Shown: positions 1-64,000 of the stretch, piece after piece
Numbering within the stretch: the first letter of the stretch is position 1
Layout: every line of letters starts with the position of its first letter
Assembly: GCA_034766995.1 (NCBI GenBank)
Contig: CM068315.1
Coordinates: 38,829,818 to 38,893,817 of the forward strand
Direction: 5' to 3'
Length of the DNA stretch: 64,000 nucleotides
DNA from: Acanthacorydalis orientalis
Taxonomy: Eukaryota; Arthropoda; Insecta; Megaloptera; Corydalidae
The notes under the pieces: model-generated
What the model was told of the DNA's origin: nothing
The model's input: the letters and a program-made list of their open reading frames with translations, nothing else
The model's database searches: none
Made by a program: the position numbers and the translations under genes

Positions 1-543
1 ACACTTTCGTTGCATTTAAATATTTTTTTTATATTTCCATTCGATGTAATTAAGATGAAATAGTTAGTACTGTACGATACTTTAAATCCGAACCTTCTTT
101 AAACTTTCATGTTTTAAATTACTAGAATCATTTGTTCAAGTTTGTAGTTTTGTTATTTTATTTTTAATTTATAAAATTGTTGTTATGCGTGGAAGACGCC
201 ATGATTTTATTTATGGAAAAAGAAAGACTAACAGTTAATCCATTTAGATTTAATCCATTATTATGATCAGATAGAAAAAAAAACTACTGGGACTAGATTT
301 TTAATTTACTTTTTTAGATTAAAGATAGAAATGTTTAGATAAAATAAATCTTTTATTGGAACAATTATTTGATGTTTGGTAATTCTGAAAAGAATGCATT
401 TCAGATTACATAAACTATAAAAAATCAGTATTTGTCTTATTAGTAATTGGAATTGTTAGAAAGAAATGGAAACATTCACAATAAACCTTTGGCTAAAGAA
501 GAGAGATTGAGCTCATCATAACGTTATTTATGTTATATACTTA

Positions 544-662
<119 letters not shown>

Positions 663-1203
663 TTTGTATGATTGTGTGTGTATGAATACGTGCACGCGCG
701 TTTGTGTACGGATGTGTTTTTATAATATATGATCATATTATTTGTTTTCATTTCCATTAGAATCTTTTTTTTATATATAATTATAATAAGTTAGCGACAT
801 TGAACAATGAAATATATAACATACTATTCGACCTTAATACTAAAAGTTGTATTATCACCTTGGCTTTTATCCCTTTATAAATTAATTTCGAGAAAAAAAA
901 ACAATCGTTCTCTTTATATCGATATTCTAAATATATACATTTATATCCGTTGCCGGGGAACAGGAAGTAAATACATAAACGATCGGAGACACTCAGGGAA
1001 CGGCCTCGCAGGAGAATCGAGGTAAATATCATGGCCGATGCAGTTTTAACCCTGGATGTTTAGACTGTAGTAACGAATATGTATAAGCATTAATATATAC
1101 ACAATTAACATGCATTTATATCAGAGTGAGTGTTTTACCTACATAACTATTTCATAGTGTATTCGAATGAAGTTTATGTTACATCCGTTGAATTTGATTT
1201 AAA

Positions 1204-1330
1204 GTATATATATATATATATATATATAAAATCAAAACTATCCACTAAAAAAAATCCATGACGTCGACTTATTTACTTGGGACGAAGTTTCTATGATACC
1301 CAAATATGATTATCTCTTCTCTCTCCCACA

Positions 1331-1418
<88 letters not shown>

Positions 1419-1510
1419 CAAATTTATCCACTAAAAATAAAAAAATCCATGACGTCGACTTATTTATTTGAGACTAGGCCTCTATGATACTCCGATATGT
1501 TTATTATTTC
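1204..1510. repeat. direct duplication interleaved with (AT)n
   Basis: Two diverged copies of a block of about 90 bp start near 1227 and 1413, about 186 bp apart. They share a TATCCACTAAAAA-like start, the string CCATGACGTCGACTTATTTA and a later CTATGATAC. Each copy is preceded by an (AT)n array, so the repeated unit appears to be array plus unique block. Confidence 0.7.
1331..1415. repeat. (CT)n(AT)n microsatellite
   Basis: About 12 CT units are followed by about 29 AT units. Confidence 0.95.
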
Positions 1511-1529
1511 ATTCGGTTACATGTACTTA

Positions 1530-1604
1530 TAATTGATAAGTGGGCGAGCGCAGCGATCCCAGGGGTTGACGAGCAAAGCAAGTAGCGGCTGGAGCCTCCT
1601 AATG
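1530..1604. repeat. GC-rich dispersed repeat fragment
   Basis: A block far richer in G+C than its flanks sits directly upstream of a CA/TA array. It contains GAGCAAAGCAAGTAGCGG and CCTCCTAATG. The abrupt composition change suggests a transposon fragment. The family was not recognised. Confidence 0.35.
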
Positions 1605-1607
1605 TAT

Positions 1608-1622
1608 ACACACACACACACA

Positions 1623-1709
<87 letters not shown>
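1608..1709. repeat. (CA)n(TA)n microsatellite
   Basis: A short CA run followed by about 40 TA units. Confidence 0.95.
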
Positions 1710-1711
<2 letters not shown>

Positions 1712-2449
1712 AAATTTTGTACTTATAAATTTTTTACACATGTTTAATGCATCTATTCCTCATTAAAGGTATCCATAATAAATTGGATCAACTTTACTCT
1801 TTCACATAATAATTAACGAAATTTCCCGAAAAAACTTCAACGGACAATTAATTAATGTTAATAACCAAAAGTTATTCATTATTAACAGAATTCATAACAA
1901 ATAATTATTTTTAAATAAAAAAATTAAACAAAATTTTGTCAATTTCATTATATATCACTTTAACTCTCGATGATTTTTAAGATTAAACTAGCCACTAGCA
2001 ATTGTTATCGTTTGATCTACCTTGTTTCCTTAAATCCGTTACAAGTAGATAACAAATTCTGTTATAAACTTTCAAATTACAATATATTGCTTTAAGTGTT
2101 TTCTTCAAAGTGTGGCTACATTTTACAATAAAAAAATAGAAAATATAACTCTATATACACAATAATAAGACCGTCAAAATAACAAAGTTTTTTGATTTTT
2201 TCTATTTTAATCTATTTCTTGAAGTATTCATAAAAGAAAGAATTCATTATAAGGTGAAAAAGTAGCTCGATTGAATTTAAATTTATTATATTTAATGAAA
2301 CTTGTATCACTTATTTTGGTTTTATTTTAAGTTTACAGTTAAGAAAAAATGGCCACATTTCAATTATTCTTTCATAGCTATCTAAATAATTTAGACTTTT
2401 ACAAATATTATTATTTTCTTATTTTAACATTTATTATTAAGTTATTAAG

Positions 2450-2452
<3 letters not shown>

Positions 2453-2488
<36 letters not shown>
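2453..2488. repeat. (AT)n microsatellite
   Basis: An uninterrupted TA run flanked on both sides by TTATTAAGTTAT-like sequence. Confidence 0.95.
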
Positions 2489-2490
<2 letters not shown>

Positions 2491-3229
2491 TTATTATTAA
2501 GTTATGTACTTAACATTTATTAATTATTATTATTATTTTAACATTTGTTAATAAAATAAATTTCTAAAATTCACTAGATAAATGTTCACTTAATAAGACA
2601 AACTTTATTGTATTTTATCAAAATGTACAAAAGTCTATAACTATTTTTTATACACATTTCGATAAAAAAAATAGATAATACATCATTAAATATAATTCAA
2701 TAAATAAAATGATGTAGTCATTTATTTTATATTTTATATTTTACATGGACGTTATGGCACTAAAAAAGTTACATACATTCTGATGGAGTCACTCAGTGAT
2801 TCCAAATATTATAATCTATGACTGATTTTTTAGACAATAATTTTTTTATGAATATTCGGCAATCGAGTGTTATTTTATAACATCTCATAGTTAAATTAAA
2901 TGACAGTGAATGAGCTGAGATTGTTTCATCGGTACGGGAAGGTTAATGTATTTAGTTAAAAAAAAATATTATTTAAAATCTTTAAACAACTGTACCAAAC
3001 CGAGTAAAAAAGGAATATAGAGAGAGAAATATAATTTAAAAAATATGTTTGAAAATAAAATAATTATCTATACAAATGTATGGTGACATTTTTTCATTTG
3101 CTGATATTGATATCGTACAAATATTAATTTTTGAACGTTTAGACCGTTCGTAATTCGGTCCGTAAACTGGTTTATTCTTTGCAAAGACTACACACAATAC
3201 CATCATCATTATCATCATCCTATTAGCGA

Positions 3230-3340
3230 AGTGAACGTCGCTGACTGTTTATCGGTACCGTCGTGTACACCTGTGCGGGGCGCGGGACATTGTGCTTTAT
3301 AAACCAGCTCAACGCGCGGGCCGGCAATAGTGAACGTTAC
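3230..3340 (+). promoter_or_regulatory. putative LARP6 promoter with TATA box
   Basis: A GC-rich block, unusual in this window, contains a perfect TATAAA at 3298-3303. A start site about 30 bp downstream would fall near 3329, inside CGGCAATAGTG. The LARP6 start codon lies about 800 bp downstream with no better promoter between. This is inference from composition and motif position; the implied 5' UTR is long. Confidence 0.45.
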
Positions 3341-4130
3341 ATACATCGAACAGCGAGTACACATTTGCTGTAAACGGAGGTCATCGACTATAGCCCCAGC
3401 AAGCAACATCGAGTGCGCCTACATGTGCAGTTCTTGCTTCGGCCGTAGCAATCACCACGTGTCTTTAGACACAGTGACCCAAAAACCCAACAAGCAGTGG
3501 AGTCAAACGTTACGTGTAGACGGATTCGAACGTATAACGTTGCGTTCGAACATTTGCTCCACTTTATAAAACTAAATATATCTATATAACTATAAATACT
3601 AGTGCTGTGAAATATTTAATACGTTTAAATCAAATTCTTCGAACGAAAAAATACAGTGCCAAACGTTATACGAACGAGCAGAAAAGTATTCGTTCCAATT
3701 GTGTTATTATTTTAAGTAATACATTTTGACAGTAGTTTTTTTCTTCTACACAAAAAGTGACTGGTGTTTATATAGATACACGTTTAAATGTACAAGTAAT
3801 AGTGAGAATTTTATTAAGTATATTTGTAAGAAAATCTTTCGTAAAACGAATTTAAACCGAAAGACTGTAATTTAACGAAGTTTTTCATTTATAAATAAGT
3901 AAATGAAGAATTAAAAATCGATTATTTGTGAACATTAAAAGCGGAAATTAATTAATTAAAATTAATAATTGATACAAATAAACAAGTAAAATCAATAAAA
4001 GCAAATCAATTTATTAAATATGTCAAGTTGACTGCATAATTAATAACAGACAAATTGTAAACTACGTTATTATAAAACAAGTTAGTATTTTTTTTATAAA
4101 AAAAAGAGCTTGATCTTATAAAAATTAAAA
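3330..4130 (+). other. putative LARP6 5' UTR
   Basis: The sequence between the TATA-like promoter and the LARP6 ATG becomes AT-rich after about 3570. No convincing intron or coding exon was seen. The longest forward frame near its start (about 3330-3569) lacks an ATG at its head and is not called. Confidence 0.35.
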
Positions 4131-5337
4131 ATGATGATGTGCGAAATTCAAAACGTTTCCGAAGAAGCATACGACCAGGTAGGGAGTTTATCTTTCTCTC
4201 CACCGCCGATGAAACATTCCGATACTAGAGACAGCATATCGTCAATAGACAGCGATGTTTCGTTATCTTACGATAGACTACCTGGACCTGCATCACCAGG
4301 TCGTAGACCATCTGACGAAACTGCTAATTTGGCCGATCTTTCGGATAGTGCTTCCGATGCAGGTTCAGCAGGAGGTAAAGATTCCGGTTGCGAGGTAAAC
4401 GCAGAACCGATCATGCGATGTGAACCACCGTTTACTCCACCGTCTAACGAACTATGCGAAAAAATTGTATCTCAAGTAGAATTCTATTTTTCTGACGTTA
4501 ACATTACGAAAGATGCGTTCCTCTTGAAACATGTAAAAAGAAACAAGGAAGGATATGTTTCATTAAAACTTATATCAAGTTTTAAACGTGTGAAACATTT
4601 AACAAAAGATTGGAGAGTCGTCGCTGCAGCTTTACTTCGATCTAAAAGGCTCGAAATCAACGAAGCAGGCACGAAGTTGAGAAGAACTGAACCGTTACCA
4701 CCATATGATCAAACTACACCGTCTAGAACTATTGTTGCTGTCGATATGCCAATTGAAAAACCGACGATTGAAAATGTAGCAGAACTGTTTTCAACGTGCG
4801 GCGAAATCGCGTTGATCAGAGTACTAAGACCCGGAAATCCAGTTCCAGCCGATGTTAGACAATTCATCAATAAGAATCCCTCTTTAGCGGGAGCTGTATG
4901 CGCTCTTGTAGAATATACAGATTCGGAAAGTGCTAGAGCGGCTGTACGAATGCAAGAAACCATGGAACCGATGCGTGTATATGAACTGAACAATTTACCA
5001 AGCCATAATCATGGCAACGATCAGCAGAGAAAGAAGAGAACGTCTCAACACAAGATGACTAATATACAAAAGATTGCGGCCGAATCTGAGGTGAGATTTG
5101 TTTATAAAATGAGATTCGAAACAAAATATATCCGCTTAAATCCAATATTGGTATTATATGAGAAAAAGTATGAGAATGAGTCAGACTTTTTATGGCAATA
5201 GTTTCTTTTCTCGAATTCTTTATAAATCTAGTTCTAGTTTGTAACTCGATATCATTTATATAATACTTTTTTGCTTATTCAGCAAATAATTTCCTAAATA
5301 ATAAGTCAGAAATTATCTATCAATCTATCTATCTATC

Positions 5338-5399
<62 letters not shown>

Positions 5400-5748
5400 A
5401 CTTCATTCTTATCATATGTACTCTATAAAAAAATAGAAATTTAAAATATTGAAAGTAATGAAAACTGATTATTTCAATTTCTCGTGAAAAATGCAATGTA
5501 ATTCTGTTATTTTTTAAAAAGAATTTAAATTAAAAAAATGTTTATCAAAGTAACATTTAAATATAAAATGTATATTAATGGCAGTGAAATCAAATTTATC
5601 CTATATTTGATGTTCTATTTATCTCAAATCTGGAAATTAATGAACTAAGCCATCTATCATAAAATAATTCTCACAGAATTAATATACCTCGGTCCAACAC
5701 ATTCTAAAATAATTAAACGATTCATATTATGTACACTTTCTACATTTG

Positions 5749-5807
<59 letters not shown>

Positions 5808-7091
5808 ATCTTCATTTCTAGTTCAAAAATATGACCGTGACATTATAAATACATTTTATACTTTTTATCAAATAATGAACATCCTTATATTACATTATTG
5901 TATTTACATTCTTCACATTTATATTCTGCTTTTATTTATGAGACTCGCTATACGGCATTCAGTGGTATAAAACTTTATATTGATGTAGAAATGAAACAGA
6001 AAATACATTACATATAACCTGTTGCCGTTTTTATTAATGATGATAAATTGACCTTATAAAAATTGTTAGCATAAACTCATTTTCATTTTATAAGGTAATC
6101 ATTTTTATATATTTTATATGTAAATGCGCTTTTTTTAAAAAAATATTATATATTATCTCTTAATTCTTTTTTTGTGAATTTTTCAGTTTATGTAATGAAT
6201 TTTGAACATGGCCAATTTATATTTTTAATTACTAAGGGCCTCTGCCCTCTACTCATTACATTCGTCGACCCCCCAGGGGGAGGGGACTTTATTTCCCGTT
6301 TGTTGACGCTCACTCTCCTTTTACAAGTAACATAAAATAACAAATTATACGTACAAATAATGTGCATAAAATGTAACCCGCAAAATTTTTATTGCAAAAG
6401 TGTATAAATATTAACAGCAAAATTCAATGTTTAAATATGTAACATTTTTTTTACTCAAAAGCTCCAGTGAATACAATATTTTGAATAAATGTCATCAGTT
6501 TTATATTGATCCCGTATACACTCCTTTCGTTGTAAGCCGTGAGAGAGTTACATACATATGACTGATCTCAACCAATCAAAACAGAGACCACGCGATATCC
6601 ATCAACCAATCATTGATGATAGGGAATGTAAGTGGTTAACGTAGAGTGTAGCGGAGGGCAGTTGCAAGGAGGTGGTCTACTCGAAAAATAAAAAAAAATA
6701 TATTATAAATCACAAAAACAGCCAAAAATAAATCATAATTTAATAAAATTTATATATTTTTAATTGATGATTTATTTATACAGTAATTTTTCTTGACTAA
6801 TATTTGAAAAAAAAATAAACTTTGTTACTATAGACAGGCTTTTACGAATACTGTTCGTTATAAAGTAATTAATTTTAATTATAGATATTACTATCAATTA
6901 ACAAGTACAATAAACTATAATTATGAGTCATCATCAAAAATATTCGAAAAAATATTTAGAATAAATGTCAAAATAGAGTTAAAAAATTGAAATTTATTTT
7001 GATGAATCAACCGATAAAACGCATAAAAATGACTAATGATTACAATACAAATAAATCACAATTTCAGAATACACAAATTTACAAAATTTGT

Positions 7092-7129
<38 letters not shown>

Positions 7130-9437
7130 CCCTTATCCTCATTCTGTTACAATGGACGAATTGTTAAATGTTAAATATACATTTATTAACTTTAATGAAA
7201 TTACCTTAATTAACGAAATCCTTCAACAGTGTATTAAAATATAAAACTAGATATAATTAAATACTTTGTTCCGTGTAAGAATCCCTGACACCAGTTTTGT
7301 AATCCAAAACGTCGTTTTTTTAACTTGCATATTAATATTTTATGAATTTGTATTCATTGTTAATTACCTTTTTTCTATTATTAAAAAAATATTTATTAAA
7401 ATGAATGAGAAATCTGAAAATTCTTAATTTCAAATTTTCTTTTTGAAAAAAATATTAATTACTATTGTTTGTTTCGTGTTCCATATTATCACTATGATTT
7501 TTATTCTTTGATTATCCACTTCTAAACAAATGCTTCTTCCTAAATTTTCTAATCTGAACAACTCTTTCGCCTCACATATTTTCATTGTACTTTTTAATAT
7601 ATTTGACATTTGTTTACATTTGGGCCCTTTTATTTTTGTTCATTCTCCCTCTCTCCCTCTCTCTCTATATATACATTTTAATGTCTAATTTTTTATTTAA
7701 ACATATACAATTATATTACATATAAAATGTTATGCGTATTTGAATGCAATTAATATCATTTTACGAGTAAAGCAATTGATGTCAAAATGTACAAATATTA
7801 TTAACAATTTGAGCATAAGATAAACTACTAGAAGATAGAAAAAAAAATAGTTAAACTGAATAATAGACAGTAATATAAAATTTAAAATATTAAAATAATA
7901 AAATGATAATTGGAACAATTCCTGAGCTTTACAATTTGTTTTCAAAATAAATTCTAATCTTTGACCCATTCCAGCAGATAAGTTATAGCTCATGCTTGAA
8001 AAATGAATTATTTTTTTTATTTCGAGTTAAATAAATGTTAAGATAGATAAATATTTTATTTAAAAAAAGTAGATAAAAATTTGTCACTATTGTATGTGTG
8101 GTACTGGATACATTCATTTTCATAAATAAATGTTCACTCCACACGAAGCATATATTTTTTCATTATTAATCATTTTGATTATTGCATAGAATCATCGAAA
8201 AGTGTATAAATAATAACAAAAATTATTATTGAATATTTTAATCGGAAAAACAGTGTGTGGTTTGTAGGGATTGATAATTGATTTAAAAAAAGTATTATAT
8301 TTTTTTTAACAAATATAATAATCCTTTATTGAATTGAAAGTAAACAACCAGTAAAATCGCTTATTGTTATCTGTTTCAACTCTTTCTTTTCCTGTTTCAT
8401 TTGTTTCTTTTCACATTTTTGTTTTGTTTTAACAATCCGGTCAGATTTACAACAATCAATATAAACATATTTTACTTCTCGCGCCAATCTTTTTTCAGTT
8501 TCCATCAAGCACAGTCCAAATATTGTATGCAATTTTTAAACTACATATATTTTGTATGGATAGGGCTTCATATGTTAATAATATTTGAACAACATAAATA
8601 TTATTTGCTAATCTTTTATGTCTCTGTTCAAGATATTAATTTTCACTTTTTTTAATACTCAAACAGAGTAAATAAAAAGCGGAATATTTAAAAATGCTTT
8701 ACAGAAGCAATTGAATAATTTATTTAAATCGAATTATACGGCTAAGAATTAACAGAAGCGCATATTAATTTTAAATTGTTTATATTTATTTTAATCATAA
8801 AAATCGACTAGGATGATATTTTAATCGATTTCGTATATGTAGTATGTGATTTCTTTTAAATAATCGTAATTATATTTCTGCTGTTTCTAAATACATCTAC
8901 TGTACTACCAGCATTCATTTTCAAATTTTATTTTTCTTGATTTACTTTCACGAGAGATGTTTTTAAATCTGAAAATTCTTAGTATTTCAGAATACAAATA
9001 ATCTTTTAGTGAGGTCAGTTTTTCTCTTTTACACCATTTAAATCCTAGAACACTAGTGATGAGTAACATTCACAGATAAACTTGAATTAATTCTATAAAA
9101 GAATGTATAGCTCTAATAAGAGTAATAAATAAAAAATATGTGTGGTAGTTCACAGAATCAGCACGTTCGAAGTGAAACGTCTTTCGTTTGGTAGTATTAT
9201 GTATTAAATTTACTAGAGGCGGTATAATTTTGCGGTGTGAAGAGATTTTTGAATATCGGATAGATTTGAATTGCTATGAACCATAGAGTTGAAGGAATCG
9301 TGAAATTCGAGCCAATTGTAGAAAGAGCTATTTTGAATGTACTTAATTGTATTTTCATTATCATTTTTTATTTTATTTTTCATCATGGAAACGGTTGCTA
9401 TGCAATAGCTATACATATACATACACTAATTGTGATG

Positions 9438-9499
<62 letters not shown>

Positions 9500-10344
9500 A
9501 AAATCAGAAACAAATCTTTATTTAAATAGTGAAAATATAATTATACTTTTTCTCTATAATAATATACACACACTTCTTAGTTTTCTTATTCAATATATTG
9601 TACTAGCGGCTGCTCGTTGCACTGTTGGCACCGCTTCCTTTTCCCCCTTCGCGCATGCGCTGTTTCTTCTTCCTCGTTGTGCGGGACTTCCGTTGCACGT
9701 TCGTCACGAACGAAGTTACAGCTCGGGTTTTGTGAGGCATAACGATTTAAGAAGAAGTTTCACTTCAAAAATAAACAATAATTTAATAAAGTAGTTTATT
9801 CTACTTTATATACATTAAATACCACTTTCTAAAACAGCACGCATGTATATTATTGAAAACGAAAATATATTTCTTTATTTGCAGGGCTTATCATCTTGCG
9901 CTAGTGGTTCAGAAGCTGAAATGTGCCCGGGCGATTCGCGTACACGTCGGCTACCACGTCGTTCCTCGTCGCATTTCCCAGCACGCACCACGGACCCGGG
10001 AGCGTGGCTCCAACGACGTTTCTCAGCCGCATCTGTAAGTTCCAATTCGGATTATTCGCAGTTCACGCCGAGACGTTTGTCAGCCGCGTCAAGCAACTCC
10101 GGCTCTGAGGCGTATCTCAGCCGTCGTTTCTCGAATTGTAGTATTAATTCCGATTATGGTAGCGCAGGACCGGCATCGAGACGTACATCAACAAGTAGTT
10201 CACGCGATTCTGACTATTGTCCTAATCGATCTCGCACGAGTAGTAACGCATCTTTTGTAATGCATTTGCCTGAGAACGTTGTACGTATGCCTCAAGGACC
10301 AGACGGATCTCGTGGTTTTCGTCAAAGACTGATTAATCCATACC

Positions 10345-10349
<5 letters not shown>
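4131..10349 (+). CDS. LARP6: La-related protein 6 (LARP6), two coding exons
   Basis: An RNA-binding protein of the La-related family, called achilles in Drosophila if recall is right; LARP6 binds mRNA stem-loops and 5' UTRs. Exon 1 is 4131-5090 (320 codons) with donor GTGAGA. Exon 2 is 9885-10349 after a TTTGCAG acceptor. The phase is 0 and the protein is 474 aa. Residues 104-187 form the La motif (VEFYFSD, KDWRVVAAALL) and 199-287 the long LARP6-type RRM. The Ser/Arg-rich tail carries five RRxS motifs, and residues 452-468 match the SUZ-C signature (RMPQGPDGSRGF) that marks this family. Start: three consecutive ATG codons at 4131, of which the first was taken. The stop codon abuts an (AT)n array. 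Domain order and length fit the family well. Confidence 0.93.
5321..5395. repeat. (ATCT)n(AT)n microsatellite
   Basis: About four ATCT units then about 26 AT units, followed by ACACAACTTCATT. Confidence 0.95.
5751..5803. repeat. (AT)n microsatellite
   Basis: An AT run followed by ACACAATCTTCATT. This flank resembles the one after the array ending at 5395, so the two loci may share an origin. Confidence 0.95.
6230..6680. repeat. possible non-autonomous element remnant
   Basis: A stretch with GC-rich ends sits in the intron. The left end has CTGCCCTCTAC..TTACATTC and the right end carries an imperfect inverted counterpart, GAATGTAAG..GTAGCGGAGGGCAG. The arms match only in part with a gap, so a decayed MITE is one reading and chance another. 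Confidence 0.3.
7096..7125. repeat. (AT)n microsatellite
   Basis: A short AT run in the LARP6 intron. Confidence 0.95.
9439..9497. repeat. (AT)n microsatellite
   Basis: About 29 AT units in the LARP6 intron. Confidence 0.95.
9600..9760 (+). promoter_or_regulatory. GC-rich block with NRF1/EWG site, possible internal promoter
   Basis: A CpG-containing block inside an otherwise AT-rich intron carries the perfect palindrome GCGCATGCGC at 9651-9660. This is the established binding site of NRF1 (erect wing in Drosophila), typical of housekeeping promoters. It lies about 230 bp upstream of LARP6 exon 2, and an ATG at 9843 is open and in frame with that exon. A transcript from here could encode a 168-aa form lacking the La motif and RRM. 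No initiator was identified. Confidence 0.4.
9957..10200 (+). repeat. degenerate coding repeat (RRxS units) in LARP6
   Basis: Five RRxS motifs begin at residues 345, 364, 383, 400 and 419, a period of 17-19 residues (about 57 bp). Three of the spacers carry an SNSDY or SINSDY-like string. The units look like diverged tandem copies rather than random Ser/Arg bias. Confidence 0.7.

Positions 10350-10388
<39 letters not shown>
10349..10388. repeat. (AT)n microsatellite at the LARP6 stop
   Basis: The array starts at the stop codon, so it is the first part of the 3' UTR. Confidence 0.95.
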
Positions 10389-10390
<2 letters not shown>

Positions 10391-10513
10391 TTTCCTATTT
10401 TATACAATATTTAAATTCTGTTTCAAATTGTTTTGGATAATTTTTGAACTAATCATTTTTATAAGGAAACATTTTCTTTTGATATTTCTGGTCATTTGAG
10501 AATATAGTCATTT

Positions 10514-10514
<1 letters not shown>

Positions 10515-10580
<66 letters not shown>
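10515..10580. repeat. (AT)n microsatellite
   Basis: About 31 AT units, probably within the LARP6 3' UTR. Confidence 0.95.
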
Positions 10581-10581
<1 letters not shown>

Positions 10582-10681
10582 CATAAATATAATCCAAAAT
10601 AGTATGAAAAATAATTTAAATATTTTCGTTTTCCAATTTTTGCTACTGGCTGTGTGTAGCTGTTTTCAACCTTATAAAATA

Positions 10682-10690
10682 TCAAAATAA
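10682..10690 (+). terminator. candidate LARP6 poly(A) signal
   Basis: An AATAAA lies about 335 bp after the stop. In sequence this AT-rich such hexamers are common by chance. Confidence 0.3.
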
Positions 10691-10745
10691 AACATCTAAA
10701 AAAAGAATTAAATGCATATTGATTTAAAAAAAAGAGTAGTATTCA

Positions 10746-10750
<5 letters not shown>

Positions 10751-10810
<60 letters not shown>
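10751..10810. repeat. (AT)n microsatellite
   Basis: About 30 TA units. Confidence 0.95.
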
Positions 10811-10811
<1 letters not shown>

Positions 10812-11068
10812 CGGGTTTTGATACTAAGAAAACGTCGGCATACTCTTTTTTATATATTTATTTATTTAAAATAATTTCTATTTGATAATACAAAACGTTT
10901 AAAAGTCGAATCTAAAAAAAACGATGATTTTTGCTGTTTCAGTTATTTATTCAAATGTATTAAATATAAAATGACTAGAAAAAAAATAATCTTAAAAATT
11001 TATTTGTTTTATATGGGTTGAGAAACACAATTAGAGGTTCATATTTTTATATTAAGGTATTTTTCTAA

Positions 11069-11124
11069 ATGGGGTGATGGGATGCCCTTAATCGTACTAA
11101 AGGGCAACGGCTGTTATACTCCAT
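11069..11124. other. imperfect hairpin
   Basis: Arms TGCCCTT (11083-11089) and AAGGGCA (11100-11106) are perfectly complementary. An outer stem, ATGGGGT (11069-11075) with ACTCCAT (11118-11124), pairs with one G-U. The internal loop is asymmetric. It stands out as a GC-richer island, possibly a transposon fragment. Confidence 0.3.
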
Positions 11125-12798
11125 CTTATAGCAAACGTAATCCTATGAATTTGTTATTTAATATAATAAGTTCTTTTTTTAATTCGAATGTAGGTAATTA
11201 GAAAAGAATATATAGATTTCTTATTGATTATAGTAACGGTGTTAAAATTAATTAACCTTTTTTTATATTTTACGGAATAAATAATGTACATTTATCTATA
11301 CGAACTTATTTATCACGTTATATTCTTGAGGGGAGAATATAAACAAAATATAAAAATACTTTAATTAATTTTAACTTCATTGCTATCTTATGTTTTACAT
11401 TAACACTGAAAACTTTTCAAAAAAACTCTTTTAATATTAAGATAAACGGAAGTTCTTTTTCATTAATGTATTTATTTCATAATTGTATTTTATTGATACA
11501 TATTATTAATGGACAACCTCCAGTAATTTATCTGCTCTCTTTTCTTAACAATTTATTAATATTAAAAATTTTTGATATCAAAAATAAGGAAATTTTTATT
11601 TAAAAATTATACTACACATATTCATTGAAATGTCGATCATAGAACGATTCACTATTTTATTTATTGCATTACAATCAGCGTCTGCTTTCAGCAGATACAC
11701 TTTTGATTATATAATATTTTTCTTAAATTATTTTCAACGCATATTTATATTATTTAAACGATTATTTATAAATTAAAAGAAGACTAACATGTTTTCATTT
11801 TGATCGCTGAAATCTGCAGATTTTTGTTTGATTTACACAATACTATTTTATTTACATGTAATTTGATTATGTTATGTTTATTATGTAATAAAATAAAAAT
11901 CGATTCGTTTATAATTTTCCGAAGAAAGGATTGTTATTTTCTTAACCGTTTATACAAATGTCTTAATTTAAAGCTACTTATTTGTCTTATTTGTAAGCTG
12001 TACTAGAGCCAAATTAAAGTCAAAATTAGATTATATTATAAGAAATCCGCAATTTTTACATTTTTATGAAACACGTATAAAAATATGATGATAAATTGAT
12101 TTCTTATAATATTACGCCAAAAAACATCATGAAATCGGATTTATATTAAATATCATTGTTGTTCGTTTCGATTAGAAGTGGTCAATAATCTTTAATCACA
12201 TTATATAAAATTGTTGTTATCTCTACTGTTTAATTGTATATATACAGATCTTATGTAGAGAACATTGTATCAATGATATTTGTTAATAATAGTGTAATTT
12301 TTTCTACCAAAACTACTGGAATGAATGATTAATGGTTTTTTCTTTACATCTTAAATATAATAATTGTTTTTACACAGAATACAAGTTGTTACTAAACTAT
12401 TATCGACTAATTGCAAAACGAGTACTTGCATCTGTATAAAGTAAATTTTCATTTCGTTCAAATTATGTATTTCACTCAAACTTACAATCTCTCTTCAGAT
12501 AAATATTTGACATAAATCTAAAGAAAATAAAGAAAATTCGATAAACACCTTCGTATAAATCGATGAAAATATAAACTAATATGGATTTCAAAATTAAAAT
12601 ATTTGATACAGCATTACGTTATGACAATCATATAAACGGCAGGATGTTAAAAAGATTAGTATTTATATTTCTCATTGAAATATTTATAATATAGCGAAAG
12701 CTGTAACTACATATAATTAAAATTCATAATGTATAATCAATACTTCAATGAAAAATATAATGATTACATTTATAATTAAAATAAAAATAACTTCAAAA

Positions 12799-12800
<2 letters not shown>

Positions 12801-12883
<83 letters not shown>

Positions 12884-12890
12884 TATATAA
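12801..12890. repeat. (AT)n microsatellite with GTAT end
   Basis: About 34 AT units passing into interrupted GTAT units. Confidence 0.95.
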
Positions 12891-13572
12891 AGGTATTGTA
12901 TTATTTATTAAGGATGTTTATTATTAGGGTTATTTGTACAGAAAAAATGGTGAACATTGTTAAATATTTTATATGTGTATATGATGGAGTGATGTATAAA
13001 TGTATTTATAATTCTTTCAATAATAATTTATTTTATACAATGAATGAGTGTAACTTATTTCGAATTTAATTAATTTATTCTTTTAGATTCGCTTCAGTGA
13101 GCAGTTAAATTGGCAGTTTTAACTTTTTAAATGCGTTTAATTAGGAAAAGTAGAATATCTCAAGCATAAGATTTGTTCACCTTTTTTATTGTTTTATGTA
13201 CATAAGTACATTTTCCCTCTCTCTCTCTTTACATACATATATGGATGTCTGTGTTTATTAATAATCGAATATAATTTTACAATAAAAACAATTAGTTTCA
13301 ACACGAAAATTTTTCTCTTCAGCATACTTTCATTTCGGTCGTTTGTTTATCATAATTATACAAATAACTCAGTTTATTTCTAAGTCATTGAACAGGTTAC
13401 TTAACGATTAAAATTTGTTTGAATTTTCATAATTTCTGTCAATAGAAATATTTCTCATGATATTAATTCCAATTAGTAATTAGTGAAAACATTTTAATCG
13501 ATTGTAAATAACATTAATCGATACTCAGTTAAGCATTTGATAATAAATATTAATCTAAATAATAAAAATAAT

Positions 13573-13575
<3 letters not shown>

Positions 13576-13625
<50 letters not shown>
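13576..13625. repeat. (AT)n microsatellite
   Basis: About 25 AT units followed by a short TAGATAGAGAGATA stretch. Confidence 0.95.
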
Positions 13626-13631
<6 letters not shown>

Positions 13632-14292
13632 ATAGAGAGATAATAAAATATTAGCAAGGACCATTTTTTAAAAAAATATTTTAAGCATAGAAAAATTAAA
13701 AATTATTTTTTATATTATCTTCTACGATTTGTTGATTGTCACTAATGATTTCTTCATTAATAGATAATTTCTTTTCTTTAGAACTTGTCTCGGCGATTCG
13801 AATATAAAAGAATCTATTTGAAAACTGTTAATCGACATCGGCGCCATTTCAGATTATTTTACGTTACATGCGACTTTTTTTAATTTCTGCATTCATTTAT
13901 TTCCAAATAAATATTTATGTTACTATATTGAATTTGCATTCAAAAAACAATTTTCACAAGTTTCACGTTCATATAAACAAATGTAAGCATGTTTGGTTAC
14001 ATGTATAAAGGTATTATTTATTCGAAATACACATACGTGAAAATTTAAACTATTTTTTAATATTTTATTTTGATTATTTTTTGATTGTTTATTCTTCTTA
14101 TTAAAAAATACTGTTTTAATAAATTAAACGTTATCAATAAATAATATTAATGATTCGTTTATGTACACATGGCAGTAATATTAAATATATATGCCAACAA
14201 TCATTTATATATAAGATGTATTCAGCTATGGAGATTCTTGAGAACAACAATTATTTAGTTGCCGTAATAACCCGTATTACTACGGAATAATG

Positions 14293-14342
14293 AATATATA
14301 TGCATATATGCATATATGGATGTATGTATGTATGTATGTATG

Positions 14343-14400
<58 letters not shown>
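14293..14400. repeat. (GTAT)n(AT)n microsatellite
   Basis: ATATGC and GTAT units precede an AT run. Confidence 0.95.
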
Positions 14401-14792
14401 ATATAATTCAATAAAACAACACATTATTATTATTATTATAAAATTTTCTCTAAGAAAGTTTCGAACGTGAACAAGATTTTCAGAGCCTTCCAGCATAATA
14501 TGAGAAATCTATATTGTCACAGTTTTTAGTATTTCAGTAGTGCTATTCATTGAAAAGAATTAGAAGTATGTAAAGGCAAATCCACACAAAGAAACGTCAA
14601 GAACCGCAATAATTAATATATATTTCTGTGACTTGGTAAGTTTACATTATATACGACCGTGGTTTACATAAAGCAAGAAAAGAATTACTGTACATAGATT
14701 AATTTTGAACACCAATATTAACACTATACATACAATAGCATTTTAATATTTCTTTGTGTTCAAACCAAAATTATGACTAAATTCATGACGTT

Positions 14793-14805
14793 ACACACAC
14801 ACACA

Positions 14806-14869
<64 letters not shown>
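14793..14869. repeat. (CA)n(AT)n microsatellite
   Basis: CA units, then ACAT units, then about 24 AT units, ending at a GC-rich fragment. Confidence 0.95.
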
Positions 14870-14872
<3 letters not shown>

Positions 14873-14945
14873 GCGCACCCAGGGGAGGAGGAGGAGCCCT
14901 GGAACCTTCCAAAGGAAGCGGGGAAAGCACTAGAAAACGAAACAA
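14869..14945. repeat. GC-rich transposon-like end fragment
   Basis: AGTGGCGCACCCAGGGG directly abuts the (AT)n array. Strings of this kind (AGTGGCG..CCAGGG) are typical of hAT-type terminal inverted repeats. Only one end is visible and no transposase is near, so the assignment is tentative. Confidence 0.3.
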
Positions 14946-15201
14946 AATCATCCGTCGAAAATACTCCGATATACACAGAGAGATTGATGTAATCCCCTAT
15001 CACTATCCCCTATATATACACAGAGAGATTAATGTAACCACGACTGAAGTGATTCAAGAGCTCTGTAAAAAGAAAAAAACTGGATTTTATTCTTTAAATA
15101 AATTTTCATATTCACCTAATGAATTTTATTGAATTAACATTAAAAGAAATTTATCCGTTCAACTTTCTCCCCCTTGTCAAAATTAAATCCTTTGTGGGCC
15201 A

Positions 15202-15203
<2 letters not shown>

Positions 15204-15297
<94 letters not shown>
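15204..15297. repeat. (AT)n(CATA)n microsatellite
   Basis: About 30 AT units followed by about eight ACAT units. Confidence 0.95.
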
Positions 15298-15298
<1 letters not shown>

Positions 15299-16599
15299 CA
15301 TTTTTTAATTATATTTGAATTACGCTAAAGCTACCAAAAAATAATATTTTCAACTAAAGTAATCAATATGTTGAAAAAATATTAAATTTTTAATCACATA
15401 AACAATTAAAATGTCACTATAAATTAAATAGATGCATAAAAACGACAAAATAATTTGAACTAATAAAACGTTCTACATGAACAAATTGTAATTTTCACAA
15501 GACAATGCTTCTTTAATGTATTGAAATCAGATAAGATTCAAATTTCTAATATAAATAATACTATTTAACAGACCATGAAAGAAAGTACTATTTTTATTAT
15601 GTTTTAATAATAATATTATAGCTTAAGAGTTATTAATATATTTCATATAAAAGGATACTTATTTATCATCGAATATTTTATTAAAATTGATTTTATATCA
15701 ACTTCTAAAAATATGATTTTCTTAAGTACTACTTACGAAATAAATAAAAAATATATACTTTGAATTAATTCAATGAACGTTTTTATATTACTTACTTCAT
15801 CATATTTTACACTTTTTATTTTGTTTTCTGACACATTTTGCAGTGCTACTTTTATCTATAGTACCTTAATATTCAAATAAACTAATTAATAAAGGTTTTT
15901 ATTTATTTTAAGAAATATATTTTGTAATCAAAAAAGAAGAACCGGAAGTAATTAGAAAAATATTTGTGTGCCACTATTTAAAACATGCACACAAACAGGC
16001 AGATCTGAAAAAATATTAAATTATTAAATTTTGTTTATTTTCAATCATTAATAATTATTATATGAAAATGTGTATTTTACTTTTACGACGTAAATCTTTT
16101 TTTATATATTATTAAAATACAATTTTTAAATTATAGTACTTGTAGGCATTAAAAAGTAATAAATAATATTCTAATTATTTTTATAAGTAATTCAAAAAAT
16201 GTAAGTACAATTATAAAATAAAAAAGTTTTTTCGACGCTACTGTCGATTTATCTATGGGTGTGTACATGTAGTAAATTATTTTTTAAAGAATATAGGTAA
16301 TGATTGTTCAGTGAGAGCTGCAGAAACAAAAAAAGAAAAAAAGTTTATTATTGTATGAATATATTCAATATCTACCAATTTTTATTCATATTTTTCAGTC
16401 AAAATTGTTAAAAGTAATAGGGTATTATTATCAGCACATCTAAGTATAAAAAAATTATTAATATTTATATACACTTTATAGTCAAATATTAAAAATATTT
16501 TTATACTGATATGATTCGGAATTATCTTAAAATTAATACAAACTTAATGTCAGTAACTTTCAAAAAACTTGTGAATATTTTTTAGGTTATTACATTTTC

Positions 16600-16702
16600 T
16601 TAATGTGGTAGCAGTGACGGAATAAGCAAAATAATAGTATTGCCGGTTGATCTACAACGCTATCCGAAAAGAGGTTGTACTTTACTGATTTAATTGATTT
16701 CA
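16600..16702 (+). other. candidate Pabp2 5' non-coding exon
   Basis: A slightly GC-richer stretch ends in CA followed by GTAAGT at 16703, a strong donor. The Pabp2 start codon sits 4 nt after a TTTCAG acceptor (17103-17108), which implies an upstream non-coding exon. This is the nearest good candidate for it. Confidence 0.35.
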
Positions 16703-17111
16703 GTAAGTAAAAAAACTTAATAAGTATTGTTCAGTACTATGTTGTACAAAAATAATTATTAAATGAAAGTGCTAGTGACATCAACATACGTTCATAGTTT
16801 AGACTTAAATATTTACCGCCATGTAACCATGAGTTGACATCAACCACTGGGTTTTAGGAATTTGTTTCGAATTAAATGTGGTGGGATTTCACTTAATCCC
16901 CGTATAATATTTGCATTAGTTTTTTTTCGTTGAGTTTATAAATTATAATTGAAATAGTTATACATAACCTGTTTGAACACTGAAAAGTTAAATGATATTG
17001 TTTTTTTAAGAAAAAAGTTATTAAAACTGTAATTTTCAATTCAGACAATATTTTGCAAGAGTTAATTTTATATAAATGTTAATTTATGATCAACAATCAA
17101 AATTTCAGATA

Positions 17112-18167
17112 ATGGCAGAAAATGATGATTTAGGATTGAGCACTGAAGATCAAGAACTGGAGGATACAAACGGAATAACTGATTTAGAGAATACTATTTT
17201 AAACGAAACTGATGGTGACGGTGTTAATATGGTAGATCCTGAATTTGAAGCAATCAAAGCACGTGTTCGTGAAATGGAAGAAGAGGCTGAAAAGCTCAAA
17301 CAATTACAATCCGAAGTAGATAAGCAAATGAATTTAGGAAGTCCACCTGGGATCAGTAAGAACTTTATTTTTTTTTTCTTCAGAAAATCTACGTTAAATA
17401 TATTCAATTTCTTTTGTTTTTTTTTATAGCAAGCCCTTTAAATATGTCTCTCGAAGAAAAAATTGAAGTTGATAATAGGTCGATTTATGTTGGTAATGTA
17501 GATTATGGTGCTACTGCTGAAGAATTGGAGCAACATTTTCATGGATGTGGGTCAATAAACCGTGTTACTATATTATGTAATAAATATGATGGGCATCCGA
17601 AAGGATTTGCCTATATAGAATTTGGAGAAAAAGATTCTGTTCAAACAGCAATGGCAATGGATGAATCATTATTCCGTGGAAGGCAAATCAAAGTTTGTTG
17701 ATATTTTATTTTTTCGTTATTTTCTAGTTAATAGTAAATGATTTTTTTTATTTTCTTGTAATGCTAGGTAATGCCCAAACGAACAAATCGGCCGGGTATG
17801 GCTATGACAAATAGACCTCCACGAGGAAGGGGGTACCGAGGGGGTCGAATAAGTAGAGGAGCTTCTTATTATGGATATAGACCTATGAGAAGAGCAAGGT
17901 AAGACATCCAAAAATATTTATAATTATGTTTAAGTCAAAATTTTTATATAAAGTTCTTGATTATATAAACATTTAGGAAAGATTATTTTTTTATTTCTAG
18001 TTGAGAAAAACTAAGTTTTTAACTGTATGTGTTTATTATATCTGTGTATAGCTGATGTATATATATATTCAGAATAATCATTTATTCAACAATAGAAGAC
18101 ATTATTTTACATCTGTAATGTTTTTCTTTTTAGGGGCTTCAGGAAAGGGTTTTATGCTCCTTACTGA
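17112..18167 (+). CDS. Pabp2: nuclear poly(A)-binding protein 2 (Pabp2/PABPN1)
   Basis: Binds nascent poly(A) tails in the nucleus, stimulates poly(A) polymerase and sets tail length. Four coding exons: 17112-17355, 17430-17692, 17768-17898, 18134-18167. Phases agree at every junction and the product is 223 aa, about the length I recall for the fly protein. The order is an acidic N-terminus, a coiled coil around residues 38-70, one RRM at about 98-172 with RNP2 (IYVGNVDY) and RNP1 (KGFAYIEF), and an Arg/Gly-rich tail ending in GFYAPY. The alanine expansion tract of the mammalian protein is absent, as expected for insects. The donor after exon 2 is the weak GTTTGT. The last exon encodes only 11 residues and was placed from the frame and the conserved tail. 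Confidence 0.95.
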
Positions 18168-18480
18168 CCTCAAATTTAACGATGAAACAAGAGAGCCCAT
18201 TGTGACATCACTGCGTACGCAGGTTTTTATGCCGTCACAATTCTATTATTTAATACAAAAGTAAATTCCAAAACATTCCATTTGAGTGAAACCATGTGTG
18301 AAGAATTCAGTCACTCTTCAGTTTTCACAGTACAGTAATGTTGTTATTATTGTTATATGAAAAACCTTCATCGCAATGTTTTGGAGTTTATCTTATATCG
18401 GATGACTGATGAACCAAGAATGATTCTTTTTGACATTTTGTTTATAATATTAGTTTTCTTTTGGTTTCTGTGTGCATGTT

Positions 18481-18488
18481 GAATAAAT
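18481..18488 (+). terminator. candidate Pabp2 poly(A) signal
   Basis: AATAAA occurs about 315 bp after the stop, followed by TG-rich sequence, a plausible cleavage context. Confidence 0.45.
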
Positions 18489-18494
18489 GTAATC

Positions 18495-19609
18495 CTTATA
18501 TATTTAGTACTCTGAATTTCCGGATCATTTTTGAACTGGTGAGTAGCTATACTTTTTGTTACTGATTAAGATAGTACAGTCAAAAAAGTTATGTTTTAAT
18601 TTTCTACATATAACTTTTTTGATTGGCATATATGTAAATTAGATAAAAATGTATTCTGATAAAAGAAGCTATATAGATACATCCTTTTTTTAGAAAAAAA
18701 AATGTTATTGACCACTCAATTTTGGTTTACGATATAGTCTTTTTTAATTACTTTTTTTTAATAAGAATATGAAATTGTTTTGAAAATGTAATTCAGTTAA
18801 TTGTATACTTTTAATATAAAATATTCATAATGATCCACAAACAATTTAATTAATTTAAATTCAACATGGATATCTTAGTCAACAAATTTTACATATATTA
18901 ACGAGTTGGACCAGAGAATATTATATTTTGGAAACTAGAAAATCATTTTACTCTCCAAATTACAATTGTATGATAAGAGAGGTAATTTTATGTGTCCAAA
19001 ATTTATAAAAAGAGTGAAGTATAGAATATGTATCATAAATTTTGGTGTAAATTTTTTATATATATTCGATATTCATGAAATATTATTTAAAATAAAGAAA
19101 TCCCAAATATATTTTTGAAGTACTGGGAATAATCTATTGTTCTAAGAAAATTACTATCACAAATAGTTTTTTTTTAAAAAAAAGCTAAAATAATAAATTA
19201 TGTACTTTGCTATTCTTTAATATTTAAAATATACAAGTAATTAAATTAAAAAATCGTAAACCGATTTGAGAGGTTAATTTAAAAACTTGTGTTAGTATTA
19301 TTTCCGATAACACATCCGTTATGTGCCTGCCATTGCATTTCATAATGAATGTACTTATCGGTAAAGTTATAAAAACATAATGTCGAAAAGTGACTCAACA
19401 CCTTATCCGATTTGTGCATATAATTCTGACTAAATGTTTTGTTTTTATCCGTCGGTACGCGAGGACACACAACAGATTCGACACTTCGCTGGCCAGTTCT
19501 GTTGTACCGATTTGTTTTTGCACCTATTGCAGGCGATCTGCTACATACGACTTTTGTAATACTGTTTATAATATTTAGAAATGCAATATTTAATAGGAAA
19601 AAAAATATA
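18495..19609. other. intergenic, no gene seen
   Basis: Region between the 3' ends of Pabp2 (+) and SGF29 (-). A slightly GC-richer patch at about 19390-19560 has overlapping open frames of 62-105 codons with no recognised homology. Confidence 0.5.
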
Positions 19610-19756
19610 ATGAATTGGCTTAAAAAACGATTAAGTATTAAAGAAAAAAAATGTTTAAATACAAAGAAATGTAAAATTAATGTATGGAACGCTGACGTAA
19701 TAAAAATCCCTTTTCTTGTAATTTGTATTTTTTTCGGTATAATTTTTTTGCTATAA
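19610..19756 (+). CDS. possible 48-aa single-pass membrane micropeptide
   Basis: Starts at an ATG and encodes a basic N-terminal half (NWLKKRLSIKEKK, two cysteines) and a hydrophobic C-terminus of about 15 residues (IPFLVICIFFGIIFLL). This is a tail-anchor-like layout. The same frame is open upstream to about 19439, giving at most 105 codons. It was not recognised. AT-rich DNA often yields Phe/Ile/Leu runs by chance, so this is weak. Confidence 0.15.
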   Translation: MNWLKKRLSIKEKKCLNTKKCKINVWNADVIKIPFLVICIFFGIIFLL

Positions 19757-20234
19757 TAAAATGTATCTATTTAATCATTAATAAAAATAAGGCGATCAGT
19801 ACATTTTATCGTATGATTTTGAATTTTTGTAATATTTGGTTGTATTTTTCTATTATTTGTATCGACAAATTGAGCATTGGAACAGAACCAAAGTCATAGA
19901 TTTTTTAGCTTATAAATAGTATAACAGCATTCTTTTACATATTTTTTTTTTTTTTTAATATTACAAACATACATATAAATGTATTTCAGCAAATTTACAA
20001 ACTTTCATTATTTAATGAAAGTAAATGTAGCTAATACATTAGTTTAAGAGATCCTTTTGATATTTCATTGTTAAACATACAATCAACATTTCTTTTTTCT
20101 ATATAATTTAAAAAATTTATATTACATGGTGATAAATATGTTTTAAACTTGTTTTATCTTTGAAACAATGCTCAAATCTGTTCACTAATATTCAATGGAC
20201 TTGGTTCAGTTTCAGAAATTTCAGAATTTAACTG

Positions 20235-22349
20235 TCAGGCATGCTCATTATTTTGATCAATTGCAATTACAAAACGTTGTGCCACTGATTCAGCAGGAGA
20301 ATATCCTGTTGGATATGAAAAATCTTCAAAAAGAACTCTGTATTCATCTGTAGCTGTTGCAGGTAACTGGTCAACAACAGCTTTGTACAAACAAGTTGTT
20401 TGTGGATACAATGCCATTACTGTGAATAAAATAAATCAGTTTGTAATAAATTATAATTATACTAATCAGCACAATAAAAAAATACATGCCAACAGATCCT
20501 TTTGGAAATAGTGCATGAGGATCAGTTTCAGGATTTGCCCTCATCAATGGTAATGGAACAACACGATCACGGGTCAATGTATGCCTGTCTTTTTCTTCAT
20601 CAATATCATCTACTTCATACATTTTTGTAACAGAATTCCAACTAACAACTTCTGCTAAAATTAGATTTACCTCCTCTTCTGCCCCCATTACAATAGCAAC
20701 TACCATATCACCTTCCTGAAATTTTTTTGTGTAGATAATTTAAATACAATTATTTTATTGCTATACCCACTTTAGCAACATAATCTTTTTCTGCTGGTAT
20801 AGCTCCACATAAAGGAGGGGGTTTTTCTCCGGGTTTACCTACAAATAGAGGCAATGTTTGTGCTGAACTAAATAAAATTTTCATATGAGTACTTCGACGT
20901 ATAGCTTCTTTATTTCCTTCTTTTCGTGCCTAAAATTAAAATTTATATGTATATTTTTGATATTTCAAAAAGTCTAAAATAGTGCAAAATATTGTAAAAA
21001 TCTTTTTAATATATACTGTAAATAACTTAAAATTTACTTTATAAATATTGAAGTACAAGATCAGTTTTCATTAAAAAATTTACTTTAACTTGTATGTTAA
21101 ATATATAAAATTCTAATTAAAAATAAAAAACTATAATAAAATAGTTGCGTTTTGCAATAATAAACAAAAAAGTTATTAAGAATAATAAATAAAATTTTAT
21201 GACTCATTAAAAAAACTCATTACCTGGATTCTACATTCATTTCTAATATTGCGTATTTCATAAATTTTAGATAAAGCTGCACGAAGCAATTCTTCTTCTC
21301 TCTCGGCTTCACTTACAGCGGCTTCATAAAGACTCTTCATACGCTATAATTAAAGAAAGTTATATTAAAACAAATTGGTTTTAAATTTAGAAAACTATAT
21401 CATTTTTATTTCAATATATATTATACTTTTGGTCAGAATCTAAACGTTACTTTATATTTTTCAAACATTTTTTATAATCAACACATGCACTTTTTATTGA
21501 AAATATTAACAATGTGTAATTTTACACTAATACAATTACTTCAAACTATCTTAACTGTAGTAAGTTACTTTTTTATTTAATTTTTTTTATTAAAAAATAC
21601 TATTTTATTTAAAAAATTATTATCTTTAAAGTAACTTTTTTTTTACTTCCAGGTAAATTTTACATCACATGCATTTAATATTTCAACAAATGGTTTAATA
21701 CCAATAAATAATACTCTACAAATATCTAATTTTAAACCAATCTATGAAGAACCTATAGAAATAAGGAATCAAATAATGCAACTAAATTTATTCTACAAAA
21801 CAAATGAATCAATTATTCATATAAACGAACCAGTTAAAAATTATCAACGCAGACTTAATTTTAAATTTCCAAAAAAATTTCCAGTAGCTAATAAAGTAAT
21901 TAAACCAATATTAAATGAAGAAACTATGATAAGTGAGATGCAATATATTCATGCAGCTTTATCAATTAATTATATTGACACACCATTTCAATCATTTGAA
22001 AGAAATAATGAAAAAATAATTCTCTATAAGAATTTCACACAAGGTCGTCGAAAAATTCCTGGTTATTGTTTATTTTCAAAATGTTTAGAGATCTTTTGCA
22101 ACTGTAAACTGATCAAATCCAAAAAGAAGTGGAAAAATAATTAGTATATCGACTTACAGGATAATGTGACTTATGCTTATCTTCTTTATCATCAAGCACT
22201 GTATTAGAAACCATATTTTCTTGAGCTTTTATTATATTATTTAAATTTACTTCATTACGAATACGTTCCTCTTCTATCTTGTGAATTAATGTTTTTAATG
22301 ATTTTAATCTGTCTTGTATTTGACGAGCAACTTCTCCAGTGAAAGGCAT
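20235..22349 (-). CDS. SGF29: SAGA-associated factor 29 (SGF29)
   Basis: Subunit of the histone acetyltransferase module of SAGA/ATAC; reads H3K4me2/3. Five exons on the minus strand, 5' to 3': 22158-22349, 21224-21343, 20771-20929, 20490-20715, 20235-20419, giving 293 aa, the length I recall for human SGF29. The N-terminal half is coiled coil. Residues from about 158 form the tandem Tudor domain (AEVVSWNSVTKMYEVDDID, ANPETDPHALFPKG, ALYPQTTCLY, LFEDFSY). Tyr237, Tyr244 and Phe263 appear to match the known methyl-lysine pocket. The last intron keeps frame only with a GC donor (20489-20488), an unusual GC-AG intron. Intron 1 hosts an opposite-strand gene at 21512-22144. Confidence 0.93.
21512..22144 (+). 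CDS. unrecognised nested gene, putative secreted Cys-containing protein
   Basis: Two exons inside SGF29 intron 1 on the opposite strand: 21512-21559 (16 codons, donor GTAAGT) and 21653-22144 (acceptor CTTCCAG), phase 0, 179 aa. The N-terminus (FTLIQLLQTILTVV) reads as a short signal peptide. Five N-glycosylation sequons follow (Asn18, 25, 35, 67, 143). There are dibasic sites at 82-83, 90-91 and 148-150, the last preceded by Gly as in amidated peptides. A final segment has four cysteines, C-x4-C-x4-C-x-C, at 155-167, followed by a Lys-rich tail. Consistent with a secreted peptide precursor, but no family was recognised. The stop lies 6 nt from the SGF29 intron boundary. Splice sites, phase and signal peptide agree; AT-rich chance coding remains possible. 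Confidence 0.45.
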
Positions 22350-23251
22350 TTTCGGGTTGTAAATATATAATTAACAACGTTTGCTTTCAGCTATATGCTT
22401 TACAATTTTTAAAACAGACAACCAAGATATTATCACGATACTTAGTAGAATCTGCAGGTTTGAAAATAAGATTCATCTACCAATATTTGTATTATTATTG
22501 TAGTACTTACAATGTTATAAACGATTTTTGGTTTAAAATTAGTTAAAATCATTGATATGTATTAAAAATGCGAAAACAATATTTGTTTTCACAAAATATA
22601 ATTTTGCATTTGCTTATCAATGTTTAGTTTTATTATTATACCTAATGGATCATGTTTATTATTGTAAGAGTTAAATAAAATTTGTATAACACAAATATGA
22701 TTGGAACAATAAATTGTATTTAGTAAATTTTCTATTCAGTTAATAAATTTTACATATGAATTGATTAATATAAAGTTGCAAATTCAAATATCAAATTTGT
22801 TTTATATTTGTTACAATCAAATTATTAATTGTAAACCTTATAAACATAACCATAAAACTTCCCTTAAATTTACAGTTGTTTTACTACCTCGATAATGATC
22901 GGTGAAGGAAACGACTTGAGTCGAAGAATGGGTGTTGTGAGTAGGCATGTATGAAATCTATATGTACTACCTTTTTAGAAAATATATTTTATTCTGTACG
23001 TTTTATTTACTTGAAAAATATTGCGAAAAGGCTTATAATACGTCGACAACTATCGGTTTTAAATGACTTGGCTGATTGTTGTATGGATCAAATACTAGGG
23101 AAAATAGTCATTTTATCTGATATGCGTAATGACCTAACTTCAAAAATTGACAGATTTTCATAGACCTTTTGTCTGCTTCTTGTGAATTTAATTGCTGTGT
23201 AATCATTTTTTTAGAAATTTGTATATTTTAATGTATTTTTAATCGAATAAA
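22350..23251. promoter_or_regulatory. divergent SGF29 / FAF1 intergenic promoter region
   Basis: The two start codons are about 0.9 kb apart on opposite strands. A GC-richer patch at about 22890-22950 is the likeliest FAF1-side promoter or 5' exon. No TATA box or clear initiator was identified. Confidence 0.4.
22951..23163 (+). other. 70-codon open frame upstream of FAF1
   Basis: An ATG-started frame with a protein-like, helix-prone middle (NDLADCCMDQILGKIVILSD). It could be an upstream ORF in a FAF1 leader or a small separate gene. No homology was recognised and no in-frame splice partner was found. Confidence 0.15.
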
Positions 23252-26200
23252 ATGTCTCAGAGTCGGGAAGAAATATTAGCAAATTTTCAAGTAAGTGTTA
23301 GTCTATTTTAACTCTTTAAGTTATAATTTTATTGAATATATAAAGACAGGTTATGACAATGAAAGCTACAATAAAATATTATTTCAGGTATGTACAGGAA
23401 TCGAAGATATCGCCGAAGCCTTAAATGTTTTAGAACAATCTGATTGGGATTTAATGGTAATAATTTTAGTACTGTAACAGTGCGAGCATGTAGTCCGAGA
23501 GAAAACTTTTTTTTAGAGAGCAGTAAATCATGCAATGTCATTCGACACATCTTCAACACAACCTACAGTTGATGATGATTCAGATGACATAGAAATGATA
23601 GCAGAATTTAAACCGAGCGAGCATGAAAATAATACGACGCGGACACGTAGAGTGACACGATCACAGACACAATCAACACAAGCATCAACGTCGAAGCCAC
23701 GCATTCCAAATGAACGTCAACTTCAGTTTACTATACGATATAAAGACAGAATTGTTTTGAATTATAAACTTCCAGACACAGCGACTGTGTGTTAGTAATT
23801 AAATAGATGTGTTGTGAAAACATAACTTCAATTAAATTTTTATTATTCAAAACTAATTTTTAGCTGATTTACGACAGATGATAGCAACAAAAGTGAATGT
23901 ACCTCCTTGTAGACAGTTATTAACAGGATGGATGCGAACACCACCAAATGATGTTACACCTCTTGCAGGTTTATCACTGCCTTTAGAAAATACATTGTCT
24001 CTTAGCACATTATCAGCAGCAACAGTTATGCAAGATGAAGAGTAAGTATGTGATAGAGGAAAAACTTGATATTTGCTAAAATTTATATCTTGTACAGATA
24101 TAAAGATGAATATAATTTGTATATTTTTATTTGTTGTGAATTTGAAATGATAATTTACTATTTTCTCACTTTAAGTATATAAAATTTCCATTTACTTTTA
24201 AAAATCATATAAGTAATATATTAAAGTCTCCATGTTCAAATTTCTATTTGTATATACATATAAATGTAAAAATGTATGTGAATGAATTTATAAGCATGTG
24301 TATGTAAATGAAAGATATTTGTCTTAAAACTTAAGTATTTATAAGTGAAAACATTTGATTTAATAATATAAATCTAATAACAATTTCAGTTCTGATGTAG
24401 ATATGACTGAACGATTAACAAGATCTTATATTTTAAATATTACTGATGAATCTTCAAATAAAGTATACTCGTTGAATTTTCCTGGCACGAAAACAATTTT
24501 AGAAGTAAAAACTGATGTTTATACGTTTACTGACATACCTGTACGGCACCAAATATGGACCGGTTGGCCAACGCCATGTGATGATCAAACTTGTCTAGGT
24601 GTTGCAGGCATTTCATATCCATCTCATGACTTGACTGTAAAGCAGTCTGTTATAACTACTACCAAAAGTTCTGGAAAAGATTTACGAGACAAACATCGTA
24701 AAATTGTGTCAGAACTTGTTGATAGTGATACAAGTTCAGTTGAAGAATATGAGGATGCATCGGAAAGTTTTAATATTGAGGATGATATATTTATTGATAA
24801 TATTGGAACAAAAAAATTAGAGCCACTCAGTGAGTATTTTTATATAAATTTGTGAGTTATATAATAATTAGAAGACTGCTGAAAATTTATTTAGTGATCT
24901 TATTAGCCATAAGGCTATGGATTATATTACCCTTAAGTTATTTAAATGTTTAAAACTGTTCAATTTCACACGATTAAAAACATTAAAAATTATTTTTAAT
25001 TGAAATGCAAAAAAAAACTAAAAAATGATATTTTCAGTTCCGGATAACGTGGAAGATGAAGCGATAGGATGTATTCATTTTTCGGAAAGGTTTACTAATA
25101 GATATGGTGGCGCACATCCATTATTTTTTACAGGAACACTTGAGCACGCATTAAAAGATGCATGTATGAAACCAGCTAAAGATGTAGGTTTTGGAAATAT
25201 ATGATTAATTGTGAACACAAATTATTAAAGATTTCTTTTAAAAGATGTTTATAGGAACTTCTTATAAATAATATTCAATTTTTCATTTTAGCGTCGGCTG
25301 TTAGCAATGTACTTACATCATGATGGAAGTGTGTTGTCAAATGTTTTCTGCACAGAATTGTTAGGTTTTGAATCAGTATTGCAAACATTTGAAGCAAATT
25401 TTGTCGTATGGGGTTGGGATATGACGTACGATTCAAATAAATCAATGCTTCTTACATCAGTAAATAATAATTTGGGAAATGTTGCTGCAATGACAATAAG
25501 GACTATACCAGTTGATAAATTTCCTGTTCTCATATTAATTATGAGAATGAGATCTGCAACTGAAATTTTTAGTGTCATTCATGGTAAATAATAAATCATT
25601 TCAATATATTGTAAATAGTGATTGATTTTATATACTTATTTATACATGATATTTATTTCACTGTTTTATTCTTATTTGTATAGAAATTAATTTTATTTTT
25701 AAAAATTAGGTTCTTATAATTTTTTAGGTAATATGGGTGTAAATGAATTGTTGGGCGGTTTAATGGAAGCTGTTGAAGTATGGACGGAACAGCAGAGAAT
25801 AGAAGTACGTGAAGATCAAGAAAGAGCAGATAGAGAATTAGTTATGCGAGAACAAGATGAAGCATATCGTGAAAGCTTAGAAGCTGACAGGTAAATGTGT
25901 CAGTTATGAAATTAAAAAAGTTTTTTAAATCATATAAATACATTTTACTATATTTTATGAAAAATATATAAATTTTGCTTGTTACATTTATAAACTATAT
26001 CCTTTTTTATTCTTTACAACTAATATATCTTACTAAAGTATATGGCACATCAATATTTCATGTTATGTTTATTTTATTTATTACTAAAAATGTAAGACTT
26101 TGTAGAGCTAAAGAGGCAGCTAAACGAGAGCAAGAAGCACAAGAAGAACAAGAAAAAAGACGGAAAGAACAAGAACGAAAAGAGGCAGAAGAAAAACGGG

Positions 26201-26686
26201 AAGCGCAACGACAAGCTTTAGTGAGTAGTTTACCACCTGAACCAGCTGAATCAAGTGGAGAAGGTATAGCACGTATAAGATTTCGTTTACCTAAAGGCCA
26301 AACACTCGATCGCAGATTTTTCAGCAACGCAACTTTACAAGTAAAAGTTTTATAAAACTGATATTAATGCAACATAAATATTACTTTTGTATAATTTTCA
26401 ACTTATTGTTAAGGTTTTATTGAATTTCCTTGCTGTCGAGGGATATCCTGCAGAAGAATATAAAGTGATATCGAGTTGGCCACGAAGAGATGTGAGTTTT
26501 GAAAATAAAAGAAACGTGAATTTATTTTAAAAGATGACACTTAAAATTTAATTCTTAAAAATTATAATAGTTTCAATTATTTTATAAATATAATTGAATT
26601 TTCAGCTCACCGCAATTGATTCAAATCAAACACTGCAGGATTTAAAATTGTATCCACAAGAAACTGTGATGATAGAAGAACGATAA
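23252..26686 (+). CDS. FAF1: FAS-associated factor 1 (FAF1; Caspar in Drosophila)
   Basis: Ubiquitin- and p97/VCP-binding adaptor; Drosophila Caspar restrains Relish (Imd) signalling. Eleven exons: 23252-23290, 23388-23456, 23517-23790, 23864-24041, 24390-24829, 25038-25183, 25292-25583, 25728-25890, 26106-26340, 26414-26491, 26606-26686. All phases agree and the product is 664 aa, close to human FAF1 (650). Order: UBA (about 5-45), linker, ubiquitin-like domain 1 (about 95-170), ubiquitin-like domain 2 (about 190-270), acidic linker, UAS thioredoxin-like domain (about 345-480), charged coiled coil (about 490-565), UBX (about 575-664). In the UBX p97-binding loop the usual FPR is WPR here (SSWPRRD, encoded at about 26470-26491). 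All introns are short. Confidence 0.95.
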
Positions 26687-26712
26687 GTTATTTATTAAAT
26701 ATGTCTTGTTAA

Positions 26713-26718
26713 AATAAA
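26713..26718 (+). terminator. FAF1 poly(A) signal
   Basis: AATAAA lies 27 bp after the stop codon, with a second motif further on. Confidence 0.45.
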
Positions 26719-29456
26719 TATAATTGTGCTACCCATTGTAAACGTGTGATCAAGAATTTATGGCACAATTTTTTTTTAATTTAATTATGCGCCTTAACAA
26801 TTAAATTCTTCACAGTACGTTCCGATTAGTTGTGAACATGATACGATCGTCTGTTCTATACGTATTGAAGTATATTTTATTTTTAAGGTATCTTGTAAAT
26901 CGATTTCACTTTAATTTATCGATATTTCAAACAAAACTTGAAATCGAAACGGAAATGTTCGTTTTATGGTCATAAATTCTGGGGTCAATAAAACGAGAAT
27001 GTATGAAAGGATATATTTGTCATTTGTGAATCTATGTGTTTAATATTCTCATTTGTAATTGAATATGTTGTTTTTGTAACATATTAAATTTTTTCGTTTA
27101 ACTACGTTCAATTAACATGTAATGATTTTTCAAATGAAGTTTGCAGTTTTTTTTGGCCTTATCGTAGGATTCTAATAATTGTTTCACAAAGAATCCTATT
27201 CAAACATTTTCTTTGTTTGTCATTATTTTTCAGGTATTATTCTTCATTTCTGGCTTTATAGTATAGTACAGTTACAAACACTAAGAATAATGTGTGTACT
27301 GTAATAAACATACTAAACAGAACTATTCAATGAGAAACCTGATTGGTACAAATAGAAGATTGTTGGTGTTGGAATTGAACGTTTATTGGAGATCTAAAGC
27401 AAAGGTGTTGATATTTTAAACATAAACAAAATTTACATTGAAAAATGATGTAAAAGAAAAAATAAGAGTAAAAACAGTAACGAGCATTATTCCAAATCAT
27501 GAAAATTATTAACATACAATTCTTTATCATAAACAATTGTGTTCATATTATGAAAATAAAATATATTAATTTATTCATCTGAATTCATTTGTTCACATAA
27601 TCCTTAAATTGTAATGACTCAGGATTAAATTAATATATATATATATATATAACACACATAAAAGGCATACAAATTAATTCGGTGCCTTTTTTATAGGAAC
27701 CGAATGTTTATAATAAAATGAAATATATTCCAATCCTCAAAATATCCCTCATTATTTTGTATAACTGTTACATCTGTCGAATAACTGACGAATTAATACA
27801 TTTTCAGACATCTTCAACTCTTGTATTTTTTGTATGTTTTATTTGTCACTAATACCTTCTACCCAAAGTTGAACAAATCATTCCTGTGTTTTCGATAGCA
27901 TTTTTTTCGACAGCAATCTGAAAAGTATGCAATACCTAATATGTTTTCAGCATTTTCAGGTGTTATTGTGATCACTGTTATTTTGTGAGGTTATGCGAAC
28001 TGTTTGGCTAAGATATATAGTGTTTTTAAATGTTAACGTTACACTTCAAAATCCAAAAACATCGAGAAAATATTTTATTTTAAAACCGTTATGAATAATT
28101 CCATTTAAAGGCAGAATTTATTGTTACACCATATATATATATATAATATGCATTTTTTTGTTATATAGTATAATTTGAATTATATGAATATAATATTTTA
28201 AAAAATTATTGAAATTTGGTGTTTGCCAAATTTTTTTCCAGGTATAAAAGAACAAATATTAACTAAAATAATAAATTTAAATAAAACTATTGGTGCAATG
28301 AATCAAACAGTAGTTTTTATCTTAGGGACTTCAGTACTAAATCATATATTAGATTAAATCGCTAATTTTCTTAGTAGAGTTGATTATGTCATTGGAAACT
28401 ATATTAACTAACATAAGTAAATCGTTACAAATGAAACTTATTTTTTTCAAAAACTCGATTTTTAAAACTTTTTATTTCCTTTATTGTTTATTCGGATTTT
28501 GTTAGTAGATAGCATTGTAACTTATTGGAAATGATTTACACTACCAACTTCTTTCCAAACGTAAAATTTATATTTATAAATTTTATATATATATATATAT
28601 ACACATGTATAATTTTAAAGGGAAGCACTTACTAATGTGTTTAAAAAATCTTGGATATTGGTTTAGTTTTGAACTTACAAAAAATTTGAAAAATAAAAAT
28701 ATTAAATTAAATTTCATCTTTTATTATCAAGAGGATAAAAACATACTTAAGGCAGTATTATGTCGTGCGTCATCTAGTATATTAATTAGGTACATTCATA
28801 TCTGGAATTTCCCTCTTACTTTATATGAAATAAATATTTTTATTGAAAACTTGTACATATTGTGTAAATTGTGTAACGTAATAAATACTAATATAAATCC
28901 TATTCGGTTATTAGGAATGGGTTATGGAAGAAATTCAATTCGGAATTTTTCCATAAATGAACCCACGAACAATATTTTGGCAATTTAGTAATTTGACCTA
29001 TTAAAAAACAGAATCATTATACAGTCGGCCCTGCGGGACTTGCTAGAATGCTCTAATATGATCGATTCGCTCTTGATGGTCCTTAATACATGCATATACA
29101 CAATGATATTATATACATAGATTTAAATGGTTGTATAGATTAAAAATCGACAAAATATTTCAATAATTTTACATTAAGGTATTAAACAAATCATTTCTTT
29201 AATAGACAATTTCTATGGTAAGCAAGAAATAAACTTATTATAATACCGATTCTATTATCCCCAAAAGACTAAAATATTTACGAATGAGAAATGCTATTAA
29301 CAAAAAACTAATGTAATAATAACAAACTTTAAAAAACTGCTATAGTTCGTAATTTGAAAAATCATATATAGATACTTGAACGGTATGAGGGGGATAGCAC
29401 GTAGTGGCAAATTTCCTTAAGGTCAAATTTATTCAAGGTGAAAGTGCAAAAAGATT
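26719..29456. other. intergenic, no gene seen
   Basis: AT-rich. Contains small (AT)n runs near 27634-27651, 28132-28146 and 28584-28602. A 127-codon frame (28605-28988, +) was examined but has no recognisable motif. TACAGTCGGCCCTGCGGGAC at 29020 resembles the end of a Tc1/pogo-type element but has no clear partner. Confidence 0.5.
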
Positions 29457-29457
<1 letters not shown>

Positions 29458-29494
<37 letters not shown>

Positions 29495-29511
29495 CATACA
29501 TATATATATAT
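29458..29511. repeat. (AT)n(CATA)n microsatellite
   Basis: AT run, then three ACAT units, then AT again. Confidence 0.95.
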
Positions 29512-29699
29512 TAAGTATGGAAAAAATATATTTTTATTCTTTTATTTCATTAAAAATATAACACGTAGTAGATAAATTTCCGATAACAGTTTTACACACA
29601 AAGTGTAAATGTTAGTTTTTTGTATTTTTTTCACATTTCCAATTAAACATTTGTTATGGTTCACCTTTTCTATATCATTGATTATATATGTGTTTAAAT

Positions 29700-29724
29700 G
29701 TGTATATATATATATATATATATA

Positions 29725-29778
<54 letters not shown>

Positions 29779-29822
29779 TATATATATTTATATATATGTG
29801 TGTGTGTATATGTATATGTATA
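29700..29822. repeat. (AT)n microsatellite with GTAC and GT interruptions
   Basis: AT runs broken by GTAC, ending in a GT run, next to the Tigger-like fragment. Confidence 0.95.
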
Positions 29823-29839
29823 ATATACACACAATCAAG

Positions 29840-31146
29840 TTTTTTTATGCGGTAGATACGTTCCACAAAAACCGCATATAAAATAATCACACAAAAAAGA
29901 TATAACACGTTGAAAAATTAGGGATACATTCCATAATATTCTAAAATCGCATAAAACCAAAGCAGTGAGTTAAAGTAAACCGAAAATCACATAAAAAAGT
30001 TTACAAAAATTCAAGAAAATAAGAATGCCTAAAATTTTTTTTAGAAAATCTGAAAGAAATTGATATAAAACTTAAATTAAGTTCATTTTAAATCTTTATT
30101 CATTTAATTTTATTGAGAAGTAACAATTCTTTTTACACTTGTATTGTCGTCGCTATCTGATAATGTTCGGCACCATTAGCGAACTGGTGCGAAATCACTT
30201 TCATCATTAGAAAAGATAGTCAGCGCATCAGTTCTATATGGTCAAGACAATGGTTCTTCACAAACAAAATTACCGTCAACTTTACCCTCGTTCCGTGTTG
30301 ATTATTTTCCCTCTGACAATGTAATCAGTGATTAAACTTTGTGATGATGATTTTACTAATTTTTTTGTGCAGTTCGCGGTATCCAGACATATAATTCTTC
30401 AGCTCATGTTGTAATTTGAAGGCTTGTTCAGAATTTGTGTCATTAACAAGAAAGTGATTTTTCAATTTATTTTAAAGTTGAAAACCTTCTCGAATTATAT
30501 TTGCAGTGAGGGGGACCGGTTTTTTTTCCACTTCACTATCGTTTTCTGGATATTCGACGATATCTAAAGTTATACCAATAATGTTATCATTAATTAAGGC
30601 ATTATCCACAAGCAATTCGGCGACATTATTCTGGCTAAAGGTATCAAAACCTTGTCCATCAATTTCAAGTTCCAAAATAATGATTTCAACTAATTATGAC
30701 GATGTTTGAATGGTTGAACTGTTTGCAACACATCCAGGCCAAGTTGCTTTTCAGCAGGCATTTAAAGTGTGTGTATGGTCTTATTTCAGCGATAGCAGAT
30801 ACAACATGATTTAAACAGTCGAAAATAGATTTTTTTTTCAAATATCAGTTACTGTTAATAACACATTTCTTAATTTATCGAATATAAATTGATAAGTGCA
30901 CTTAACGTAATATTTTTCAAAAGTAGCAATTATGCCTTGATCTAATGGCTGAATAATGCTTGTTGTATTGGATGGAAAAAAAACATTACCTGCTCATTTG
31001 AATGTTCTAAATGCGAATGGCTTGGTGCATTGTAAACAATTAATAGAATTTTAAAATCGCGAGATTTCTGCTTCATATAATTTGCATGAAATATACATTG
31101 CATAACTTCAAAACCACATTAAAAATGTACCCATTAAAAAACTCGA

Positions 31147-31149
<3 letters not shown>
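29840..31149 (-). pseudogene. Tigger/pogo transposase remnant (3' half)
   Basis: Reading the minus strand from 31140, several frames give pieces of a pogo/Tigger DDE transposase: KSRDFKILLI, NAPSH, MFFPSNTTSIIQPLDQG, IATFEKYYVK, then a C-terminal tail open at 30472-30675. The N-terminal DNA-binding half is missing. The second catalytic Asp is Tyr (YNAP instead of DNAP, about 31025-31036). Stops and frameshifts occur throughout. The sequence at 29847-29890 (ATGCGGTAGATACGTTCC, ACCGCATA) has the style of a Tigger end. Both sides of the remnant abut (AT)n arrays. It is a dead element. Confidence 0.75.

Positions 31150-31214
<65 letters not shown>
31150..31214. repeat. (AT)n microsatellite
   Basis: Adjoins the broken edge of the Tigger-like remnant. 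Confidence 0.95.
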
Positions 31215-31560
31215 ATCAACTGGTGAACTTTATAGTCCCAGTCGAAAATTTTTCTAGTCCATCGTTATCTTCTCTTATTGAATTGTCTTAACATATATTA
31301 TTATTTAAATATAATTCATAAGTACATCCACTAGTATATTTCGTTTATTTTTTTATTTGTGCAAAATCTAGCCGATTTATAGCCTTTTTAGTAATTTTAC
31401 TTATCATATCGTAAATATTCGAAAATAAACTAACCGGCTGATAATTTTCAAATATATGATTAGTATTCGAATTTTTTTGTACCTTTTCGTGTTACTTAGA
31501 ACTTTCTATTACTACTCTCTCACTTGGTTCTTTAATTTTTCATTCTCTATTACATACGGC

Positions 31561-31611
<51 letters not shown>

Positions 31612-32107
31612 TCAAAATTTTGACATAAGTGACACTTTATTATTCTGTATTAACATGTAACAATTATTAATAGAAATAACATATAAACACGTGATTAGAC
31701 CAAATCATAATTTCAGTTGGTATATAATTTTATTAACAAATAATATCCTGTAAATAATTATAACTAGAGAAATGCGTATTTTAGAGATGTTTTTGTATTA
31801 TTGTGTGTGTGGAGATCGATACATTATTTAAAATGACATTACATTAATTATATTAATAATGAATTTGTTGTGAAACATATTATTAATTTAATATGAACTA
31901 TGTTCTTTAATTAACATTTCTGCAATCTATAATAAAGTTATACAATAGTTTATCTACATGTCATGGTATGAAAATAATCTTATTAATTTAATGTACATAA
32001 ACATTTTTGTATTTTTTAAACTTCATTTTTTTGGTATTTCCAAATTTTAATGTTACAATATTATTTAAATATTATTATATTTTTCTTCTGTATTTGAATC
32101 AATGGTG

Positions 32108-32109
<2 letters not shown>
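31215..32109. other. intergenic, no gene seen
   Basis: AT-rich sequence between the Tigger and mariner remnants, with one (AT)n array (31562-31607). No coding signal was found. Confidence 0.6.
31562..31607. repeat. (AT)n microsatellite
   Basis: About 23 TA units. Confidence 0.95.
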
Positions 32110-32182
<73 letters not shown>

Positions 32183-32200
32183 TATGTGTGTGTGTGTACT
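32110..32200. repeat. (AT)n(GA)n(GT)n compound microsatellite
   Basis: AT, then GA, then GT runs, immediately upstream of the mariner transposase remnant, whose 5' end it replaces. Confidence 0.95.
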
Positions 32201-33268
32201 TATACACCACTTTGATTTGAAAAAAAGTACAGCTGAAGCTCATCGATTTCTTGCGAAAACTTACGGCGAATCTACTCCATCGGAAACAGCATGTAGAGAT
32301 TGGTTTCGACGATTCAAAAGTGGTGATTGTGACGTTCACGACAAACGACGGGCAGGTCAATTGAAAAAGTTCGAAAATGAACAACTGCAATCTCTATTGG
32401 AAGAAAACCCAGCTCAGACACTCAAAGAATTGGCTCAACATCTCGAAGTCGATAAATCAACAATTTCACTAGATTTACAACCCATGGGAAAAATCCAGAA
32501 AAAATGAAGATAGCTGCAATATGAATTGACCGAAAATGCCATTACTAATCGTTTAAACATCTCGATTTCTTTGTTTGCATGGCATAAAAAGAAGAGTTTC
32601 TTGTGGCGTATCGTGACCGGCGATGAAAAACGGATCTATTTCGACAACACGAAACGTAAGAAATCATGGGTTGATCAACCAACCATCAACGTCGACGCCA
32701 AAGCGAAACATCCACGGTCACAAAGCAATGCTCTTTATTTGGTGGGATATGGAGGGTGTCGTGTATTATGAGCTGTTGAAACTGAAAGAAACAATCACCG
32801 CCGAACGTTATCGACAGCAATTGGAGCGTTTAAATGATAATTTGATACAAAAACGACTATCAATTGCATCAAATCGCATAAAAGTGATTCTTCTCTATGA
32901 CAGCGCTCGGCCCCATGTTGCTGTAGCCGCAAAACAAACACTGATGGAGCTCGGATGGGAGGTTTTCCCGCACGCAGCCTATTCTCCGAAGCGATTACTA
33001 TCTGTTCCGATCTATGCAACACGCTTTGAAAGTTACACAATTCCATAAATACAGAGAAGTCGAAAATTGGTTTGTTGAATGGATTGGCTCAAAAGAAAGA
33101 CCATTCTTTCGTCGCGGAATTCAACTTCTGTTAGAAAAGTGGAAAAAAGTCATAGCTTCCGAAAGCATATACTTTTATAAATGTATTCACACATTCTATT
33201 ATTGAAATAAATACTCAAAAAAAAACACACACACACACAACAGCGACTTTCATTGCAACCTCCTAATA
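32201..33268 (+). mobile_element. mariner element, 5'-truncated and decayed
   Basis: The transposase is broken over three frames. 32201-32507 encodes the HTH region (STAEAHRFLAKTYGE, CRDWFRRFKSGD) up to a stop. The catalytic domain follows at about 32526-32771 and 32740-33000 (IVTGDEK, KRKKSWVD, IWWDMEGVVYYELL, ILLYDSARPHVA). The C-terminus is at 33014-33205. Two catalytic Asp remain. A small deletion near 32985-33000 removes most of the segment between YSP and the third Asp. CAGCGACTTTCATTGCAACC followed by TCCTAATA at 33240-33267 looks like the 3' terminal inverted repeat beside a TA. No 5' copy was found. Confidence 0.85.
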
Positions 33269-33616
33269 TATATTTAAATAATGAATTAAGTATATTTTAC
33301 AATCTAAAATAAAATCGTATAATACAAATAAATTTATAGAGTTTTAATAAGACGATTAATATTGAATAAATGTGACCTAAATTAAATTTGATAAATATTG
33401 GTAGTTATGAAATTTTGATTAAAAATCAACAAAACGAAACATTCATAACTTATATAAAAAAAATATTCATTTCAAAGATTCTAAAAAAGCAGAATATATA
33501 ATTTGTTATTGACATACATATTGCAATCACTATTTCTATTGGAGAAACATGTATAGTAAAAAAATGTGAATATTAATCAAACCGTATATCTCCAGTGTAT
33601 TTCTACGAAATTAGTT

Positions 33617-33619
<3 letters not shown>

Positions 33620-33674
<55 letters not shown>

Positions 33675-33701
33675 TAGAGAGAGAGAGAAAGAGAGAGATG
33701 G

Positions 33702-33753
<52 letters not shown>
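33620..33753. repeat. (AT)n(GA)n(AT)n microsatellite cluster
   Basis: Two AT arrays separated by a GA-rich run and GATGGTCCA. Confidence 0.95.
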
Positions 33754-33754
<1 letters not shown>

Positions 33755-33908
33755 ATGATACAATTTGGCCTTCCACATGAAAGTATTAAAAAAAATTAAA
33801 AAATTATTTAGTTCAATTGTCTTTTAATATTCAATTGAACTAAAGTATTAAATAAAAAATCATATGATTTTTTTTAATATTTTCATGTAGAAACTTAAAT
33901 TGAATCAG

Positions 33909-34022
<114 letters not shown>

Positions 34023-35026
34023 ATGTATGTGTATACAGTAATTATAATCAATAATTAATAAGGAGGAACTCATTAGCATACCTCTAAAAGTTGTATAATA
34101 AAATAGTATTAGATACATTTTTATACGAATTTCAATATTATAATAATGTTAGTTAATTAATGTTCGAGTAAAAAAAATGTAAATAATAAAAATATAAATT
34201 TAAATTTTAAAAAATAATTAGAATTGATTTCTACGTATGTTTTTCACTCAGTTTGAATTAGTTAGTCAATCGGAATAATTGCACATCCTAAATTGGTACA
34301 TAGTATTGTGAAATAATGCATATACATTTCCGTAAGATTCATTTAATAATACTTTTCTTTGTGTTAACTATATAACGCGACCTTGTAGTAAAGGCTCGAC
34401 AAACCCGACTGAATTTTATTATTTTTTAAAACAAAGAAGAGATGTTGCAATATGATCTATTACAATGTTCGAATAAAATATTTGCACGCTCAAACGAAAA
34501 GGTTAAACCATGTGTATCTTTCTCAGTACTGAGAACTTGTTGAAACTTTAAAGATGTTTATGTTATACATGACAATACTTGACTAGAAATACAAGGACGT
34601 AAATATCTTTTTATCATATTTTCGAAATTATGAAACGAATTTCAGAATAAAATTTCAATAATAAAAAAACTCATAATCACAAGAATAAAATGTTCGTTAA
34701 TTATCTGATATTATTAAGAAGTAATTTTGTTAGTCGCTTAAAGTATTTTAGTTGGGAGGTATGTAGCGCGATAATTAAGTAATTACTGGATATATTTTCA
34801 TGATGTTTTCAGTATTCAATTCGTTATTTCCAAACGGATGTAGACTTAATTTAAAAAATAAACGGTTGTATAAGAAATGGACGTAGCCTCTAGGATTCAC
34901 ACAGAGCAATAAACCACAGGTACATAAAAAAAACATTAAAGCAAAATTTAATGTAGATGCTCTTCTCTCTATTATTATTCACTGGCTTTTTGATTGCTGT
35001 AAATAAATTCGTGATTTAGCGAAATA

Positions 35027-36298
35027 TCAGGTTGGTGCAAAAATTATTGCGGTTTTTATCATTTTAATTTTGGCGACGATTTTTGTAGTTACCTTTTGTT
35101 ATAATCGATGTTGTGGTATATCATTAGAAAAAAATGAAATTAGCACTATTGATTTCAGTTTATGTCTATTGTTTTCATTCTTTAGTATTGTTGGATACAA
35201 CCTTTTAAATGTAATGAAAAAAGCAAATTCGCGCGATTTTATTGTATGAGTTTAAATTGGGACGTAAAGCAGCAGCAATCGCTCGAAATATCAGATTTGT
35301 TTTTGGTGAAGAGTCAATTAATGAACGTACAGCTCAACATTTGTTCCAAAAATTTCGTAATGGAAATGAAAGCCTTGATAATTAGGAGGGTCGTTGACGT
35401 CCTTCAGCTGTAAACAATAATGATTTAAGAACCATTATTCAAGCGTACCCACGTAAAACAACTAGAGAGGTGGCAGAAGAACTCAATGTTGATCATTCAA
35501 CAGTTGCTCGACATTTGAGCCTAATTGGAAAAACAAAAAAGCTGAATAAATGAGTGCCGTATGAACTAAACGAACATAAAGCAATTCGGCGATACGAAAT
35601 CTGCTCTGCGCTTCTTTTGAATGTTCTCTTTCTTGATCGCATTGTCACATATGATGAAAAGTGGATTCTCTAAAACAATCGAAAACGTTCATCACAATGG
35701 CTAGACCGAGGGGAAGCGCCAAAACCGTTTCCTAAACCGAAGCTTCATGAAAAAAAGAGTATGGTCACTGTTTAGCGGTCGGCAAGTGGTACCATCCACT
35801 AGAACTTCTTAAATCTCGGCGAAACAATAACAGCAGAAAAATATTGATAGGAAATTGAAAAAATGCATGAGATGTTGCATCGTTTACGGTCAGCATTAGT
35901 CAATCGAAGAGGACCAATTCTTCTTCATGACAACGCCCGACCACACGTCTCACAAATGTCTTTACAAAAATTAAATGAATTGGGTTATGAAACCTTACCT
36001 CACCCACCTTATTCTCCGCACCTTTCTCATACAGATTATCATTTTTTTAAACATATGAGTAATTTCCTACGAGAGAACGTTTTCAAAGATCAAGCATCAG
36101 CTCAAAGCCCTTTCGATGAATTCCTTAAATCCAGTACTCCAGAATTCTATCTTGTAGGAATAAACAAACTTATTTTCCCTTGAAAGAAGTGTGTGCAGGT
36201 CAATGATCTTTATTCTGATTAATAAATATATTTTTTTACTGATATATGCATCTTTGTATTTGATACGTAAATCCGCAATTATTTTTATACCAATCTAA
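35027..36298 (+). mobile_element. complete-length dead mariner, cecropia (Hsmar1-like) type
   Basis: 1272 bp between TA dinucleotides. Left terminal repeat CAGGTTGGTGCAAAAATTAT; the right end, reversed, begins TTAGATTGGTATAAAAATAA. Both continue into TTGCGG, so the inverted repeats match at most positions. The transposase is recognisable throughout (LLYEFKLGRKAAAIARNI, REVAEELNVDHSTVARHL, IVTYDEKWIL, HDNARPHVS, LNELGYETLPHPPYSP, TDYHFFKH) but has at least five internal stops and a frameshift by the ATG. 35863-36183 is the longest intact piece. In the third catalytic motif region YSPDL reads YSPHL. The coding pattern resembles the cecropia subfamily that includes human Hsmar1. Confidence 0.9.
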
Positions 36299-36769
36299 TA
36301 TATAACACTAAAAAATATACTAAATATTTTTTTTCTGAATGTAATTATATAATTTTTAAATCCTAAATTTAAAAATGTATTTGCAAATTTATGCTTTATT
36401 TACATGTTTATAAATGTATGAATAATTATATTTATTTAAATCGTTTGCACGTAGATTCTATGTACAGAACCGTCATTTTTAATTATATTTGAAGTAATTA
36501 TGTTTTTCCATAATTTTTTATTTGATTTTAACTTGTACGTACGTGTATATACACTAATGAATTATTAATGAATTTTTCGAAGTTCAACAAACCGTCTCAT
36601 TTTTATAATTTTAAAGACATGTTTTTCATCATTCGTCGTGGTGGTGTAAGTAATGAGAACGAAAGAGTTATTGGATTTCAAAGGTCATGGCTAACCACAC
36701 ACGATAAATTTTCATATCATCCGCCAATAGTATAATAGCTTACACCGGAAAAAAATTGCATTTTATCAA
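36299..36769. other. intergenic, upstream of yellow-family gene
   Basis: AT-rich, with GTACGTACGTGTATATAC near 36537 and a GC-richer patch at 36640-36740. No gene was found. Confidence 0.5.
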
Positions 36770-36810
36770 CGACTTTTAAATAGACATCTTCGTTATATCT
36801 CAGTTGACGT
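36770..36810 (+). promoter_or_regulatory. putative core promoter of the yellow-family gene
   Basis: An arthropod initiator TCAGTT at 36800-36805 is preceded about 28 bp upstream by the TATA-like TTTTAAA at 36774-36780. The start codon follows 65 bp downstream of the initiator. Confidence 0.5.
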
Positions 36811-36866
36811 TTGGCCGCCAGTCGGTTAGAGAGCTACGGTCTGATTTTTGCAACGCGATATTCATA

Positions 36867-37080
36867 ATGGTGCCGTTTCGTGCGTTGTCTGTATTATTCA
36901 ACTTGGTTTTAATTGCATCTGTATTAGATGCACTTATCACTGATCCAAAACCGACATTTTCTTGGAGGCAACTGAATTATGCGTGGAGTGGAAACGACGC
37001 TGAAGGGATTCTGTGGCCCTCGGATAATAAACATGGATTCGAAATGCCGAAACAAACTAGTAAGGATTTTTTTTATTCAC

Positions 37081-37140
<60 letters not shown>

Positions 37141-37570
37141 TGATATTATTATATATTGATTCTATTATTATATATTTTTCATCCTATAATGTTTATAAAA
37201 TTCTTATATACTACATGTACATAATTTATTTTTACATAATTTGTTTGTTGTAACATATATTTTTATTTGTACTCTGTTTGAATTTTTATTATAACGTTTT
37301 TTAATTATTTTCATATCTTAGTACTCAAATTTTCATAAAATTATCCGATATTTTTGGTAATAATCAAAATCTAGTGTAGTTTAAAAAAACACATAATAAA
37401 ATCTACTATAAATATGTACGTACAAAATTAGTTATGGTGATACATTTCATTGTTTAAACAAAAAAAAAAAACGATATTCAATTATTTGTTATTTCCATTA
37501 ACTGTTGTTAATTACTATGGAAGTAATAAGCATTGTAATGATATTGTTGTCTATTAATTCAACATAATTC

Positions 37571-37607
<37 letters not shown>

Positions 37608-37867
37608 TATTATTATTATTATTCTTGATTTTATTTTCTTTCAGTAATTTCACAATGTTTACACTGAAGACATATTTTATGTCAATAGTTCATTCGCTAA
37701 TGATAATTATTCGATAATGTTTTTTCCGAAATTTGTTTTTTTTTTATTAATGTTTACAACAATACTGTTTACTTTCACGTATATTTTAAATATAATATAA
37801 AAGTGAAAATAATACAGATAAGACGATAAAGTATATGGTTTAAAATTATATTTGTACAATTATATTC

Positions 37868-37945
<78 letters not shown>

Positions 37946-39409
37946 CTATAATATTTTGTACGTACTCTAAATATGTCTAGTTCGGCGCCAAATTTTATGG
38001 CAAGTGTTTCTCTAAAAAATATACTTTTATCATTTACAATACATAAAGAAATATATCGTTTTTTATAAAATCATTTAACGTACACTTATAGCGGCGGGAC
38101 CTGCAGAAACTCAGGCGCGTGAAGCTTTCCAACAGGAATTAAACGTCCCGATGGGCGTAACAAGGTGGAAAAATCGCTTGTTTATAACAGTTCCTAGACG
38201 CCGACTTGGTATTCCTGCTACATTAAATCATATACATTTTTCTAATCAGAAAGGATTGATGCGCCAAGAAACACCTTTAACACCTTATCCAAATTGGGAA
38301 ATGAATCAAGCGCTTGAAGGAAATTTAGTATCTGTTTATCGAACAACTGTAGACAAATGCGATCGATTATGGTTCATCGATACTGGTCTTCTCGAACTAC
38401 CTGGTAAGACAATTGCCTTGAAATAGTTAATCACATCGCTTAAATTGTTCAAAATATATAAATATAAGAACTAACGCTTTACTGAAGACTTCAAACAGGT
38501 AAATTATGTAAAAATTATGAAATATTTTTATTGCCTTATTTTCCTATTATAATTATTTTGAAATAGAACGAATATGCAGTCTCCAGGATTTTAACAAAAC
38601 TCTTCTTAATATCTCCACAAGTCCATATATTTTAAATGTTAAACTAACAAAAATGTTCATGTATTTTATATTCTTTAGTGATAAAAAATATTACAAACAT
38701 TTGTAATGTTTAATTTTTATTTGTTTTCTTTTATAAAAAAATAATATAATACTTCACTTTATTGCATCAAAAATTTATACATTTAATATATTTTTATTAT
38801 ACATATCTATCTATCTATTTACATATAAATCCATTTTTTATTAAAATATATCATTAATATCATTTTTAACCTTTTTCCGAATAAAAGATTTCAAATTTCA
38901 TGCCTTTTTTGCCAAAAATGTCTAATAAATATTTTAATATTTTTATCACACATATTCAACGATTTATTTCTGAACTTTTTCATATTTTCAGTCTCTTGAT
39001 GCATAATGTTCGGTGTATATGTTTAAACTCTTCTTGTTTATTTTTTGGCACGTGGTTAAATTCATTATCACAAATAAATTTTTCATTAAAAAAATGAGTG
39101 AAAAATTTATAGGAAAGTGAATATTCATTATTTTCTTTATTCAGACTATCAGACAATTTTCTATTTGTTTTTCATCTAGACTATTTTCCTCTATCTTTTT
39201 ATTTCTAACATACATTTTTCCATTGTTCTCTACGTTTGAAATTGTAATTATTTTAAAATTCAATAGTTTTTAATAATCAACCAAAACATGTTAAACAAGA
39301 AAAAAATAATTATTGTATATTATATGAATTCGATAATTGTAAATTCATTATGGCATATAATAATTTTCATTAAATACCAATTGTTTCTATGAATTATTTA
39401 AAAATTTTG

Positions 39410-39467
<58 letters not shown>

Positions 39468-40906
39468 ATTCTGTGCAAATTATCTTCAACAAATACAAAT
39501 TCTCGGAATCAATAAATAATAAAATAAATGCTTGTAAACATATCTTCCAACTTTTCATCTCAAGTGTTCGGTACAAAACATATAAATATAAACAACACAT
39601 TTGTTGCTTTACATGTCTTTTTTGCGCCTTGTAAAACAAGTTTATTTTTAAACTATCATGGTCGTTATTTAACAGAAATTCCTTTTAAAATAAAAAAGAT
39701 AAATAATTTTGTTTTTTCTTTAAGTACACACTCAGTGGTTCATATAAAAAAAATTAATTGAAATTAAATAAAAAATTTAATAGAACTATGATTAAATTGG
39801 ATCGCGTGTGATTTTTCAATAAAAAGTAACATTGAAATAGTTATTTATATTTGGACTGGTTTAATATTAAACTATATATTTGATCAAATTAAGTATCTTA
39901 TGGTTTTCCTTTATGATTACTTTTTAAAAATATATATAATAAATATAAAATAATTCAACACAATTATTCAAAATCCCTTAGAAATAACTAAATATTACGT
40001 GTAAAATTTCTGATATACATTAAGTATAAAGATTATTCGATATCGGATAATACATTATTTCAATAAAATAAGTATATGAATTGATCACATAAATATTTAT
40101 ATCAAATTCAGTTATAATTATAAAATTTTGTAATTTTTTACCTAAAAAAAGATTAAAATTGATAAAAAACAAATGGGAAATATGCATAAGAACTAAAATA
40201 TTTGAACATAATAAAAATATTTAATACATCTCTTTGTGTAACAACACTCAAATTTATTTTATTTTACCAAAAATTAAACTGAAATAGCAAAATAAATATC
40301 GTTCGAACACAAGACATATAATTCATAGCTATTAACGTAGAAAAATGTTCAAAAATGTAAATTTTCAAATACCAATAAGATTATAAATTATTATCAAATA
40401 AGATCTGTATGGAACATTTCTAAAATCAAAAACCTATAATTAATAATTAGGAATAAATTATTTGGTTAGGGACTAGAAACATTGCATGTTAGCTAATTAA
40501 TTAATAGTTCTACTATCTTACGAGTAAGTGGTTCATTTTAAAATTTATTTTTTTGAATTTTTTATCTCTTATTAGATTATATATGTTTATGTGTTACTTA
40601 TTTATTAACATTTCTCTATAAGTAATTCTATACAAACATTTTTTGTAATACATGAGAAGTAGTAACTAATGGAAGTGGTTCCGACCCTCTCTCCTCCCTT
40701 TACCTCGAACTTTTGGACTTCCCCACGTACGCATAATTAAGAAATGTATTCAACTTTCAGTTCTTTAAAAACTGAGCACCTTTTAACAAAAATTATTGCA
40801 AAAAAATATTTTTTATATTCAAAATTCTTAATAATCGTATTTCTATATTCGTAAATGTGCGTATTACAAATGATGTAAATCTTCAATTATAAATTATATT
40901 TTGCAA

Positions 40907-40992
<86 letters not shown>

Positions 40993-41407
40993 GGTGTAAG
41001 AGAGCGAAAGTTAGGGATTTTATAGTTGTATTATTATTATAGTTTTTTTTTTAAAAATACATTTATCAATTATAATCGAATTGTAATTTTATAAGTATTC
41101 ACACTTAGTATTTGTTTAGGAAATCCACAACGTATACAACCATCAAACCTATTGATTTTCGATTTAATTACAAACAAATTGGTACTCAGATATGAATTTC
41201 CTGAAGAAATGACTACACCTTCAACAACATTAGCTAGTCTTGCTGTTGATATTCCGAATAACGACTGCTCGAATGCATTTGCATATATTCCAGATTTATC
41301 TGCTTACGGATTGATTGTATATAGCTTCAGGTGTGTGTTTTTTTCAATAGAATCAAAATTCAAAAATTAAGTAGTATTGTTATATTTAATTTTTAAATAA
41401 AATTATT

Positions 41408-41477
<70 letters not shown>

Positions 41478-42900
41478 AACACGATTTGACAAATGTTTTT
41501 TTTTAAATATCCATTTAAATTTTATGTTATAATTCATAAGAAAAATATTTTATATTTGATTTCATGTAGACAAAAAGCCTCCTGGCGATTCACGCATAAC
41601 TACTTCCATCAAGATCCTATAGGCGGAAACTTCCGAATAAATGAATTACGTTTCCAATGGGATGATGGAATATTTAGTGTTTCATTAGGAAATCCACAAC
41701 CAGACACATATCGCACTGCATATTTCCATGCTATGGCGAGCACGCGTGAATTTTCCGTCAATACAAAAGTACTTCGCAATGCATCGAATGCGGAACGTTC
41801 ATATCATTTTGATGATTTCAAACATCTCGGTGATAAAGGACCAGATATGCAAACATCAATGGCAAATTTCGAAAAGGGCACTGAAGTACTGTTTTATGCT
41901 TTGGTACGTTTACTTTTTATTTTAATTTTAAGTTTTGGATTGAATGTAGTAAAAAATCGTTATTTTTGATTGTAAATTTTATTATAAAGAAAATATTTAT
42001 GTTGTACAATAACGTTATCCCAGTGACAGATAAATTCCAGCTAGACATTATCTGTTTTGTATAAATTTTATTTATTTTTTTATTTGGGGAGCGTAAGATT
42101 GTTGTCTTTTCTGAAAGGAATTAACCTTTTTAAAACATTTCAGTAGTTTTTTAGCACTGATTTTGATTATATTTATGCTGATCGAATTTCATTTCCTTTG
42201 TTATAAAAATAGTTTTACTGTGTGTATTTTCAGTATTTTAGATTTTCTAACCGCATTTCGCTTTTCTTCACCAAAAAATATGCCATGAAATTATTATATT
42301 GTTTTTTCGTTGATTGTTCTTAAAAAAGAGTAAACAATACCTCTGTATATATTACTTTTCATTTTAACTATCTCATCTTTTGAAATATAAGGTTTTTGAG
42401 TCATTTTTTACAATCATACAATGTGAAGAATTTTAAGTGTCAATTTATAACGATTTTATCTTTCAAATATGCTTTTTTTCGTGACCGTTCCGTAATTTGC
42501 TACCAACTACCGGTGGTTGCTAAGATACACAATATTGAACTATGGATTGGAAATAATCTGATTTTAAATTGTAAATGAATGAAAATTCATTTTTTGCTAT
42601 TAAAAAGTTTACTTAAAACACGCACGTTCAATATAAAATTAATTTCAGGTTAATCAAAATGCAGTTGGATGCTGGAACACAAAGAAACCATTTACAAAAG
42701 AAAATCACGTAGTATTATATAAAAATGAGCGCACATTCGTTTATCCTAGCGATTTGACAGTCGACCAAGAAGGAAACGTTTGGATTATGACGAATACAAT
42801 GCCGTACTTTATATACAGTTCATTAAATGTAACAGATGTTAATTTCCGTGTATGGAAATTTAACGCACAGGAAGCGATTAGAGGGACAAAGTGCCAATAG
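36867..42900 (+). CDS. yellow/major royal jelly protein family member
   Basis: Secreted protein of the insect yellow/MRJP family; some members act in melanin formation. Five exons: 36867-37059, 38092-38403, 41120-41330, 41570-41903, 42649-42900, all in phase, 433 aa. Residues 1-22 form a signal peptide (FRALSVLFNLVLIASVLDAL). Family hallmarks follow: GVTRWKNRLFITVPR, GIPATLN, CDRLWFIDTG, AYIPDLSAYGLIVY, FQWDDGIFSVSLG, MASTREFSVNTKVLR, NQNAVGCWN, NVWIMTNTMP, NFRVW. Four conserved cysteines are present (in KCDRL, NDCSN, VGCWN, GTKC). It carries an extra AETQAREAFQQEL-like segment between the N-terminal strand and the first core motif, and ends right after GTKC. The paralogue is not assigned: I could not match it to a named fly yellow. 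Introns 1-3 carry (AT)n arrays. Confidence 0.92.
37083..37138. repeat. (AT)n microsatellite
   Basis: Starts about 23 bp after the donor of yellow intron 1. Confidence 0.95.
37574..37604. repeat. (AT)n microsatellite
   Basis: In yellow intron 1. Confidence 0.95.
37870..37942. repeat. (AT)n microsatellite
   Basis: About 36 AT units in yellow intron 1. Confidence 0.95.
39411..39467. repeat. (AT)n microsatellite
   Basis: AT run interrupted by GTAT units. Confidence 0.95.
40906..40989. repeat. (AT)n microsatellite
   Basis: About 42 AT units, one of the longest pure arrays here, 130 bp before yellow exon 3. Confidence 0.95.
41415..41474. repeat. (AT)n microsatellite
   Basis: Fills most of the short yellow intron 3. 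Confidence 0.95.
41904..42648 (+). other. intron 4 of the yellow-family gene
   Basis: 0.75 kb of AT-rich sequence. Nothing else was seen in it. Confidence 0.8.
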
Positions 42901-42985
42901 TACACCAATTACAGATATTTCTAACTTTTTAGCATTTATATTATGAATATCAATTCAGCTTTATAGACTTTTATAGAAACATAAA

Positions 42986-42996
42986 CTAAATAAATA
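42986..42996 (+). terminator. candidate poly(A) signal of the yellow-family gene
   Basis: Overlapping AATAAA/TAAATAAATAA about 90 bp after the stop. The convergent BRD7/9 gene ends about 300 bp further on. Confidence 0.4.
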
Positions 42997-43177
42997 ATTA
43001 TGCAATGTTTATTTCACTTTTAATATTATTTTGCATACATACATCTGTTTAATTATTTTCTCTCCTATCCATTCATAATTCCTTTCTTTCATTTAATATC
43101 ATCCTTATTATCTATAGCAAAAAACAATATATTTTAAAAGGGTTGCATTATATTAAAGACTAGATTCTTAAAAAAAG

Positions 43178-43183
43178 TTTATT
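43178..43183 (-). terminator. candidate BRD7/9 poly(A) signal
   Basis: TTTATT on the plus strand reads AATAAA on the gene strand, about 115 bp after the stop. Confidence 0.35.
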
Positions 43184-43297
43184 AGACACAAATACTATGT
43201 AAAATACAATAAAGGATAGTTAAAAATACTACAAAATCAATTTTTATAAAATAATAATTACATAAATTACTTATGAAGATTATGATAATATTTTTTA

Positions 43298-46200
43298 CTA
43301 TTCCATAAGAATTTCTTCTATAGTTTTATCATCATGTAAGGGTGTATGTGTTAATGTAGGTTCACTTTCCAAAAATTCTCGGAGTTCACTTTCAAGATCT
43401 GGAACTTCATTTGTACTAACTTCACCTTGACCAGCATCGATATCTATTGATTTAATTTCTTGTGGATTAACTCCCATAGCCTTTCTAACAGAATTTACTG
43501 TCACTACTTCACTTGGAGATACTTTCTTTGCCATGTCTGTCAGATTTTCAGTTATTTTATCTGCTAAAATTATTTCATTTTCTGAAGGTTGAATAATCTG
43601 AGATAAATTCTGAGGTGGCCCTAATGACAAACGATCACTTTGCACTTGTTGTAATTTTTCTAAGAGTTGAGAAGTCGATTCTAATCTTTCTTGAATAACC
43701 TTCTGTTCTTCAAACATTTTCATCTGCCTTTCAAAATCTTCTAAAAATGAAACATCAATGCCTAACCCTGCTAAAGATTTTAAATTTTCAATATCGATTT
43801 TTTCTTCAGCCTGAGAAACAACTTTTGATTCATTTGCTTTTTCTTCTAAGAGTTTTCTAATTGTTTCTTCTTCTTCACGTAAACGTTTTCTTTCCTCAAG
43901 TACTCTCTTAGTTTTTCCATGTTCACCATTTGTTAAAATATCTAAGAGATTATCTACAATCTGTATTGAATATTCACAATCTTTTGAAAAATCTAAAATA
44001 CTTTCTGCATATTTAACACCGGTTTCATCTCCATATGTTTGATACACTAATTCGCTTTCTTCTTTACTCAGATTCGCAAATGTAGAATCGTAACTAGGTG
44101 CATAAGAACCAAATGCACCGTAACAAAGTGGCTTTGCTGGCTTGACCATATTTCTGCGATCTTCTTTAAAACCTAAAAATGTATTATTCGAAAATTTCAT
44201 TAACATATACATTAGAATATATTCTAACATTATACCTTGTAAGTGTGATGTTCCTTGTAAAAGTTTTCCAGTAAGTGCACCCAACGAAATAGGCCTTTCT
44301 TTAGAACCTTCCATAACACCATCTCCTCCAACTAAAATATTTAAAGTTGTTGAACCGTCCTTTTTTTGTCTTAAGAAACCCATCTGCGGTTCAACTGGTC
44401 TCATAGATAATTTGATTTTTGCATTTCTAGCAGCTGCTTCAGCTTGAGCTAAAATTTCTTCTGGTGTTAAATCATCTGGAATTGCTTCAAATTTCGTTAA
44501 AGGATAATTGATTGCACGTAATTTTTTTTTATTATCCTTATTTAAATCGACTGTATTACTGGCAACTGTATCATTTTTAGGAGGTATATTTTCATCTAAA
44601 GTTTGAACTGATCTTACATCCTCATTGACATTACTATGGGTGTTATTTGAAGATCCTAATTCAAATCCAAGTTGTTCTGATGGAATTTCTGTTAAGTATG
44701 GAAGTATGTGGCGCAATGATCGAATTTTATCAGGCTGAATTAATTTTGTACCTACATGTAGTAGCTTTTTGGCAGCCTTATAATAAACAGTTTCAATGTG
44801 ATTATATTCCATTGCATTATCACACATTAATTTAAAATCATTCTAAAAAAATACAATTATGATAAACTTACTTTTTTAATGTTATTAATTTAGTATTGGT
44901 ATTTAATAAGAAATTAATAACACTATATAAACTCAATAATAAATTATACATGATGATATTGAGAAAGTGAGCAGATGAACATTAACTTTCATAAACTAGA
45001 AATTTATTTGTACTTCTTCAAGGATACTTTTAATGACTGTTGTTATAAAAATAAATCTTGTACTATTAATAAAATATTTTACATATTTCCTGCACTTGAA
45101 TCAATATTATATTTACTTCTGTATTTGCCACATAATAAAATTATAAATCAATTTGAATGATTTTCCTTAATATTTTATTTGTTTATTTTTTGAATCAAAA
45201 ATAATTTTCTAACATATATTATACATTATTTTACTTTTTTTTTAAAAAAAAACAATACAATTCAATTTTAATAAAAATTAAAATCACATTATAGAACTTA
45301 CAAAAAATTCTAACAAATTATTATATTTGTTATCTGCAATTTTTTGTTTCATTGTACTGAAATCCATAGGTTCTGTTATAATATGAGAATAGCCAGGTGC
45401 TATAAGGTCAGTAACAGGCCAGGCAAAAAACTGATGTGGGTCTCTTTTTTCTAATGCTTTTAATAGATGTTCAAGTAATTTTGTCAGAGGTGTTCGTTCT
45501 TGTCGTTGTCTTAAAACACAAGTACGAGGTTCACGACTTCCTAAAAAAACAACTGGATATAACTTCATTGTATGAAAAACGGTTTTTCATTAATAAAGCA
45601 AAAGTGACGAAAACAACCTTTCTCAATTCAATTGTTAAATTTTTTTTAATATTTCATAATTTTAATTTTACCGTTTCCAGGACTTTGTTGTCCTATTTCA
45701 GTGGAAGTTATTGACACATCGACATTTAATCGTTCTGAAGTTAAATTAGTGGTTCCATGAATATCAGCTCCACCCCTAGATCTATGTACTGTTCCAGCAT
45801 CAGCTATTCGTTTGATACTTGGTGTTTCATTCAATGAATCTTCTCCAATTGAGATATCATCTTGACTTGATTCATCTCGACGTCGTTTTTTATCCTAATT
45901 TTTATTTATGATATGATAATGCGATTTGAACAGAAATATATTTATATCATCATATTTCAACCAATTACCTTGTGATGATGTTTGTGTTTTTTTTCACGAT
46001 CTTTATTACGGTCCTTTTTCTTTTTTTTCTTCTTTGCCTTCTTATGTTTTTCGAAATGACCACCGTCCGGTGTTGTAAAAAAGCTTGCAGCTGATTGTCT
46101 ACTTTCGTCATCCATTGTTCCAGATACACTGTACAATGACGAACTCACGGATGAAGCAGGTGGAGGACATGGTGAATCATTGCTATGTTCTGGTGTTGAA

Positions 46201-46451
46201 TTCGAACCACCAACTTTCAATATTAATTTCAAAGCTGGTTGTCTATCAGTCGAATGTTGACCTTTATAAAAATATCTCTCATAGTCACTTATAAATAACT
46301 TAAGTGCTACTGTATTTTGAGAAATTTAATTACAACGTGTAATTAACTTTTAAATGCAATATATTGTAATCTAACCTTCATGACGATCCTTTCGTTCAGA
46401 CTTATGTCTTTTATGTTTCCTTATAACTGTTTGATTTAAATTGGTAGACAT
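43298..46451 (-). CDS. Brd7-9: bromodomain-containing protein 7/9 (Brd7-9)
   Basis: Acetyl-lysine reader. BRD9 belongs to the non-canonical BAF complex and BRD7 to PBAF; insects have one shared homologue. Six exons on the minus strand: 46376-46451, 45969-46261, 45672-45894, 45302-45540, 44236-44842, 43298-44172, all in phase, 770 aa. The N-terminus has LKLILKVGG and a Lys-rich basic stretch (about 100-123). The bromodomain spans about 214-305 (WPVTDLIAPGYS, IITEPMDFSTMK, MCDNAMEYN), with Asn291 as the acetyl-lysine anchor. The BRD7/9-specific region follows (LTPEEILAQAEAAARNAKIK, MGFLRQKKDGS, GFKEDRRN, YGDETGVKYAESI), then a charged C-terminus. The last intron is only 63 nt and open in frame, so retention would add 21 residues. 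Confidence 0.93.
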
Positions 46452-46620
46452 ATTTATAATTTTTACTTATTTTAATTAATATAGAATACAATTAAAATAT
46501 GAACGAGTTTATAAAATACTATACATACTTAAAAATGCCGACAAACGCCGACGGTCAATTATATTTATCTATCTTCTCTTTTTAACGTTTATGGTTGTCA
46601 TTCACAATTGGCTTTATGCG
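46452..46620 (-). promoter_or_regulatory. BRD7/9 upstream region
   Basis: A small GC-richer patch with GCCGACAAACGCCGACGG at about 46536-46554 lies 85-105 bp upstream of the start codon. It is the likely promoter. No TATA box was found. Confidence 0.35.
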
Positions 46621-47047
46621 AAATCATTAGCATATTTGACATTCTTGTTTCTCTTGTAAATAAACTTATATCCTGTTTCTGTTATATTGATCATTTATAA
46701 CAACAAAACACTCACACTTCGTTTATTTTTTAATTACTATTAAAGGTGCAAAAAACACGGCTGGAGTTTTATTCCACCAAACTCTGCTTACATTTGCGTA
46801 CTTAGTTTTTTTTTTATTGTTATAAAAGGTTCATTTTGGAATGAACGTAGAGAGTGAAGTCTGTATATATTTAGATCAATTATAATGAACTAACAATTCA
46901 ATATAGTGTTCTTTTAGAACAGAATTAATTGGTATACTACATATAACTTATTCAGGTAGAAAAATAATATTATTAAAAAAATATTTTTAATGGCTAATCA
47001 ATATTTTTATCATCTGGTATTAAATACATTGAAATAAAATATCACAC

Positions 47048-47048
47048 T

Positions 47049-47082
<34 letters not shown>

Positions 47083-47092
47083 ATATATATAG

Positions 47093-47118
<26 letters not shown>
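47048..47118. repeat. (AT)n microsatellite
   Basis: AT run with ACAT and AGAT interruptions. Confidence 0.95.
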
Positions 47119-47123
<5 letters not shown>

Positions 47124-47906
47124 TTTTTTAATAATCACGACAGTGTACTAATAAAAGAAATGGCATTTATTTTTCAAATGCATTGAAACATTTATTTATT
47201 TAGGAATTAATTAATCTTAGTCAATTTTTTTTCCTATTTATTTTAATGAAATAATTAAATGATTGATACAATCATATATCTTGTGAATGAAAAATACCAA
47301 TCGAGAAAAACACGATAATTTTCAAGTTTTATTGTTTCACTTAAATGTTGTAAGAATAGAAATACATTATATTAAAATGACCTCACTTAAAATGCATTTT
47401 TTATATAAAATAATACAAGAAAAAAATACACCAAATAAAGAAGACGAAAATGTGAAATAAATTTACAGGTATCAATCATAAATAATGAATTAATATAATT
47501 ACTTTAATTTGCTCACTAATTTGTTCTTTATTAAAAAAATCAACAAAACTATAATTTTCGATGTCATGAATTACAATAAAAAGGAAAAAGATTTCTTTTA
47601 TAAATGTTTAACATAAAAATTAATAAAAAAATGTATGAATATAACAAAGTATTAAACTACAAGTATATTTTTTATTTATAATATTTTTATTTATTATATT
47701 ATTTTTATTGATACATTGTATTACCAGGTCAAACCTTTTTTATATATAAATTGATTTTTTTGTTATCATTTTTTAACAGATACCACACTATAATAACGAA
47801 CATTATTCATATTGTTAAATAATAATAGTGTTTTTTTAAATATTTTTAATGGTATTTAATCATTCTTTTGTTAAAAATTATCTTTTTAACTATATACATA
47901 CATTTT

Positions 47907-47920
47907 ATATATACATACAT

Positions 47921-48000
<80 letters not shown>

Positions 48001-48005
48001 ATATA
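47907..48005. repeat. (ACAT)n(AT)n(GTAT)n microsatellite
   Basis: A symmetric compound array: ACAT units, about 30 AT units, then GTAT units. Confidence 0.95.
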
Positions 48006-49177
48006 GTGAACTTTTAATGAACACCTCATTAGTTATTTTTTAATTCAACAAGAATATATTTAGTCAGTTCACAATCTACCCGTATATATTCTACAATTAA
48101 TTCAAAAGCATTTTATATCTATATTCTCCAGAAACAATAAGATCAATTTATCTATGATAAGATATAATAATGTGTCGGTAGATATTAGTTGCAGTTTGAA
48201 TATTATTCTGATTGTTGGAAATTAAACAAAAACATCGAGTGATGTAAAAAAGATTTTATTTAATACATTGTTTTAGTATAAATAAATATGAATTATTTAT
48301 GAAGTAATTGAAGTGTTTTTTTTTTGGTGGTTGAAAAATAATAAAACTGTATTTGAACGCATTTGGTATATACAGAAAAAATATTCATATTATTTATTGA
48401 TAACTTCTGTGCAAAAAATAATATTTATGAATTCTTTGGTTATTGCGTCAATTTGAATCTATCATTTTTATAATATAATTTTGCCTAAATTCTTGCTGAA
48501 ACCTCATTAATACCGTCATGTATTAAATTTAATTTCAATCTTACATAAATTACTTCAAATTATTTATTGATTTTGAACAAAAATCGCAAATAATTATAAT
48601 AAATATTTATTTTTTAATGATTTTGGTTAAATATGACATTACATGGTATGCGTATTACTTATTCCTTGATTACTTTAAATTAATTGGTGATAAAAATGAC
48701 TCATGTTCAGTTATTTTTAAATCTCATCAATTCATTACTTTACCATTATCTAGGTTCCTTTTGATATATTTGTATAAAAATAGACACATATTTTTGTTTC
48801 TTATCCACACAAATTTATTTTTACATGAAATAATAAAAATATACACAAGTATTTCTTGTTGAAAAATCGAACATTTCTATTCAAATTTTATTTTTGATAA
48901 TATTTAATAGTGAAAATATCTAAAATGTTCTAATTAGTGTTATTAGTGTTTAGTAGTGATATTAATGTTTTCATTACATGATTATCTTCTTTAACTTTTG
49001 AGAATTCACAGTTGAACAAAACTTTGTCTAATTTCTTCCTATTTGTACAATTAACTACCAATCTTTCCATGATTTTCTAAATTCTCTAATATTTATATTT
49101 CATTTATTCTTTTTCTGAGGATTTTTATATGTTTTGATTCCTCCACTTAAGAATATATCATGTTAATTTTGTTCAGT

Positions 49178-49205
49178 AAATATATATATATATATATATA
49201 TATAT
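49178..49205. repeat. (AT)n microsatellite
   Basis: A short AT run. Confidence 0.9.
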
Positions 49206-49377
49206 CGAGAAAAATTAATATATGTATAGTTAATACTACATACATTTTTATTCATTTAACTATACATTTTACTGTGATTGTTAAAATATTTTAAATAACT
49301 TCTTGACAATAATATTAGCTAACATTGTATCAATATACATAGGTGCTCTGTATATTTATTTCAACATATGTAATATG

Positions 49378-49400
49378 ATATATATATATATATATATATA
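49378..49400. repeat. (AT)n microsatellite
   Basis: A short AT run at the left edge of a transposon-like fragment. Confidence 0.9.
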
Positions 49401-49626
49401 AAAGGGCAAACTTTTTTTATGTCAAAATTGTTGAGATTTACGGTGGAAATGCGTTCATAGAAACGTTTTTAATCATCAAGGTAAACCCATTAGGAATATT
49501 CTCTCAATGAGATTCTCCATGATTTTCAAATTTTACAAAATCACAGATTTTGTTATGGTGGGGGCAATGCTCCCCTAGCCCATCCCTGATTACGGGGCTG
49601 TATATATATATATATATATATATATA
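49401..49626. repeat. transposon-like fragment flanked by (AT)n
   Basis: A block containing GTTATGGTGGGGGCAATGCT and CCCATCCCTGATTACGGGGC lies between AT arrays at 49378-49400 and about 49601-49626. The G/C-run style matches ends of retro- or DNA-transposon fragments, but no coding remnant was found. Confidence 0.35.
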
Positions 49627-50114
49627 CGTATGATTACATTTTTTCATTTAATTAATTCAACAATACTGACTTATATTTATTTTTTTTTGCCCATGCAGCC
49701 TAGAACATGAACATAATGCAACTTTTTTTGTTTAATTATTCTATTAATAGATACTTTCGGACAAACAGCTCTTGACCTTTTTTTAATGACTACCATCAAA
49801 CAAAACTGAATGAAAAATGAATCATACATTATAAGTCGTACAACAGCATATGATAACAAATGTAAATAAAAATAGTCATGCAATATAATTATTATATAAT
49901 ACGATTTTCATAAATTTTGTAAGCAATAAAATACGTGTCTAATATTCTAATGTTTTTTTTTTGTTAATTTTATTAGTTCTATTTGATAATAAAGGCTTTT
50001 TAATTATAGAAATCTGATGGTTTTCGTATTTATCTAGTGATCAAATACATTATTTTTGGAACTGTGCGAATAACTTTGTCAATGTACCGATGATGTCATC
50101 TTATAAGTTCAAAC

Positions 50115-50244
50115 AAACTTTCTCGCCGGTGTCATGTTTAGTATTTCATTTGCTTGTATTGAAAAACAGCTGTTTATACGAATGATGTCATAACCTAAAA
50201 TAGGTCATGTTTTCATCACGCTGTTGTCACCTGGCGAGAAGTTT
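50115..50244. repeat. imperfect inverted repeat upstream of CYBC1 homologue
   Basis: Left arm AAACTTTCTCGCCGGTGTCA (50115-50134) pairs with right arm TGTCACCTGGCGAGAAGTTT (50225-50244), with one bulge and one or two mismatches. TGATGTCA and ATGATGTCAT, CRE-like sites, lie between or beside the arms. It ends 143 bp before the start codon. It could be a very short MITE or part of the promoter. Confidence 0.5.
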
Positions 50245-50386
50245 CAGTGGCAATTTATTTTCCTAAAAAGGTTTTACATTAAATGACGCTTAAAATGTTT
50301 ATATTTAAATATTAAAATTATTTGTACCGATGCGCGCCTTATATATAATTAAACAAGTGGTATTTCGGTTACAATTATCTGCAACA

Positions 50387-51746
50387 ATGCCGAAAATCCA
50401 TTATACAGACGATGAGAAGTTACATATTTGCAAAAGTCCATGTTGTCATTCCTGGATGAATTTTATAGGTATGTAATATGAAACTGAGATTTTTACGCAT
50501 TTTTTTTCTGTGCTGTATTCTTTTAGGATATGTATTTTGTGGTATTTTGATTTCAAATTATGGACTGGAGAGTACTTTATGGAGAATAATTTGCGTTTTT
50601 ACCAGTGTTATTCTCGCTCTTGTGAATTTAGAAACTTGGGAAGTAAGATCCTTATTCATTTTTTTAAAAAATATATAGTTTATAACAATTCATAGTTTTA
50701 ATATTAAATATATTTAGTAATAGTTGCCTGTGAAAGATTAATTTTCAAATAGTTTAAAAATTTGCTGTAATGTATTTTATACAATTTATAAATATATAAT
50801 TACTATTAATTTAAATTATTTTTGTATTGATACAAAAAAATATAAGAATAGTGTATTGTTTCATATTAGATACATTTTTTTGTAATGCATGTGCATTGAA
50901 ATATAATTATTTATTTAATATTATTTTTTAATATGTATACATATAAATAAAAATAATTATGTAGTTGTAAATAGCATTAAGTAAATAAGAAGTATGTTTA
51001 TGTGTAAAAATTTTTTTAGGATTGTATAATGGATAAGCAAATGGATCGTTTAATATTGACACAAACTAAATGGTATGATCGATTAATGTGCCGTTTATCA
51101 GATATCAATACGAAGGTGCTTCGTTTGTCTAATGTTGTTAGTGTAACAGCATCGTCTAAAAATGGTTTGCAAATACATTCACGAAATCATGAAACAGTTA
51201 CAATAATAAAATATAGGTAAGTGTTAAATCATATTTATGTTATATTCATTTGATGTATTTATTTTATTTTTAATAATATATTAGTTTTGTTTTTTATGTT
51301 TGTAACTTTCTTATTTCCTTCCCATAAATATTTCTGCATTTATAAAAGAACATTTTCAATTTTTTATTTCAGCATCAATAATTAAAAGTTGATAATTGTT
51401 ATAATGTAAATTATTGTTTTGTATTATTATTAGTAATGTTTATATATCAAATTATATATTTTATAATTTCATTGTCAGTAAAAAAACACCGATGAGGAAT
51501 TTAAAAAAACTCCGTGAAAAAATTAGCTCCTTTCTACATTTAGAACGTGTTGAAAGTGTACCTTGCTATCCTGATTGGAACATGGAATATAGTTTAGCAA
51601 TGTCAGAAGAAATAGATGAGATGTTATCTACTGAAGAGGATGATGATCTTTTACAAGATGCCGAGTCAAGAAAATCAGCACATTTAGGTTGTAGAAATGC
51701 TATAAAAGTCTTAGCAATATACAGAAGAATGAGAGAAGGAACATAA
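50387..51746 (+). CDS. CYBC1: CYBC1/Eros family protein (cytochrome b-245 chaperone 1 homologue)
   Basis: In vertebrates CYBC1 (Eros) is an ER membrane chaperone that stabilises the NOX2 catalytic subunit. Four exons: 50387-50468, 50527-50642, 51020-51216, 51479-51746, in phase, 220 aa (human 187). A short cytosolic Cys-containing start (CKSPCCHSW) precedes one or two membrane segments at about 28-62. The family signature NLETWEDCIMDK follows, then a folded domain (LILTQTKWYDRLMCRLSDIN, NVVSVTA) and a helix (LKKLREKISSFLHLE). An acidic extension ends the protein. The identification rests on recalled similarity to the human protein along its whole length. The function in insects, which lack NOX2, is not known to me. 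Confidence 0.75.
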
Positions 51747-52246
51747 ATCTACCATTATATTTTGTGATTCTTTTTTTCATTTAATATGTAGATTATGTGC
51801 CTTAGTTTCAATCAAATTTAAAAATCAATAATTGATGAAAGCTTAATGGAAAACAAAAATTCAGTATCTGAATTTATTAATGTTTTCAATTCAAGAGGTT
51901 TATTGTGGATGTATTGAAATAAGCCACAAAATGTGGTAATGATAAAATCAAATATATATATTGTACTGTGATTAAAAAAAAATATCAGAATCGATTATGA
52001 TTTATGTATTATTTTTTTATTTCTTTGAACTAATTATCATACAAAAAACAGAATTCTAGTCTATGAAATTCAGGTCCAATGATTTAGTTTGAATTTCAGT
52101 AATATGAAAATAATTTGTCATTTTAAATGACTGATTTTATTTTGTCAAAGAAAAAAAATAGCTATATAAAATAATGGTTTAAGTAACTTACATCATTAGA
52201 TATATTTCTAAAATATGCATTGTATTTAACTTATTGTTATTTATGT

Positions 52247-52283
52247 TTATGTGTGTGTGTATGTATATATATATGTATATATG

Positions 52284-52315
<32 letters not shown>

Positions 52316-52430
52316 CACACACATGTATATATATACACATGTGTATATATATATATACACATACATACACATATGTATATATATGTGTGGGTGGGTGGGT
52401 GGTTGTGTTGGGTGGGTGTATATATAACAA
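52247..52430. repeat. complex (GT)n/(AT)n/(AC)n and (GGGT)n repeat
   Basis: GT, GTAT, AT and CA runs follow each other with near mirror symmetry, ending in GTGGGTGGGTGGGTGG. The G-run part could form a G-quadruplex. Confidence 0.85.
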
Positions 52431-54014
52431 ATATGTGTATACAAAAACAAATAAGCATCATAAAAGTTATTTACTACTTAATGTTATATAAGTTCTGAAA
52501 GTATAAACAAGGTGCTAATTTATTCCTAATTTATGAGATGCATGAAGAGATGAGTTTGTTATTTATTTGAAATATGAAAACAATCTGGTGCTTTTAAAAA
52601 GATGATTTAGTTACATACATTTTAGAAATATCTGAAAGTTTTGAATGTACTTTGATTCATTTTAAATTATGAATTAAACCGAATGAATTACTTGAATATT
52701 ATAATTCATTACTTGAATATAATTTACTACAAATAAATTACTTGGATTTTTTTTAAAAAAAGAATTGAACTGCTGTAAAAACGAATGTTCTGTTTTCACT
52801 TATATTTAAAACATTGTTTAAATTTCAGTTTTCATTTATGTTTAATATTTTCAACCATTAAACATTGCTTTGACAAATGATTATTAAGAATTTTTGGTTA
52901 CAGTATATACATTCTTAATATCCATCACTAAATTTGTGTAAAAATAGAAAACTAAAAAGAAATTAACAATTAGTGTTAGTGCTTATTTTTTTAATAACAT
53001 TTGTTGTAAACAGCTGAAAGAAAATGGAAAGGGTTATTAACTCCTATGTTCATTTATGTAACAATCTTAATTTATTAAAGAAAGTGTACAAATTAAGAAT
53101 TTATTTTACTTCTGTATATTGTATCACTTGAATTGGATATTATTTATTTTCATGACAGTGTTTATTTTGTATGAAACACTTGTCAGTTTTTGTTAATCAA
53201 TGTAATACTGAGTATATGAACTACTAAGTTTTATTTAGACTTGTATTTGTGTATTCATATTTTTATTACATTATTTTATACATGTAAGATAATATTTAAA
53301 CTACCAAGATGTGCATTTAAATAGGCTGGCGATAATATTAGGTTTTTGGTATTTATATTTGTAGTATTTATTGTGTAATATGTTAGAGTTTGTATATTAA
53401 TATATCAATATTATTCTTGTTAACAAAAGTAAAAGTGAATAAGATAAAATAATAAAATTACATTTAATGCAAGGAGACATTTTTTTTGTACATTTTCCAA
53501 GAGTATTTTTTTTTACTAACAGTCTTATCTTTTTTATTGTTTTGAATAATAATTATTGTTATATTTTCAAAATGTACTTATTCGTAATTTGTTAATTACT
53601 GAAAATTTGTAATAGTTTTTATCTTTATTAGTATTGTATTATTCATTGTTTGAATTAATAATATTCGTCACATTGACTAATTTACATTCAGTTTCAAATA
53701 TTAATTTTACAGATAAATTTCAATTTCTAGAAATAAAATGATATATAAGTTGGAAAACAAATAGTGAAAACATTAATCAGTTATATGAAAATTATTATTT
53801 TGTGGTGTAATTCTAAAATAGATATAGAGATTATAATTTTATAGGGCAAATATAGTTACCAGCACATTAGCTTATTCAGTATTTTTATACTACTAGTCTA
53901 ACCTCAAATTGTACCTTTTCTAACATTAGTTTTATGAACATTTGTTTGGGTTAATAATGACTGAAAGTTATTGTATTTAATATAGTGCCTAATAAATATA
54001 CTAAAGTAACTTTT

Positions 54015-54034
54015 CATATATATATATATATATA
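54015..54034. repeat. short (AT)n microsatellite
   Basis: About ten AT units. Confidence 0.85.
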
Positions 54035-54699
54035 AATTAATGTCGTTTCATAAATTATGTATGTATGTATGAAGAAACGAATGCATAGTTTTATGAAAAC
54101 TGACTGGATTTATTTATATTGATGCACGGTGATATGTTATATGCTGGTGTCAATGGTCATTAGAATATTTATTGGTTTATATTTTTTTTATAATATATTT
54201 TATTACAATATTTTCTTATTTGTATGTATAATAAATAATATTTGCTTTATGTAGTATTATTAAAGGAATATGTATGTATGCTTATGAAATGATCACTAAA
54301 TATTATATAAATTATTATTGTTAAAATGTTTTGTAATTAATATAAGTGTGACACTTAAAATGTGTATATGAGTATATTATTTAGTGTATGTATAATTATT
54401 TATATATAGATATTTTAACTAGTAATATAGATTGCAGTGTGTTGTTCATAGCTAAATTATTGTCAGAAAAGTTTGAGATGTTTAAATTTTATTTTTTATG
54501 AATATGTTGTGTATTTATTGTGAGTTATTCAAAATTTAGTTTGTATTAACTGTATTTTGTTGGAGCATAGTGAGTATATAAAAAGATTTGTGCGGATGGT
54601 TTTCTAAATTTTATATATATATCGCAATTTTTAATCTGTAAAGGTTATTGGACATTTGTGTCATACAATGACGGGTGTGGTTCAAAAATTGCAATAGAT

Positions 54700-55440
54700 T
54701 TTCATGTACAGTTCTGACGGTTTTCGTATGTATTAAAGTATAATTTAATTTCTCATAACCTTAGCGGCTCCAATAGCGTTTATTAAATTTCAATCGTAAA
54801 TTTTCTGTAAAAGTGTATGTTAACCCATATCGATCGCATGTTACCTCTAACTACAACTTTTCCACGTATGTCACGCTTGAGATGGCAAGATACATAACTA
54901 CCATAGGATCAGGTGGTCAAAATAACAGAAAAAATTAGCATTCAATTTAGTTTTGAGAGACACCAATGAATGGCGTCAGTTGTTCGATTTATAAGTCATT
55001 TTGTGTATCGTTTTAATATTGGCGAAGAACATGAACATATAAATGCTCTCTTATTGGTCACAGAAAAAGATTTTAAAACAAACAAGAATATATCTAATCT
55101 GAAGCGTGTTTATGCGAAAAATAAAAAAAATATAAAGGCATTGTTACGAAGCAGTGCAGATCACTTAAATCTAGTTTTCAAAGGTCTTCTTGCTATAGTC
55201 TGAATCTTGTTGGCCTCACAAGTAATAGTTTTTTTTTAAATTAATAAATGTGTACATTGTCCTTTACACATTAACAAACATAAATATATTTTTTATAGCT
55301 TCGTGTCAGATACAGGCAGATAGTGGACAGAAAAAGAGAAGTTGTGCTTGTCTTTCTGGAAAAGAAGCCCAAAAGATTATCGTTTACTATGGAAATTAAT
55401 TGCTTTCTGTAACAATCGTTTTCATACCATAGATTTGTAA
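54700..55440 (+). other. GC-richer block, possible exons of an unknown transcript
   Basis: Composition rises above the flanks around 54750-55000 and 55290-55420. A frame at 54970-55203 (77 codons) starts with ATG at 54970. A second piece after a TTTTATAG acceptor-like site (55291-55300) is open for about 35 codons (QIVDRKREVVLVFLEKKPKR in one frame). No family was recognised, and exons of a non-coding RNA are equally possible. Confidence 0.25.
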
Positions 55441-55576
55441 CCTTGTCATCTACAAAGTATTTACCTATGTGCTTGAATGATGCTATAATTTGAATAGCAT
55501 TTTATATAGCAGTTATTAAACAATGATGCATTAAGCTAAAAACAAGGATTCTTTGAAAATATATTTATTTTTAATA

Positions 55577-55616
<40 letters not shown>
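55577..55616. repeat. (AT)n microsatellite
   Basis: About 18 AT units. Confidence 0.95.
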
Positions 55617-55619
<3 letters not shown>

Positions 55620-56615
55620 TTATAAATGAAATTACACCAGTTTTTATTATCATTTTATTTAAAAAGTATTTTATTCACCTCATTGTATTTTTCATTTAGA
55701 TTCATCCAGTTTAGAAGAATTAAATAGAACAATAATATTAAACGAATTAAGAAAAAAGACAACCCCCGGATCTTTATAAATTAAGAAGATTTCATGAAGA
55801 AAAATATGATAAATATTTCACTACTGAAACGTTTTATTTACAATAATGAAATATAAATAGTTACTAATTAAAATGATAAGATTAAATACAAAAAACAGGA
55901 ACACTGAACATTATCTAACAAATAAAAAGAAATTATATCAACGTATATTTTCTATTAATGCTTCAATTATTCATTCAGGTACAAATAGTATTCTGTAAAA
56001 TTATTTATCATAAATGTCTTGTAATATAACTAGTTAAATTAAGTTATAGTATGTTAGCATCAATTTGAGTGATTTAGTTCCATATTTGGAGAAAATGTAT
56101 ATTAATACGTAAATAAATATAAATTTATTTGTATTAAAAAAAGTATTGATTACAATTAGTGTTTTATTTAAGAATTGAGATTGTAAAGAAAGAATAAAAG
56201 AAGAAAAAGCTTGTTAAAGTCTCTATTCCTTTCAAACATACAATTTAAGTATTATTTTTTTAGAAAATTTGTATTGCACTGTATTTATTGGTTGTATATT
56301 AAATAACAAATATATTGATTCTTCTTAATCATTTTTTATTGTATTATATTATTATTTAGCCGCGTGTCAACATACATATATATACTCATTTACAAAAATA
56401 TCTGCATTTATGTCAAACTTAATATTAAAAACACGAATTTTTTATGCATACAAAAAGAAAATTATTAAATAAAAACACAGTGCATTATTTGAAGTATATA
56501 AATTGTTTAAATCTATTTAATTTGGTTTATTATTTAAGTATTTATGAGAAAATTAATAAAAAATTTAAGATAATTTAATATAAACGAATTGGTTCATTGA
56601 ATTCCAGGTCTCGAT

Positions 56616-56647
56616 GGCTTTAGCTGTTGATGAAGCGCCCTAAAGCC
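56616..56647. other. short perfect hairpin
   Basis: GGCTTTAG (56616-56623) and CTAAAGCC (56640-56647) are exact complements around a 16-nt loop that contains TTGATGA. Confidence 0.4.
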
Positions 56648-57240
56648 TGAATAACTAACTTCATTGCATTCTTTTTATAAATAATTGTGAAGTTTGCATT
56701 AAGTTTCGAAAGAACTTAATTTGATAGGTTATTGAAACAATGTTGGTACTACACTTAAAACTTGTCAATTGTTTCTTATCACGCTTGAATTTAATTCACT
56801 TTATTTTGGTTTCTTGTCTGCAGTGGATCAAAATAGGAGAAGTTTTTGGTGACATTTCTTTTCGCAATGGTTATATAGTTGAATATTATTTGTGAGTATT
56901 AATATTTCATTTTTATACGATTGATTCTCTTAATAAATATTTTGCTTATATGTTTTGTTTTTTAATCGAAATAGGAGGATGAATCTTTCAATATGTTTTT
57001 AAAATGTCACGATTCAATTTTTTATTATAAATTAAAGTAATGAAATATAAACGAGTTGCAATAAATCAAAACCATTTTATAAAATTTTTATGGATTGATG
57101 TATATGGATTGATGTATTATATGTTTTACTATTTGAATAATCAATCGGGCGGATACTTTGAGTTACGTTAATGTTTACAATCGATTCATTAAACTGAATT
57201 CAGATCTATAATGGATTTAATAATTGTTCATAATATATAT

Positions 57241-57310
57241 ACAGGCACACCCCGAGTTATGTAACAAGTGATTTAAGTAAATTCGCAGATACGCAATAAA
57301 TTTCTAAAAT
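57241..57310. repeat. possible Tigger-type terminal fragment
   Basis: CAGGCACACCCCGAGTTATG following TATA, with TTCGCAGATACGCAATAAA downstream, has the layout of Tigger ends. No partner end was identified. Confidence 0.3.
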
Positions 57311-58409
57311 TATAATTTGTTCAATTAACAGTGAGTTCAATTAATATTTCATGCTTTGAAATGTTGTTTTTAAGAAGGACGTGTGTGTGTGTTTTTTTTA
57401 AAACACAAACAATATTGAAGTTTATTTAACTCCCTGTTCGTTCTGAATGTACAGTTTGAAGTTAGCTTTCGTTGTGGACATGTTTTTGAGTTTAATGGTA
57501 CTGATCATGTTTTTAAGTAAGTGGAAGTAATCTCTTTGCTGGTCTAATTAAAATCTTCAGGTGTTTGTCATGTTGAGGTGCTATCAAGGTAGAATATCTA
57601 TTCACTGTTTTGAACTCAAAATATTAAATGGAATATTTTTAATTTGACACTTCCCCACCATATACCGCCATATTGGATCAAAAAGTTTTTTTTTTTTTTT
57701 GATAAAACGACGTACACTTGATTTATATTAATATTTTTACAATTATTCAATATTCCGTGCTCCTTTTCTTTTAAAATTCTATTTATAACTGATATGTTTT
57801 TTCCATAAATTAAATTCATTGGGGTTTTTATACACTGATCTTAATTATGTGCATTATTTAATTTCTCGTCAATTAAAAATATTGTTTTTAAGTAAGTCCT
57901 CAGACATATAAGCTTCAATTTTCTGTAAAACAAGATATTCCGTGATTGAAAATAAGTTAGTAAGTAATAAGAATTTTCAATCTCGTTGTTTTGAAACCAT
58001 ATTGGAATCGTGTCTAGCTAATTATAGGTTTTCTTTGTTTAATGTTTAGAAACACATCTCCATTTAATTTTTTAAGATACACAAATTAAAGCTTTGAATA
58101 TAATCATATTTCTAAACAGTTTTTAATATTTTTAAAATTTAATATAGTATTTGTTGAGACGCAGTTCATTGTTAATCATTTATTTATTGAATTTTTTCGA
58201 ATTAAAATTAATTTCTTCAAAAATCAGTTAATTAGTAGTTCTAAAAACTCATTTTTGATTTTTTTACATAATGTTTGATTTTTCAAAAGCTCAATGTTGA
58301 TCATTAATGATTAGAAAGGATTCATTTAATGAGATTTATAAAAAAATAGAGCAAATGACCACCAGAAGGTATTATTTTTTAATATGTTCATAACAAGGTG
58401 TTTATTTTT

Positions 58410-58515
58410 ACAGTGTGAAGAATCATCAGTGTGTAAGGGCATTAGTGTGTTTAGTGTAAAGAAGCATTAGTGTGTTTAGTGTGAAGAATCGGCAGTGTGA
58501 AGAAAAAGATCTACA
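58410..58515. repeat. short direct repeats (AGTGTGAAGAATC / TAGTGTGTTTAGTGT)
   Basis: GTGTGAAGAATC and CATTAGTGTGTTTAGTGT each recur within about 100 bp, directly before copy 1 of the duplicated unit. A single GTGTGAAGAATCAG precedes copy 2 at about 61877. Confidence 0.6.
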
Positions 58516-58786
58516 AAGGTTTGCTAAAGGATGAAAACGTCATAGTATCCAGGTTTTTACAGTCCAATTATTTTTACTGTAAACCAATGCAATTTCCATC
58601 GTGTTTTCCTTTATCAGAGTGAGATTTCACTGATATCGTTTTTTTTTTTTTGAAAAAAAATATTTAAAACAATTCGATATTTATTTTAATATTTAGTTAT
58701 TGAAACGATATCATGTGTACGAATGTATGTGGATGGATATTTATTATTTATTTTCAAACATTAGGTTGATTTCAAGATTGGTTGTC

Positions 58787-58812
58787 TTCAATATATGCGG
58801 TGTTATATTGAG
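58787..58812 (+). ncRNA. conserved hairpin H1, copy 1
   Basis: Nine pairs: TTCAATATA (58787-58795) with TATATTGAG (58804-58812), loop TGCGGTGT. The loop is identical in copy 2, and both differences in the stem keep pairing. Confidence 0.4.
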
Positions 58813-59433
58813 CGATTATCAATTTTGTAATCGACGCACGGAGCTTTCGGGGGTGGATGAATTGCTGTAAAGCGAAGTTGAAGCCTTCGACTCCACGACT
58901 TTTCTACACATGTTTTTCAGGTGTTAGGCGATGGCGCCCGTCGTGCAGCTTAGATTAGGAACGCATATATTAATTCGCTTCACGGGTTGTATATGTCGTC
59001 TCACCTTGTAGCAGGTGTAGCATAGGAGTGGCTCGGATCAAATGGATTTCGAGTCCTAGATCAATGTGTTTTTTCTCTTCATGTTTTCTCTTTCAGGTCC
59101 CAGAACTTCAATCTCTTTTTTTGTTTGTTATAATTTAAAGTAGTTTCTTTTACTTTGTCGATTCAGTAAATGTAAAGTTTTTTTATCGATTTCAATTAGT
59201 TTGGTTGTTAATTTTTTGCTTTTATTTTTTTTAAATATTAGTACTGATTTGTAGTAGTTTTAGTGATTTGTAGTTAGATTATTGAATTAGTAGCAGTTTT
59301 TTCGTTCCAGTTTTATTTTTTCTTAATTGTAGCTTTTATTCGATTTTTAAGTTTTGTTTCTAGTTGATTTAAAGTAGTTTAATTTTGTTTTGATAATTAA
59401 CTTCATTCCCTCGCCATGGAGATGGAGATGTGG

Positions 59434-59460
59434 GGTAATGGTACAAATCGTATCATTACC
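59434..59460 (+). ncRNA. conserved hairpin H2, copy 1
   Basis: Eleven pairs: GGTAATGGTAC (59434-59444) with GTATCATTACC (59450-59460), loop AAATC, one G-U. Compared with copy 2, pair 3 changes T-A to C-G, pair 8 changes G-U to G-C and pair 10 changes A-T to G-U. All pairs are kept. Confidence 0.5.
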
Positions 59461-59623
59461 ATGTGTGTTTGGTAATCAGATCAATTATGCTTCATAACAG
59501 AATGTACATATTAAGATTCTAATACAAGTGATAACGCGTTTTGGAATCTTTTATGTATTATTCGCCTTTGACACATAATTTATTTGGTTAACGTGTGATT
59601 CCCGAAATTGCGTTGGTTGTACA

Positions 59624-59624
<1 letters not shown>

Positions 59625-59678
<54 letters not shown>
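59625..59678. repeat. (AT)n microsatellite within copy 1
   Basis: Lies at the same place as the array at 63040-63080 in copy 2, so it predates the duplication. Confidence 0.95.
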
Positions 59679-59681
<3 letters not shown>

Positions 59682-60659
59682 TAGTTATTTAAGTTCAGTT
59701 AGTGCTTACAGTTAACTCGATTTGTTTTATCAGCCTGGAAAATCATTTTAAATTTGAAAAATGTATCTATATATCTGAAAATAGATCAAATATCATTCAA
59801 CATAAAATAAATCAAATTTTATTTACATCTGATAAAACTTAATTTAATCAAAATGGCAAACTAATTAAACAGAAGACAAAAAGTGTATGATTTTTATGAA
59901 TACTAGATGTATTCAGCTTTTTATCGATTTGAGTAATTATCGAAAGAGTTATGAAAATCGTAACTGCTGCTTACAAATATGTTCATACGAATTGTATATA
60001 TTTCTGGATTCTGGTTAAATGGTTAATTTAGTTTTGATTGAATTCGCGGAGTGTATTCAGTGAAAGTGTCTATCGTCGAATGGATTCTTCAGGTAAGATA
60101 GGTATAATTCTCATCTTCTTTAAATGATATATTTTCTAATAACTTTTTATTTCAGCTGTTAAAAAAATCCACGTAGAGTTCAATCAATTAATTCTTTTTG
60201 ATAATATTTAATCGGTTTCAATTTCCTGTCAGTTTCTTTTCAAAACGATATTTTTTTTTTATTTTTATCATTCAACACACGTACAGAAAATTTCAATTGC
60301 CATTTCTTCGACAATTCATCGATTTTTCTTCGTGATATTCTTTCTATTATTGAATTTAAAACGATTCAAAAACGTTCTTAATACATCTAATAATACTATT
60401 ATTAAAATCAAATATAATATTCATATTATAATGAATATCTTGTGTATAAATGTATTGATCGATTCTCATATAAATTTCTTGCTTTCCAATAACATTAAGT
60501 TCTGTCAACATCATCACCAAGCTAAATAATATACAATTAGTAAAACTACCTTAGCATGAACTGACAGGTTTTTCCACAGTAAATTTATTCATACAAGATT
60601 TAAATCTGACTAAAAAGATATAGATTTTCAAATATCTATTGAATCCGCAATCAGTTTGT

Positions 60660-61345
60660 TGATTTTCTGATTTTCTGTTTCAATGTATTGTTTTTATGAA
60701 AATTAATAGTTGACAGAACATCCAAAATAAATAATTTTTCAATAAATTTCTCTTTTTTTCACAAAATTGATTTATAGACAGTTTCATAGATAACAGTATT
60801 TTTTAATAATACTTTCAATAATTTATTTTTATGTACATAAATAGATCAGATATCATTCAGCTTACACCATTTTTCATTAAACTTCTTTCTTCACAGAAAT
60901 TTTACTTTAAACAATATCTCAGAAGACAGTAATTTGTCAATAAATTTTCAATTTTCTGTTATATCAACAATCACTTCTAGTTTTTCTGATTTTCTGATTC
61001 AATAATTTATTTTTATGTACATAAATATATCAGAGATCACTCAACATGAATCCTTTTTCAATTAATTTTTCTTTTTTCTTTATATAATAATTTTTCGAAT
61101 GACATATTTGTTAATAAATTTTCTAATTTTTACTACAACGACAATCACTTTCTCGATTTTCTAATTTGTCACTTCAATATTTCCTTCTTATACACATAAA
61201 TGGTTCAGACATCATTCAACACAAGTCATTTTTCAATAAATCCCTCTTTCTTCTTTTTAACCATTTGAATCTTAAACGTTTTGTCTGATCCAATCATTTT
61301 TTAATTTATTTCACCAATGAATGACAAAAAAATACTTCAATAGAT
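60660..61345. repeat. degenerate tandem repeat of about 179 bp
   Basis: The block ATTTTTATGTACATAAATA..ATCA..ATCA(T/C)TCA recurs at about 60827, 61006 and 61185, two steps of 179 bp. Each is followed by TTTTTCAATAAATTT-like and TTTTCTGATTTTCTGATT-like strings. A more diverged unit precedes them at about 60660. The related string AAATAGATCAAATATCATTC also occurs inside copy 1 at about 59780. Confidence 0.6.
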
Positions 61346-61407
61346 AAAATTTGTATTTATGATTTTTAACGAACTCATTGTCGTTCATTAGAACAACACA
61401 GGCTGAC

Positions 61408-61452
61408 TTCTAATTTAATCAATCGATCGCGGATCGATTGATTAAATTAGAA
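61408..61452. repeat. perfect 45-bp inverted repeat
   Basis: Arms of 21 bp, 61408-61428 and 61432-61452, are exact complements around GCG. Each arm contains AATCAATCGATC or its complement. It sits immediately upstream of the GC-rich island. Confidence 0.9.
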
Positions 61453-61454
61453 AA

Positions 61455-61870
61455 AAAGCGCTCCTCGTACCGTCCGTCCGTCTGTCATGCCGGCTCGGTT
61501 CGGTCGCGACGCCGGTCGCGTTTATACGACGGCTCGGAGCCGCCAGTACGTGTCGTTTTTAAAAATAATTTGTCATCGAATTCGTCTAAATCAAAATCAT
61601 CTCTTTGAGAATTCCGCGTGTGCGCGAAAAGTAGTAAAAGTAATGTCGGGTATCGTTCGAGTCTTCGGTTGCGTCCTCGATCCTCCTGTCCGAGGCGCCC
61701 GCACGGACGCGCCCGCGACGAGGCTCCGCAGGACAGAGGCACCCGGGAGTGTTTGCTTTTTGATTATCAGATCGGACGTACGACCGTCCGTTAAAAAATA
61801 GTGTACAGTAAATTCGTTTCAAATAAGTGTTCTGTGGTTCCTGTCCGAGATGGAGTGCTGGCCGGCGAGC
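61455..61870 (+). promoter_or_regulatory. GC-rich, CpG-rich island, probable promoter / first exon
   Basis: By far the most GC-rich stretch of the window, dense in CG dinucleotides, with CCGTCCGTCCGTC and GGCTCGGAGCC strings. It ends about 30 bp before copy 2. An ATG at 61850 opens 59 codons that run into the duplicated unit, but this frame is not kept in copy 1. Most likely the promoter and first exon of a plus-strand transcript. The direction is inferred from the duplicated unit's splice-like sites. Confidence 0.45.
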
Positions 61871-62148
61871 AGATTGTGTGAAGAATCAGTTTGTATGAAG
61901 GATAAGAATCGACACCAGGTTTTTTCAGTACAATTATCTTTTGCTGTAAACCAACGCAATTTCCATCGTGTTTTCCTCTATTATCACAGTGAGTTTTCAC
62001 TGATATCGTTTTTACAAAAAAATGTTTAAAACAATTCGACATTCATTTTCATATCTAGCTATTGAAACGATATCATGTGCATGTATGCATGTGGACGAAT
62101 ACTTATTATTTATTTTCAATCATTAGGTCGGTTCCAAGACTGACGATC

Positions 62149-62174
62149 TTCAGTATATGCGGTGTTATATTGAA
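62149..62174 (+). ncRNA. conserved hairpin H1, copy 2
   Basis: TTCAGTATA (62149-62157) pairs with TATATTGAA (62166-62174) around loop TGCGGTGT. Confidence 0.4.
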
Positions 62175-62842
62175 CGATTGTCAGTTTTGTAATCGGCGCA
62201 CGGAGCTTTCGGGGTGGATGAATTGCTGTCGAGCGAAGTTGAAGCCTCCGACTCCACGATTTCTCTACACATGTTTTTCAGGTGTTAGGTTAAGGCTGCC
62301 CGTCGTGCAGCTTAGATTAGGGAACGCATATCACGGATCCGCTTCACGGGTTGTATATGTCGTCTCACCTTGTAGCAGGTGTAGCGTAGGTGTGGCTCGG
62401 ATCAAATGGATTTCGAGTCCTAGATCATTGTATTTTTTCTCTCTGTGTTTTCTCTTTCAGGTCCCAGAACTTCAGTCTCTTTTTTTGTTTGTTGTAATTT
62501 AAAGTAGTTTTTTTTACTTTGTCGATTCAGTAAATTTAGAGTTTTTTGTCGATTTCAGTTTGTTTAGAGTTAAATTTTTTAACATTAGTATTGATTTGTT
62601 TTCAATGAATTAGTAGTAATTTAATTTTATTTCAGTTTTATTTATTCTTAAATGTAGCTCTTGTTTGATTTTTAAGATTTGTTTTTAGTCGATTTAAAGT
62701 AGTTTAATTTTGTATTGATAATTAACTTCGATTTAATTTTGTTTTGATTTGATAATTAATTTTGTTTTGATAATTAACTTCAATTTAATTTTGTTTAATT
62801 TTGTTTTGATAATTAACTTCATTCCCTCGCCATGGATTGTGG

Positions 62843-62869
62843 GGCAATGGTGCAAATCGTACCATTGCC
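62843..62869 (+). ncRNA. conserved hairpin H2, copy 2
   Basis: GGCAATGGTGC (62843-62853) pairs with GTACCATTGCC (62859-62869) around loop AAATC, with one G-U. Confidence 0.5.
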
Positions 62870-63034
62870 ATATGTGTTTGGTAATCAGACCAATTATGCT
62901 TCATAACAGAATCTGCATATTAAGATTCGAATACAAGTGATAACGCGTTTTGGAATCTTGTATGCATTGTTCGCCTTTGATACATAATTTGTTTGGTTAA
63001 TGTGTGATTCCCGAAATTGCGTTTGCGTTATACA

Positions 63035-63039
<5 letters not shown>

Positions 63040-63080
<41 letters not shown>
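63040..63080. repeat. (AT)n microsatellite within copy 2
   Basis: Shorter than its counterpart in copy 1 at 59625-59678. Confidence 0.95.
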
Positions 63081-63084
<4 letters not shown>

Positions 63085-64000
63085 TAGTTATTTAAGTTCA
63101 GTTAGTGCATACAGTTAACTCGATTTGTTTTATCAGACTGGTAAACGTTTGAAATCTGAAAATAGATCAAATTTCATTTACATCTGATAAAACTAAATTT
63201 AATCAAAATGGCAAACTAGTTAGACAGAGGACAGAAAGTGTACGATTTTTATGAATACTAGATGTATTCGGCTTTCTATCAATTCGAGTGATGATCGAAA
63301 GGGATTCATGAAAATCGTAATCGCCGCTTACAAATATGTTCATACAAATTGTATTAATTTCTCGATTCTGGTTAAATGGTTAATTTAGTTTTGATTAAAT
63401 TCGCGGAGTGTATTCAGTGTAGTGTCTACCATCGATGGATTCATTAGGTAAAAAAGGTAAAAAAGGTAAAAATATATTTTTTAAAATGATATATTTTCTA
63501 ATAACTTTTTATTTCAGCTGTCAAGACAATCATATCGAGTAAAATCATTTTTTTTTTCAATAATATTCAATCTGTTTCTATTTCCTGTCAGTTCTTTTTT
63601 AAAAACGATAATGTTTTCAATTTTTATCGTTTAATAAACTATCAGAAAATTTCAATTACCGTTCTTTAGATAATTCATCGATTTTCTTTTCTAGATATTT
63701 CTTTAATTGAACATATAAAGATTCAAAAACTTTCAGTACCAACATTCAAATCGAATATAATATCCGTATCACAATTAATAACTTGTATTGAAGTGTATCG
63801 ATCGATTCTCATATAAATTTCTTGCTTCACAATAACTTAAGTTCTGTCAACATCATCACTGAGCTAAATAATATACAATTAATAAAACTACCCCCCATCA
63901 TGAACTGACAGGTTTTGCCACAGTAAATTCATTCTTATAAGATTTAAATCCGACTTAAAAGATATGGATTTTCACATATCTCTTGGATCCACAATCAGTT

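What the first reader, a model, noticed from the sequence alone, without database searches (positions are those of the whole stretch)
58528..64000. Tandemly duplicated non-coding unit of at least 2.1 kb, possibly an unknown lncRNA family
Two direct copies about 3.4 kb apart keep long blocks of high identity, while indels between them break every long frame. Splice-like sites (GTGAGT/GTGAGA, CTTTCAG before GTCCCAGAACTTC) are kept in both. Copy 2 continues past the window edge, so an array may exist. This pattern fits a multi-exon non-coding RNA gene that grew by duplication; a large non-coding transposon is the main alternative.
Basis: partly seen in the sequence, partly recalled or inferred. 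Interest (0 to 1): 0.8.

Follow-up and report, generated by a model that had tools for sequence, protein, structure and literature searches.

The report
Duplicated insect RNA-hairpin locus
An insect genome carries two side-by-side, diverged copies of a stretch that shows no sign of coding for protein but keeps several RNA hairpins folded the same way in both copies, so it may be an unrecognised RNA gene, although no evidence of transcription could be examined.

Summary
Copy 1 (58549-60656) and copy 2 (61915-64000, cut by the window edge) lie about 3.36 kb apart and align at 86% ungapped identity. Conservation is patchy beyond chance, and none of 47 in-frame stretches looks convincingly coding. 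No third copy was found in the window, and no Rfam family reaches its threshold.

The new result is structural. Three long plus-strand hairpins (A, C, D) fold better than all 200 shuffles in both copies; a short stem, B, is also kept. In A, 13 substitutions fall in 81 columns and nine pairs change, yet all 29 pairs survive. Random-substitution tests lean to the plus strand for A-D; sliding controls are near neutral.

I read it as a tandemly duplicated, probably plus-strand, structured non-coding RNA gene, with a lineage-specific pri-miRNA-like hairpin cluster as likeliest mechanism. The main rival is non-coding 5' exons or introns of a gene beyond the edge. The splice-site argument is weak: a strong conserved donor-like word lies on the minus strand. 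The host is an insect grouping beside beetles on a long branch. Expression and genome-wide copy number could not be tested.

The parts
58549..60656 (+). Copy 1 of the duplicated unit
   Evidence: blastn and global alignment to copy 2
61915..64000 (+). Copy 2 of the duplicated unit, cut off by the window edge
58765..58835 (+). Hairpin A, copy 1 (29 bp, 71 nt)
   Evidence: z -5.64, 0 of 200 shuffles; alifold
62127..62197 (+). Hairpin A, copy 2 (30 bp)
   Evidence: z -7.42, 0 of 200 shuffles; 9 changed pairs all kept
59434..59460 (+). Stem B, copy 1 (11 bp)
   Evidence: 1 double and 2 single changes, none breaking a pair
62843..62869 (+). Stem B, copy 2 (11 bp)
59473..59590 (+). Hairpin C, copy 1 (44 bp, 118 nt)
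   Evidence: z -5.05, 0 of 200 shuffles
62882..62999 (+). Hairpin C, copy 2 (43 bp)
   Evidence: z -3.96, 0 of 200 shuffles
59880..60003 (+). Hairpin D, copy 1 (44 bp, 124 nt)
   Evidence: z -4.57, 0 of 200 shuffles
63235..63361 (+). Hairpin D, copy 2 (41 bp)
   Evidence: z -3.89, 0 of 200 shuffles
60093..60155 (+). Candidate small intron, copy 1: donor 12.3 bits here but 4.6 in copy 2; 3' part identical in both
   Evidence: 60125-60157 33 of 33 identical, 60084-60124 68%; words scored; inference
61408..61452 (.). 45-bp palindrome just before the GC-rich block
61455..61860 (.). GC-rich, CpG-rich block, possible promoter of copy 2 or of a gene beyond the edge
   Evidence: GC 52.5%, CpG observed/expected 1.79 against 1.19 for the window; role inferred

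Best explanation
A tandemly duplicated non-coding RNA gene, transcribed left to right, whose transcript carries a cluster of hairpins (A, B, C, D). Shown: the duplication, the lack of a convincing coding signal, patchy conservation, and hairpins whose pairing survives substitution, mostly better on the plus strand. Inferred: transcription, perhaps from the CpG-rich block before copy 2, and processing of the larger hairpins by the small-RNA machinery, so that the locus is a lineage-specific pri-miRNA-like cluster that doubled by unequal crossing-over. If they are not processed, they would act as protein-binding structures of a long non-coding RNA.
For: A, C and D fold better than 200 of 200 dinucleotide shuffles in both copies. 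In A, 13 substitutions, 29 of 29 pairs kept against 25.5 expected, p 0.005. Random-substitution test on folding energy, plus strand, two directions: A .0017/.09, B .0105/.19, C .0175/.013, D .0485/.0005; 100-base sliding controls have medians .40-.49. 7 of the 14 strongest folds of the window lie in its last 5.6 kb, 5 of 12 after collapsing duplicates, p .0024, with a cut-off set after seeing the list. Patchy conservation, p < .0005. No coding signal.
Against: No expression data. Only two sequences, and each of A and B is significant in one direction of the test only. The minus strand is not silent: A .040/.081, and fold E at 59710-59860 is better on the minus strand.001/.48. For pairs kept, B, C and D alone are not significant (p .15.25.62). 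A's arms are no better conserved than the surroundings (22/31 and 28/32) while its loop is fixed (8/8), unlike a typical miRNA; D's arms 69/77 against loop 40/49 is a trend only. No Rfam miRNA family reaches its threshold.
Confidence: 0.48

Rival explanations
1. The units are duplicated promoter-proximal non-coding exons and introns of a protein-coding gene that starts near 61.5-61.9 kb and continues past the edge; the hairpins lie in its introns or 5' leader.
For: The GC-rich, CpG-rich block 61455-61860 lies just before copy 2. Conserved acceptor-like words and a candidate small intron on the plus strand.
Against: Copy 1 has no such block before it: 58000-58500 has GC 24.6% and CpG observed/expected 0.57. 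No coding exon was seen in either copy. It does not by itself explain kept pairing.
Confidence: 0.27
2. A large non-coding mobile element or a set of fold-back elements (MITEs) that happens to lie twice here.
For: Long hairpins resemble fold-back elements; mariner-type relics lie in the window. Genome-wide copy number is unknown.
Against: No further copy in the window by blastn at E 1e-4 or by profile search with A, B, C, D and the 58921-59165 block. Several distinct hairpins are kept in the same order in both copies, with compensatory change. No transposase-like frame in the unit was noticed.
Confidence: 0.15
3. A neutral segmental duplication of intergenic DNA, or two divergent alleles placed in tandem by the assembler; hairpins and patchiness are accidents or gene conversion.
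For: Only two copies are seen, and gene conversion can make conservation patchy.
Against: Patchiness exceeds all 2000 permutations, TA run left out. Hairpin substitutions keep folding energy better than random placement. 14% divergence and a 1.2-kb spacer with other sequence are unlike alleles.
Confidence: 0.1

Closest known systems
Polycistronic miRNA clusters that grow by tandem duplication (recalled; one search listed one hairpin-RNA paper, PMC10317233, listing and abstract start only)
   Same: Several hairpins of 71-127 nt in order within 1.3 kb on one strand, duplicated in tandem
   Different: No small-RNA evidence; no Rfam family at threshold; hairpin A's arms vary and its loop is fixed
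Structured long non-coding RNAs with repeated stem-loops, such as roX of Drosophila (recalled, not tested)
   Same: Stems kept by paired changes, no coding signal
   Different: No sequence or functional link tested
ANTSR, the sex-determining lncRNA locus of ants and bees (PMC12594375, PMC12588609, PMC12799146: search listing with abstract starts only)
   Same: An insect non-coding locus
   Different: Neighbours here include BRD7 and a CYBC1/EROS-like gene, not the genes I recall beside ANTSR; the host groups near beetles, not Hymenoptera

Membership tests
miRNA cluster | Stable single hairpins of precursor size | tested here: met
   A, C, D in both copies, 0 of 200 shuffles fold as well; MFEI 0.78-1.21
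miRNA cluster | Arms better conserved than loop | tested here: inconclusive
   A: arms 22/31 and 28/32, loop 8/8 (opposite); C: 46/50 and 47/52, loop 16/16 (opposite); D: 69/77 against 40/49 (trend)
miRNA cluster | Belongs to a described family | tested here: not met
   No Rfam match at gathering score; the weak mir-1542 hit on hairpin C, minus strand, has 21.7 bits against 70 needed
miRNA cluster | 21-23-nt reads with 2-nt overhangs | not testable with these tools
   No small-RNA data
Long non-coding RNA gene | No conserved coding frame | tested here: met
   47 ungapped in-frame stretches, none convincing; a 26-codon micro-ORF has nominal p 0.023 before correction
Long non-coding RNA gene | Transcription and splicing | not testable with these tools
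   No RNA data; splice-like words on both strands
Transposable element | Further dispersed copies | tested here: inconclusive
   None in this window; the genome search did not complete
Transposable element | Defined ends with target-site duplications | not testable with these tools
   The right end of copy 2 lies beyond the edge
tRNA or SINE | tRNA-like head | tested here: not met
   ARAGORN 0 genes; no tRNA model at E 10 on 58900-59120 or 62100-62480

The most novel reading that the evidence does not exclude
A previously undescribed, lineage-specific, tandemly amplifying insect RNA gene: each unit encodes an ordered set of hairpins whose structure rather than sequence is under selection, either a fast-evolving small-RNA cluster or a structured chromatin-type lncRNA.
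Probability: 0.3. Interest if true: 0.6.

Novelty: new member of a known kind. Interest (0 to 1): 0.42.

Why it matters
If transcribed, this is a non-coding RNA locus caught in tandem duplication, with paralogues diverged enough to show compensatory changes without a second genome. That offers a way to find structured RNA genes in unannotated insects. If the hairpins are processed, it adds lineage-specific small RNAs to a poorly sampled part of the insect tree.

Tried and rejected
Coding gene or pseudogene: set aside on frames and pN/pS and no homologue for the longest frame of copy 2. One search looked only at ungapped blocks of at least 18 codons, so a frame crossing a three-base indel would be split. 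A 26-codon micro-ORF (59951/63308) has nominal Fisher p 0.023, is one of 47 stretches, and overlaps hairpin D; kept as a lead. tarsal-less-type peptides (LDPTG motif, recalled): none in six frames. Rfam with loose thresholds: four weak hits in 57000-64000 (mir-297 three times on the TA run, mir-1542 once on hairpin C, minus strand), one chance-level snR76 hit, none. tRNA/SINE: none; A-box- and B-box-like words near 59017-59060 were read by eye only. Type-3 Pol III promoter: GTGATTCCCGAAATTG before the TA run looked PSEA-like, but a U1-like pattern recalled from memory had 0 matches at 3 mismatches, ATTCCCNAA is at chance level, and the U6 PSEA in PMC4227766 (passages) fits poorly by eye. Telomerase RNA (PMC9841428, passages): no template noticed by eye, no search made. 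ANTSR: set aside on recalled neighbours and on the host. A 27-mer common to both copies has no exact match in genome contigs or viral contigs. Six hairpin-derived words: 0 papers. Strepsiptera genome searches gave listings only.

The stem-length scan was too lax and is not used. In the alifold scan the TA run scores as extreme as hairpin A (z -7.7 plus, -9.4 minus), so A rests. One Fisher test (hairpin D arms against loop) was given a wrong count, 6 arm differences instead of 8, and is discarded. The first nhmmer run printed no rows and was redone. The weight matrices are approximate, recalled values.

Full report
WHAT IS THERE. The last 5.5 kb of the window hold two same-strand copies of one unit. 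Blastn pairs 58549-60656 with 61915-64000; a global alignment gives 1743 identical of 2023 ungapped columns. Similarity still runs at base 64000. It may reach a little further left: the word TGTGAAGAATC occurs at 58414, 58480 and 61877 and nowhere else in the window, but the part of the flank blastn that was printed shows only short chance-level matches. Between the copies lie degenerate 139/175-bp repeats (60620-61256), a 45-bp palindrome and a GC-rich block. No third copy was found in the window, by blastn at E 1e-4 or by profiles of A, B, C, D and 58921-59165, whose other hits are the hairpins' own reverse strands or lie below the inclusion threshold.

SETTING. The genome is an insect's. 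Pfam finds a La-domain protein, an RRM protein, an SGF29 tudor protein, two MRJP/yellow pieces and a BRD7-type protein; 4 of the 10 pieces scanned had no family. One search adds mariner-type transposase relics and a CYBC1/EROS-like gene, 50387-51746 (exons). The best relatives of BRD7 among the 120 of 508 hits listed have 54% local identity; in the tree alignment the highest is 60% over 481 columns. The tree, 63 rows with a quick method, puts it beside beetles (support 98) on a branch of 0.79, flagged as long and so unsure. Strepsiptera or Neuropterida would fit; that is inference, since no named member of either was in the tree. Window GC is 26.1%; one snakefly genome is given as 33.34% (PMC11150267, passages). 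The CYBC1-like protein had no hit at E 0.001 among 125 candidates.

IS IT CODING? No convincing sign. Four single-base indels fall between about 58850 and 58970. Of 47 ungapped in-frame stretches of at least 18 codons on both strands, none stands out after allowing for the number looked at. The 147-aa frame of copy 2 shared words with 11 candidates, none at E <= 1.

IS IT UNDER CONSTRAINT? With the TA run left out, identity is patchier than in all 2000 permutations; a two-state model splits it into blocks of about 91% and 76%. Thirty-three columns at 60125-60157, around an acceptor-like word, are identical, while 60084-60124 is 68% identical, as expected of a used acceptor. But the donor of that candidate intron is good in copy 1 only (12.3 against 4.6 bits), and the best donor-like word kept in both copies is on the minus strand (59004, 11.4 bits). 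Splice words do not settle the strand.

RNA STRUCTURE. RNAalifold on the two copies picked out a hairpin at 58765-58835 (z -8.4 against 60 column shuffles; the TA run scored about as high). Single-sequence folds give, for copies 1/2, A z -5.64/-7.42, C -5.05/-3.96, D -4.57/-3.89, with 0 of 200 shuffles as good in all six. The same test on three other pieces was weaker: stem B with flanks -2.35/-2.86, and 58838-58921 and 58921-59060 with their partners between -0.82 and +0.31. In A the 13 substitutions change nine pairs and break none: two double, seven single. Stem B goes from GGTAATGGTAC/GTATCATTACC to GGCAATGGTGC/GTACCATTGCC with all 11 pairs kept. One search shows only pairs chosen to fit both copies, so its count of broken pairs is zero by construction on both strands; the fairer test is, which folds copy 1 alone. 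There A keeps 29 of 29 pairs (25.5 expected, p .005), B 11 of 11 (p .15), C 42 of 44 (p .25), D 38 of 44 (p .62), and the other five pieces tried on the plus strand show nothing by pairs kept.

Energy tests with the same substitutions placed at random give, plus strand, two directions: A .0017/.09, B .0105/.19, C .0175/.013, D .0485/.0005. Minus strand: A .040/.081, B .066/.13, C .051/.21, D .24/.07. A fifth fold, E (59710-59860), is better on the minus strand (.001/.48; plus .012/.60). Sliding 100-base pieces, 38 per strand and including pieces of the hairpins, have medians of .40-.49, with 1 to 3 of 38 below .05. In a whole-window scan (5830 folds, the 500 best for their GC then shuffled, long TA runs skipped), 7 of the 14 loci with z at or below -4.5 lie in 58.4-64 kb. 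The chance of that is 7.7e-5, or .0024 for 5 of 12 with duplicates collapsed. The cut-off was set after seeing the list. The seven are A and C in both copies, E in copy 2, the palindrome and a minisatellite fold at 58401.

HOW IT MOST LIKELY WORKS. A plus-strand transcript carries the hairpins. The size and spacing of A, C and D (71, 118 and 124 nt within 1.3 kb) resemble a polycistronic miRNA precursor, and D has the right conservation trend (arms 69/77, loop 40/49). A and C do not: their loops are fixed while their arms vary, which suits a structural element or a fast-evolving hairpin better. I therefore claim a structured RNA gene first (about 0.48), with miRNA-type processing as the likeliest single mechanism within it. 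The block before copy 2 (GC 52.5%, CpG observed/expected 1.79) may be its promoter, or that of a gene beyond the edge, which is the main rival.

WHAT IS KNOWN. No Rfam 15 family reaches its threshold in the window; weak hits are given in Tried and rejected. No paper in the open-licence library holds any of six hairpin-derived words. Searches on ANTSR, tandemly duplicated lncRNAs, hairpin clusters, snRNA promoters and telomerase RNA gave no matching description in the listings and passages seen.

LIMITS. Two sequences from one genome, no expression data, nothing beyond the edge; the genome search did not complete. On re-checking I lowered the leading confidence from about 0.5 to 0.48, because one search supports kept pairs for A alone.

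Noticed in passing
61408-61452: A 45-bp palindrome with 21-bp arms directly before the GC-rich block; the strongest fold of the window scan (z -7.8).
   Followed up: partly
60620-61256: Degenerate 139/175-bp tandem repeats between the copies; a relative lies inside copy 1 at 59754-59831, where copy 2 lacks about 40 bases.
   Followed up: partly
51760-58400 against the two units: CpG observed/expected is 0.77 in the left flank and 0.72 in 60660-61400, but 1.37 and 1.35 in the two units (window 1.19); not explained.
   Followed up: no
32001-33048 and 35851-36183: Pieces of mariner-type transposases.
   Followed up: no
50387-51746: A four-exon CYBC1/EROS-like gene (Pfam E 1.5e-10) with no hit in the protein search.
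   Followed up: partly
59951 and 63308: A 26-codon ATG frame kept in both copies (nominal p 0.023, one of 47 stretches).
   Followed up: partly
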